DNA of 42,225 nt, from NCBI GenBank assembly GCA_903903975.1, contig CAIVAS010000116.1, positions 1 through 42,225 of the forward strand, in the 5' to 3' direction. Positions 1-42,225 of this stretch are shown here, one piece after another; the stretch's first letter is position 1; every line of letters begins with the position of its first letter. The DNA comes from an uncultured Burkholderiales bacterium. Its GTDB lineage: Bacteria > Pseudomonadota > Gammaproteobacteria > Burkholderiales > Burkholderiaceae_E. A program made the translations under genes and the position numbers. A model generated the notes under the pieces. It was not told where the DNA came from and ran no database searches. It was given only the letters and a program-made list of their open reading frames with translations.

Positions 1-416
1 ACATCGGCGGTCCGCATGATGAAGGAATCGAGGCGCCCACCCAGAAAGCCCGACAGCAATCCGAGCGTTACACCCATCACCATCGCGAGCGCGACCGAGG
101 CCAGCCCGACCAGCAGGGAGATGCGCGAGCCATAGAGGAGGGTCGAGAGCACATCGCGACCCTGGTCGTCGGTGCCCAGGGGAAAGGCCGCCTGGCCCTG
201 CGCGACCCAGGCCGGCGGCAGCAGCGAGTTGTTGAGATCGAGCGTGGCCAGGTCGAAGGGATCGTGCGGCGCCAGCAGCGGCGCCAGCACTGAGCCCAGG
301 ATCATCAGGACCGCGACGATGGCCGCCGCGACGGCCACAGGACTGCTTCGAAAGCTGTAGAAGATGTCGCTGTCGAAAAACCGTCCTGTTGCCGAGGTGC
401 TCACAGCGTCTGTCAC
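1..416 (-). CDS. DppC-type peptide ABC transporter permease (partial)
   Basis: Inner-membrane permease of a dipeptide/oligopeptide ABC importer; only the N-terminal 138 or so codons are in the window. Seen: a first membrane segment rich in Ala/Val/Leu, then APHDPF, then the LGTDDQGRDVLSTLLYGSRI stretch that is typical of DppC/OppC proteins just before the permease domain, then a second hydrophobic segment. The chosen GTG overlaps the stop of the upstream solute-binding protein gene as GTGA, which suggests translational coupling; a second in-frame GTG lies 12 bases downstream (position 404) and cannot be excluded. It belongs to the minus-strand operon with the binding protein, the DppB-type permease and the M20 amidohydrolase. 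ATPase genes would be expected beyond the left edge. Substrate is inferred from family only. Confidence 0.9.
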   Translation of the reverse strand, partial: MTDAVSTSATGRFFDSDIFYSFRSSPVAVAAAIVAVLMILGSVLAPLLAPHDPFDLATLDLNNSLLPPAWVAQGQAAFPLGTDDQGRDVLSTLLYGSRISLLVGLASVALAMVMGVTLGLLSGFLGGRLDSFIMRTAD

Positions 417-1981
417 TTCACCACGGCCGTGCGATACAGAATGATGTTGTCGCCGCGCTGATCGATGGTCACGTTCTTGCGCATCGCCCAGGCCAGCGCC
501 TGCTGATGCATCGGAATATGGCCGAACTCTTCGGCATGCAGTTTCATCGCCTCGGCGATCATGGCATTGCGCTTGGGCGGATCGGTTTCGGTGCCGATCT
601 TGCCGGTCAGCTCATCGAACTTGGCGTTGGAATAGCTGCCCAGATTGAAGGTGCCCCGGCCGCCGGTCGGTGTGGCCATGATGTTGTAGAGCGTGTTTTC
701 CACGTCATAGGTGGTCGGCGTCCAGCCAAGCAGATAGAACGAGGTATTGCGCGACAGGATCTTCGGGAAGTAGGTGGCTTTGCTTTCGGCCTCGAGATTG
801 ATCTTGACCCCCACCCGCGCCAGCATGCCGGCCACTGCCTGGCAGATCTCGCCATCGTTGACATAGCGATCGTTGGGGCAGTTCATTTTCACTTCGAAAC
901 CGCTGGGATAGCCGGCTTCAGCCAGCAGCTTCTTGGCGGCTTCCGGATCGTAGGGCGCGCGCTTGTTCAGTTCGGGCATAAAGCCGTTGACGCCCGGGCC
1001 GACCATCAGATTGGTGGGCGTGGCAGCACCGCGCATGATGCGGGTCTTGATCGCCTCGATATCGATCGCCTGGAAGAAGGCCTGGCGAACACGCCGGTCC
1101 TTGAAGGGGTTCTTGCCTTTGACATTGGAAAAGAGCAGCTCGTCGCGCTTCTGATCCATGCCCAGGAAGATCGTGCGCAGCTCCGGGCCTTGCAGGATGG
1201 TCAGGTTGCTGTCCTGCTTCAGGCGCTCGACGTCCTGCACCGGCGCCGGCTGCATCAGGTCGATTTCGCCGGACTTGAGCGCGGCGACCCGGGTGGCGTC
1301 GTTACCGATCGGGGTCCAGACCACCTCGTCGACATTGCCTTCGATCTTGCCCCAGTACTGCTGGTTGCGGACCAGCACGGTGCGGACAGCCGGTTCGCGC
1401 GAACGCAGGCGGAAGGGGCCGGTGCCATTGGCACGCACCGAGGCGGCGTTCTCGACGCCCTTGCGCTTGTCGACCGGCTTGGCCGCGCCATTGGCCTCGC
1501 ACCAGGCTTTGTTCATCATCGACAGCGAGGTGATCATCTCGGGAAAAATCGGCAGCGGCACGGTGGTGATGATCTCGATCGTGCGCTCATCGATCTTGCG
1601 GACTTCCTTGACCTGGCTCACGGCGCCGCGCAGGTCGGAGCCGGGGTCGGCGGCCCGCTGGAACGAGAAGACCACATCGTCGGCGGTGAAGGGCTGGCCA
1701 TCATGAAAGCTCACACCGCGACGCAGGGTGAAGACCCAGCTGGTGGGCGAACTCTGCTTCCATTCGGTGGCCAGCGCCGGCTTGAGTGCGAGTTTGCTGT
1801 CACGGGTGACGAGCGGCTCGTAAACATTGGCGGTGAAGCCGAGCTGCGTCGTCTCGTTGAGCGAATGCGGATCCATCGACAGGGCATCGCCCTGATCGGC
1901 GGTCCGAAGGGTCACGGCGTGCGAAGCAGACGCCAGCAGCGTGGCTGCGGCGGCAACAAGGAATCGGGTTGATGTTTTCAA
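413..1981 (-). CDS. Peptide ABC transporter solute-binding protein (SBP family 5)
   Basis: Periplasmic binding protein of the DppA/OppA type, 522 residues. The first 22 residues form a Sec signal (KTSTR then a hydrophobic core ending ASASHA). The mature part shows SBP_bac_5 hallmarks: SMDPHSLNE, NVYEPLV, a FTLRRGVSFHDGQPFTADDV block and NGTGPF. The start is taken as TTG at 1981 because AGGAG lies 7 bases upstream and the signal peptide begins there; the frame stays open upstream but that extension has no signal-like sequence and lies inside the DppB-type gene. The gene sits between its two permease genes (order B-A-C), whereas dpp/opp operons usually begin with the binding protein. The last bases overlap the DppC-type start. 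Ligand specificity cannot be read from the sequence; the M20 gene at the operon head hints at peptides or N-acyl amino acids. Confidence 0.93.
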   Translation of the reverse strand: MKTSTRFLVAAAATLLASASHAVTLRTADQGDALSMDPHSLNETTQLGFTANVYEPLVTRDSKLALKPALATEWKQSSPTSWVFTLRRGVSFHDGQPFTADDVVFSFQRAADPGSDLRGAVSQVKEVRKIDERTIEIITTVPLPIFPEMITSLSMMNKAWCEANGAAKPVDKRKGVENAASVRANGTGPFRLRSREPAVRTVLVRNQQYWGKIEGNVDEVVWTPIGNDATRVAALKSGEIDLMQPAPVQDVERLKQDSNLTILQGPELRTIFLGMDQKRDELLFSNVKGKNPFKDRRVRQAFFQAIDIEAIKTRIMRGAATPTNLMVGPGVNGFMPELNKRAPYDPEAAKKLLAEAGYPSGFEVKMNCPNDRYVNDGEICQAVAGMLARVGVKINLEAESKATYFPKILSRNTSFYLLGWTPTTYDVENTLYNIMATPTGGRGTFNLGSYSNAKFDELTGKIGTETDPPKRNAMIAEAMKLHAEEFGHIPMHQQALAWAMRKNVTIDQRGDNIILYRTAVVK

Positions 1982-2016
1982 GGGGTGTCTCCTGGTCTTG
2001 GTATCAGTGATCGGGG

Positions 2017-3000
2017 TCAGTGGGACGAGCCTGCGCGTTCGACGCGCAATCTCGGATCCACAACGAAATAGAGCAGGTCGACGACAAGATTGATGGTCAC
2101 GAAGATGAGTGCGATCAGACACAGATAGGCGGCCATGATCGGGATGTCGGCCACCTGCACCGACTGGATGAACAGCAGCCCCATGCCCGGCCACTGGAAC
2201 ACGGTTTCGGTGATGATGGCAAAAGCAATGATCGCGCCAAGCTGCAGGCCGGTGATCGTGATCACCGGCACCAGGGTGTTGCGCAGGGCATGACCGAAGT
2301 AAACCGCGCGATCGGACAGGCCCCGGGCGCGGGCGAACTTGATGTAGTCGGTTCGCAGGACCTCGAGCATCTCGGCGCGCACCAGCCGCATGATCAGCGT
2401 CGTCTGAAAGAGCGCCAGCGTGATCGCCGGCAGGATGATATGCGCCCAGCCGTCGCGCCCCAGCAGCCCGGTCGACCACCAGCCGAATGACACGGTCTGG
2501 CCGCGCCCGAACGAGGGCAGCCAGCCGAGGATGACCGCAAACACCAGGATCAGCAGGATGCCGATCAGGAAGACCGGCAGCGACACCCCGATCAGCGAGA
2601 CCGCCAGCAGCAGATTGGCCAGCCAGCCCTTGCGCCGCAAGGCGGTGTAGACGCCCATCGGTATGCCGACCACCAGCGCGAGCACCGCCGCCACGATCGA
2701 CAGTTCCATGGTGGCCGGAAAGCGTTCTTTGAGCAGGGTCGAGACTTTGCGACTCTGCCGGTAGGACATGCCGAAATCGCCCTGCACCGCCTGCCCCACG
2801 AAGTGCGCGAACTGCACCGGGATCGGGTCGTCCAGGCCGAGGTCGCGACGCAGCTCGGCGCGCTGTTCGGGCGTGGCGTCCTGGCCGACCATGGCCAGCA
2901 CCGGATCGCCCACGAACTGAAAGAGCGAAAACGCCACGAAGCCCACGACGCCCATGACGATGATCGACTGAATCAGACGACGGATGATGAAAGCAATCAT
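2017..3000 (-). CDS. DppB-type peptide ABC transporter permease
   Basis: Inner-membrane permease, 327 residues, the usual DppB/OppB length. It starts MIAFIIRRLIQSI with the long first membrane helix, carries the periplasmic section (GDPVLAMVGQDATPEQRAELRRDLGLDDP) and then the binding-protein-dependent transport domain. The EAA-type loop is visible as ARARGLSDRAVYFGHALRNTLVPVIT, the site that contacts the ATPase. It is followed after about 35 bases by the solute-binding protein gene and preceded by the M20 amidohydrolase gene, all on the minus strand. The start ATG has no strong ribosome-binding site, but the family-typical N-terminus supports it. Confidence 0.95.
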   Translation of the reverse strand: MIAFIIRRLIQSIIVMGVVGFVAFSLFQFVGDPVLAMVGQDATPEQRAELRRDLGLDDPIPVQFAHFVGQAVQGDFGMSYRQSRKVSTLLKERFPATMELSIVAAVLALVVGIPMGVYTALRRKGWLANLLLAVSLIGVSLPVFLIGILLILVFAVILGWLPSFGRGQTVSFGWWSTGLLGRDGWAHIILPAITLALFQTTLIMRLVRAEMLEVLRTDYIKFARARGLSDRAVYFGHALRNTLVPVITITGLQLGAIIAFAIITETVFQWPGMGLLFIQSVQVADIPIMAAYLCLIALIFVTINLVVDLLYFVVDPRLRVERAGSSH

Positions 3001-3047
3001 CGGGGATCAGGGGCTGGGGCGGGCACGTTGGGCGGTCGTTGCGCGTG

Positions 3048-4241
3048 TCAGGCGAGCGGCAGGAATTTCTGGGCGAGCCGCGCCCAGTAGCTGCCGCCCA
3101 GCGGAATCAGCTCGTCGTTGAAGTCATAGCTCGGGTTGTGCAGCATGCAAGGCCCCATGCCATGGCCCGAGTCGCGATGCGAGCCGTCGCCGTTGCCGAT
3201 AAAGACATAGCAGCCGGCCTTGACCTGCAGCATGAACGCGAAATCTTCTGCGCCCATGGTCGGTTCGCAGGCGGCATCGACATTGGCCTCGCCGACCAGA
3301 TCCTTGAGGACCGATACCGCGAAAGCGGTCTGCGCCGGATCGTTGATGGTGGGCGGATAGTTGCGATGAAAGTGCAGTGAGCCGGTTGCGCCGAAGGCCG
3401 GCGGCAGCTGCTCGGTGATCGACCGCATGCGCGACTCGACCAGATCGAGGGTCTCGGTGGTGAAGGTGCGCACCGTGCCGCGGATGATGGCGCTGTCGGG
3501 CACGATGTTGGTGGCGTTGCCGGCGTGAATCTCGGTGACCGACAGGACCGCGGTGTCGATCGGGCGCTTGTTGCGTGTGATGATCGACTGCAGGGCTTGC
3601 ACGAGATGGGTGGCCACCAGAACCGGGTCGACTCCCAGGTGCGGCATGGCGGCATGCGCGCCCTTGCCCTGCACCGTGATCTCGAACTCGCTGGACGACG
3701 CCATCATCGGGCCGGGCGTCACGCCGAAGGTGCCGGTCGCAGACCCGGGCCAGTTGTGCATGCCGAAGACCGCTTCGCACGGAAAGCGTTCGAACAGCCC
3801 GTCGTCGATCATCCTTTGCGCGCCGGCGCCGCCCTCTTCGGCCGGCTGAAAGATGAAATGCACGATGCCATCGAAGCCACCGTGCAGCGACAGCCAGCGG
3901 GCGCCGGCCAGCAGCATCGCGGTGTGTCCGTCGTGACCGCAGGCATGCATGCGGCCTGCGTGCTGCGAGGCATGATCGAAGGTGTTGTGCTCCTGCAGTG
4001 GCAAGGCGTCCATGTCGGCGCGCAGCCCGACCGACCGGGTCGAGCTGCCACGGCGCAAGGTGCCAACGACGCCGGTGCCGCCCACGCCGGTCGTGACCTC
4101 GATGCCCCAGGCAGCGAGTTTGGCGGCGACCAGGGCGGCGGTGCGGTGCTCCTGATAGCAAAGCTCGGGATGCGCGTGGATGTCGCGCCGGATCGACTGG
4201 ATTTCCGACTGCAGATCGAGGATTCCTTCAGCCAGCATCAT
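3048..4241 (-). CDS. M20-family metal-dependent amidohydrolase (hippurate hydrolase-like)
   Basis: Predicted cytoplasmic hydrolase of N-acyl amino acids or small peptides, 397 residues, M20D/ HipO-AbgB-like. Metal-binding and catalytic motifs are visible: RADMDALPLQE, HACGHDGH (residues 99-106), PAEEGG (around 135-136), GMHNWPG (around 162) and a C-terminal GAEDFAFM. No signal peptide is seen. The start is placed at the ATG-ATG pair at 4241, with GGAG about 10 bases upstream; the frame is open for 81 further codons but that stretch antisense to the molybdopterin gene is not family-like. As the first gene of the minus-strand peptide-transport operon it probably cleaves what the transporter brings in. 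Its promoter should lie in the 76 bases shared with the divergent molybdopterin oxidoreductase gene; I see no convincing hexamer pair there. Confidence 0.93.
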   Translation of the reverse strand: MMLAEGILDLQSEIQSIRRDIHAHPELCYQEHRTAALVAAKLAAWGIEVTTGVGGTGVVGTLRRGSSTRSVGLRADMDALPLQEHNTFDHASQHAGRMHACGHDGHTAMLLAGARWLSLHGGFDGIVHFIFQPAEEGGAGAQRMIDDGLFERFPCEAVFGMHNWPGSATGTFGVTPGPMMASSSEFEITVQGKGAHAAMPHLGVDPVLVATHLVQALQSIITRNKRPIDTAVLSVTEIHAGNATNIVPDSAIIRGTVRTFTTETLDLVESRMRSITEQLPPAFGATGSLHFHRNYPPTINDPAQTAFAVSVLKDLVGEANVDAACEPTMGAEDFAFMLQVKAGCYVFIGNGDGSHRDSGHGMGPCMLHNPSYDFNDELIPLGGSYWARLAQKFLPLA

Positions 4242-4317
4242 GATGGGATTGCTCCGGATTAAAGGGGTTAGCTTAACATCCGAGGCTTGCTCTCCAACCC
4301 TGTTTGCGACCGATTCC

Positions 4318-6444
4318 ATGCACTCCGAAAACAACGACTCGACCGGCGATGTGATCGTCCGTGGCGCCTGCCCGCACGACTGTCCCGACACCTGCGCGCT
4401 GCAGATCACCGTGCGCCAGGGCAGGGCGATAAAGGTCGTCGGCGACCCTGACCATCCGCCCACGCACGGGGCGCTTTGCACCAAGGTCTCGCGTTATCTC
4501 GAGCGGACCTATTCGCCCGACCGGCTCACCGTGCCGCTGCGCCGGGTTGGACCTAAGGGTTCGGGGCAGTTCGAGCCGGCCACCTGGGACGAAGCGCTCA
4601 GTGCGATCGCCGGCCGTCTGACCGAAGTCGCCGCTCGCGACCCCGAGCGAATCCTGCCTTACAGCTACGCCGGCACGATGGGGATGGTGCAGGGCGAAGG
4701 GATGGCGATGCGATTCTTTCACCGGCTCGGGGCCTCCTTGCTCGACCGGACGATCTGTTCGTCGGCGGGCAAGGAAGGTCTGGCATACACCTTGGGCGGA
4801 TCCGTCGGAATGGATGTCGAACAGTTTGCCAATGCAGGGCTGATCCTGATCTGGGGCTCCAACCCGATCACCTCGAGCGTCCATTTCTGGAGCCAGGCCC
4901 AGGAGGCGCGCCGTCGCGGCGCCCGGTTGATCGCCATCGACCCCTATCGCACCGCCACCGCCGAGCGCTGCGACCAGCACATCGCCCTGCTGCCCGGCAG
5001 CGATGGGGCGCTGGCGCTCGGGATCGTCCAGCAGCTGATCGAGCAGGGTCGGGTCGACCACGACTGGGTGACCCGCCACACCCTCGGATTTGATGCGCTC
5101 GCGGCCCGCGCCGCCGCCTGGACGCCTGATCGCGTGGCACGCACCTGCGGCCTGACCGAGGCCGAGGTGATCGGGCTGGCACGCGACTACGGCAGCATCA
5201 CGCCGGCCGCGATCCGGCTCAACTACGGCATGCAGCGCACCCGCGGCGGCGGCAACGCGGCCCGGCTGGTGGCCGGGCTGCCGGCGCTCATCGGTGCCTG
5301 GCGGCATCCGGCCGGCGGCATGCTGCTGTCGTCGGGCAGCCATTTCGGTGTCGACAACCAGGCCTGGGTCCGTCCCGACCTGCTCGCCGGACGCCGCCCG
5401 CGCACGATCAACATGTCGACCATCGGCGATGCGCTGGCCCAGGCCGATCCGCCGATCGAGGCGATGATCGTTTACAACGCCAATCCGGTCGCGGTCGCGC
5501 CCGACAGCGAGAAGGTGATCGGCGGCTTCAGGCGCGAGGACCTCTTTACCGTCGTGATCGAGCAGTTCATGACCGACACCGCCGACTATGCCGACTGGGT
5601 GCTGCCGGCCACAACGCAGCTCGAGCACTTCGATCTGCACAAGACCTATGGCCATCGCTGGTGGGTCGCCAATCAGCCGGCGATTGCGCCGCTCGGCCAG
5701 GCGCTGCCGAATTCGGAAGTCTTCCGGCGGCTCGCCGACCGCATGGGTTTTCAGGATGCCTGCCTGCATGAGTCGGATGAGGCAGTGGCGGCCAGCGCGC
5801 TGTTGCTCAATGATCCGCGGCTGCCTGCAGCGCTTGCGAGCGCTGCGGCCGAGCACGGCGGCGCAGGGCCGGTCGCTGCGCGCGCGGCGCTCGATGTGCT
5901 GAGTGATCTGGGCTACGCCAAAGTGCAGGAGGCCGACGCGCCGTTTGCAAACGGCGGCTTTCCGTCGCCCTCGGGCAAGGTCGAGTTTGTCTCGGCGCGC
6001 CTTGCCGCGATGGGCCTGGACCCCTTGCCCGACTACCTGCCGCCTTACGAGTCGGCGCAATCGTCGCCCGAGCTCGCGGCACGATTTCCGCTTGCCATGA
6101 TTTCGCCCCCGGCACGGCATTTCCTGAACTCGACCTTCGTCAATGTCGACAGTCTGCGGGCGGCCGAGCGCGAGCCGGGGGTTGATCTGCATCCCGACGA
6201 TGCCGCGGCGCGGGGCCTGGCCGATGGCGCGATGGTGCGGGTCTTCAATGATCGCGGCTCGTTTCTTGCCCGCTGCAAGATCAGCGATCGGACCCGGCCC
6301 GGTGTAGCCGCCGCCTGGGGCATCTGGTGGCACAAGCGCACGAAGGGCGGGCGCAATGTCAATGCGGTGACCGGTCAGGCGCTGAGCGATCTGGGGCGCG
6401 CACCGACTTTCTACGATTGTCTGGTCGAGGTGGCACCGGAATGA
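4318..6444 (+). CDS. Molybdopterin-dependent oxidoreductase with one 4Fe-4S cluster
   Basis: Member of the DMSO reductase/formate dehydrogenase superfamily, 708 residues. The N-terminus has the cluster-binding pattern C18-x3-C22-x3-C26-x27-C54, followed by GALCTKVSRYLERTYSPDRL. Central motifs include TICSSAGKEG (C147, the region that usually supplies the Mo ligand), LIWGSNP and IDPYRT, and the C-terminal molydopterin dinucleotide-binding domain is seen around LAMISPPARHFLNSTF and VRVFNDRGSF. There is no twin-arginine signal, so it should be cytoplasmic. The start is the ATG directly before HSENNDS; the frame is open 46 codons further but those lie antisense to the M20 gene. Substrate unknown: the family is too broad to say. 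Its stop overlaps the next start as ATGA. Confidence 0.92.
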   Translation: MHSENNDSTGDVIVRGACPHDCPDTCALQITVRQGRAIKVVGDPDHPPTHGALCTKVSRYLERTYSPDRLTVPLRRVGPKGSGQFEPATWDEALSAIAGRLTEVAARDPERILPYSYAGTMGMVQGEGMAMRFFHRLGASLLDRTICSSAGKEGLAYTLGGSVGMDVEQFANAGLILIWGSNPITSSVHFWSQAQEARRRGARLIAIDPYRTATAERCDQHIALLPGSDGALALGIVQQLIEQGRVDHDWVTRHTLGFDALAARAAAWTPDRVARTCGLTEAEVIGLARDYGSITPAAIRLNYGMQRTRGGGNAARLVAGLPALIGAWRHPAGGMLLSSGSHFGVDNQAWVRPDLLAGRRPRTINMSTIGDALAQADPPIEAMIVYNANPVAVAPDSEKVIGGFRREDLFTVVIEQFMTDTADYADWVLPATTQLEHFDLHKTYGHRWWVANQPAIAPLGQALPNSEVFRRLADRMGFQDACLHESDEAVAASALLLNDPRLPAALASAAAEHGGAGPVAARAALDVLSDLGYAKVQEADAPFANGGFPSPSGKVEFVSARLAAMGLDPLPDYLPPYESAQSSPELAARFPLAMISPPARHFLNSTFVNVDSLRAAEREPGVDLHPDDAAARGLADGAMVRVFNDRGSFLARCKISDRTRPGVAAAWGIWWHKRTKGGRNVNAVTGQALSDLGRAPTFYDCLVEVAPE

Positions 6445-7580
6445 AACGGCATATGCGCAGCGCCCGTGGCGGCCTGAGACTGGCTGCTGTAGCGGGGCTT
6501 GTGCTGCTGGCGCAGGCCATCGGCGGCTGCTCGAGTCTGCAGGACGGGCCGGGCTACTACCTGCAGTCGATGTTCGGTCATCTCGACATGATCAGCCGGG
6601 CCAAACCGGTCGACACCGTGATTGCCGATGACGCCACCGACCCGGCGCTGCGCAAGCGCCTCGAGCAGGCGCGCACGATGCGCGCCTTTGCAAGCCAATC
6701 GCTGAGGCTTCCCGACAACGCCAGCTACACGACGTATGCCGATCTGCAGCGTCCCTACGCCTTGTGGAATGTGTTTGCGACGCCCGAGCTGTCCTTGACT
6801 CTGCAGCAGTGGTGCTTTCCGGTGGCCGGCTGCGTCAGCTACCGCGGCTACTATGACCGCGTCGATGCCGAACGTTTTGCCAGGGATCTCGATCAGCAGC
6901 GGCTCGACGTCAGTGTCGGCGGCGTGCCGGCCTACTCGACGCTCGGCTGGTTCGATGATCCGCTGCTGTCGACCTTCGTTCAGTACCCGGAAGGCGAACT
7001 GGCGAGGCTGATGTTTCATGAGCTTGCCCATCAGGTGGTCTATGTGCCGGGCGACACCACCTTCAACGAATCCTTTGCCTCGGCGGTCGAGGAGATCGGC
7101 GTTGAAAAGTGGTTTGCCCAGCGCAACGACCCGGCGGCGGCACTCGCCTACCGGCAATACGACGAGCGCCGCCGCAAGTTTCTCGAGCTGCTGATCCGCC
7201 ACAAGGCCAAGCTGGCCGAGGTGTATGCCAGCCCGGTGTCCGATGAGAAAAAGCGTCTGGGCAAGCAGCAGGTCTTCGAATCCCTGCGGGCTGATTACCA
7301 GCAGCTCAAGGACTCCTGGGGCGGCAATACCGCCTACGACCGCTGGTTTGCCCAGCCGGTCAACAATGCGCGACTGGCCGCGGTGGGCGCCTACAGCGAT
7401 CTGGTCCCGGCGTTTCGGGTGCTTTTCGATCGCTCCAATGGCGAATTCACACCCTTTTACGCCAGCGTCAGGCAGCTGGCTGCACTCGATAAACCCCTGC
7501 GGGATGCCCGCCTCGCCTCGTTGGCGCCGCCAAGGCTGATCGCGCAGACCGACTCGAACCGGCAAGTCGGGCGACAATAG
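6441..7580 (+). CDS. Putative lipoprotein zinc aminopeptidase (PF10023-like)
   Basis: Probable membrane-anchored metallopeptidase, 379 residues. The N-terminus is basic (MKRHMRSARGGLR), then hydrophobic, then a lipobox-like IGGC with C30 as the lipidated residue. The zinc site HELAHQ (H193, E194, H197) is followed by NESFAS with E210 as the likely third ligand, an arrangement of gluzincin peptidases. The overall pattern (YYLQSMFGHLDMI near the N-terminus, YALWNVFATPELSL, CVSYRGYY) matches the uncharacterised 'putative aminopeptidase' family PF10023. It overlaps the molybdopterin gene by four bases (ATGA) and so is probably co-transcribed with it. Substrate unproven. A 143-base gap separates it from the transglutaminase/amidoligase gene; I see no clear terminator or promoter in that gap. 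Confidence 0.82.
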   Translation: MKRHMRSARGGLRLAAVAGLVLLAQAIGGCSSLQDGPGYYLQSMFGHLDMISRAKPVDTVIADDATDPALRKRLEQARTMRAFASQSLRLPDNASYTTYADLQRPYALWNVFATPELSLTLQQWCFPVAGCVSYRGYYDRVDAERFARDLDQQRLDVSVGGVPAYSTLGWFDDPLLSTFVQYPEGELARLMFHELAHQVVYVPGDTTFNESFASAVEEIGVEKWFAQRNDPAAALAYRQYDERRRKFLELLIRHKAKLAEVYASPVSDEKKRLGKQQVFESLRADYQQLKDSWGGNTAYDRWFAQPVNNARLAAVGAYSDLVPAFRVLFDRSNGEFTPFYASVRQLAALDKPLRDARLASLAPPRLIAQTDSNRQVGRQ

Positions 7581-7723
7581 CGCCGCAGGCGTCGGCCGGA
7601 TGGCTGGCGATCGCCTTCGGGATGCTGATGGCACGGGGTTTGCATTGACCTTGGTTGACGTCGCGTCTGGCGGTTTGCCACGTCCGCTTCACGTCGCTAG
7701 CAGGTCATGAGGGAGTTGTACCC

Positions 7724-10700
7724 GTGTCGATCCATGTTGCCCTGAATCATCTGAGCCGCTACACCTATGATCGGCCGGTCGCGCTTGGGCCCCAGGTCAT
7801 TCGGCTGCGGCCGGCGCCGCATTCGCGCAGTCGGGTGCTGTCGTATTCGATGCGCATCACCCCGGCCGAGCATTTCCTCAACTGGCAGCAGGATCCGCAG
7901 TCGAACTGGCTCGCCCGGGCGGTGTTTCCGGAGCGCATCACCGAACTCGCGATCGAAGTCGACTTCGTCGCCGAGATGGCGGTCTTCAATCCCTTCGACT
8001 TTTTTCTCGAGCCCTACGCCGAGAATTTCCCGTTCAGCTACGAATCGGCCGAACGCGACGAACTCGCGCCCTATCTGGCGCGCCTGCCGGTCACGCCGCG
8101 CGTCGGGCAATGGCTGGGCGAGGTCCCGCGCGAGTTGATGCGCACCGTCGATTTTCTGGTTGGGCTCAATCAGCGCGTGCAAAACGACATCAGCTACCTG
8201 ATCCGCATGGAGCCGGGTGTGCAGACGCCCGAGCAGACCCTCGAGCTGCGCTCGGGTTCATGTCGCGATTCGGCCTGGCTGCTGGTGCAGCTGCTGCGCG
8301 GCCTTGGCTTGGCGGCCCGCTTTGTCTCGGGATACCTGATCCAGCTGGTGCCCGACGTGAAGTCGCTCGACGGGCCGCAGGGCGCCACCCACGATTTCAC
8401 CGACCTGCATGCCTGGTGCGAGGTCTATCTGCCGGGCGCGGGCTGGATCGGGCTGGATCCGACCTCGGGTCTGATGGCCGGCGAAGGTCATATCCCAGTG
8501 GCCTGCACGCCCGATCCGGCATCAGCCGCGCCGCTCACCGGGCTGGTCGAGCCGGCCGGCTGCGAGTTCGTCCACCTGATGACGGTCAAGCGGGTGTTTG
8601 AGGCGCCGCGCGTCACCAAACCCTACGATGCGTTGCAGTGGCAGGCGATCGATGCGCTCGGGCGAAAGGTTGATGCCGATCTGGTCGCGGGCGACGTGCG
8701 CCTGACCCAGGGCGGCGAGCCGACCTTCGTGTCGATCGACGACCGCGACGGCGCCGAGTGGAATACCGAGGCGCTCGGCCCCAACAAGCGCCGGCTGTCC
8801 GCCGAACTGCTGCAGCGGCTGCGCGCCAGTCAGGGCAACCAGGGTCTGCTGCACTACGGCCAGGGCAAGTGGTATCCGGGCGAGCAGCTGCCGCGCTGGT
8901 CGCTCAACTGGTTCTGGCGGCGCGATGGCGAGCCGATCGTCGGCGATCTGTCGGTATTGGCCACCGAGGTCGACGATCATCCGCGCTTGTCTGACCAGAT
9001 GTCGGGCGACGTGTCCGACCCGGTCTCGACCATCGCGCAGGCCCGCGAACTCGTGCTGGATATCGCGGCCCGGCTGGGCGTCGATCCGCAGAAGGCCTTC
9101 GAGGCCTACGAGGATCCGGTGCACTTCGTTCATCGCGAGCAGCAACTGCCGGTCAATGTCGATGTGCTCGATGCCAGGCTCGACGATCCGATGGAGCGCG
9201 AGCGTCTGCATCGCGTCTTTGCCCACGGCCTGGGCGAGCCGGTCGGCTGGATTCTGCCGATCCAGCCCGATCCGCGCCCGAGTTCGACATCAAATGCGAC
9301 CCTGAGTGCGACGGGCCCGGCGTCTGGCAGCGTCAAGCAGCCGGTTCAGCTGTGGCAGACCAGCGCCTGGCCCCTGCGCATGAACAAGTGCTTTCTGGCA
9401 CCCGGCGATTCGGCGATCGGCTATCGCTTGCCGCTGGCCTCGCTGCCCTGGGTGGCCGAGACCGACTATCCCTGGATTCATCAGGCCGACCCCAACCAGC
9501 CGCAAGGGCCGCTCGCGCCGCATCAATCCCAGCTCGGCACCGCCTACGATCCGCGCCAGGCGTCGGTGAGCAAGCCGATCGCGCCGCGCGGCGTCCAGGC
9601 GATCGCGCGTCGTGGCGAGCCGCCCGCCCGTGTGGTGCAGCAGATCGGGCGCGATGCCAGCGACGGCCAGGGCAGTGCTGCCGGCGGATCCTATTCGGGC
9701 GTCGCCCGGACCGCGCTGTGCATCGAGCCGCGTGACGGGCGTCTTTATGTCTTCATGCCGCCGGCCGCCACCCTCGATCAATACCTGCAGCTGGTCGCGG
9801 CGGTCGAGTCGAGCGCCGCCGCAGCCGGCCTGCAGGTGATCTTCGAAGGCTATGAGCCGCCCCGCGATGCCCGCCTGGCGGTGCTGCGCATTACTTCCGA
9901 CCCGGGCGTGATCGAAGTCAATGTCCATCCGAGCGCGAGCTGGGATGAGCTGGTCAGCCGCACCACCGAGCTCTACCAGGCCGCCCACCTGACCCGCCTG
10001 TCCACCGAGAAGTTCATGCTCGATGGCCGCCATGTCGGCACCGGCGGCGGCAACCATGTGGTGCTCGGTGGCGCCACGCCCGCCGACTCGCCCTTCCTGC
10101 GCCGCCCCGACCTGCTGCCCAGCCTGATCGCCTGGTGGCTGTCGCACCCTTCCTTGTCCTATCTGTTTTCGGGTCTGTTCATCGGCCCGACCAGCCAGGC
10201 GCCGCGCATTGATGAGGCTCGGCTCGACTCGGTGCGCGAGCTCGAGATTGCCTTCGGCGAGCTCGCCCGGCTGCAGGCGCAGGGCACCGATGCCTGCCCG
10301 CCCTGGCTGGTCGACCGGCTGCTGCGCAATCTGCTGGTCGATGTCACCGGCAACACCCATCGTGCCGAGTTCTGCATCGACAAGCTCTATTCGCCTGACT
10401 CGTCCAGCGGCCGCCTGGGGCTGCTCGAGATGCGCGGCTTCGAGATGCCGCCGCACGCCCAGATGAGCCTGCTGCAACTGCTGCTGATCCGGGCGCTGAT
10501 CGCCCGATTCTGGCGCGATCCGCTGGTGCCGACCCGGCTGCCGCGCTGGGGTACGGCGCTGCACGACCGCTTCATGCTGCCGTCGGTGTTGCGCGAAGAC
10601 CTGCGCGACGTGCTCGACGATCTGCGCGCGGCAGGCTATGACTTCCAGCTCGACTGGTTCGCACCGCACTTCGAGTTCCGCTTCCCCAAGCTCGGCGATT

Positions 10701-11221
10701 TCGAGGCCGGCGGCGTGCAGGTCGATCTGCGCATGGCGCTCGAACCCTGGCCGGTGATGGGCGAGGAGGGCGCCGCCGGTGGCACGGTGCGCTTCGTCGA
10801 TTCGTCGATCGAGCGCATCGAGGTGTTGGCCCGCGGTCTGGTCGCCGGGCGCCACGCGCTGCTCGTCAATGGCCATACCCTGCCGCTGCAGGCGGTGGGT
10901 GGCGAGGGCGCGCAGGTGGGGGCGGTGCGCTATCGCGCCTGGCAGCCGACGTCCTGCCTGCATCCCACGATCGGCGTGCATGCGCCGCTCACGGTCGATC
11001 TGGTCGATACCTGGAATGGCCGCTCGATCGCAGGCTGTCAGTACCACGTCTCGCATCCGGGCGGCCTCAGTCATGAGGCCTTTCCGATCAATGACTATGA
11101 GGCGCAGGCCCGCCGGATGGCGCGTTTTTTCCGTATGGGCCACACGCCCGGCGCCATGAAGGTCGAGCCGGCCCGCATCGATCCTGAGTCGCCCTTCACG
11201 CTGGACCTGCGGCGTGCGTGA
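7724..11221 (+). CDS. Transglutaminase-like plus DUF2126 (GS-fold amidoligase) fusion protein
   Basis: Large cytoplasmic two-part protein, 1165 residues. The N-terminal part (about 1-300) is a transglutaminase-like cysteine peptidase domain with an intact triad: C180 in SGSCRDSAW, H229 in TDLHAWCEVY, D245 in GLDPTSG. The remainder fits DUF2126, which published comparative work (Iyer, Aravind and colleagues) assigned to glutamine-synthetase-like COOH-NH2 ligases; seen here are LTQGGEPTFVSIDD, GPNKRR, KWYPGEQLPRW and, near the C-terminus, DGRHVGTGGGNHV and FEMPPHAQMSLLQLLL. The GTG start has GAGGGAG eight bases upstream and begins SIHVALNHLSRYTYDRP, as usual for the family. The downstream gene encodes an ATP-grasp/Alpha-E protein. 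Biochemical role unknown; ligation and cleavage of a peptide or peptide-like adduct is inferred from the domains. The 3' end lies in a tandem repeat described separately. Confidence 0.93.
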   Translation: MSIHVALNHLSRYTYDRPVALGPQVIRLRPAPHSRSRVLSYSMRITPAEHFLNWQQDPQSNWLARAVFPERITELAIEVDFVAEMAVFNPFDFFLEPYAENFPFSYESAERDELAPYLARLPVTPRVGQWLGEVPRELMRTVDFLVGLNQRVQNDISYLIRMEPGVQTPEQTLELRSGSCRDSAWLLVQLLRGLGLAARFVSGYLIQLVPDVKSLDGPQGATHDFTDLHAWCEVYLPGAGWIGLDPTSGLMAGEGHIPVACTPDPASAAPLTGLVEPAGCEFVHLMTVKRVFEAPRVTKPYDALQWQAIDALGRKVDADLVAGDVRLTQGGEPTFVSIDDRDGAEWNTEALGPNKRRLSAELLQRLRASQGNQGLLHYGQGKWYPGEQLPRWSLNWFWRRDGEPIVGDLSVLATEVDDHPRLSDQMSGDVSDPVSTIAQARELVLDIAARLGVDPQKAFEAYEDPVHFVHREQQLPVNVDVLDARLDDPMERERLHRVFAHGLGEPVGWILPIQPDPRPSSTSNATLSATGPASGSVKQPVQLWQTSAWPLRMNKCFLAPGDSAIGYRLPLASLPWVAETDYPWIHQADPNQPQGPLAPHQSQLGTAYDPRQASVSKPIAPRGVQAIARRGEPPARVVQQIGRDASDGQGSAAGGSYSGVARTALCIEPRDGRLYVFMPPAATLDQYLQLVAAVESSAAAAGLQVIFEGYEPPRDARLAVLRITSDPGVIEVNVHPSASWDELVSRTTELYQAAHLTRLSTEKFMLDGRHVGTGGGNHVVLGGATPADSPFLRRPDLLPSLIAWWLSHPSLSYLFSGLFIGPTSQAPRIDEARLDSVRELEIAFGELARLQAQGTDACPPWLVDRLLRNLLVDVTGNTHRAEFCIDKLYSPDSSSGRLGLLEMRGFEMPPHAQMSLLQLLLIRALIARFWRDPLVPTRLPRWGTALHDRFMLPSVLREDLRDVLDDLRAAGYDFQLDWFAPHFEFRFPKLGDFEAGGVQVDLRMALEPWPVMGEEGAAGGTVRFVDSSIERIEVLARGLVAGRHALLVNGHTLPLQAVGGEGAQVGAVRYRAWQPTSCLHPTIGVHAPLTVDLVDTWNGRSIAGCQYHVSHPGGLSHEAFPINDYEAQARRMARFFRMGHTPGAMKVEPARIDPESPFTLDLRRA

Positions 11222-11316
11222 CCTGCTTTGGGACGATAAGAACTGCGGCGTGCGTGACTTGCTCGGCGACGATGAGGACCTGCGGCGTGCGTGACCTGCT
11301 CGGCGACTATGCGCGC
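11207..11316 (+). repeat. Triplicated 36/37-bp repeat spanning a stop/start gene junction
   Basis: Three tandem copies begin at 11207, 11243 and 11280, each opening with CTGCGGCGTGCGTGAC followed by CTGCT or TTGCT. The unit contains both the stop of the DUF2126 gene (CGTGCGTGA) and the GTG start of the ATP-grasp gene, which overlap by eight bases. Copy 1 supplies the working stop. Copies 1 and 2 are in frame with each other (36 bp), but copy 3 is shifted (37 bp), so translation from the GTG of copy 1 or 2 ends at the TGA inside copy 3. Only the GTG of copy 3 opens the long reading frame; copy 2 supplies GAGGA eight bases before it. Confidence 0.9.
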
Positions 11317-13740
11317 ACCTCGGTGCGCTTCGACGAGATGCTCGACCCCGGCGATCAGCCGCGCCCGCACTGGACTGCACTGATCGACCTGCTGGCTCAC
11401 GCCGAGCCCGAGCGGGTTCGCGAGCGCACCGCGACCATCGAGCGCGAGATCCGTGACAGCGGCCTGACCTACAACATCTACGCCGACCCGGAAGGCCAGT
11501 CGCGACCCTGGTCGCTCGATGGTCTGCCGATGATCATCCCGGCCCACGAGTGGGCGCAGATCGAGGCCGGCGTCGCGCAGCGCGCCCGCCTGATGAACGC
11601 ACTGCTCGCTGATTTTTACGGGCCGCAGACGCTGCTGGCCGACGGCAGCATTCCGCCCGGGCTGGTGCTGGGCCATGGCGCCTTTCAGCGCGCCGCCTGC
11701 GGCGCCGACCTGCCGGGCGGCGTGGCGCTCTTTTCCTACGCGGTCGACCTCGCCAGGGCGCCCAACGGCCAGTGGTGGGCGATCGCCGATCGCACCCAGG
11801 CACCGTCGGGCGCGGGCTATTCGGTCGAGAATCGGTTGATCGTCTCGCGCGTTTTTCCCCGGCTTTTTCGCGATCTGCACACCCAGCGGATCGCCGGCTT
11901 TTTCGCGACCCTGCGTGATTCGCTGCGCCGTCTCGCCCCGCAAGGCGATGGCGCCCACCTTACCGTGCTGCTCACCCCGGGCCCCTACAACGAGACCTAT
12001 TCCGAGCACTCGCTGCTGTCGCGCTATCTCGGCTTTACTCTGGTCGAAGGCCATGACCTGCTGGTGCGCAACGGCAAGGTCTGGCTCAAGACCGTCGACG
12101 GCCTGCGCCGTGTGCATGCCATCCTGCGTCGTCAGGACGACGATTTCTGCGATCCGCTCGAGCTGCGCGCCGATTCGGCATTAGGTGTGGCTGGGCTGGT
12201 CGATTGCGCACGACGCGGCACGGTCTTCATTGGCAACGCCATCGGTTCGGGCGTGCTCGAGTCGGGCGCCCTGATGGGTTTTTTGCCGCGTTTGAGCGAA
12301 CGCCTGCTCGGCGAGCCTTTGCAGATGCCCTCGGTAGCCACCTGGTGGCTCGGCGAACCGGCAGCGCTTGCCGACGCGCTGCCGCGCATGCACGAGCTGG
12401 TGTTCAAGCCGGTTGATCGACGCGGCGAGTCGTCGCCGATTTTCGGTGCCGACCTGGATGCCGCGCAGGCCCGGGCGCTGGCCGAAACCCTGCAACGCAG
12501 TCCGGCCAACTGGTTCGCCCAGGAACTGGTTCAACTCGCCCAGGCGCCGGTCAATGATCCGGTGCATCCCGGCCAGCTGGCGGCCCGCTCGGTCGGATTG
12601 CGGGTCTTTGCGGTCGCCTCGCGCGACGGCTATACCGTGATGCCGGGTGGCCTCACCCGGGTCTCGGCCGAGCCCGGCGCCCGCATCATCACCATGCAGC
12701 GCGGCGGCGCCTCCAAAGACACCTGGGTGCTGTCGGCTGCGCCGGTCAATGCCTCGCTCACGCTGCTGCAATCGACGGTCGGCGCAGCCGATCTGGTCCG
12801 ATCCAACTTGATCACCCTGTCATCGCGGGCTGCCGAAAACCTCTTCTGGTTCGGTCGCTATTCAGAGCGGGCCGAAGATTCGGCGAGGCTGCTGCGCGTG
12901 GCCTTGCCGCGCCTGCTGGTCGATGAGGATGACGATCGCACTGCGCAGGCCCCGCTGCTGGCCTTTGCCCGGATGCTTGGCCTCATCGGCCCCGACGATG
13001 CCGCCGAATCCTCACTGCTCGACGCAGTCTTCGATTCCGAACGCATTGGTGCGCTGCCGGGCAGCCTGCGGCAGGTCCAGCGCCTGGCGTTCAGCCTTCG
13101 TGAGCGCTTGTCGACCGATCACTGGCGCACCATCAATCGACTGCTGCTCGACCCCGGATTCGACGGTTTTCGCGACCTGCCGCAGGCGATCGCCCTGCTC
13201 GACCGCACGGTGAGCGGCCTGTTGACCCTGTCGGGTTTCACCCTCGATGGCATGACCCGCGATACCGGCTGGCGATTCCTGTCGCTGGGTCGGCGCATCG
13301 AGCGCCTGAGGGCGGTCTGCGGTGCGCTCTCGACCGCGGTGCGCGAGGGCCGTTCGGCCGGACTCGACTGGCTGCTCGAGTTCTGCGACTCCACCATCAC
13401 CTATCGCTCGCGCTATATGGGGCAGCCCGAATGGCTGCCGGTGCTCGACCTGCTCATTCGCGACGACACCAATCCGCGCTCGGTCCTGTTTCAGCTCAAG
13501 GGCCTCGATCAGGTCATCGCCCACCTTGATCGCGCCATTGGTGGCGTGGCGGCCGATTTCCTGCCCAAAGCCCTCACCAGCCTTGGGCGCTACGATGATC
13601 CGGCATCGCTCGAGCCCGATGCTGCACTGGCCGACTGGCTCGACAGTATTTCGAAAGACGCTGCATCGCTGTCCGAACGTCTATCGATGCAGTTCTTTAC
13701 GCCGGCGCAGACCAGTAATATCGCGACCTTCGCTGCCTGA
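11287..13740 (+). CDS. Circularly permuted ATP-grasp fused to Alpha-E domain
   Basis: Predicted cytoplasmic ligase of 817 residues. Residues up to about 500 match the circularly permuted ATP-grasp families (old DUF404/DUF407): GLTYNIYADPEGQSRPWSLD, IADRTQAPSGAGYSVENR, PGPYNETYSEHSLLSRYLG, VFKPVDRRGESSPIF and ITMQRGGASKDTWVL. From about 511 (LSSRAAENLFWFGRYSERAE) to the end is an Alpha-E domain (old DUF403). These two are often separate neighbouring genes; here they are one polypeptide. The GTG at 11287 (VRDLLGDYA) is chosen because GAGGA lies eight bases upstream; an in-frame ATG at 11272 and GTG at 11218 give short N-terminal extensions that consist only of mistranslated repeat. It lies between two transglutaminase-like genes; together they fit the amide-bond-forming systems predicted by comparative genomics. 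The substrate is unknown. Confidence 0.92.
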   Translation: MRDLLGDYARTSVRFDEMLDPGDQPRPHWTALIDLLAHAEPERVRERTATIEREIRDSGLTYNIYADPEGQSRPWSLDGLPMIIPAHEWAQIEAGVAQRARLMNALLADFYGPQTLLADGSIPPGLVLGHGAFQRAACGADLPGGVALFSYAVDLARAPNGQWWAIADRTQAPSGAGYSVENRLIVSRVFPRLFRDLHTQRIAGFFATLRDSLRRLAPQGDGAHLTVLLTPGPYNETYSEHSLLSRYLGFTLVEGHDLLVRNGKVWLKTVDGLRRVHAILRRQDDDFCDPLELRADSALGVAGLVDCARRGTVFIGNAIGSGVLESGALMGFLPRLSERLLGEPLQMPSVATWWLGEPAALADALPRMHELVFKPVDRRGESSPIFGADLDAAQARALAETLQRSPANWFAQELVQLAQAPVNDPVHPGQLAARSVGLRVFAVASRDGYTVMPGGLTRVSAEPGARIITMQRGGASKDTWVLSAAPVNASLTLLQSTVGAADLVRSNLITLSSRAAENLFWFGRYSERAEDSARLLRVALPRLLVDEDDDRTAQAPLLAFARMLGLIGPDDAAESSLLDAVFDSERIGALPGSLRQVQRLAFSLRERLSTDHWRTINRLLLDPGFDGFRDLPQAIALLDRTVSGLLTLSGFTLDGMTRDTGWRFLSLGRRIERLRAVCGALSTAVREGRSAGLDWLLEFCDSTITYRSRYMGQPEWLPVLDLLIRDDTNPRSVLFQLKGLDQVIAHLDRAIGGVAADFLPKALTSLGRYDDPASLEPDAALADWLDSISKDAASLSERLSMQFFTPAQTSNIATFAA

Positions 13741-13787
13741 CGCAGCGCAGCCATCATGGCCAGCCTGCACGCAGCGACTCCCCGCTC

Positions 13788-14780
13788 ATGAACCGCCCTC
13801 CGCCGTCTCCGCTTCCGCCGTCGCCGCCGCCGCCGCCGCACAGCACGACCCCGCCGGATCGTGGCGCCGATGAGCGAACCCCGCGCCGGATTCAGGTGGT
13901 TCACCAGACCCGCTATCAATACGAACTGCCGGTCGCGCAGTCGTGGCAACTGGCGCATCTGCGCCCGCGACAGGGCGGATCGCAGAGCGTGCTCAGCCAT
14001 TCCCTTGAGATCACGCCTCGTCCCGATTGGGTCGATGAGCGCGCCGACTATTTCGGCAATCCGGTGACTGCGTTCGCGATCCACTCGCCGCACGAAGGCC
14101 TGGATGTGATCGCGCGTTCGACGCTTGACCTCGCGCCCGCGCCGCCCGATTCCCCCGCGCTGATGCAGCCCTGGCGCGCCGCAGCGCTGCCGCCCGATCC
14201 CCGCACCGCCTATGAGCTTGCGCAGTATCTCGTGCCGAGTCCGCAGGTGCCTCGCTCGCGTCGAGCGACCTTCTATGCCGCCCGCAGCTTTCGATCGGGC
14301 ACGCCGTTTCTCGCGGCCTTGCAGGACTTTGCTGCGCGAATTCATCGCGACTTCGCCTTCGATGCCAGTGCGACCACGGTCACTACGCCGCTGGCCGAGG
14401 TTTTCGAGAGCCGCCGCGGTGTCTGTCAGGATTTTGCCCAACTCATGATTGCCGGCCTGCGCGGCGTCGGCGTGCCGGCCCGCTATGTCTCCGGCTACAT
14501 CCTGACCAATCCGCCGCCTGGCAAACCCCGACTGATCGGTGCAGATGCCTCGCATGCCTGGGTGTCGGCCTGGTGTGCCGGACAAGGCTGGATTGACATT
14601 GACCCGACCAACGCCCGACGCGTCGATCAGGACTTCGTGACGCTTGGCTGGGGCAGGGATTTTTCGGATGTCACGCCGTTGCGCGGCGTCATCCTGGGCG
14701 GTGGTGAGCAGGAGCTCGAAGCCCGTGTAACGGTATCGCCGCTGTCAGAAGCGCAGTTTCACACTGAGCCGCGCAGCTGA
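13788..14780 (+). CDS. Transglutaminase-like cysteine peptidase
   Basis: Protein of 330 residues with an N-terminal transglutaminase-associated beta domain (IQVVHQTRYQYELPV, LEITPRP) and a transglutaminase core. Triad residues are intact: C213 in GVCQDFAQ, H256 in ASHAWVSAW, and D270 or D272 in IDIDPTN. The core of these bacterial proteins usually acts as a protease or amidase rather than a cross-linker. The first 30 residues are proline-rich (PPPSPLPPSPPPPP) and poorly conserved in kind, so translation may start later, but no good alternative start precedes the conserved region and no strong ribosome-binding site is seen at the ATG. It lies 47 bases after the ATP-grasp/Alpha-E gene and is the last gene of that cluster before the convergent porin. 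Confidence 0.92.
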   Translation: MNRPPPSPLPPSPPPPPHSTTPPDRGADERTPRRIQVVHQTRYQYELPVAQSWQLAHLRPRQGGSQSVLSHSLEITPRPDWVDERADYFGNPVTAFAIHSPHEGLDVIARSTLDLAPAPPDSPALMQPWRAAALPPDPRTAYELAQYLVPSPQVPRSRRATFYAARSFRSGTPFLAALQDFAARIHRDFAFDASATTVTTPLAEVFESRRGVCQDFAQLMIAGLRGVGVPARYVSGYILTNPPPGKPRLIGADASHAWVSAWCAGQGWIDIDPTNARRVDQDFVTLGWGRDFSDVTPLRGVILGGGEQELEARVTVSPLSEAQFHTEPRS

Positions 14781-14845
14781 CCAAGCCAGGTCCAGCGTAT
14801 CGGGCTTTACCCCAGCCGGCTTCACCCAAGCGACTTGCGACAGGC

Positions 14846-14875
14846 AAAAAAAAAGCGCCGGGTTTCCCCGGCGCT
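14846..14875 (-). terminator. Rho-independent terminator of the porin gene
   Basis: Read on the minus strand, a perfect 9-bp stem AGCGCCGGG/CCCGGCGCT closes a GAAA tetraloop and is followed by nine T. It lies about 40 bases past the porin stop codon. On the plus strand the run of A precedes the hairpin, so it should not terminate the transglutaminase gene efficiently. Confidence 0.95.
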
Positions 14876-14917
14876 CAGCCTGATTGAAGCAAGGCGGGTC
14901 AAACGACCCGCGTTTGA

Positions 14918-16180
14918 TCAGAACAGGTGACGCAGGCCCAGAGCAGCAGCCGACGGCTTGATTGCAGTCGTGCCAGCAGGCTGGAAGCCCGAGAAGTTCG
15001 ACATACCGCCCGCGACGTACATGAACGTACGCTTCGACAGCGGGTATTCGTAGGTCAGACCAAACGAATTCGTCGAATTGTTGTTGATCGGCACAGGAAC
15101 GGTCGAGCCAGTGGGAATGTACGACGACTTGAAGTCGTGACCGTTGGTGTTGTAGTAGTTGAAGTACACCTTGCCGGTACCGACGTTCGCGAATGCGCTA
15201 GCCAGGATGTTGTTGATGTTCGACTTGTTGGTCGTGTTGGCGTAGAACTGCTGGAAGTTGACCTGGGTGTAGCCAAGGCTCACACCGAAGCTTTCCCACT
15301 TGTACGACGCAGTGATTGCACCAATGCTCTGACCCACGGTCGGGACGCCGCCAACAACGCTAGTACCGTTCAAAGAACCGGAGTTGGCAGTCGCCTTGTT
15401 GTCAATGCTGTGATAGCCGCCGCCGATATACAGGCCGCCGAGTTGCCAGCCGGCTGCGATACCGTAGATGTCGCCGGTACCGATCGCCTTGATGCTCGTG
15501 GTATCAGCGGTTGCGCTGCTGGTGCCGTTCGGCAGACGCTCGCCGAAAGCATACATTGCGTAAACCGTCAGGCCGCCGAAGGTCGGCGATTTGTAGGCAA
15601 TCGAGTTATCCGCACGAACCGGACCTTGCGGGATCAGCGCAGCAAGGCTCGAGCCGGTCGGGCCCGACCAGTTGTTGTAGTACTGGTAGGCGGTGAAGTC
15701 AGCCGGGTACAGCGCCCAGAAAATCGGGGTGTACTGGCGACCGGCGGTCACTTGGCCCCAGCCACTGGAAAGACCAACCCAAGCCTGGCCGTTCCAGAAC
15801 TTGATGCCGTTGTTTGCGCCATCGGCGGTGATCGCTGCGCCGCTGCGGCTAAAGCCAGTGGCGGTTCCGCCGCTGGTGTCGCCGTCGGTGACGTCAAAGC
15901 GATGCTCGATCTGGAAAATGGCTGTCATGCCACCGCCGAGATCTTCACTGCCGCGAAGGCCGAAGCGCGAACCAGTGCCCACGCCATTGGCAAGCGAAAA
16001 GCCTGCTGCGCCGCGGTTATAGACAGGCTTGCCGCCGGTGAAAGCCACATTGCTGTTGAAGTCCTGGTTACTCCACTGGACCGACGCGTCAAGGATGCCG
16101 TACATCGTGAGCGACGACTGGGCTTGCGCAAACCCGGGCAGCGCGGCTGCGACTGCAATTGCGAGAAGCGATTTTTTCAT
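14918..16180 (-). CDS. General trimeric porin (Gram-negative porin family)
   Basis: Outer-membrane 16-strand porin, 420 residues. A 21-residue Sec signal (MKKSLLAIAVAAALPGFAQA) precedes QSSLTMYGILDASV, the typical betaproteobacterial porin start. GSRFGLRGSEDLGGG, FQIEHRFD and QAWVGLSSGWGQVTAGRQYTP mark early strands, and the chain ends LGLRHLF with the C-terminal phenylalanine that serves as the BAM signal. AGGAGA lies seven bases before the ATG. Codon choice and lack of GC extremes fit high expression, and a strong terminator follows. The gene is monocistronic. Closest family: OmpC/Omp32-like porins of Burkholderiales; pore selectivity cannot be told. Confidence 0.97.
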   Translation of the reverse strand: MKKSLLAIAVAAALPGFAQAQSSLTMYGILDASVQWSNQDFNSNVAFTGGKPVYNRGAAGFSLANGVGTGSRFGLRGSEDLGGGMTAIFQIEHRFDVTDGDTSGGTATGFSRSGAAITADGANNGIKFWNGQAWVGLSSGWGQVTAGRQYTPIFWALYPADFTAYQYYNNWSGPTGSSLAALIPQGPVRADNSIAYKSPTFGGLTVYAMYAFGERLPNGTSSATADTTSIKAIGTGDIYGIAAGWQLGGLYIGGGYHSIDNKATANSGSLNGTSVVGGVPTVGQSIGAITASYKWESFGVSLGYTQVNFQQFYANTTNKSNINNILASAFANVGTGKVYFNYYNTNGHDFKSSYIPTGSTVPVPINNNSTNSFGLTYEYPLSKRTFMYVAGGMSNFSGFQPAGTTAIKPSAAALGLRHLF

Positions 16181-16529
16181 TGGTCAATCTCCTAGGTGTC
16201 TAAATTCCAAAGTCGTCCGGAAAGGCCCGGAACCGCAACTCCCCGAAATCGAATTCGGCTGGAAGCTGACGACATTCTGCTGACAAATTCCGGGCGAGCA
16301 AAGGAAAAGGCAGGCAGTACGGGTCTCATTTAGCCCCGGTTGTCGCGCATGCGCAACACTTTGGGGTCTGGCTGCCGGTTTGGTCTGAGTGAGGCTGATG
16401 GGGGGCGGTCCGGCGCTCGATGCCGTTCGAGGGCCTGATGGGGGGCTTCCGAGGCGCGCCGGGACTCTCGGATGATGACCTCAGATCGTGGTCGACGGCG
16501 GGCCTTGGCGCTCGCGTACCATTGCATGC
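16181..16529. other. Intergenic region between divergent porin and coq7
   Basis: About 350 bases with no convincing gene. It must hold the promoters of both flanking genes. For the porin I find only a weak candidate on the minus strand (TTTGCT, 17 bases, CAGAAT, near 16275-16305). For coq7 the sequence TACCAT just before the ATG resembles a -10 element but lacks a -35 partner. A 12-base direct repeat lies in the coq7-proximal half. Confidence 0.5.
16395..16446. repeat. Two copies of CTGATGGGGGGC, 40 bp apart
   Basis: Exact 12-base direct repeats at 16395-16406 and 16435-16446, both preceded by GG or GGC and followed within three bases by TCC. Between them CTCGA and TCGAG can form a small hairpin. 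The position, 80-130 bases upstream of coq7, would suit an activator or repressor site, but no known motif is recognised. Confidence 0.5.
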
Positions 16530-17204
16530 ATGAACCTACGTCAGATGCAGTCCTCGACATCGCGTCGCCTGTCGAGCCAGGATCGTTTGCTTGCCGGCAT
16601 CGGCCGCGCGCTGAGTGCGGTCTCGGCCTCGCCCGCAGGGGGGCGCCCTCGGCCTCTGGCGGACATCGGCGATCGCGCCCCGGTCGCGCTGAGCGAGGCT
16701 GAACGGCGTGAGTCCGGCGCGCTCATGCGCGTCAATCATGTCGGCGAGGTCTGTGCCCAGGCCTTGTATGAAGGGCAGGCGGCAAGCAGCTCGGATCCGG
16801 GTCTGCAAGCTTTTTTCAAGGAAGCTGCTGCAGAAGAAGGCGATCATCTCGCCTGGACGCGTCTGCGGTTGACCGAGCTTGGCGCGAGGCCTTCGCTGCT
16901 CAATCCGGTCTGGTACGGCGGCTCATTGGCGCTGGGTGCAATCGCAGGTCGTTTCGGCGATCGCTACTCGCTTGGTTTCATGGTCGAGACCGAACGCCAG
17001 GTCGAGCGTCATCTGGCGGACCACCTCGAGCGGCTGCCGGTGGCCGATACCGGTTCGCGGGCAATCGTCGAGCATATGCGCCGCGATGAGGGCGGGCATG
17101 CCGATCGGGCTCAGGCGCTGGGCGCGGCGCCGATGCCCGAGCCGGTGCGTGCGGTGATGAGGCTTGCTGCCCGCATCATGACCGCCACTGCACATCGCCT
17201 CTGA
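16530..17204 (+). CDS. coq7: Ubiquinone hydroxylase Coq7 (3-demethoxyubiquinol 3-hydroxylase)
   Basis: Membrane-associated di-iron hydroxylase that makes the penultimate step of ubiquinone synthesis, 224 residues. The four-helix ligand set is visible: NHVGE (E73), EEGDH (E103, H106), VETE (E153) and DEGGH (E187, H190). A hydrophobic stretch at 129-142 (YGGSLALGAIAGRF) is the usual membrane-contact segment. Start: ATG at 16530 is preferred, though no Shine-Dalgarno is visible before it or before the ATG five codons downstream; an in-frame GTG 42 bases upstream gives an unconvincing extension. Betaproteobacteria usually have Coq7 in place of the flavin enzyme UbiF. Convergent with the osmC-like gene. 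Confidence 0.95.
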   Translation: MNLRQMQSSTSRRLSSQDRLLAGIGRALSAVSASPAGGRPRPLADIGDRAPVALSEAERRESGALMRVNHVGEVCAQALYEGQAASSSDPGLQAFFKEAAAEEGDHLAWTRLRLTELGARPSLLNPVWYGGSLALGAIAGRFGDRYSLGFMVETERQVERHLADHLERLPVADTGSRAIVEHMRRDEGGHADRAQALGAAPMPEPVRAVMRLAARIMTATAHRL

Positions 17205-17212
17205 CAGTCAGC

Positions 17213-17226
17213 GCCCGAATTCGGGC
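17213..17226. terminator. Palindrome between convergent coq7 and osmC-like genes
   Basis: Perfect 14-base palindrome GCCCGAATTCGGGC filling most of the 22-base gap between two convergent genes. It can form a 5-bp GC stem with an AATT loop in both transcripts. There is no T-run, so intrinsic termination is uncertain. Confidence 0.35.
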
Positions 17227-17649
17227 TCAGTCTTCGACGATCGTCCAGTCGATGGTGATCTCGGCGGTCTTGGCCAGCATGGCAGTCGCAGAACAATATT
17301 TGTCGTGAGACAGCTTGATCGCCCGCTCGACCACGTTCGGCTTGAGTCCGCGGCCCCTCACGGTGAAGCGAAACCCGATCCGGGTGAACACCTTGGGGTC
17401 AGTGTCGGCGCGATCGGCGGTCATCGCCACTTCGCAGCCGCGCACGTCCTGCCCGCTCTTTCGCAGGATCAGCACCACATCATAGGCGGTGCAACCGCCG
17501 GTGCCGAGCAGCACCATTTCCATCGGGCGCGGGCCGAGGTTGCGTCCGCCGCCTTCGGGTGCGCCGTCCATGACCACCGCGTGGCCGCTGCCGGTTTCGG
17601 CCACGAACGACATGGTGTCGGGGCCGGTCCATCTGACCAGTGTTTCCAT
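17227..17649 (-). CDS. OsmC/YhfA-family protein
   Basis: Small cytoplasmic protein of 140 residues with the OsmC fold. The two redox cysteines of the family are present: C53 in GTGGCTAYDVV and C119 in HDKYCSATAM. OsmC/Ohr relatives reduce organic hydroperoxides, but YhfA-like members, which this resembles more (METLVRWTG start, GRNLGPRPMEMVL), have no firmly known substrate. AGAGGA precedes the ATG by about five bases. It is divergent from rplM; its own promoter is not clear. Confidence 0.9.
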   Translation of the reverse strand: METLVRWTGPDTMSFVAETGSGHAVVMDGAPEGGGRNLGPRPMEMVLLGTGGCTAYDVVLILRKSGQDVRGCEVAMTADRADTDPKVFTRIGFRFTVRGRGLKPNVVERAIKLSHDKYCSATAMLAKTAEITIDWTIVED

Positions 17650-17708
17650 TTGTTGTCCTCTATAAAGGCGTGGGAACTACCGCTATTTGAGCGGGTCGCT
17701 CAGAATCT

Positions 17709-17738
17709 TTGACGCAAGAAGGTTAACTTGGTTATGAT
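17709..17738 (+). promoter_or_regulatory. Sigma-70 promoter of rplM-rpsI
   Basis: TTGACG (17709-17714) and TATGAT (17733-17738) are separated by 18 bases. Transcription would start about 20 bases before the rplM ATG. Just upstream a hairpin-capable TGAGCG-GGT-CGCTCA (17688-17702) borders the -35 box. Confidence 0.85.
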
Positions 17739-17765
17739 AGAAGGCTTAGCAGAACTCGTCAGACC

Positions 17766-18194
17766 ATGAAAACGTTCTCAGCAAAACCGCATGAAGTCCG
17801 CCACGACTGGTTCGTCGTTGACGCCTCCGACAAGGTGCTTGGCCGTCTCGCTGCGGAAATCGCCGCCCGACTGCGTGGCAAGCACAAGCCTGAATTCACG
17901 CCGCACGTTGATACCGGTGACTTTATCGTCGTCGTCAACGCTGCCAAAATTCGGGTGACCGGCGACAAAGCGACCGACAAGAAGTATTACCGGCACTCGG
18001 GTTATCCGGGCGGCATCTCCGAAACCACGTTCGGCAAGATGCAGTCCCGTTTTCCGGGCAGAGCCCTCGAAAAGGCGGTCAAGGGCATGTTGCCTAAGGG
18101 CCCGCTTGGCTACGCCATGATCAAGAAGCTCAAGGTCTACGCCGAGGGCACGCATCCGCACACGGCTCAGCAGCCCAAGCTGCTGGAAGTCTGA
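17766..18194 (+). CDS. rplM: 50S ribosomal protein L13
   Basis: Primary 23S rRNA-binding protein of the large subunit, 142 residues, the standard length. Recognised from [40 protein letters not shown] and the RHSGYPGG signature. It is first in the usual rplM-rpsI pair and follows a strong promoter with a short leader. Confidence 0.99.
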
Positions 18195-18253
18195 CCCCAG
18201 CGCATTCGACCGCAATCCCGGGTCATTCTTCATAACGCTCACCAGGACTCACT

Positions 18254-18646
18254 ATGATCGGTGAATACAATTACGGCACAGGCCGCCGCAAGACGTCGGT
18301 GGCCCGTGTTTTCATCAAGAAGGGCAAGGGCGACATCGTCGTCAACGGCAAGCCCCTCGACCAGTACTTCGCCCGCGAAACCGGCCGGATGGTTGCGCGT
18401 CAGCCGCTCGAGGTCGCCAACCTGGTTGGTGAATTCGACATCCGCGTCAACGTGAACGGCGGCGGTGAGTCGGGTCAGGCCGGTGCGGTCCGCCACGGCA
18501 TCACCCGCGCTCTGATCGATTTCGACGCCACGCTCAAGCCCGCCCTGTCCAGCGCCGGTCTGGTGACGCGCGATGCCCGTGAGGTCGAGCGCAAGAAAGT
18601 CGGTCTGCGCAAAGCACGCCGGCGCAAGCAGTTCTCCAAGCGCTGA
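18254..18646 (+). CDS. rpsI: 30S ribosomal protein S9
   Basis: Small-subunit protein whose C-terminal tail reaches the P-site tRNA, 130 residues. Seen: [14 protein letters not shown] near the N-terminus, [15 protein letters not shown], and the basic end [12 protein letters not shown]. It follows rplM by 59 bases. The chosen ATG ([13 protein letters not shown]) is in the family-typical place. Confidence 0.99.
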
Positions 18647-18665
18647 TCTGCCGCTTGTCGATTCT

Positions 18666-18695
18666 GGCGACCCTGCGCGCTGCGCGGGTATCGCC
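18666..18695 (+). terminator. Imperfect hairpin between rpsI and erpA
   Basis: GGCGA (18666-18670) pairs with TCGCC (18691-18695), enclosing a GC-rich inner stem GCGC-GCT-GCGC. No T-run follows, so it may attenuate or protect the rpsI end rather than stop all transcription. TACACT shortly downstream could be a -10 element for erpA but lacks a good -35. Confidence 0.35.
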
Positions 18696-18730
18696 GGGGC
18701 GGCTACACTCTTCACGTCAGGAGAACCACG

Positions 18731-19081
18731 ATGAACGCTGTTGCCGAAATGCCCGCTCCCCTCGTCTTTACCGACAGTGCCGCCGATAAGGTGCGCCAAC
18801 TGATCGAAGAAGAGGGCAATACCGATCTGAAACTGCGCGTCTTCGTGCAGGGTGGTGGTTGCTCGGGTTTCCAGTACGGTTTCACCTTCGATGAAGAAAC
18901 CAACGAAGACGACACCGTGATGCAAAAGAACGGCGTCTCACTGCTGATTGATGCGATGAGCTATCAATATCTGGTGGGTGCAGAGATCGACTACAAAGAC
19001 GGTCTCGAAGGTGCGCAGTTCGTGATCAAGAATCCCAACGCCACATCAACCTGCGGCTGCGGCTCTTCTTTTTCTGCCTGA
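18731..19081 (+). CDS. erpA: Iron-sulfur cluster insertion protein ErpA
   Basis: A-type Fe-S carrier, 116 residues. The three conserved cysteines are present as [11 protein letters not shown] and the C-terminal CGCGSSF. ErpA passes clusters to essential apoproteins such as the IspG/IspH pathway enzymes. AGGAGA lies seven bases before the ATG. Placement after rpsI is common in Burkholderiales. Its stop directly abuts the stop of the convergent anmK gene. Confidence 0.97.
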
Positions 19082-20239
19082 TCAGACGCTACCCGGCGAT
19101 GCCGGGTAAATCGCTCCCAAGATTCTCGGCCCGCGAGCCCCGGTCACTGCCGGAAGGTTCCCGGGCCGATTCAATATCCGCTGCCGGGCCAACCAGGCGA
19201 AGGCCAGCGCCTCAACCGCCAGCGGATCGATACCGATCGCGGCGGTGGACGTGGCGTCAATGGGGGCAGCGATGTCGGTAAGTCGCCGCATCAGATAGGT
19301 GTTCAGTGCACCGCCGCCACAGACGCGAATCTCGCCTGCGCCAAAATCCCGACATGCGCGCCCGATCGTCAGCGCGGTCAGTTCGGCAAGTGTCGTCTGA
19401 ACATCACGCGCGGTGGCTTGGGCGCCAGAGCCGATTGATGAGCTCGCGGCCAGTTGGCGCTCTAGCCAGTCGGATGTAAACAGATCCCGACCGGTGCTCT
19501 TGGGGGCCGGCAGATCAAAATAAGGCTCCGCCAGCATCACGTCGAGCAAGGCGCGATCGAGCTTGCCGCCTGCAGCCCAGTCGCCGTCCCGATCGAAGGG
19601 TGCCCCGAGATGGCGCTCGCACCAGGCATCCATCAGCAGGTTGCCAGGGCCGGTATCGAAGCCGGTCACCGTGCCGCCGCCGACCGGCAGCAGGCTCACA
19701 TTGGCAATGCCGCCAATGTTGACCACTGCACGGCGCTTATCGGTCGACCCGAACGCCAGCGCATGAAAGGCTGGCACCAATGGTGCACCCTGGCCACCGG
19801 CCGCGACATCACCACTGCGAAAGTCGACGACGGTCGGGCACCCGGTGATGTCCGCAAGTCGGGCGCCATTGATCAGCTGGAGGGTGTAGCCCAGTTCGGG
19901 GCGATGGCGGACAGTTTGTCCATGAGCGCCGATCGCCGTGATCGGCGAGCCCCGGCCTGACTTGGCGCTCGTCTGGCCGGCGCCGAGTTTGGCGATGAGC
20001 TCCAGGCTGACCGCGGCATACAGGTCGGTGAGTGCAAGGCTGGCGAGTGCGGCGCGCCCCAGCTCATCATGGCCAGGCTGTTGCAGATCGAGAAGGGATC
20101 GGCGCAGACCATCAGGCATTGCCTTCGAGGCGAAGGCAACGGTCCTGAATTGGGCGCTCGGGGAGTCCGACTGGAATTCGACGAGCACGCCATCGACTGC
20201 ATCGACGCTGGTGCCTGACATCAGCCCGATGTAAAGCAT
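19082..20239 (-). CDS. anmK: Anhydro-N-acetylmuramic acid kinase
   Basis: Cytoplasmic sugar kinase of cell-wall recycling, 385 residues; it phosphorylates and hydrates 1,6-anhydroMurNAc to MurNAc-6-phosphate. Recognised from GLMSGTSVDAVDGVLVEF at the N-terminus, GAHGQTVRHRP, DFRSGDVAAGGQGAPLVP, NIGGIANVS and GFDTGPGN, the usual family blocks. The gene lies just after a MepM-like murein endopeptidase gene on the same strand (15-base gap), so both act on peptidoglycan turnover and are probably co-transcribed. It ends base-to-base with erpA. Confidence 0.97.
   Translation of the reverse strand: MLYIGLMSGTSVDAVDGVLVEFQSDSPSAQFRTVAFASKAMPDGLRRSLLDLQQPGHDELGRAALASLALTDLYAAVSLELIAKLGAGQTSAKSGRGSPITAIGAHGQTVRHRPELGYTLQLINGARLADITGCPTVVDFRSGDVAAGGQGAPLVPAFHALAFGSTDKRRAVVNIGGIANVSLLPVGGGTVTGFDTGPGNLLMDAWCERHLGAPFDRDGDWAAGGKLDRALLDVMLAEPYFDLPAPKSTGRDLFTSDWLERQLAASSSIGSGAQATARDVQTTLAELTALTIGRACRDFGAGEIRVCGGGALNTYLMRRLTDIAAPIDATSTAAIGIDPLAVEALAFAWLARQRILNRPGNLPAVTGARGPRILGAIYPASPGSV
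19090..19108. terminator. Hairpin at the erpA/anmK convergent end
   Basis: Perfect 8-bp stem TACCCGGC/GCCGGGTA with a GAT loop, nine bases past the erpA stop and inside the last codons of anmK. It could end or stabilise the erpA transcript. There is no T-run. Confidence 0.4.
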
Positions 20240-20254
20240 CGGGGCTCGCAGAGG

Positions 20255-21553
20255 CTATTCGAAGCGGGCGATGAGCTGGGAGTCGAGCAGACCGAAGCGA
20301 GCCCGAAGCTGCCCGGCGACGGCGATGAACCTGGTCTTTTCTTCACCCAGCAGCAGGCGAACTGGCGATTGCTCGATGGCGGCCATCGGATCGACATGCT
20401 CGCCGTCGATATGGAATTCGAAGTGCAGGTGCGGGCCGGTCGACCAGCCGGTCGTCCCGACGCTGCCGATCACGTCGCCCTGACGGACTCGGCTGCCGAC
20501 ATCAAGGCCGTCACCGAAATCGTTCAGGTGCGCGTAAAGGGTTTCGTAGCGCGCGCTGTGCTGGACGACGACGACATTGCCGTAACCGCTCTGGCGTCCG
20601 ATGAACTTGATCGTGCCATCGGCGGTCGTGCGGACCTTGGTGCCGATCGGGGCTTGCATGTCGACGCCCTTGTGGGCACGCCAATCGCGAAAGATGGGAT
20701 GCAGGCGCGCTTCGGTGAAGTTGGAGCTGACCCGGGTGAATTCGAGCGGCGAGGCCAGGAAGGTCCGCGACAGGCTGCGGCCATCGAAAGAGTAGTAATC
20801 GCCATTGCCGTTTCCGCGATCGAACCACACCGCTTCGAGCTTGCGCTGGCCGCCGCGAAACTGAAGCGCGAGGATTCGTTCGACCGTTGCCGGCTCGAGG
20901 CTGCCTGCTTCACGGACGGTCTGATAGACCACCCGCAGCCGGTCGCCACGCCGAACGTCTTTGCGAAGGTCGACCTCGGTACCGAAGATGTCGCCCATCC
21001 GGGTGACAAGCGAATCGGGGATGTCGGCGGCCTCGAGTGCCTCGGCCAGTGTTCGGCGGACTTCGGCACTGCGGATCTCGACCGAGCGCTCAAGCGGCAG
21101 GCGTTCTTCGACAGCCTCGAGCTTGCCGTCTGAACGGCGGATGACCAGGCGCTTGGCCTGATCAAGGCCGCCCTCGGTCTCGAGCCGATAGCTTAGGGAC
21201 TCGACCGAGCGATCGGCCGTCAAGTTGGCCGAGACGGTACGGCCCGGTCGCAGCTCAAGCAGGCCCCGTGCGGTGCGATCGCGGCGCACAAACGCGGCAA
21301 TCTCGTCGTCATTGACGCCCATGCGGGCCAGCAATGACGACAGGGTCTCGCCGCGACGGATTATTTCGTGCTGTACGAATGAGGCGTCGGTATCAGCCGC
21401 GCTCACCGCGCTGATCGCGAGCGGCTCGCGCATCAGTCTTTGCTCGGGAACGGCCGAATCGGCCAGCGGCGCAACACCGAAAGCAGTGACTGCCGCAAAG
21501 GTGCAGATGCCGCCGATGGCCAGAAGGACTGTTTTGACGTTGAACTGGTGCAT
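20255..21553 (-). CDS. M23-family murein endopeptidase (MepM-like)
   Basis: Envelope enzyme predicted to cut peptide cross-links so that the wall can grow, 432 residues from the chosen ATG. A signal-anchor helix (VKTVLLAIGGICTFAAVTAF) is followed by an OapA/LysM-like region (HEIIRRGETLSSLLARMGV) and a C-terminal M23 domain. Zinc ligands are complete: H294-x3-D298 in AHKGVDMQAP and H375/H377 in PHLHFEFH. A GTG 30 codons upstream (21643) is in frame and follows a possible extended -10 (TGATATTAG), so the longer form is possible; the shorter start puts the helix at the N-terminus as expected. Downstream, anmK recycles the muropeptides such enzymes help release. Divergent from tyrS. Confidence 0.92.
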   Translation of the reverse strand: MHQFNVKTVLLAIGGICTFAAVTAFGVAPLADSAVPEQRLMREPLAISAVSAADTDASFVQHEIIRRGETLSSLLARMGVNDDEIAAFVRRDRTARGLLELRPGRTVSANLTADRSVESLSYRLETEGGLDQAKRLVIRRSDGKLEAVEERLPLERSVEIRSAEVRRTLAEALEAADIPDSLVTRMGDIFGTEVDLRKDVRRGDRLRVVYQTVREAGSLEPATVERILALQFRGGQRKLEAVWFDRGNGNGDYYSFDGRSLSRTFLASPLEFTRVSSNFTEARLHPIFRDWRAHKGVDMQAPIGTKVRTTADGTIKFIGRQSGYGNVVVVQHSARYETLYAHLNDFGDGLDVGSRVRQGDVIGSVGTTGWSTGPHLHFEFHIDGEHVDPMAAIEQSPVRLLLGEEKTRFIAVAGQLRARFGLLDSQLIARFE

Positions 21554-21807
21554 TGTTTGAGAGACGCAGGGGTCCTGGTTCGAAAGGTCAACAGCGAACG
21601 GGCAAAAAATCTCAGCAAAAACAGCGCTCGAAAGGCTGTTCACGCCTTAGGCTAATATCAGAGGCTTGACGCTTGAGTCGCACCGGCTATTGCTGCGGCG
21701 GCCCGGACCGAAGCGATTCATCTGAAACAACCCGCCCGCGAGCATCGCCAGCAGGCGCGATGGTAACAGAGAACTGTTCCGCTCGACCCTCTTGCCTAGT
21801 ATCGCCC

Positions 21808-23055
21808 ATGACCGAATCCAGCCCCCTTTCGCCACAGACCGAACTGCCGGTGACGCCTTCCGCCCGTCGGGCACTCGAGGTCGCCAAGCGCGGCTGCGAC
21901 GAATTGCTGGTCGAGCAGGACTTCCTGCGCAAGATCATCCGGTCGGAGGCAAGCGGCCAGCCGCTGCGCATCAAGCTGGGCTTGGACCCGACCGCGCCCG
22001 ACCTGCACCTTGGCCATACCGTCGTTCTCAACAAGATGCGCCAGCTCCAGGACCTGGGCCATACCGTCATTTTTCTGATCGGTGACTTCACCGCCATGAT
22101 CGGCGATCCGTCGGGGCGCAACATCACTCGCCCCCCGCTCACGCGTGAGCAGATCGAAGCCAACGCCCAGACTTACTTCCAGCAGGCCAGTCTGGTTCTC
22201 GATGCCGCCCGAACCGAGATCCGCTACAACTCCGAGTGGAGCGATCCGCTGGGCGCGCGCGGCATGATCCAGCTGGCCTCTCGCTACACCCTGGCCCGGA
22301 TGCTCGAGCGCGACGATTTCACCCGCCGCTATCGCGGTGGCATTCCGATTTCGGTGCATGAGCTGCTCTACCCGCTGATGCAGGGCTATGACTCGGTCGC
22401 GCTGAAGTCCGACCTCGAGCTCGGCGGCACCGATCAGAAATTCAATCTGCTGGTCGGCCGCGAGCTGCAAAAAGAGTACGGCCAGGAGCCGCAGTGCATT
22501 TTGACGATGCCGCTGCTCGAAGGTCTGGACGGCGTCGAGAAGATGTCGAAGTCCAAGAACAACTATATTGCGATCACCGATGTCCCAGATCAGATGTTCG
22601 GCAAAATCATGTCGATCTCCGACGATCTGATGTGGAAATATTACGAACTTCTGTCATCGGCGACGATCGAGCAAACTGCCGCCCTGCGTGCCGGGTGCGC
22701 CGCCGGGCTCAATCCGCGCGACGTCAAGGTCAGGCTGGCGGGTGAAATGGTCGCTCGCTTTCACGGCGCGGCTGCGGCCGACGCAGCGCGTGCTGGGTTC
22801 GAGGCGAGATTTTCGCGGGGCGCACTCCCTGATGATCTGCAGGAAGTGCAGGTGGCGGGAGCGCCGATCGCGATCGCTCAGTTGCTCAAGCAGGCCGGTC
22901 TGGCGGCCTCCGGCAGCGAGGCGCTGCGAAATATCGAGCAGGGCGGCGTTCGGATCGACGGCGATCGGGTGACCGACAAGGGGCTCAAGCTCGAGGCTGG
23001 CCGCTATGTCGTTCAGGTCGGCAAGCGCCGTGCGGCCCGGGTGACCGTCGTCTGA
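21808..23055 (+). CDS. tyrS: Tyrosyl-tRNA synthetase
   Basis: Class I synthetase, 415 residues. The HIGH motif is HLGH (67-70) and KMSKS is exact (245-249). The C-terminal S4 RNA-binding domain is seen from about [17 protein letters not shown] to the end. The [29 protein letters not shown] layout fits the TyrZ-like type of TyrRS rather than the E. coli type. The start ATG is chosen because [13 protein letters not shown] leads straight into the family core; the frame is open 45 codons upstream without conserved sequence. dtd follows after 10 bases, which makes biological sense because Dtd removes D-Tyr wrongly loaded by this enzyme. Confidence 0.97.
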
Positions 23056-23065
23056 GCGGCGACGC

Positions 23066-23515
23066 ATGATCGCGCTGCTGCAGCGGGCCGCCCGCGCCCA
23101 TGTGGTGGTCGACGGGCAAACCGTGGGCGAGATCGGCGCCGGCTTGCTGGTGCTGCTGTGCGCCGAGCGAGGTGACACGATGCGTCAGGGCGAGACGCTG
23201 CTGGCGCGAATGCTGGCCTATCGGATGTTCTCGGATGACGCCGGTCGCATGAACCGCTCGCTCACCGACATCGGGGGCGGCCTGCTGCTGGTGCCGCAGT
23301 TCACGCTCGCGGCCGACACCCGCAGCGGTTTGCGACCGAGCTTTACGCCGGCTGCGCCGCCGGACGAGGCGCGGCGGCTTTTCAACGAGGTGGTTGCCCG
23401 TGCGATGGCACAGCACCAGCCGGTGGCAACCGGTGTGTTCGGCGCGGATATGCAGGTGCATCTGGTCAACGACGGCCCGGTGACTTTCTGGCTGCGGGTC
23501 GATCCACTACAATGA
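23066..23515 (+). CDS. dtd: D-aminoacyl-tRNA deacylase
   Basis: Proofreading enzyme that frees D-amino acids (and glycine from tRNA-Ala) from mischarged tRNAs, 149 residues. Motifs: [17 protein letters not shown] at the start, PQFTLAADT (77-85) where the family pattern is SQFTLxAD, and NDGPVT (135-140) carrying the cross-subunit Gly-Pro motif. It lies immediately after tyrS. The -10 box of the glyA promoter overlaps its last codons. Confidence 0.97.
23485..23513 (+). promoter_or_regulatory. Likely sigma-70 promoter of glyA
   Basis: TACAAT (23508-23513) lies 17 bases after TTTCTG (23485-23490). The -10 is close to consensus, the -35 is weak. Transcription would start near 23520, just before the 5' strand of the ZTP riboswitch P1 stem, which supports the call. 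Confidence 0.65.
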
Positions 23516-23522
23516 ACGTCTT

Positions 23523-23605
23523 CCGCGCGACTGGCGACTAAAGGTGAATCGACACCGTGAATCGCGGAATTGGGCGACGTCCGTCGCCAGCCGTTCGCCT
23601 GGGCA
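23523..23605 (+). ncRNA. ZTP riboswitch (pfl motif) in the glyA leader
   Basis: Senses the purine intermediate ZMP/ZTP, which builds up when 10-formyl-tetrahydrofolate is short, and raises expression of one-carbon genes. The elements are in order: P1 CCGCG (23523-23527) with CGCGG (23563-23567); the conserved GACTGGCGA (23529-23537); P2 GGTG (23543-23546) with CACC (23553-23556); a linker that holds its own hairpin GGCGAC-GTCC-GTCGCC (23573-23588); and the hallmark CGCCTGGGCA (23596-23605), whose CGCC can pair with GGCG of the 5' part as the pseudoknot. glyA is a known target of this class. Downstream GC-rich pairing (GCCGGC/GCCGG, and GCAGT with ACTGC) before GAGGA may be the expression platform, but whether it acts on transcription or translation is unclear. 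Confidence 0.9.
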
Positions 23606-23653
23606 GTTGCCGGCAATCCGCCGGGCCCTTTGACTGCAACGAGGATTCAGCAC

Positions 23654-24898
23654 ATGTTTGATCGTTCCCAAGGCATCGCCCAGGTCGACCCGCAATTGTG
23701 GCAGGCCATCGAGGCCGAGAACCGGCGCCAGGAAGCTCATATCGAGCTGATTGCGTCCGAGAACTACGCCAGCCCGGCCGTCATGGCCGCGCAGGGCAGC
23801 CAGCTCACCAACAAGTATGCCGAGGGTTATCCCGGCAAGCGTTACTACGGCGGCTGCGAATTTGTCGATGTCGCCGAAGCGCTGGCGCTCGAGCGGGTCA
23901 AGGCGCTGTTCGGTGCGCCGGCGGCCAATGTCCAGCCGCATTCGGGCGCTCAGGCCAACCAGGCGGTCTTTCTGGCCTTCCTCAAGCCCGGCGACACCAT
24001 CATGGGTCTGAGCCTGGCCGAAGGCGGCCATCTCACCCACGGCATGCCGCTCAATCTCTCGGGCAAGTGGTTCAAGGTGGTCTCCTATGGCCTGGATGCC
24101 AATGAGGCGATCGACTACGACGCCATGGAGGCGCGTGCCCGCGAGGCGCGTCCCAAGCTGATCATCGCCGGCGCGTCGGCCTATTCGCTGCACATCGATT
24201 TTGAGCGCTTCGCCCGGATCGCCCGCGAGATCGGCGCGATCTTCCTGGTCGACATGGCGCACTACGCGGGGCTGATCGCCGCCGGCGTCTATCCCAATCC
24301 GGTGCCGCATGCCGACGTCGTCACCTCGACCACCCACAAGAGCCTGCGCGGGCCGCGCGGCGGCATCATCCTGATGAAGGCCGAGCACGAGAAAGCGATC
24401 AACTCGGCGGTCTTCCCGGGTCTGCAGGGTGGCCCGCTGATGCACGTGATCGCGGCCAAGGCGGTGGCCTTTCACGAGGCGATGCAGCCATCCTTCAAGG
24501 CCTATCAGCAGCAGGTGATCACCAACGCACGGGTACTGGCCGAGACGCTCACCACGCGTGGTCTGCGGATCGTGTCGGGGCGCACCGAGAGTCATGTGAT
24601 GCTGGTCGATCTGCGGCCCAAGCAGATCACCGGCAAGGATGCCGAAGTGGTGCTTGGCGAGGCGCACATCACGGTCAATAAAAACGCGATTCCGAATGAC
24701 CCCGAAAAGCCGATGGTCACCAGCGGCATCCGACTTGGCACGCCGGCGATGACCACCCGCGGCTTCGGCGCCGGGCAGGCCGCACAGGTCGGGCACCTGA
24801 TTGCCGACGTGTTCGATGCGCCCCGCGATGCCGCCAACATCGACCGGGTCCGCTCAAAGGTGGCTGCGCTCACCGCGCAGTTTCCGGTTTATCGCTGA
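23654..24898 (+). CDS. glyA: Serine hydroxymethyltransferase
   Basis: PLP enzyme that converts serine and tetrahydrofolate to glycine and 5,10-methylene-THF, 414 residues. Seen: [47 protein letters not shown] and the PLP lysine K229 in [14 protein letters not shown]. The ATG is chosen because GAGGA lies eight bases upstream and [13 protein letters not shown] is the common betaproteobacterial start. A ZTP riboswitch precedes it. nrdR begins on the base after its stop, so the two are translated in tandem. Confidence 0.98.
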
Positions 24899-25372
24899 AT
24901 GCGCTGTCCGTTTTGCGACCATGCTGAAACCCAGGTCATCGAGACCCGCGAGGCGGATGACGGCGATGCCCTGAGGCGTCGTCGTCGCTGCACCCAATGC
25001 GACAAGCGCTTCACCACCTACGAGCGGGTCGAGCTGTCGCTGCCGGCGGTGGTCAAGAAAAACGGTGTCCGAGCCGAGTACGACCGGCGCAAGCTGCGCG
25101 CCTCGCTGGCGCTGGCGCTGCGCAAGCGGCCGGTGACCTCCGAGGAAGTCGACGCGGTGATCGCTCGTATCGAGGATGAGCTGCTGTCGCTGGCGGTCCG
25201 CGAGGTGGCGAGCGAGAAGATCGGCGAACTGGTGATGCGCGAGCTCAGAAAGATCGACAAGATCGGCTACGTCCGCTTTGCCTCGGTCTATCGCAAGTTC
25301 GAGGATGTCGATGAGTTCGCCGAGGCGATCAAGGAACTCGGGCCCCGGCGCCGAAGCGGCCCCGAAAAATGA
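24899..25372 (+). CDS. nrdR: Transcriptional repressor NrdR
   Basis: ATP/dATP-sensing repressor of ribonucleotide reductase genes, 157 residues. The zinc ribbon is C3-x2-C6 and C31-x2-C34 (RCPFC ... [14 protein letters not shown]), followed by the ATP-cone domain ([20 protein letters not shown] to [10 protein letters not shown]). It starts directly on the base after the glyA stop, a frequent glyA-nrdR arrangement. ribD follows after 38 bases. Confidence 0.98.
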
Positions 25373-25410
25373 GCGCCGGCCTGGCGCTGGCCCACGTTTA
25401 GAATCAGGCG

Positions 25411-26490
25411 ATGTTCACCCCGGCCGATCATGAGTTCATGACCCGCGCGATCGAGCTCGCGCGCAAGGGTCTTTTCACCACCACCCCCAATCCGCGGGTC
25501 GGTTGCGTGATCGTCCAGGAGCAGCTGATCGTCGGCGAAGGCTGGCATCACCGCGCCGGCGAGCCGCATGCCGAAGTGATTGCGCTCGCCGAGGCTGCAG
25601 GCCAGCTGCGCAGCGCCACGGTCTATGTAACGCTCGAGCCCTGCAGCCATTTCGGCCGCACACCGCCCTGCGTCGATGCGCTGATCGAAGCGCGCGTGGG
25701 CCGGGTGATCGTGGCGATGCAGGATCCCAACCCGTCGGTTGATGGGCGCGGCCTCAATCGCCTGCGCGATGCCGGCATCGAGGTCCGATGCGGGCTGCTC
25801 GAGCAGGACGCGCGTGAACTCAATATCGGATTCGTCTCGCGGATGAGCCGCAATCGTCCGTGGGTGCGCCTGAAGCTGGCGACCTCGCTCGATGGGCTGA
25901 CCGCCTTGCCCGACGGCACGAGTCAGTGGATCACCGGCGAGGCTGCCCGTCGCGACGGACACGCCTGGCGGGCCAGGGCCTGCGCGATCCTTACCGGCAT
26001 CGGCACGGTTCGCGACGACAATCCGCAGCTCACCGTGAGGCTGGTCGAGACGCCTCGGCAGCCGATGAAAGTGGTGGTCGACTCGCGCCTTGAAATCGAT
26101 CTGGAGGCGGCCGTGCTCAAGGGCGCGCCCACGCTGATCGCCTGCGCGATCGACAATCCGGCCAAGGTTCGTGAACTGCAGGATCGTGGCTGCGAGGTGC
26201 TGCCGATGGCCAACGGCCGCGGCAAGGTCGATCTCGCCGCGCTCATGACTGAGCTGGCCGTACGTGGCATCAATGAGTTGCATGTCGAGGCCGGCCACAA
26301 GCTCAACGGTTCGCTGATTGCCGCCGGCATGGTCGACGAATTGCTGATGTATCTGGCGCCCTCGCTGCTCGGCAAGGGGCTTCCCGGTTTCGAGCTCGAT
26401 GCACCCCCCGATCTGGCGCACAGCCGAACGCTTCGCTTTACCGATGTCGAGCGCTTCGGCGCCGATCTGCGCGTCCTCGCCCGATTCTGA
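25411..26490 (+). CDS. ribD: Bifunctional riboflavin deaminase/reductase RibD
   Basis: Carries out the second and third steps of riboflavin synthesis, 359 residues. The N-terminal deaminase has the zinc motif H53-A-E55 and P-C78 ... C87 (EPCSHFGRTPPC). The C-terminal reductase begins at about WVRLKLATSLDGL, contains SQWITG and ends with the usual RFTDVERFGADLRVLARF. TAGAAT seven bases before the ATG looks like a -10 element, so a leaderless or very short-leader transcript in addition to read-through from glyA is possible. Confidence 0.97.
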   Translation: MFTPADHEFMTRAIELARKGLFTTTPNPRVGCVIVQEQLIVGEGWHHRAGEPHAEVIALAEAAGQLRSATVYVTLEPCSHFGRTPPCVDALIEARVGRVIVAMQDPNPSVDGRGLNRLRDAGIEVRCGLLEQDARELNIGFVSRMSRNRPWVRLKLATSLDGLTALPDGTSQWITGEAARRDGHAWRARACAILTGIGTVRDDNPQLTVRLVETPRQPMKVVVDSRLEIDLEAAVLKGAPTLIACAIDNPAKVRELQDRGCEVLPMANGRGKVDLAALMTELAVRGINELHVEAGHKLNGSLIAAGMVDELLMYLAPSLLGKGLPGFELDAPPDLAHSRTLRFTDVERFGADLRVLARF

Positions 26491-26529
26491 CAGCGGGCGC
26501 CTCAACCTTTTTCCTGGAGCTGATCTCTG

Positions 26530-27177
26530 ATGTTTACCGGAATTGTCGCGGCGGTCGGCCGCATCGAGCGGGTCGAATCGCTGGGGCAGGGCGCCGGATT
26601 GCGCCTTCATGTTGATGCCGGTGGACTCGATCTGAGCGATGTCGCCATCGGCGACTCGATTGCGATCCAGGGTGCCTGCATGACCGCGGTGGCGCTCGAC
26701 GGACAGCGTTTCAGCGTGGAGGTGTCGCTCGAGAGCCTCGACAAGACCATCGGCCTGGGTGCGCCCGGCGAGGTCAACCTCGAAAAGGCGCTGCGTCTGG
26801 CCGACCGGCTGGGCGGCCACCTGGTCAGCGGCCATGTCGACGGCCTGGGTGAGGTGGTGGTGTTCGAGGCGGTCGGTGAATCCTGGCGCCTCGACATCCG
26901 CCTGCCGGCGATGCTGTCAAAGTACCTGGCCTACAAGGGCTCGGTCACGGTCAACGGCACCAGCCTCACGGTCAACACCGTGAAAGACCTGGCTGATGGC
27001 GGCTGCGAGATCAGCATCAACCTGATCCCCCATACCCTGCAGTCGACAACGCTCAAGCATCTGAAGGCGGGCAGCCGGGTCAATCTCGAGATCGACCTGA
27101 TCGCCCGCTATGTCGAGAGAATGCTCAGTGTGCAGCTCAGTTCGCCACTCAGTCTGCCGTCGCACCCGAACTCTTGA
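26530..27177 (+). CDS. ribE: Riboflavin synthase alpha chain
   Basis: Last enzyme of the pathway; it dismutates two lumazine molecules to riboflavin, 215 residues. Both lumazine-binding barrels are seen: MFTGIVAAVGRI at the start and GGHLVSGHVDGLGEVV for the second, with VTVNGTSLTVN and NLIPHTL. TGGAG precedes the ATG. The final 10 or so residues (SPLSLPSHPNS) lie over the 3' end of the antisense tctC gene, an overlap of 29 bases, and are probably a non-conserved tail. Confidence 0.97.
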   Translation: MFTGIVAAVGRIERVESLGQGAGLRLHVDAGGLDLSDVAIGDSIAIQGACMTAVALDGQRFSVEVSLESLDKTIGLGAPGEVNLEKALRLADRLGGHLVSGHVDGLGEVVVFEAVGESWRLDIRLPAMLSKYLAYKGSVTVNGTSLTVNTVKDLADGGCEISINLIPHTLQSTTLKHLKAGSRVNLEIDLIARYVERMLSVQLSSPLSLPSHPNS

Positions 27178-28120
27178 CCACTGGCCCCCAGCGGTTGATT
27201 TCGGCGCGGGTCATCTCGGCCATCTGGTCGGGGCCTGCGCCCACGATCACATAGCCGACCTCGGTCATGCGCTTGACGTAGTCAGGCGATTTGGTCGCTT
27301 TGACCGCTTCGTCGGCCAGCTTCGCGACGATCTCTTTCGGCGTGCCGGCCGGTGCGGCCAGGCCAAACCAGACGCCCGATTCATAGCCCTTGACGCCAGC
27401 CTCGGCCACCGTCGGCAGATCGGGCAGGGTCGGGTCGCGACGTGCGCCGGTAGTGGCCAGCGCGTGCAGCCGGCCCGCCTTGATATGCGGCAGGGCCGAC
27501 GGGATGTTGTCGAACATCATGTTGACCTGGCCACCGATCAGGTCGGTCAGCGCCGGAGCGCTGCCCTTGTAGGGCACATGCACGATGTCGATTTTGGTGA
27601 GTTGCTTGAAGAGCTCGGCCGACATGTGGATGCTGGTGCCGCTGCCGCTTGAGGCATAGGTCATCTTGCCGGGCTGGGCCTTGGCCAGCGCGATCAGTTC
27701 GGTAACCGAATTGGCCTTGACCGCGGGATTGACCACCAGGACGTTCGCAAGCGACACCAGGACGGCGATCGGGGCCAGGTCCTTGTTGGGGTCGTACTGC
27801 ATCTTGGGATAGAGCACCGGGTTGATCGCCTGGATGCCGCTGGTGGTCATCAGCATGGTGTAGCCGTCGGGTGTCGCCCGCGCAACCTCGGCGCCGCCGA
27901 TGTTGCCGCCGGCACCTGGCCGATTCTCGACCGTGACCTGCTGTCCGAGGGTCTTCGACATCTCGGCGGCAATCGCCCGCGAGGCGATGTCGACCGCGCC
28001 GCCGGGCGGAAACGGGCAGATCAGCCTGATCGGCTTCGAGGGGAAAGTCTGGGCCTGCGTGGTGGCCGCCAGGGCAGCAAACAGCAGCGCAAGTCCTGCG
28101 CGAATCAGCGAACTCGACAT
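27149..28120 (-). CDS. Tripartite tricarboxylate transporter solute-binding protein (TctC/Bug family)
   Basis: Periplasmic ligand-binding protein, 323 residues, with a 23-residue signal (SSSLIRAGLALLFAALAATTQAQ). Family blocks: FPSKPIRLICPFPPGGAVDIASR, VTVENRPGAGGNIGGAEVARA, PDGYTMLM, SGSGTSIHMSAELF and VPYKGSAPALTDLIGGQV. Bug proteins are greatly expanded in Burkholderiales and often occur without the TctAB membrane partners, as here. It lies antisense between ribE and ribB, overlapping ribE by 29 bases and diverging from ribB. No TctA/TctB is in the window; its ligand is unknown. Confidence 0.95.
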   Translation of the reverse strand: MSSSLIRAGLALLFAALAATTQAQTFPSKPIRLICPFPPGGAVDIASRAIAAEMSKTLGQQVTVENRPGAGGNIGGAEVARATPDGYTMLMTTSGIQAINPVLYPKMQYDPNKDLAPIAVLVSLANVLVVNPAVKANSVTELIALAKAQPGKMTYASSGSGTSIHMSAELFKQLTKIDIVHVPYKGSAPALTDLIGGQVNMMFDNIPSALPHIKAGRLHALATTGARRDPTLPDLPTVAEAGVKGYESGVWFGLAAPAGTPKEIVAKLADEAVKATKSPDYVKRMTEVGYVIVGAGPDQMAEMTRAEINRWGPVVKSSGATAD

Positions 28121-28164
28121 GGTCTTGAATCTCCGGCGAGAGGCCCTGGAGCGGGCCGGTTGGC

Positions 28165-28181
28165 GGCCAGTTTAGCTGGCC
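28165..28181. promoter_or_regulatory. Palindrome GGCCAG-N5-CTGGCC in the tctC/ribB divergent region
   Basis: Perfect 6-bp arms with a TTTAG spacer inside the 184-base gap between divergent genes, about 40 bases upstream of TATACT (28223-28228), the likely -10 of ribB. It could be an operator for either gene. On the plus strand it could also form a hairpin followed by CTTTC. No riboswitch of the FMN class is seen in this gap. Confidence 0.4.
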
Positions 28182-28304
28182 CTTTCATGCGGCCCTTTCG
28201 GCGGCAACAATCCCCGGCCCGGTATACTTACCCCTTGGCCCGCAAGATGACCCGTGCAGCAAGGTCCAGCGGTCAATCCGGTCCGTCCCAGCCTGCGATC
28301 TCTC

Positions 28305-29474
28305 ATGTCGACGTCAAACGTTTCGCCCCTGCACCCGTCAGCGCCTGCGACACCTTCAAGCGACGCGATTTCGCCCACGAGCGAGATCATTGCCGAACTG
28401 GCGGCCGGCAGGATGGTCATTCTCGTTGACGAGGAAGATCGCGAAAACGAAGGCGATCTGGTGCTTGCCGCCGACTTCGTGACGCCCGAGGCGATCAACT
28501 TCATGGCGCGTTTTGGCCGGGGCCTCATCTGCCTCACGCTCACCGAAGCCCGCTGCCGCCAGCTCAATCTGTCGCCGATGGTGCAGGCCAACGGCACGGT
28601 GCACGGCACCAATTTCACCGCCTCGATCGAAGCCGCCGAGGGCGTCACAACAGGCATTTCGGCGGCCGACCGATCACGCACGGTGCAGGCGGCGGTGGCG
28701 CCCGGCGCCAAGCCCGACGACCTGGTGCAGCCCGGGCACATCTTTCCGCTGACGGCCAAGTCGGGCGGCGTGCTGATGCGAGCCGGACACACCGAGGCCG
28801 GGTGCGACCTCGCCGAACTCGCCGGTCTCACGCCTGCCTCGGTGATCTGCGAGATCCTCAAAGACGACGGCACGATGGCCCGTCTGCCCGATCTGATCGA
28901 GTTCGGACGCGAGCATGGCCTGAAGATTGGCACGATCGTCGACCTCATCCACTATCGCAGTGCCAACGAGAGCCTGATCGAGCGGGTCGGTGAGCGCGTG
29001 GTGCAGACCGCCTGCGGGCCGTTTCGCATGATCATGTTCCGCGACAAGCCCAGCGGCTCGCCACACCTTGTCATGGTTCGCGGTGAATTCGGCCCCGAAG
29101 ACGAAGTGCTGGTGCGGGTTCATGAGCCGCTGTCGGTACTCGACCTGCTCGAAGTCGAGCGCGGCGTGCATGCCTGGTCGGTACATCGCGCCCTTGATGC
29201 GATCGCGGCGCATGGCAAAGGGGCGCTCGTGATGCTCAACTGTGCCCAGGACGGCGCATCGCTGCTGCGTCGCTTCGAGGATCTCGCCAGCGGCCTGCCG
29301 GCCAGCCAGCGTCCGAAACGTGCGGCCAAGATGGATCTGCGCACCTATGGCGTGGGAGCCCAGATCCTGCGTGAAGTTGGTGTGGGCCGGATGCGACTGC
29401 TCTCGCAGCCCCGGCGCATGCCCAGTATGGCGGGCTACGACCTGCAAGTCGTCGGTTTCGAATCGCAGCCCTGA
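28305..29474 (+). CDS. ribB: 3,4-dihydroxy-2-butanone 4-phosphate synthase with degenerate GTP cyclohydrolase II half
   Basis: Makes the four-carbon precursor of riboflavin from ribulose 5-phosphate, 389 residues. The N-terminal RibB domain is complete: [25 protein letters not shown], and [14 protein letters not shown]. The C-terminal half (from about 222) aligns with GTP cyclohydrolase II and keeps [23 protein letters not shown], but where RibA has its three zinc cysteines this protein reads [20 protein letters not shown], and the RGIG segment is absent. It should therefore not act as GTP cyclohydrolase II. Such RibB-degenerate-RibA fusions are known in proteobacteria. The ATG at 28305 is preferred; a GTG 17 codons upstream is also in frame. 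ribH follows after 34 bases. Confidence 0.95.
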
Positions 29475-29508
29475 GCTTTCTCGCGGCTGCTCTACAAAGG
29501 ACATCAGC

Positions 29509-29997
29509 GTGGATATCGAAGTTTTCAATGCAGAACTCAACGGCGAAGGCCTGCGTGTGGGCATCGTCCAATCGCGTTTCAACGAGCCGATCTGCACCGC
29601 TCTTCGCGAGTCCTGCCTGGCAGAACTGGGCCGTCTTGGCGTGAGCGAAGAAGACGTCTTCATCTGCTCGGTGCCGGGCGCGCTCGAGATTCCGACCGCC
29701 CTGCGCCAGCTGGCGGCGGTCAACGAATTTGACGCGCTGATCGCGCTCGGTGCGGTGGTGCGCGGCGAGACCTATCATTTCGAGGTCGTCTCCGATCGCA
29801 GTTCGCAGGGCGTGATGCAGGTCTCGCTCGAATACGGCATGCCGATCGCCAATGCGATTCTCACTGTCGATACCGATGAGCAGGCCCACGCCCGCACCCG
29901 CGAGAAGGGCGCCGACGCCGCCCGTGTCGCGATCGAGATGGCCAATCTCGGTGCCTCGCTCGCATCGCTGGCGCCCGATGATGACGATGATGAGTGA
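29509..29997 (+). CDS. ribH: 6,7-dimethyl-8-ribityllumazine synthase
   Basis: Penultimate riboflavin enzyme, 162 residues; assembles into hollow capsids in many bacteria. Seen: [18 protein letters not shown] and the catalytic stretch [14 protein letters not shown] with H90. The GTG start has AAGGA seven bases upstream. The C-terminus is an acidic run (DDDDDE) coded by a short GAT/GAC repeat. nusB begins ten bases later, the standard ribH-nusB pairing. Confidence 0.97.
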
Positions 29998-30006
29998 CCG
30001 GTCTTC

Positions 30007-30519
30007 ATGAACCGGTCCGAGCGGCCTGAGCGGTCCGGTACGCCGCGAGGCGAGGGCGCTCCAGGGGCGCAGACCTTCGAGCGCACGCCGCCCAAGAGTG
30101 CCCGCAGGCGGTCTCGCGAGCTGGCCATCCAGGGGCTCTACCAGTGGCTGGTCTCGCCCGAAGACGCCGGTGCGATCGAAGCCCACCTGGCCTCAACCTC
30201 GCCGAGTTTCGAGAAGGCCGACCGCGATCACTTCTGCGCACTGCTGCATGGCTCGATCCGAGACATCGACCTGCTGCATGCCCAGATTTCGCCCTTCATC
30301 GACCGGCCCCTCAACGAGCTCTCGCCGGTCGAGCATGCGGCGCTGCTGGTCGGCGCCTACGAGCTGACCTGTCATCTCGAGATCCCGTATCGGGTCGTCA
30401 TCAATGAGGCGGTCGAGCTGGCCAAGACTTTCGGTGGCACCGATGGTTTCAAGTACGTCAACGGCGTGCTCGACAAGGTCGCTGCCAAAGCGCGGCCGAC
30501 CGAGATTCGCACGCGCTGA
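30007..30519 (+). CDS. nusB: Transcription antitermination factor NusB
   Basis: Binds boxA of rRNA leaders together with S10, 170 residues. The NusB core runs from about [18 protein letters not shown] through [19 protein letters not shown] and [29 protein letters not shown]. The first 30 residues are a Pro/Gly/Arg-rich extension that is longer than in E. coli but common in Burkholderiales. Confidence 0.97.
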
Positions 30520-30537
30520 GCGCCGGGCTGCACGCCG

Positions 30538-31656
30538 ATGGCGCTGGGCGAGTTCGAACTGATCAGGGCCTATTTCGAGCGATCCGCAGGACCTCGCCGG
30601 GCGCTGCTCGGCATCGGCGACGACTGTGCCCTGATCCAGCCCGCACCTGGTCAGTCGTTGGCGATCTCGACCGACATGCTGGTCGAGGGCCGACATTTTT
30701 TTGCCGATGTCGATCCGGCCGCGCTCGGCCATAAGGCGCTCGCGGTCAATCTGTCCGACCTGGCGGCAATGGGCGCGCGCCCGCTTGGCTTCACGCTTGC
30801 CATGGCGCTGCCGCAGGCCGACGAACGATGGCTCGCAGCGTTTTCCGGCGGACTCTTTGCGCTCGCCGACGCCCACGACTGCGAGCTGATCGGCGGCGAC
30901 ACCACGCGAGGCCCGCTCAATCTGTGCATCACGGTGTTTGGCGAGGTGCCGCCCGATGCCGCCCTGCGTCGCGACGGTGCGCGGGTGGGCGACGATCTGT
31001 GGGTCTCGGGCACGCTGGGCGCGCCCGCCTGGGCGGTTGCCTGCCGGCTGCAGCCCGAGGCTTTCTCGATGTCGGGCGTCGATGATCCCGGCGCCAGGTC
31101 GCCTGACTCGACTGTTGCTGCGAACCCTGATGTCGATGCTCGAGCCGACGTTGGCGTGCAAGCGTCGACTGCTTCAACAAACACCTGCGCACGGCCTTCT
31201 ACCGAGCACGCGGCGCTTGCCGCCGCCCGCCTGCGCCTTGAGCGGCCGCAGCCGCGGGTGGCCCTCGGCCTGGCCCTGCGCGCGCTCGCAAACGCCGCCA
31301 TCGACCTGTCCGACGGTCTGATCGGTGATCTCGGTCATGTGTTGAGCCGATCGGCAACTGCCCGCGCCGCGCCGATGGGTGCGCTTATCGACTGGCCGAG
31401 CGTGCCGGTCGACACCGCGCTCGATCATCTGCCCGACACGCAACGCATCGCTCTGGCGCTTTCGGGTGGTGATGACTACGAACTGCTTTTTTGCGCGCCG
31501 GTCTCGGCCCGTCCTGCCCTGGCGGTGCTCCGCGGCTCGCTCGGGCTTACACTGACCCGGATCGGCACCGTCACAGGCGAGTCCGGTGTGCAACTTCTCG
31601 ATGCCCACGGCGATCGGATCGACTTTCATGCAGCCGCCTTCGACCACTTCCGTTGA
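30538..31656 (+). CDS. thiL: Thiamine-monophosphate kinase with an internal insertion
   Basis: Phosphorylates thiamine monophosphate to the cofactor TPP, 372 residues. Recognised from GEFELIRAYF, GIGDDCALI, STDMLVEGRHFF, NLSDLAAMGARP, GGDTTRGPL, AIDLSDGLIGDLGH and SGGDDYELLF. It is about 45 residues longer than usual ThiL because of a low-complexity stretch around residues 172-225 (rich in Ser, Asp, Ala, Thr) between VSGTLGAPAWAVACR and AALAAARLRL; its codons are less GC-biased at third positions than the flanks. The site is where normal ThiL has a short loop, so activity could be kept. Start ATG 18 bases after nusB. Confidence 0.95.
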   Translation: MALGEFELIRAYFERSAGPRRALLGIGDDCALIQPAPGQSLAISTDMLVEGRHFFADVDPAALGHKALAVNLSDLAAMGARPLGFTLAMALPQADERWLAAFSGGLFALADAHDCELIGGDTTRGPLNLCITVFGEVPPDAALRRDGARVGDDLWVSGTLGAPAWAVACRLQPEAFSMSGVDDPGARSPDSTVAANPDVDARADVGVQASTASTNTCARPSTEHAALAAARLRLERPQPRVALGLALRALANAAIDLSDGLIGDLGHVLSRSATARAAPMGALIDWPSVPVDTALDHLPDTQRIALALSGGDDYELLFCAPVSARPALAVLRGSLGLTLTRIGTVTGESGVQLLDAHGDRIDFHAAAFDHFR

Positions 31657-32206
31657 CGCAAACGACCGCAGCGTGCCCCCGATGCCAGCTGAGTGGGCGG
31701 CTGACTCGGCGATCAAGCGTCCCTGGTCGAACCCCACCTTCGCTTTCATGCGTGCACGGTTGTCGCACTGGATTGCGCTTGGTTTCGGCAGCGGCCTGTC
31801 TCCGGTGGCGCCCGGCACCGTCGGTACGCTCTGGGCGTGGGCTGTCTTTCTCGTGATCGACCCCTGGCTGTCTGATGCCGGCTGGTGGGCACTGATTGCT
31901 GCGTCGTTTGCGCTCGGCTGCTGGGCCTGCCACAACACCGGTCGCGACCTCGGTGTACTCGATCACAGCGGCATGGTCTGGGACGAGGTCGTTGCCTTCT
32001 GGGCGGTCCTGCTGATCGTCCCGGCAGGCTTCATTTCGCAGATGCTCGCCTTTGCGGTGTTTCGGGCCTTCGACGTCATCAAGCCGCCGCCGATCCGCCA
32101 TTTCGATCGCACGCTCAAGGGCGGGTTCGGCGTGATGTTCGATGACGCCGTGGCGGCCTTCATGACCGTCCTGGTATTTGCAATCTGGATGGCGATCTAT
32201 CGATGA
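31628..32206 (+). CDS. pgpA: Phosphatidylglycerophosphatase A
   Basis: Inner-membrane enzyme that dephosphorylates PGP to phosphatidylglycerol, 192 residues from this start. Seen: GFGSGLSPVAPGTVGTLWAW, SGMVWDEVVAFW and FRAFDVIKPPPIRHFD, with several hydrophobic segments. Starts at 31628 (overlapping thiL by 29 bases) and 31682 are both possible; neither has a clear ribosome-binding site, and the conserved region begins about residue 42 of the longer form. pncC overlaps its stop as ATGA. Confidence 0.93.
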   Translation: MQPPSTTSVDANDRSVPPMPAEWAADSAIKRPWSNPTFAFMRARLSHWIALGFGSGLSPVAPGTVGTLWAWAVFLVIDPWLSDAGWWALIAASFALGCWACHNTGRDLGVLDHSGMVWDEVVAFWAVLLIVPAGFISQMLAFAVFRAFDVIKPPPIRHFDRTLKGGFGVMFDDAVAAFMTVLVFAIWMAIYR

Positions 32207-32763
32207 ACGATCTCGACAAAACCTTCGACGATGCGGCCGTTCATGCCGCCGGCCAGGCCTTGGGGCGCGGGTTGCAGGCGCTCGGTCTGATGGCGGTGAC
32301 TGCAGAGTCCTGCACCGGCGGGTTGGTGGCGGTCGCGCTGACCGAAACCGCTGGTTCATCGGCCTGGTTTGATCGCGGCTTCGTGACCTATACCAATGAA
32401 GCAAAGCATCAGTCGCTCGGTGTGCCGTTCGCGGTCCTTGAGGCCCATGGCGCGGTGAGCGAACCGGTGGCGCGCGAGATGGCGCTGGGCGCCCTGCGCC
32501 ACTCGGGCGCTCAGCTCGCGATGGCGGTCACCGGCATTGCCGGCCCGAGCGGCGCGACACCCGGCAAGCCGGTCGGCACGGTCTGCTTCGGATGGGCGAT
32601 CCAGTCGCCGGCCCTGTCCTCGGATGCGCCGCTGGTCTGGGCCCAGACGCTGTGTTTTGAGGGCGACCGGGCGGCGGTGAGGCGTCAATCGGCCATTCAT
32701 GTGCTGCGCGAAGCGTCGCGCCGGCTGGCTGCAGAACTCGCCGACAGGCCACCTGCGGCCTGA
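32203..32763 (+). CDS. pncC: Nicotinamide-nucleotide amidase (CinA C-terminal family)
   Basis: Recycles NMN to nicotinate mononucleotide, 186 residues. Motifs: MAVTAESCTGGLVAVALTETAGSS, FVTYTNEAKHQSLGV, AVSEPVAREMALGA and AMAVTGIAGPSGATPGKPVGTVCFG. It is the stand-alone form without the N-terminal CinA domain. The start overlaps the pgpA stop by four bases. The position just upstream of recA is conserved in many proteobacteria. Confidence 0.96.
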   Translation: MNDLDKTFDDAAVHAAGQALGRGLQALGLMAVTAESCTGGLVAVALTETAGSSAWFDRGFVTYTNEAKHQSLGVPFAVLEAHGAVSEPVAREMALGALRHSGAQLAMAVTGIAGPSGATPGKPVGTVCFGWAIQSPALSSDAPLVWAQTLCFEGDRAAVRRQSAIHVLREASRRLAAELADRPPAA

Positions 32764-32814
32764 TCACAGCCCGGGTTGGAGTGATGTTTTGACCAAACAG
32801 CCTAGGCCGAAAGA

Positions 32815-32830
32815 CTGATTGTTTATACAG
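32815..32830. promoter_or_regulatory. LexA (SOS) box of recA
   Basis: CTGATTGTTTATACAG fits CTG-N10-CAG with an AT-rich core, the proteobacterial LexA operator. It overlaps the -35 region of the recA promoter, so bound LexA would block RNA polymerase. Confidence 0.93.
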
Positions 32831-32847
32831 TAGTTCCGTGCGATACT
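32819..32847 (+). promoter_or_regulatory. recA promoter
   Basis: TTGTTT (32819-32824), 17-base spacer, GATACT (32842-32847). The predicted leader to the recA ATG is about 95 bases. No other gene lies in the 187-base gap between pncC and recA. Confidence 0.75.
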
Positions 32848-32950
32848 TTTTAACGATTTCACTCAACCCATTCATTCCACCCAGCTGATGAACCTGACGC
32901 GGATCCCCATCCAGAACCGGTCAGTCATCGACTTTCCCACAGGACATTTC

Positions 32951-34009
32951 ATGGACGAATCCAAATCCAAGGTCGAAAAAGCCAAGGCGCTGGCCGCCGC
33001 GCTCTCCCAGATCGAAAAGCAGTTCGGCAAGGGCTCGGTCATGAAGCTGTCCGATGCCGAGGTCGCGGTCGATATTCCGGTTGTCTCAACCGGCTCCCTC
33101 GGTCTTGATATCGCCCTGGGCATTGGCGGTCTTCCCCGCGGTCGGGTGGTCGAGATCTACGGTCCGGAGTCGTCCGGCAAGACCACGCTCACGCTCCAGG
33201 TCATCGCCGAGATGCAGAAGCTGGGCGGCACTTGCGCCTTCATCGATGCCGAGCATGCCCTTGACGTGCAGTACGCCTCAAAGCTGGGTGTCAAGCTCGA
33301 AGACCTGCTCATCTCCCAGCCCGATACCGGCGAACAGGCGCTTGAAATCACCGATGCGCTGGTGCGTTCGGGTTCGGTCGACATGATCGTCATCGACTCG
33401 GTCGCAGCGCTTACGCCCAAGGCCGAAATCGAAGGCGAAATGGGCGATTCCCTGCCTGGTCTGCAAGCGCGCCTCATGTCGCAGGCGCTTCGTAAACTGA
33501 CCGGCAGCATCAAGCGCACCAACTGCCTGGTGATCTTCATCAATCAAATCCGCATGAAAATCGGCGTGATGTTCGGCAATCCCGAAACCACCACCGGCGG
33601 CAATGCGCTGAAGTTCTATGCCTCGGTGCGCCTCGACATTCGTCGCACCGGTTCAATCAAGAAGGGTGACGAAGTCATCGGCAACGAGACCAAGGTCAAA
33701 GTCGTCAAGAACAAGGTTGCCCCGCCCTTCAAGACCGCCGAGTTCGACATCCTCTATGGCGAGGGCATTTCGCGTGAAGGTGAAATTCTCGACCTGGGCG
33801 CGACCAGCAATATCGTCGAAAAGAGCGGCGCCTGGTACAGCTATGGCGGCGATCGTATCGGCCAGGGTAAAGACAATGCGCGCGAATATCTGCGCGAGCG
33901 GCCCGAGATCGCCCTTGATATCGAAAATAAGGTTCGTGCGCATTTCGGCGTCAATCCTCGTGGCCTGAAGGTCATCGAGGGTGGCAAGGGCGTGACCCAA
34001 GCGGCCTGA
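32951..34009 (+). CDS. recA: Recombinase RecA
   Basis: Strand-exchange ATPase and LexA co-protease, 352 residues. Walker A is GPESSGKT (71-78); other blocks are MDIALG-like [38 protein letters not shown], and the L2 loop [30 protein letters not shown]. The ATG at 32951 is chosen because AGGA lies six bases upstream and [18 protein letters not shown] is the family-typical start; an in-frame ATG 21 codons upstream gives an unlikely extension. recX follows. Confidence 0.99.
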
Positions 34010-34034
34010 GCCAGACGTAAGGCGGCTGAGTCAG
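34001..34034 (+). repeat. Imperfect duplication of the recA stop region
   Basis: GCGGCCTGAGCCAG (34001-34014, containing the recA stop) is echoed by GCGGCTGAGTCAG (34022-34034). The copies can also pair partly with each other (GCCTGA with TCAGGC), which could make a weak attenuator between recA and recX as known from other bacteria. Confidence 0.5.
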
Positions 34035-34048
34035 GCTGAGTGCTGGCG

Positions 34049-34510
34049 ATGGTTCGGCCCTCAGTGTCGCTGCGAGGCCGGGCGCTGCGTCTTCTGACGC
34101 AGCGCGATCAAAGCCGTCAGGAACTGAACCGCAAGCTTGCCCCGCACGCCGAATCTCCAGAGCAACTTGCCTCGGTCCTTGACCGCCTTCAGCAGGAAGG
34201 CCTGCTAAGCGAGGCGCGATTCGCAGAAAGCCTCGCGCGGCGACGGTCAGAGCGTTTCGGCCTTCGACGAATCGAGCAGGAGTTGCAGATGCATCGACTC
34301 GACCCGCAGATCAGCGACCCGGTTCTGGATGGTCTGCGCGCGACCGAGCGCGAACGCGCACTCCAGGCTTGGACCCGCCGCTTCGGCATCGCCTCGCAAG
34401 ATCCCACCGAGCGAGCACGCCAACAGCGCTTCCTCTCTCAGCGAGGCTTTACCTCCGACGCGATTCACTGGGTGCTTCGGCATGCCGGCGAGCATCGCGA
34501 TGAGGCCTGA
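34049..34510 (+). CDS. recX: Regulatory protein RecX
   Basis: Small inhibitor of RecA filaments, 153 residues, made of three-helix repeats. Seen: RALRLLTQRDQSRQELNRKLAP, LDRLQQEGLLSEARFAESLARRRSERFGLRRIEQEL, and RFLSQRGFTSDAIHWVL. ATG at 34049 is chosen; GTG nine bases upstream is equally in frame. It is 39 bases after recA and is likely induced with it through the LexA box. The stop lies in an 11-bp tandem repeat. Confidence 0.94.
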   Translation: MVRPSVSLRGRALRLLTQRDQSRQELNRKLAPHAESPEQLASVLDRLQQEGLLSEARFAESLARRRSERFGLRRIEQELQMHRLDPQISDPVLDGLRATERERALQAWTRRFGIASQDPTERARQQRFLSQRGFTSDAIHWVLRHAGEHRDEA

Positions 34511-34537
34511 CCAGCGCCTGACCAGCACCTGACTGAC
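34505..34537 (+). repeat. 11-bp tandem repeat spanning the recX stop
   Basis: GCCTGACCAGC occurs twice in direct tandem (34505-34515, 34516-34526), followed by a worn third unit ACCTGACTGAC. The TGA of the first copy is the recX stop codon. Confidence 0.85.
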
Positions 34538-34723
34538 ACCCAGGTCTGACCGGAAACCAGCCATGGCCGCTGTGATACAGTTCGCCGCCATCCGGCGCGA
34601 CGACGGCTAGCCCCGTTTGCCACGGCAAGCCCCCTTTGCCGATGTCTTCGAAGGACTCATGCTGGTGTCGCCAGGCTTTGGCAGCAGCGTGTGGTCAAGG
34701 CCAACTGAATCTCAAGGACCGCC
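34538..34723 (+). other. recX-sucC intergenic leader region
   Basis: No gene seen. It should contain the sucCD promoter; TGTGATACA (34571-34579) resembles an extended -10 without a good -35. GGCAA (34624-34628) can pair either with TTGCC at 34617-34621 or with TTGCC at 34636-34640, because CCCC-x-TTTGCC occurs twice. This could be a switchable leader structure, but no known riboswitch is recognised. Confidence 0.35.
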
Positions 34724-35893
<1,170 letters not shown>

Positions 35894-35917
35894 CCCACCC
35901 CATCCGGAGTCACTACC

Positions 35918-36799
35918 ATGTCGATCCTGGTCAACAAGAACACCAAGGTCATCACCCAGGGCATTACCGGCAAAACCGGGCAGTTCCATACCCGGATGTG
36001 CCGCGAATACGCCAATGGGGCTCAGTGCTTCGTGGCCGGGGTCAACCCCAAGAAAGCGGGCGAGGATTTCGACGGCATCCCCATCTTCGCGTCGGTCAAA
36101 GACGCCAAGGCGCAAACCGGTGCCAACGCATCGGTCATCTATGTGCCGCCGGCCGGCGCCGCCGCAGCGATCTGGGAAGCGGTTGAGGCTGACCTCGATC
36201 TGGTGGTCTGCATCACCGAAGGCATTCCGGTTCGCGACATGATCGAAGTGCGCGATCGCATGCGTGCGCAAAATCGGCGCACTTTGCTGCTCGGGCCGAA
36301 CTGCCCGGGTGTGATCACACCCGACGAAATCAAGATCGGCATCATGCCCGGTCACATCCATCTCAAGGGGCGGATCGGTGTGGTCTCGCGCTCCGGGACA
36401 CTCACCTATGAAGCGGTCGGCCAGCTCACCGAACTCGGTCTGGGCCAGTCCTCGGCAGTTGGCATCGGCGGCGATCCGGTCAATGGTCTGAAGCACATCG
36501 ACGTCATGCGCATGTTCAACGACGATCCCGAGACCGACGCGGTGGTCATGATCGGCGAGATTGGCGGCTCCGATGAAGAGACCGCGGCCCTCTGGATCAA
36601 GGACAACATGAAAAAGCCGGTCGTCGGCTTCATTGCCGGTGTCACCGCCCCCCCGGGCAAGCGCATGGGGCATGCCGGCGCGATCATCTCGGGCGGCAAA
36701 GGCACTGCGCAGGAAAAGCTCGAAATCATGGCGGCCTGTGGCATCACCGTCACCAAGAACCCCTCCGAAATGGGGCGGCTGCTTAAGGCAGCCATCTGA
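35918..36799 (+). CDS. sucD: Succinyl-CoA synthetase alpha subunit
   Basis: CoA-binding subunit, 293 residues. The phosphorylated histidine is H252 in [14 protein letters not shown]. The Rossmann part is seen as [12 protein letters not shown] and the ligase part as GPNCPGVI and [15 protein letters not shown] precedes the ATG. It pairs with sucC, with which it is surely co-transcribed. Confidence 0.99.
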
Positions 36800-36820
36800 C
36801 GGCAGACGAGGAGACAGTCC

Positions 36821-37531
36821 GTGGATTTCGCATCGCCGCTTTTCTGGGTCGCGCTCGGCCAGATCATCATTGCCAATATCCTGCTGTCGGGCGACAACGC
36901 GGTGGTGATCGCACTGGCCGCCCGATCGCTGCCGCCGCAGCAGCAGAAGAAGGCGATCGCCATCGGTTCGGGTGCGGCGATCGTGATGCGAATCCTCTTG
37001 ACGCTGGTGGCCGCGCAGCTGCTGTTGCTGCCCTGGCTCAAGCTCATCGGTGCGGCGCTACTGGTCTACATCGGCATCACCCTGCTGCTGCCGGAAGGCG
37101 ACGATGACGACGGCGATGCGTCGAAGGGCAAGGGGTCGATGGCCGCGGCGGTTCGCACCATCCTGATCGCCGACCTGGTGATGAGCCTCGACAATGTCAT
37201 CGCGGTGGCCGCGGCGGCCAAAGGCAACACCTTCTTGCTGGTGCTGGGCCTGGCGATCAGCATTCCGCTGGTCATCTTCGGCAGTACGCTGTTGCTCAAA
37301 GTCATCGAGCGTTTCCCCTTGATCGTCTGGCTGGGTGCTGCCCTGCTTGGCTATATCGCAGGCGAAATCGCCCTGTCTGATCCGGCGATCGTGGCCTGGG
37401 TCGAGCAGCAGGCGCAAGCCTTGCAGATGTCTGCGCACACCCTCGGTCAGCTTGCCGGCCTCATCGGTGCGGCCTTCGTCATTGTCGTGTCGCTGCTCAT
37501 GCTCAAGCGGCACAAGGTCGCTGCGCTCTGA
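36821..37531 (+). CDS. TerC/YjbE-family integral membrane protein
   Basis: Protein of 236 residues with about seven membrane segments and the TerC-type acidic motifs: LSGDNAVVIALAARSLP near the N-terminus and its internal repeat MSLDNVIAVAAAAKGN. A short acidic loop (EGDDDDGD) separates the halves. Family members export metal ions such as manganese or assist membrane protein insertion; the substrate here is unproven. The GTG start has GGAG nine bases upstream. It follows sucD by 21 bases. The manganese riboswitch (yybP-ykoY) often found before terC genes is absent. Confidence 0.92.
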   Translation: MDFASPLFWVALGQIIIANILLSGDNAVVIALAARSLPPQQQKKAIAIGSGAAIVMRILLTLVAAQLLLLPWLKLIGAALLVYIGITLLLPEGDDDDGDASKGKGSMAAAVRTILIADLVMSLDNVIAVAAAAKGNTFLLVLGLAISIPLVIFGSTLLLKVIERFPLIVWLGAALLGYIAGEIALSDPAIVAWVEQQAQALQMSAHTLGQLAGLIGAAFVIVVSLLMLKRHKVAAL

Positions 37532-37546
37532 CCCCGACACCCGAAG

Positions 37547-37572
37547 CCGCCCGGTGCTCCACCGCCGGGCGG
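37547..37572 (+). terminator. Hairpin after the TerC-family gene
   Basis: CCGCCCGG (37547-37554) and CCGGGCGG (37565-37572) form a perfect 8-bp GC stem with a 10-base loop, 16 bases past the stop. No T-run follows, so strength is uncertain. Confidence 0.45.
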
Positions 37573-37637
37573 GTTCAGTGACCCGTTCGTGAGGCAGTTC
37601 CTGCCCTGAGCGCGAAGCGACCGCTAGATTCCTCCCT

Positions 37638-38459
37638 ATGGCTGGAATCGAAACTGCAACCTGGACCATTGAATCGCGCTCGGCGTATGCGCATGGCCTG
37701 CGTGCGGGTGCGGCCTTGCCCTGGGCCGCAATGTCCGACCCCGGTGGCGCGCGCCGACACAACGAAGATGCCTGGCTGACCGACGAGTCTTCGCGCGTCT
37801 TTGCCCTGGCCGACGGCATGGGCGGCCTGAATGCAGGCGAAATCGCCAGCGCGCTTGCGGTTCGCACCGTGACCGAGGTGGCGGCCGCACATCTCGATGC
37901 CGGTCTGCCGGCCGACCAGGCCCTCTCTCTGGCCTGCCTCGATGCTCATACCCGCATCAAGGAGGTGGCCCGGACACGCGCCGATTGCCTCGGCATGGGC
38001 ACGACACTGGTCGCGGCTGCCATCGATCACGACCGGCTCACGATCGCCCATGTCGGCGATTCTCGAGCCTATTTGCTGCGCGACGGGCGGCTGGAACGCC
38101 TGACGATCGATCACTCGGTCGGCCAGCAGATGCTGGAGGCCGGGCAACTGAGCGAAGCGCAGATCAGGCGCCTGCCAGCCCGGGGCATCCTGACCCGTGC
38201 GCTCGGCACCGATGCCACCGCCCCCTTGGCGCAGGTCATGGTGCTCGACTGGCATCGAGACGATCTGCTGATGCTGTGCTCCGACGGCTTGACCGACTCA
38301 CTGGTCGACCATGCACTCGAGTCGCTGCTGCATCAGCCGCAGTCCGAGCTGAACCACATCGCCGCCATGCTGGTCGATGCCGCCCTCGAAGCCGGCTGCA
38401 CCGACAACGTCACCGTCATTCTGGCTGGCGGACGACCCAGGCGACCGATCAATCACTGA
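37638..38459 (+). CDS. PP2C-family serine/threonine protein phosphatase
   Basis: Soluble metal-dependent phosphatase, 273 residues. Motifs: SDPGGARRHNEDAW (metal Asp context), FALADGMGGLNAGEIAS, GMGTTLVAAAID, AHVGDSRAYLLRDG, LTIDHSV, ILTRALGTD, LMLCSDGLTD and CTDNVTVI. These are the normal PP2C motifs with all metal-binding aspartates. The ATG at 37638 is used; M32 is an alternative start closer to the domain. It opens a group with an FHA protein, an adenylate cyclase and a phosphodiesterase. No Ser/Thr kinase gene is in the window. Its stop lies in a 13-bp tandem repeat. Confidence 0.95.
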   Translation: MAGIETATWTIESRSAYAHGLRAGAALPWAAMSDPGGARRHNEDAWLTDESSRVFALADGMGGLNAGEIASALAVRTVTEVAAAHLDAGLPADQALSLACLDAHTRIKEVARTRADCLGMGTTLVAAAIDHDRLTIAHVGDSRAYLLRDGRLERLTIDHSVGQQMLEAGQLSEAQIRRLPARGILTRALGTDATAPLAQVMVLDWHRDDLLMLCSDGLTDSLVDHALESLLHQPQSELNHIAAMLVDAALEAGCTDNVTVILAGGRPRRPINH

Positions 38460-38472
38460 AATCAATCACTGA
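38448..38472 (+). repeat. 13-bp tandem duplication spanning the PP2C stop
   Basis: ATCAATCACTGA occurs at 38448-38459 and again at 38461-38472, period 13. The first copy encodes the last residues INH and the stop; the second repeats the stop in another frame. Confidence 0.9.
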
Positions 38473-38535
38473 GCGGCATTCGCCGCTTGCCTCGCTGTTT
38501 TCCCTATTTTCCAAGCTCCCGGACCCTGTCGACCC

Positions 38536-39144
38536 ATGCAGCAGCGCGAAACCACCGCCAGCCCCAAACTGCTGCTGAGTACCGCCTCACAGCAGCTGCG
38601 GCAGATCGTGATCGACAAGCCGCGGCTCACCATCGGTCGGCGGCCCTATAACGACATCATGCTCGATGACCTCACCGTCTCGGGCGAACACGCGGTGCTC
38701 TTGACCCGTGCGGGCGCAAGCGTGATCGAGGACCTGCGCAGTCGCAACGGCACGCTGGTCAATGGCGAACCGGTGATTCAGCGCGCCCTGCTGGATGGCG
38801 ATCGCATCGAGATCGGTATCTATCGGCTGCAGTACGTGATCGATCCGCTCACTCCTGAGGGCGACAGGCCGCCGGAGTGGGCCTGTGTCGAGGCCTTGTC
38901 GGGCGATGGCGCCGGCAAGGTGATTGCCATCGACCGCCCCATCGTGAGTCTGTCGAATGCCTCGGGCCAGGTCGCCGTGATTGCCCGGCGTCGCAACGGC
39001 TTTTTCATCACGCATCTCGAAGGCACGACCTTTCCGATGGTCAATGGCGAGCCGACCGGACTGATCTCGTGCTTGCTCAGAGCCGATGATCTGATCGAAC
39101 TCGCCGGAACCATCTTCCGCTTTTCATTCGAGCCGCCGTCCTGA
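38536..39144 (+). CDS. FHA-domain protein with a second, degenerate FHA-like domain
   Basis: Protein of 202 residues. The first FHA domain (about 20-95) has the phosphothreonine-binding residues GRRPYNDI, SGEHA and SRNGTLVNG. The second half (about 115-202) has the same strand pattern (GAGKVIAIDRPIVSL, ITHLEGTTFPMVNGEP, LRADDLIELAGTIFRFSF) but lacks the SxxH and SRNGT signature, so it may not bind phosphopeptides. No membrane segment. Together with the PP2C upstream it suggests phosphothreonine signalling that feeds the cyclase ten bases downstream. Confidence 0.92.
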   Translation: MQQRETTASPKLLLSTASQQLRQIVIDKPRLTIGRRPYNDIMLDDLTVSGEHAVLLTRAGASVIEDLRSRNGTLVNGEPVIQRALLDGDRIEIGIYRLQYVIDPLTPEGDRPPEWACVEALSGDGAGKVIAIDRPIVSLSNASGQVAVIARRRNGFFITHLEGTTFPMVNGEPTGLISCLLRADDLIELAGTIFRFSFEPPS

Positions 39145-39154
39145 CGATTCAACC

Positions 39155-41134
39155 ATGTGGGTATTCGATCTCTCGTCGATGAAGACGCGTCGGCTCCTGC
39201 TCGGGCTGGGCATTGTCGCGCTTGCAGTGATCGCAGAGCTCACCCAGATGTCGCTGCCGATGGTCGATACCCTCGACCGCTTTCTCTACGACTCGCGCAT
39301 GCGGCTGCAGCCGCCCAAACCGAGTAGCCGGATCGTCATCGTTGATATCGACGAGAAGAGCCTCGCCGCTCAAGGCCGGTGGCCCTGGTCGCGAGAGCAG
39401 GTCGCCCGGCTGACGCAGATCCTCGCCAAAGAAGGCGGCGCACGCGCGATCGGTTTCGACCTGGTCTTCGCCGAGCCGCAGCCGCATTCCGATTCGGTGC
39501 TGGCCAAGGCCTTTGCCAATGCGCCGGTGGCGCTTGGTTACTACTTCTCCAGCGAAGTGGGCGCCTTCTCATCCGGGCAGCTGCCTCAGCCTGTCTGGCC
39601 AGCGGCCACACTGCGTGAACAGGGCTTCAGCGTGACCAGTTGGGCAGGCTATGGGGCCAACGTCGCGCCGCTGGCCCGGGCCGCGCGCAATGCCGGCTTC
39701 TTCAATCCGATGGTCGATCGCGACGGCGTCGTGCGCTCCCTGCCGCTGCTGGCTGAGCATCGCGACCAGCTCTACGAGTCGCTCGCGGTCTCGGTGCTGC
39801 GAATCTATTTCGGCAATGCGCCGCTGACCTTGCATGGCGAGGGCGATCAGGCCGACAGCATTGGCTTCGGTGCCTCGGGCGCCCAGGCGCGCATCCCGAT
39901 CTCGGTCGGCACCACCGCACTGGTGCCCTTCCAGGGACGCGGCGGCGCGGCTTCGTCGCGCTTTCGCTATGTCTCTGCCACCGATGTGCTCGAGGGCCGA
40001 GTCGAGCCGCGGCTCTTTCAGGATCGGATCGTACTGGTGGGCACTTCGGCACCGGGCCTGACCGATCTGCGCGCAACGCCGGTGAGCGAGGTGTATCCCG
40101 GTGTCGAAGTTCATGCGTCGCTGATCGCAGGCGCGCTTGAAGGCACGATCCACAGACGTCCTCCCGAAGCACCACTGGTGTCAGCGCTGCTCATCGGTCT
40201 GGTCGTAGGCTCCGCAGCACTGGCCATGACCGGCGCGGGTGTGGTCGGTGTCTCGGCGGTCACGCTGCTGGGCCTGTCGATCCTGATTGCCTGGAATGCG
40301 ATTGCCTATGCCAAGTTCGGCTGGGCCCTGCCGCTGGCGGCCGGCGTGGTGGCGCTGTGCCTGGTGGCGATCACGAACCTTGTGGCCGGTTATATCTCCG
40401 AGGGTCGATCGCGTCGTGCTGTGATCGGCCTCTTTGGTCAGTATGTCGCGCCGCAGCTGGTCGAGCGCATGTCGAACAACCCCGACAACTATCCGCTCGA
40501 CAGCCAGAACAAGGAGCTGACCATCCTCTTTGCCGATATCCGCGGCTTCACGCGGATGGCCGAGCGGATGGCGCCGCAGCAGCTTCGCGATTATCTCAAC
40601 CGCTTTCTGACTGAGATGACCGAGGTGATCCATGCCCATGACGGCACGGTCGACAAGTACATTGGCGATGCGGTCATGGCTTTCTGGGGCGCGCCGATGG
40701 ACGACCCCGACCATGCCGATCATGCGGTGGCCGCAGCGCTCGCCATGCAGCAGGCGGTGACCCGGCTAAATCGCGAATTCCAGGCGCTGGGCTGGCCTGC
40801 CTTGTCGGTGGGCATCGGCATCAATACCGGTGTGGTCCGGGTGGGCGACATGGGCTCGCAACTGCGTCGCGCCTATACCGTGATTGGTGACGCGGTGAAC
40901 CTGGCTGCCCGCATCGAGGGCCTGACCAAGCATTACCAGTTGCCGATCCTGATCGGTGAATCGACCTGCGCCGCGGTGCAGTGTGTGGCCCTGCAGTTCG
41001 TTGCGCAGTCCGCGGTGCAGGGACGCACCGAGACCATCGGCATCTGGCAGCCGGTGCCGGGTGTGGTCTCGCCCTGGCCGGCCACCGAACAGGCTCGCGC
41101 CGGGGTGGTCGCGCCCGCTGAGCGCATTGCATGA
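39155..41134 (+). CDS. CHASE2-domain adenylate cyclase (class III)
   Basis: Membrane receptor-type cyclase, 659 residues. Order: N-terminal membrane helix (RLLLGLGIVALAVIAELTQ), extracytoplasmic CHASE2 sensor (about 35-330; IVIVDIDEKSLAAQGRWPWSR, FDLVFAEP), three membrane helices (about 345-420), then the class III catalytic domain. Metal aspartates are D461 (FADIRGFTRM) and D505 (VDKYIGDAVMAFWG). K501 and T575 (AYTVIGDAVNLAARIEG) form the Lys-Thr pair that selects adenine, as in cyanobacterial CyaB1, so cAMP rather than cGMP is expected. The stop overlaps the phosphodiesterase start (ATGA), so synthesis and breakdown enzymes are coupled. The CHASE2 ligand is unknown. Confidence 0.95.
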   Translation: MWVFDLSSMKTRRLLLGLGIVALAVIAELTQMSLPMVDTLDRFLYDSRMRLQPPKPSSRIVIVDIDEKSLAAQGRWPWSREQVARLTQILAKEGGARAIGFDLVFAEPQPHSDSVLAKAFANAPVALGYYFSSEVGAFSSGQLPQPVWPAATLREQGFSVTSWAGYGANVAPLARAARNAGFFNPMVDRDGVVRSLPLLAEHRDQLYESLAVSVLRIYFGNAPLTLHGEGDQADSIGFGASGAQARIPISVGTTALVPFQGRGGAASSRFRYVSATDVLEGRVEPRLFQDRIVLVGTSAPGLTDLRATPVSEVYPGVEVHASLIAGALEGTIHRRPPEAPLVSALLIGLVVGSAALAMTGAGVVGVSAVTLLGLSILIAWNAIAYAKFGWALPLAAGVVALCLVAITNLVAGYISEGRSRRAVIGLFGQYVAPQLVERMSNNPDNYPLDSQNKELTILFADIRGFTRMAERMAPQQLRDYLNRFLTEMTEVIHAHDGTVDKYIGDAVMAFWGAPMDDPDHADHAVAAALAMQQAVTRLNREFQALGWPALSVGIGINTGVVRVGDMGSQLRRAYTVIGDAVNLAARIEGLTKHYQLPILIGESTCAAVQCVALQFVAQSAVQGRTETIGIWQPVPGVVSPWPATEQARAGVVAPAERIA

Positions 41135-41904
41135 AGTTCACGGTGCTCGGTTGCAGCGGCGGCATCGGCGGCACGGGTGTCAACGCCCGCACCACCTCGT
41201 TTCTGGTCGATGACGACATCCTGATCGATGCCGGCACCGGCGTCGAAGACCTCTCGGTCGAGGCGCTCACCCGCATCGACCATGTCTTTCTCACGCATTC
41301 GCATCTCGACCATATTGCGGCGCTGCCCCTGATGGTCGATTCGGTTGGCGCCCGCCGCAGCACACCGCTGATCGTGCATGCCTTGCCCGAAACCATTGCG
41401 GCCTTGCGCGCGCATATCTTCAACTGGGTGATCTGGCCCGACTTCACCGAGATCCCGCATTACGAGCGGCCCTGGATGGTCTTTGAGCCGATCACGCTCG
41501 GCGTCACCGTCACGGTGGCTGGCCGCTCGATTCGCAGCATCCCGGCCAATCACACCGTGCCGGCGCTCGGCTTTCATGTGTTCAGCGACGAGGGCAGCGT
41601 GGTGTTCTCGGGCGACAGCATTCCGACCGATGAATTCTGGCGAGTGGTCAACAGCATTACCGATCTGCGCTACCTGATCATCGAGACCGCGTTCTCCAAC
41701 AAGGAGCGCGATCTGGCGATCACCGCCAAACACCTGCATCCGATTGAGCTCGGCGAGCAGCTTCGCGCCTTGCGCCGCGAACCCGAGGTGCTGGTCACGC
41801 ATCTGAAGCCGTCTGATGCGGCGCTGATCGGTCGCGAAATCGAGGCCTGGGCCGGCCGTTTCAGCCCGCGTCTGCTCGAGCGCGGTCAGGTCCTCGACAT
41901 CTGA
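41131..41904 (+). CDS. Metallo-beta-lactamase-fold 3',5'-cyclic-nucleotide phosphodiesterase
   Basis: Predicted to hydrolyse cAMP, 257 residues. The metal motif is THSHLDH (HxHxDH) with further ligands in ANHTVPALGF, SGDS and THLKPSD. The sequence MKFTVLGCSGGIGGTG and the WPDFTEIPHYERP section fit class II-like cyclic-nucleotide phosphodiesterases of the MBL superfamily. Its translation is coupled to that of the cyclase by a four-base overlap, which supports the cAMP role more than the fold alone does. No signal peptide, so cytoplasmic. Confidence 0.88.
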   Translation: MKFTVLGCSGGIGGTGVNARTTSFLVDDDILIDAGTGVEDLSVEALTRIDHVFLTHSHLDHIAALPLMVDSVGARRSTPLIVHALPETIAALRAHIFNWVIWPDFTEIPHYERPWMVFEPITLGVTVTVAGRSIRSIPANHTVPALGFHVFSDEGSVVFSGDSIPTDEFWRVVNSITDLRYLIIETAFSNKERDLAITAKHLHPIELGEQLRALRREPEVLVTHLKPSDAALIGREIEAWAGRFSPRLLERGQVLDI

Positions 41905-41918
41905 CCGATCCTGTCGCA

Positions 41919-41981
41919 GGTGACGCATCGCGTCACCCGCTGCTGACAGAAATCGTCACCCGGGTTTTTCTGTGTCACCCG
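41919..41981 (+). promoter_or_regulatory. Hairpin and three GTCACCCG repeats upstream of pilA
   Basis: GGTGACGC-ATC-GCGTCACC (41919-41937) is a perfect 8-bp hairpin 14 bases past the phosphodiesterase stop. GTCACCCG occurs at 41932-41939, 41955-41962 and 41974-41981. The repeats lie about 70-120 bases upstream of the sigma-54 -24 element, where enhancer-binding proteins such as PilR usually sit. ACAGAAA (41946-41952) can also pair with TTTCTGT (41967-41973), which might end the upstream transcript. Confidence 0.55.
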
Positions 41982-42052
41982 CGTCAGCCACTGATTCAGC
42001 CTTGCATGCCGTTCATCTGCGCAAGCCGGGGTTTGAGTGAACAAGGTCACGC

Positions 42053-42068
42053 TGGCACGAAACCGGCT
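42053..42068 (+). promoter_or_regulatory. Sigma-54 promoter of pilA
   Basis: TGGCACGAAACCGGCT matches TGGCACG-N4-TTGCW with the essential GG (-24) and GC (-12) at the right spacing; only the two T before GC differ. Pilin genes of this type are commonly RpoN-dependent. The predicted start is about 68 bases before the pilA ATG. Confidence 0.82.
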
Positions 42069-42146
42069 ATGTATCAGGCATCCGCCGCGGTGGTCGCGAC
42101 GGTCGTTAAAGCCTGATGGCTCATCCTCGACTTCCTGGAGATTCAA

Positions 42147-42225
42147 ATGATCAAGCAAGTTCAAAAAGGTTTTACCCTCATCGAATTGATGATCGTCGTT
42201 GCGATCATCGGCATTCTTGCCGCAG
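42147..42225 (+). CDS. pilA: Type IV pilin (partial, N-terminus)
   Basis: Major pilin or close relative; only 26 codons are in the window. It begins MIKQVQKG, the short leader cut by prepilin peptidase PilD, followed by FTLIELMIVVAIIGILAA, the class IVa N-terminal helix with F1 and E5. TGGAG lies six bases before the ATG. A sigma-54 promoter lies upstream. Whether it is the main pilin cannot be told from this piece. Confidence 0.95.
   Translation, partial: MIKQVQKGFTLIELMIVVAIIGILAA

Follow-up and report, generated by a model that had tools for sequence, protein, structure and literature searches.

Whether three adjacent genes encoding putative amide-bond ligases and transglutaminase-like peptidases form a self-standing set, or belong with partners encoded elsewhere in the genome, is the question raised by this locus. 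The window, i.e. the whole analysed stretch of 42,225 nucleotides from an uncultured Burkholderiales bacterium, contains the following features:

7629..7644, + strand: sigma-54 (-24/-12) promoter match, TGGCACGGGGTTTGCA, 12/12 to the consensus used
7724-11221, + strand: TG-DUF2126 gene, GTG start; profile matches agree with these coordinates
7724..8551, + strand: transglutaminase-like part of TG-DUF2126, triad C180, H229, D245
8261-8263, 8408-8410, 8456-8458, + strand: codons of the triad C180/H229/D245
8552..11221, + strand: DUF2126 part, putative GS-like amidoligase (1221 bits)
11218..13740, + strand: circularly permuted (CP) ATP-grasp/Alpha-E fusion, from profile, structure-profile, model and Foldseek matches
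11746..11793, + strand: predicted Mg site, degenerate in the fused ATP-grasp; D177 retained, A190 replaces Glu, R192 replaces Asn
12817..13698, + strand: Alpha-E domain of the fusion (profile match)
13788..14780, + strand: TG2, second transglutaminase-like protein, triad C213, H256, D272

The operon and its relatives

Profile searches place the three genes and their domains where the earlier note had put them: the first protein matches Bact_transglu_N (7.6e-24), Transglut_core (2.1e-16) and DUF2126 (1221 bits), the fusion matches CP_ATPgrasp_2 (1e-143) and Alpha-E (1.7e-66), and TG2 has domain matches at 2.1e-24 and 1.8e-19. Since homology of the fusion starts at about residue 21, the GTG at 11218 is probably too early, and the true start likely lies further downstream. 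Both transglutaminase triads, already thought to be intact, proved invariant in alignments, in 96/96 homologs for TG-DUF2126 and in 84/84 aligned homologs for TG2 (87 TG2-type frames less three partial ones, two pieces of L156 and one of L154).

A predicted peptide-tagging system, reportedly described by Iyer, Abhiman, Burroughs and Aravind in 2009, combines a CP ATP-grasp, a GS-like ligase, Alpha-E, a transglutaminase and Anbu. The earlier note was right to assign the locus to such a set, in that TG-DUF2126, CP ATP-grasp/Alpha-E and a transglutaminase lie side by side, and the comparison of DUF2126 neighbourhoods that it proposed found the window's gene order (TG-DUF2126, ATP-grasp/Alpha-E, TG) in 68 of 80 named loci. 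Ten of the remaining 12 end at a contig edge, one is rearranged (L140) and one has TG-DUF2126 only (L102). The trio is present also in Granulicella (Acidobacteriota). Later papers, in those parts of their text that were available, cite Iyer et al. 2009 for gene sets of this type. The window operon is a member of an already predicted, widespread system for making and cutting amide bonds.

Anbu at a second locus

The earlier note had counted two ligases and two peptidases, with Anbu absent. This stands for the locus (no PF00227 match on the window's contig, C116) but not for the organism, since the genome-wide search that it suggested found an Anbu gene, the N-terminal part on contig C252 and the C-terminal part on contig C132, each extending to the contig end. 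This Anbu, which resembles proteasome subunits, belongs to a separate ATP-grasp/Alpha-E/Anbu operon on C252 (continuing on C132), with a standalone ATP-grasp whose predicted metal ligands are intact; Anbu lies beside ATP-grasp/Alpha-E there, and does not in the window. Contamination as the source of C252 is unlikely, given that Anbu proteins of three genomes of the same genus (G050, G053 and G048) are 96, 93 and 90% identical over 114 residues. In all three the Anbu gene is directly 3' of Alpha-E, as on C252, and the neighbours of the G048 locus (fur/bamE/dapB) are those of C252.

The two loci are joined as one cluster in L061, L062, L063, L064 and Burkholderia arboris L166. Anbu was observed within the flanks examined in only one of the 80 named TG-DUF2126 loci, using two Anbu queries at E 1e-6, which divergent Anbu may escape, and a standalone ATP-grasp lies near TG-DUF2126 in 35 of the 80. 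Fused protein and standalone Alpha-E occur together in 24 of the 28 family genomes bearing the fused form, and Alpha-E and Bact_transglu_N are found in exactly the same genomes (47/74). A search with a 114-residue fragment as query detected no Anbu in six of the 30 genomes that have DUF2126, and four of these six are 93-99% complete. Because Anbu is present elsewhere in the genome, and in view of the promoter and nitrogen data and the loss of predicted Mg ligands from the fused ATP-grasp (see below), the window locus appears to be an accessory module attached to the Anbu system, and not a pair of ligases working without it, and the two loci may cooperate. For the Anbu operon proteins of Yersinia bercovieri, the available part of the published report describes no detectable complex.

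A degenerate predicted metal site in the fused ATP-grasp

The overall CP ATP-grasp fold is present in the fusion, as seen from its match to 3n6x (E 2.2e-82) and from Foldseek on its model (pLDDT 84.7; 3n6x at 1.8e-31, then glutathione synthetases from 9e-11). The predicted metal site consists of an Asp, a Glu and an Asn that we take to be the ligands from their spacing and from known structures; as a profile comparison with GSP_synth for their equivalence was not significant, the metal-ligand argument rests on spacing. Among fused proteobacterial forms Asp is retained in 92/93, Glu in 0/93 and Asn in 0/93, whereas in the standalone paralogs each of the three is present in 45/45. The Glu/Asn pattern is unchanged at identity cuts of 80% and 70% (fused n = 53 and 35; standalone n = 18 and 11). 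Fused forms of Granulicella, Tsukamurella, Sphingomonas and Halomonas, counted outside the 93, agree with them at these columns, and the Glu/Asn loss reaches fused forms in two further phyla beyond Proteobacteria. The base alignment held 90 of 91 fused-type frames (the cut L135 was dropped) and 40 of 42 standalone-type frames (the cut L103 and L138 were dropped), to which three fused and five standalone sequences, including 3n6x, were added for the ligand count. The aligned frames contain near-copies, and one record is counted twice, L074 and L081 being identical in sequence. Types were assigned by best match to the source genome's two ATP-grasp proteins, and no standalone-type frame was found to have an Alpha-E match; the two types form two clades (SH-aLRT 100).

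Loss of ATP-binding or amidoligase residues had been named beforehand as evidence against two active ligases, and it was found in part, for one of the two: the fused ATP-grasp is without the predicted metal ligands Glu and Asn. To judge from these residues, it is probably not a normal ligase and may be a pseudoenzyme. We give an even chance to the broader proposal of an ancient, bacteria-wide pseudo-ATP-grasp. In the Alpha-E-fused CP ATP-grasp, Glu and Asn, which bind the metal, would have given way to small residues and an Arg, and the protein would since have persisted in a conserved form, non-catalytic or working without metal, as a partner to both DUF2126 and the intact ligase of Anbu type in an amide cycle that runs in nitrogen starvation. 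An inactive fused ATP-grasp is described nowhere in the literature searched, with Iyer et al. 2009 lying outside that search.

The other candidate ligase, DUF2126, has many Glu, His and Arg residues invariant across homologs. Its model (pLDDT 70.2) matches GS and Dop at no better than E 0.4-1.2, and hhalign against GlnA gave no significant match; we keep the Pfam label, and regard it as a putative GS-fold amidoligase.

Promoter and probable nitrogen control

Over both of its strands, the window has no 12/12 sigma-54 match other than the site at 7629..7644, whose sequence recurs in L074/L081, L079, L080 and L082. As the promoter ends immediately before TTG 7655, a start of TG-DUF2126 at that codon seems unlikely. 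Sigma-54 sites of at least 11/12 lie upstream of 30 of 96 TG-DUF2126 genes, compared with 0.77% of 10,300 random 500-bp stretches; 51 of the 96 upstreams have no 10/12 site. Of the 22 upstreams left after a cut at 70% identity, only 6 have a 10/12 site and 2 an 11/12 site. In the Anbu operon on C252, an 11/12 site begins 30 bp upstream of the start listed for the ATP-grasp, and rpoN is present twice in the genome. An NtrC-like palindrome above chance was found before neither operon of the source genome. Across homologs, NtrC-like sites of at least 10/12 occur in 14/95 TG-DUF2126 upstreams, versus 4.8% of random stretches, in 4/67 before the fused gene and in 1/85 before TG2.

Regulation of homologous clusters points to nitrogen limitation, a condition absent from the earlier note. 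I35_5080-83 of Burkholderia cenocepacia are shared sigma-54 and NtrC targets; when nitrogen is limiting, an ntrC mutation changes their expression by log2 -6.0 to -9.4. In wild-type Pseudomonas putida, PP_2686-2688 rise 11- to 15-fold in nitrogen limitation, and a PP_2688 promoter reporter rises 3.7-fold. In one study of a P. putida rpoN mutant, PP_2686-2688 were still 14- to 20-fold up (urtA 11-fold), which argues against a strict need for sigma-54 in that species. The window operon is probably switched on in nitrogen shortage, from the promoter that its sequence predicts.

Proposed mechanism and alternative explanations

The explanation that we favour, tentatively and at close to an even chance, is that this sigma-54-driven operon is the accessory half of an Anbu amide-bond system, with a non-catalytic fused ATP-grasp/Alpha-E. 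When nitrogen is short, sigma-54 and an enhancer-binding activator, probably NtrC, would turn on the window operon, and the same switch would turn on the ATP-grasp/Alpha-E/Anbu operon at the other locus. The ATP-grasp of C252, standalone and intact, would then make amide bonds, as probably would DUF2126, with a peptide or something similar to a peptide as the substrate. Cutting or transfer of these bonds would fall to the two transglutaminase-like domains, and hydrolysis of the products to Anbu. The fused protein would serve as an adaptor, substrate binder or regulator, with DUF2126 or the intact ATP-grasp/Alpha-E pair as its partner. That the window system tags peptides is something we infer.

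One may also consider that the locus tags proteins on its own, with two active ligases, two peptidases and no Anbu. The intact triads, the four near-complete genomes that keep DUF2126 with Anbu undetected and the rarity of Anbu near DUF2126 (1/80) would all fit, yet Anbu is encoded in the source genome and the ATP-grasp has lost its predicted metal ligands, which leaves this very improbable. A second alternative, that the fused ATP-grasp is retooled rather than dead, with the conserved R192 standing in for the metal in a different nucleotide-dependent reaction, draws on the conservation of the replacing residues: 28 columns have one residue in at least 90% of fused forms and another in at least 90% of standalone forms, examples in the fused forms being (3n6x numbering) R158 (89/90), E225 (89/90) and Q456 (87/90), while K363 is retained in 72/90 and R425 in 89/90. 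However, fused forms do not conserve the glycine-rich loop, and only 45/90 retain K462, which is not what selection for nucleotide turnover would be expected to leave, and we consider this explanation unlikely.

It is quite possible, if somewhat short of an even chance, that proteins are not tagged at all, and that what is made and broken, to hold and release nitrogen, is a storage amide, a polyamine or a small peptide. Homologs are under nitrogen control; once 3n6x is set aside, the folds nearest to the ATP-grasp belong to ligases of small molecules, namely glutathione and trypanothione synthetases; and the tests on Y. bercovieri Anbu in the available part of PMC6376114 showed neither peptidase nor amidase activity. 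The similarity of Anbu to proteasome subunits speaks against it. We know of no such nitrogen-storing amide metabolite. This explanation differs from the accessory-half proposal in substrate only, and is otherwise compatible with it.

To our knowledge the Anbu system, although widespread and with structures solved, is still without a function. The accessory-half proposal indicates which of the two ATP-grasps can be a ligase, so that the standalone one would be assayed, with DUF2126, and the fused protein treated as a partner. The sigma-54 promoter on the DUF2126 operon makes nitrogen limitation the time to look, and that the two loci would belong together is a useful guide for experimenters.

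Comparison with known systems

The families of the Iyer et al. 2009 system are alike in the source genome, which however splits the set over two loci and has in the window an ATP-grasp without the predicted metal ligands. With the Anbu operon of P. putida (PP_2685-2688) and Yersinia bercovieri, the window shares ATP-grasp, Alpha-E and transglutaminase parts, but it has DUF2126 and a fused ATP-grasp/Alpha-E, and no Anbu. That operon is under nitrogen control in P. putida, and the C252 operon is of its type, although lacking a transglutaminase between Alpha-E and Anbu. I35_5080-5083 of B. cenocepacia encode DUF404/407, DUF403, a transglutaminase and a large transglutaminase protein, as in the source genome, but in one cluster instead of two loci; judging from the B. 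arboris gene order, the large protein is probably TG-DUF2126. RimK/RimB and Rlo, in the portions of the sources available, likewise pair a ligase with a peptidase and retain an inactive relative as a working part. RimK/RimB, however, joins an ATP-grasp to an aspartic peptidase, both of families other than the window's, and in Rlo the inactive member is a transglutaminase, RloB, not an ATP-grasp.

The locus and its homologues

On our preferred reading, the locus in the window is an accessory module under sigma-54 control, which would carry out amide-bond chemistry together with an Anbu operon when nitrogen is limiting; the fused protein it encodes would be a partner, not a ligase. The three adjacent genes described in the earlier note are confirmed, with Pfam matches well over cut-off:

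7724-11221, + strand, transglutaminase-like domain with DUF2126 (TG-DUF2126)
11218-13740, + strand, permuted ATP-grasp fused to Alpha-E (the fusion)
13788-14780, + strand, second transglutaminase-like gene (TG2)

Homologues were taken from the best 80 of at least 593 confirmed candidates (the named loci, one scan) and from 20 further regions in genomes of the family Burkholderiaceae_E. Alignments bear out the claim that both transglutaminase triads are intact (C180/H229/D245 in 96/96 TG-DUF2126 and C213/H256/D272 in 84/84 TG2 sequences). Among the matches listed, the named record with the closest match, at 94% identity, is a MAG of Burkholderiales recovered from Lake Pavin. Conservation is strong in TG-DUF2126 (64% mean column identity, 50 sequences) and lower in the fusion (47%, 50 sequences). 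The full order TG-DUF2126, fusion, TG2 is found in 68 of the 80 named loci (the best of at least 593); among the remaining 12, a contig end interrupts ten, L140 is rearranged and L102 has TG-DUF2126 alone.

DUF2126 has many invariant charged residues in the alignments. The TG-DUF2126 model is moderate (pLDDT 70.2), and its transglutaminase part matches 3isr (2.5e-10). Matches to GS and Dop have E-values of 0.4 to 1.2, amid unrelated ones, and the GS-like assignment of DUF2126 therefore rests on Pfam and on the 2009 prediction of a peptide-tagging system by Iyer, Abhiman, Burroughs and Aravind.

Some other features of these regions may be mentioned. Directly upstream (window 4180-7580) are genes for a molybdopterin oxidoreductase and for a putative aminopeptidase (PF10023); among 20 mapped regions only same-genus ones have these neighbours. 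In a Paraburkholderia locus (L156, 16083-17025) TG2 is in two partial frames, possibly broken or mis-sequenced. On S. meliloti pSymB (L161, 7911-15321 and onward) a fused ATP-grasp/Alpha-E and a transglutaminase lie close to glgP, glgB and glgC, and DUF2126 was not seen within the 18 kb taken.

Predicted sigma-54 promoter sites and probable nitrogen control

The sequence TGGCACGGGGTTTGCA at 7629-7644 agrees with 12/12 positions of the sigma-54 consensus used; no other 12/12 match occurs in the window, whichever strand is read. We scanned 96 stretches of 150 to 500 bp upstream of TG-DUF2126 (from the best 80 of at least 593 loci and the 20 regions) and, as controls, 10,300 stretches of 500 bp drawn at random from these loci. 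The lower threshold (10/12 or better) was reached in 45/96 and the higher (11/12 or better) in 30/96, as against 3.2% and 0.77% of controls. Thinning at 90%, 80% and 70% identity left 33/70, 20/51 and 6/22 at the lower threshold, and 20/70, 13/51 and 2/22 at the higher. Before the other genes, sites of at least 10/12 were found in 9/42 (standalone ATP-grasp), 3/67 (fused), 3/85 (TG2), 0/41 (Alpha-E) and 0/8 (Anbu), and the checked stretches of Azospirillum, S. meliloti and B. arboris had none of at least 9/12. In the genome's own Anbu operon, an 11/12 site starts 30 bp ahead of the point where the ATP-grasp gene is listed to begin; the true start of that gene may be further in. Two rpoN genes are present in the genome (contigs C57 and C198). 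NtrC palindromes are mildly enriched (14/95 TG-DUF2126 upstreams and 11/42 in a second set, against 4.8% of random stretches), with none above chance before either operon of this genome. Within an ABC permease gene, ahead of the gene for a peptide-type solute-binding protein, there is also an 11/12 sigma-54-like site (window 2239, - strand), which may be due to chance.

Published expression data mostly agree with nitrogen/sigma-54 control. In B. cenocepacia, I35_5080-5083 are listed with the targets that sigma-54 and NtrC share; in an ntrC mutant they changed by log2 -8.2, -9.4, -9.4 and -6.0 (PMC5491218). In a P. putida table, nitrogen limitation of the wild type raised PP_2686-2688 by 11- to 15-fold and PP_2685 hardly (1.1); against sigma-54, the rpoN mutant in that table still showed 14- to 20-fold for PP_2686-2688, and 11-fold for urtA (PMC7801951). 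A second P. putida study gives rises on nitrate of log2 4.4 (PP_2685) and 4.0 (PP_2688), and in its promoter reporters PP_2688 rose 3.7-fold in nitrogen depletion while PP_2685 was constitutive (PMC8050072). A CP_ATPgrasp gene is among the RpoN sites tabulated for Bradyrhizobium (PMC13207237), and marine metagenome networks link urea metabolism with ATP-grasp, Alpha-E and transglutaminase domains (PMC3597751).

Anbu elsewhere in the genome

The earlier note saw no Anbu gene, which holds for the locus; for the genome it does not, since a genome search found Anbu encoded on contigs C252 and C132. C252 has a second Alpha-E, preceded by a standalone ATP-grasp and followed by the Anbu N-terminus, which matches solved chains of Anbu type, namely 5nyw (labelled Peptidase, 5.7e-35) and Anbu-labelled entries (from 6.7e-22). 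Residues 117-245, 97% identical to a protein of family genome G048, are on C132; because this C-terminal piece stops at the contig's last base (68,243), the gene is divided by an assembly break. In G048 (L075) matching neighbours are undivided.

Elsewhere the two gene sets can adjoin. L061 and L062 have TG-DUF2126, fusion, TG2, ATP-grasp, Alpha-E, transglutaminase and Anbu in a single stretch; L064 has ATP-grasp, Alpha-E, Anbu, TG-DUF2126; L063 has both ATP-grasp sets together without Anbu; and B. arboris (L166) has ATP-grasp, Alpha-E, transglutaminase, TG-DUF2126, fusion, TG2. Among the named loci (best 80 of at least 593), a standalone ATP-grasp is in the flanks covered in 35/80 and Anbu in just 1/80; physical linkage of Anbu itself is therefore rare.

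Across 74 family genomes (this one included), 30 have DUF2126, 39 have Anbu (G026 by a weak match), 24 have both and 29 neither, leaving six with DUF2126 only and 15 with Anbu only (Fisher p 1.3e-4, kinship ignored). Anbu was searched for with a fragment of 114 residues. Two of the six genomes without detected Anbu are incomplete (57%, 75%) and four are 93-99% complete, although G034 and G035 are in hundreds of contigs. Splitting Alpha-E by bit score (fused and standalone, <=229 vs >=278) gave 28 genomes with the fused form, 24 of which also have the standalone form; the others are G001, G004, G013 and G049, and G001 has Anbu and a transglutaminase close to a contig end. Alpha-E and Bact_transglu_N occur in an identical set of 47/74 genomes.

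Only two Bact_transglu_N genes are present in this genome, both within the window. Its Anbu operon (L010, 1-2836) and that of G048 have no transglutaminase between Alpha-E and Anbu; the same-genus genomes G045 and G046 have one. In 3/10 Anbu-type transglutaminases examined (L109, L142, L148) Ser is at the expected catalytic Cys. The genome has three proteasome relatives: Anbu, a probable HslV (C182) and a 189-aa betaproteobacterial proteasome homolog (C202 23095-23592, L008; 5ovu, E 3.7e-71), flanked by two genes with lipoyl-domain starts that by eye resemble pyruvate dehydrogenase E2 and E3.

Loss of the predicted metal site in the fused ATP-grasp

The fused ATP-grasp aligns without gaps at key sites with 3n6x, a standalone-type structure, and the fusion model (pLDDT 84.7) matches 3n6x and eukaryotic glutathione synthetases. 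The standalone motif is an invariant Asp, a Glu at +13 and an Asn two beyond, then Pro-Ser; four GSP_synth proteins have equal spacing, with Pro-Thr. Such Asp/Glu/Asn sets bind Mg in D-Ala-D-Ala ligase and glutathionylspermidine synthetase, and from the spacing we take them to be the Mg ligands here; a profile comparison with GSP_synth for this equivalence was not significant. All three are invariant in standalone forms (n=45). The earlier note counted two ligases and named loss of ATP-binding or amidoligase active-site residues as evidence against its scheme; this applies in part to the ATP-grasp of the fusion, which lacks the predicted ligands Glu and Asn, with Asp kept in 92 of 93 fused sequences. 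The Glu column is Ala in 49, Ser in 30, Gly in 8 and Asn in 6, and the Asn column Arg in 91 and His in 2. Other features that are invariant in standalone forms are missing from fused ones as well: the glycine-rich loop, one His, one Asp and the stretch Asn-Ser-Ser-Gln. One Lys is retained in 72/90 fused forms and another in 45/90.

Glu and Asn are likewise lost in fused forms of Acidobacteriota (Granulicella), Actinomycetota (Tsukamurella), Sphingomonas and Halomonas, and retained in separate forms of Bacillota, Bacteroidota and Deinococcota (one genome each). In a quick tree (136 rows) fused and standalone forms are two clades (SH-aLRT 100), and 28 columns are conserved within each type with a differing residue. 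Thus, this is not simple decay of the fused ATP-grasp.

Relation to known systems

No mention of a fused ATP-grasp without metal ligands was found in the literature searched; the 2009 paper lies outside that literature, and we therefore claim no priority. For the Y. bercovieri operon, PMC6376114 records phosphate release by the ATP-grasp, no peptidase or amidase activity seen for Anbu and no specific complex detected among the operon proteins. The gene set and its predicted role are already known.
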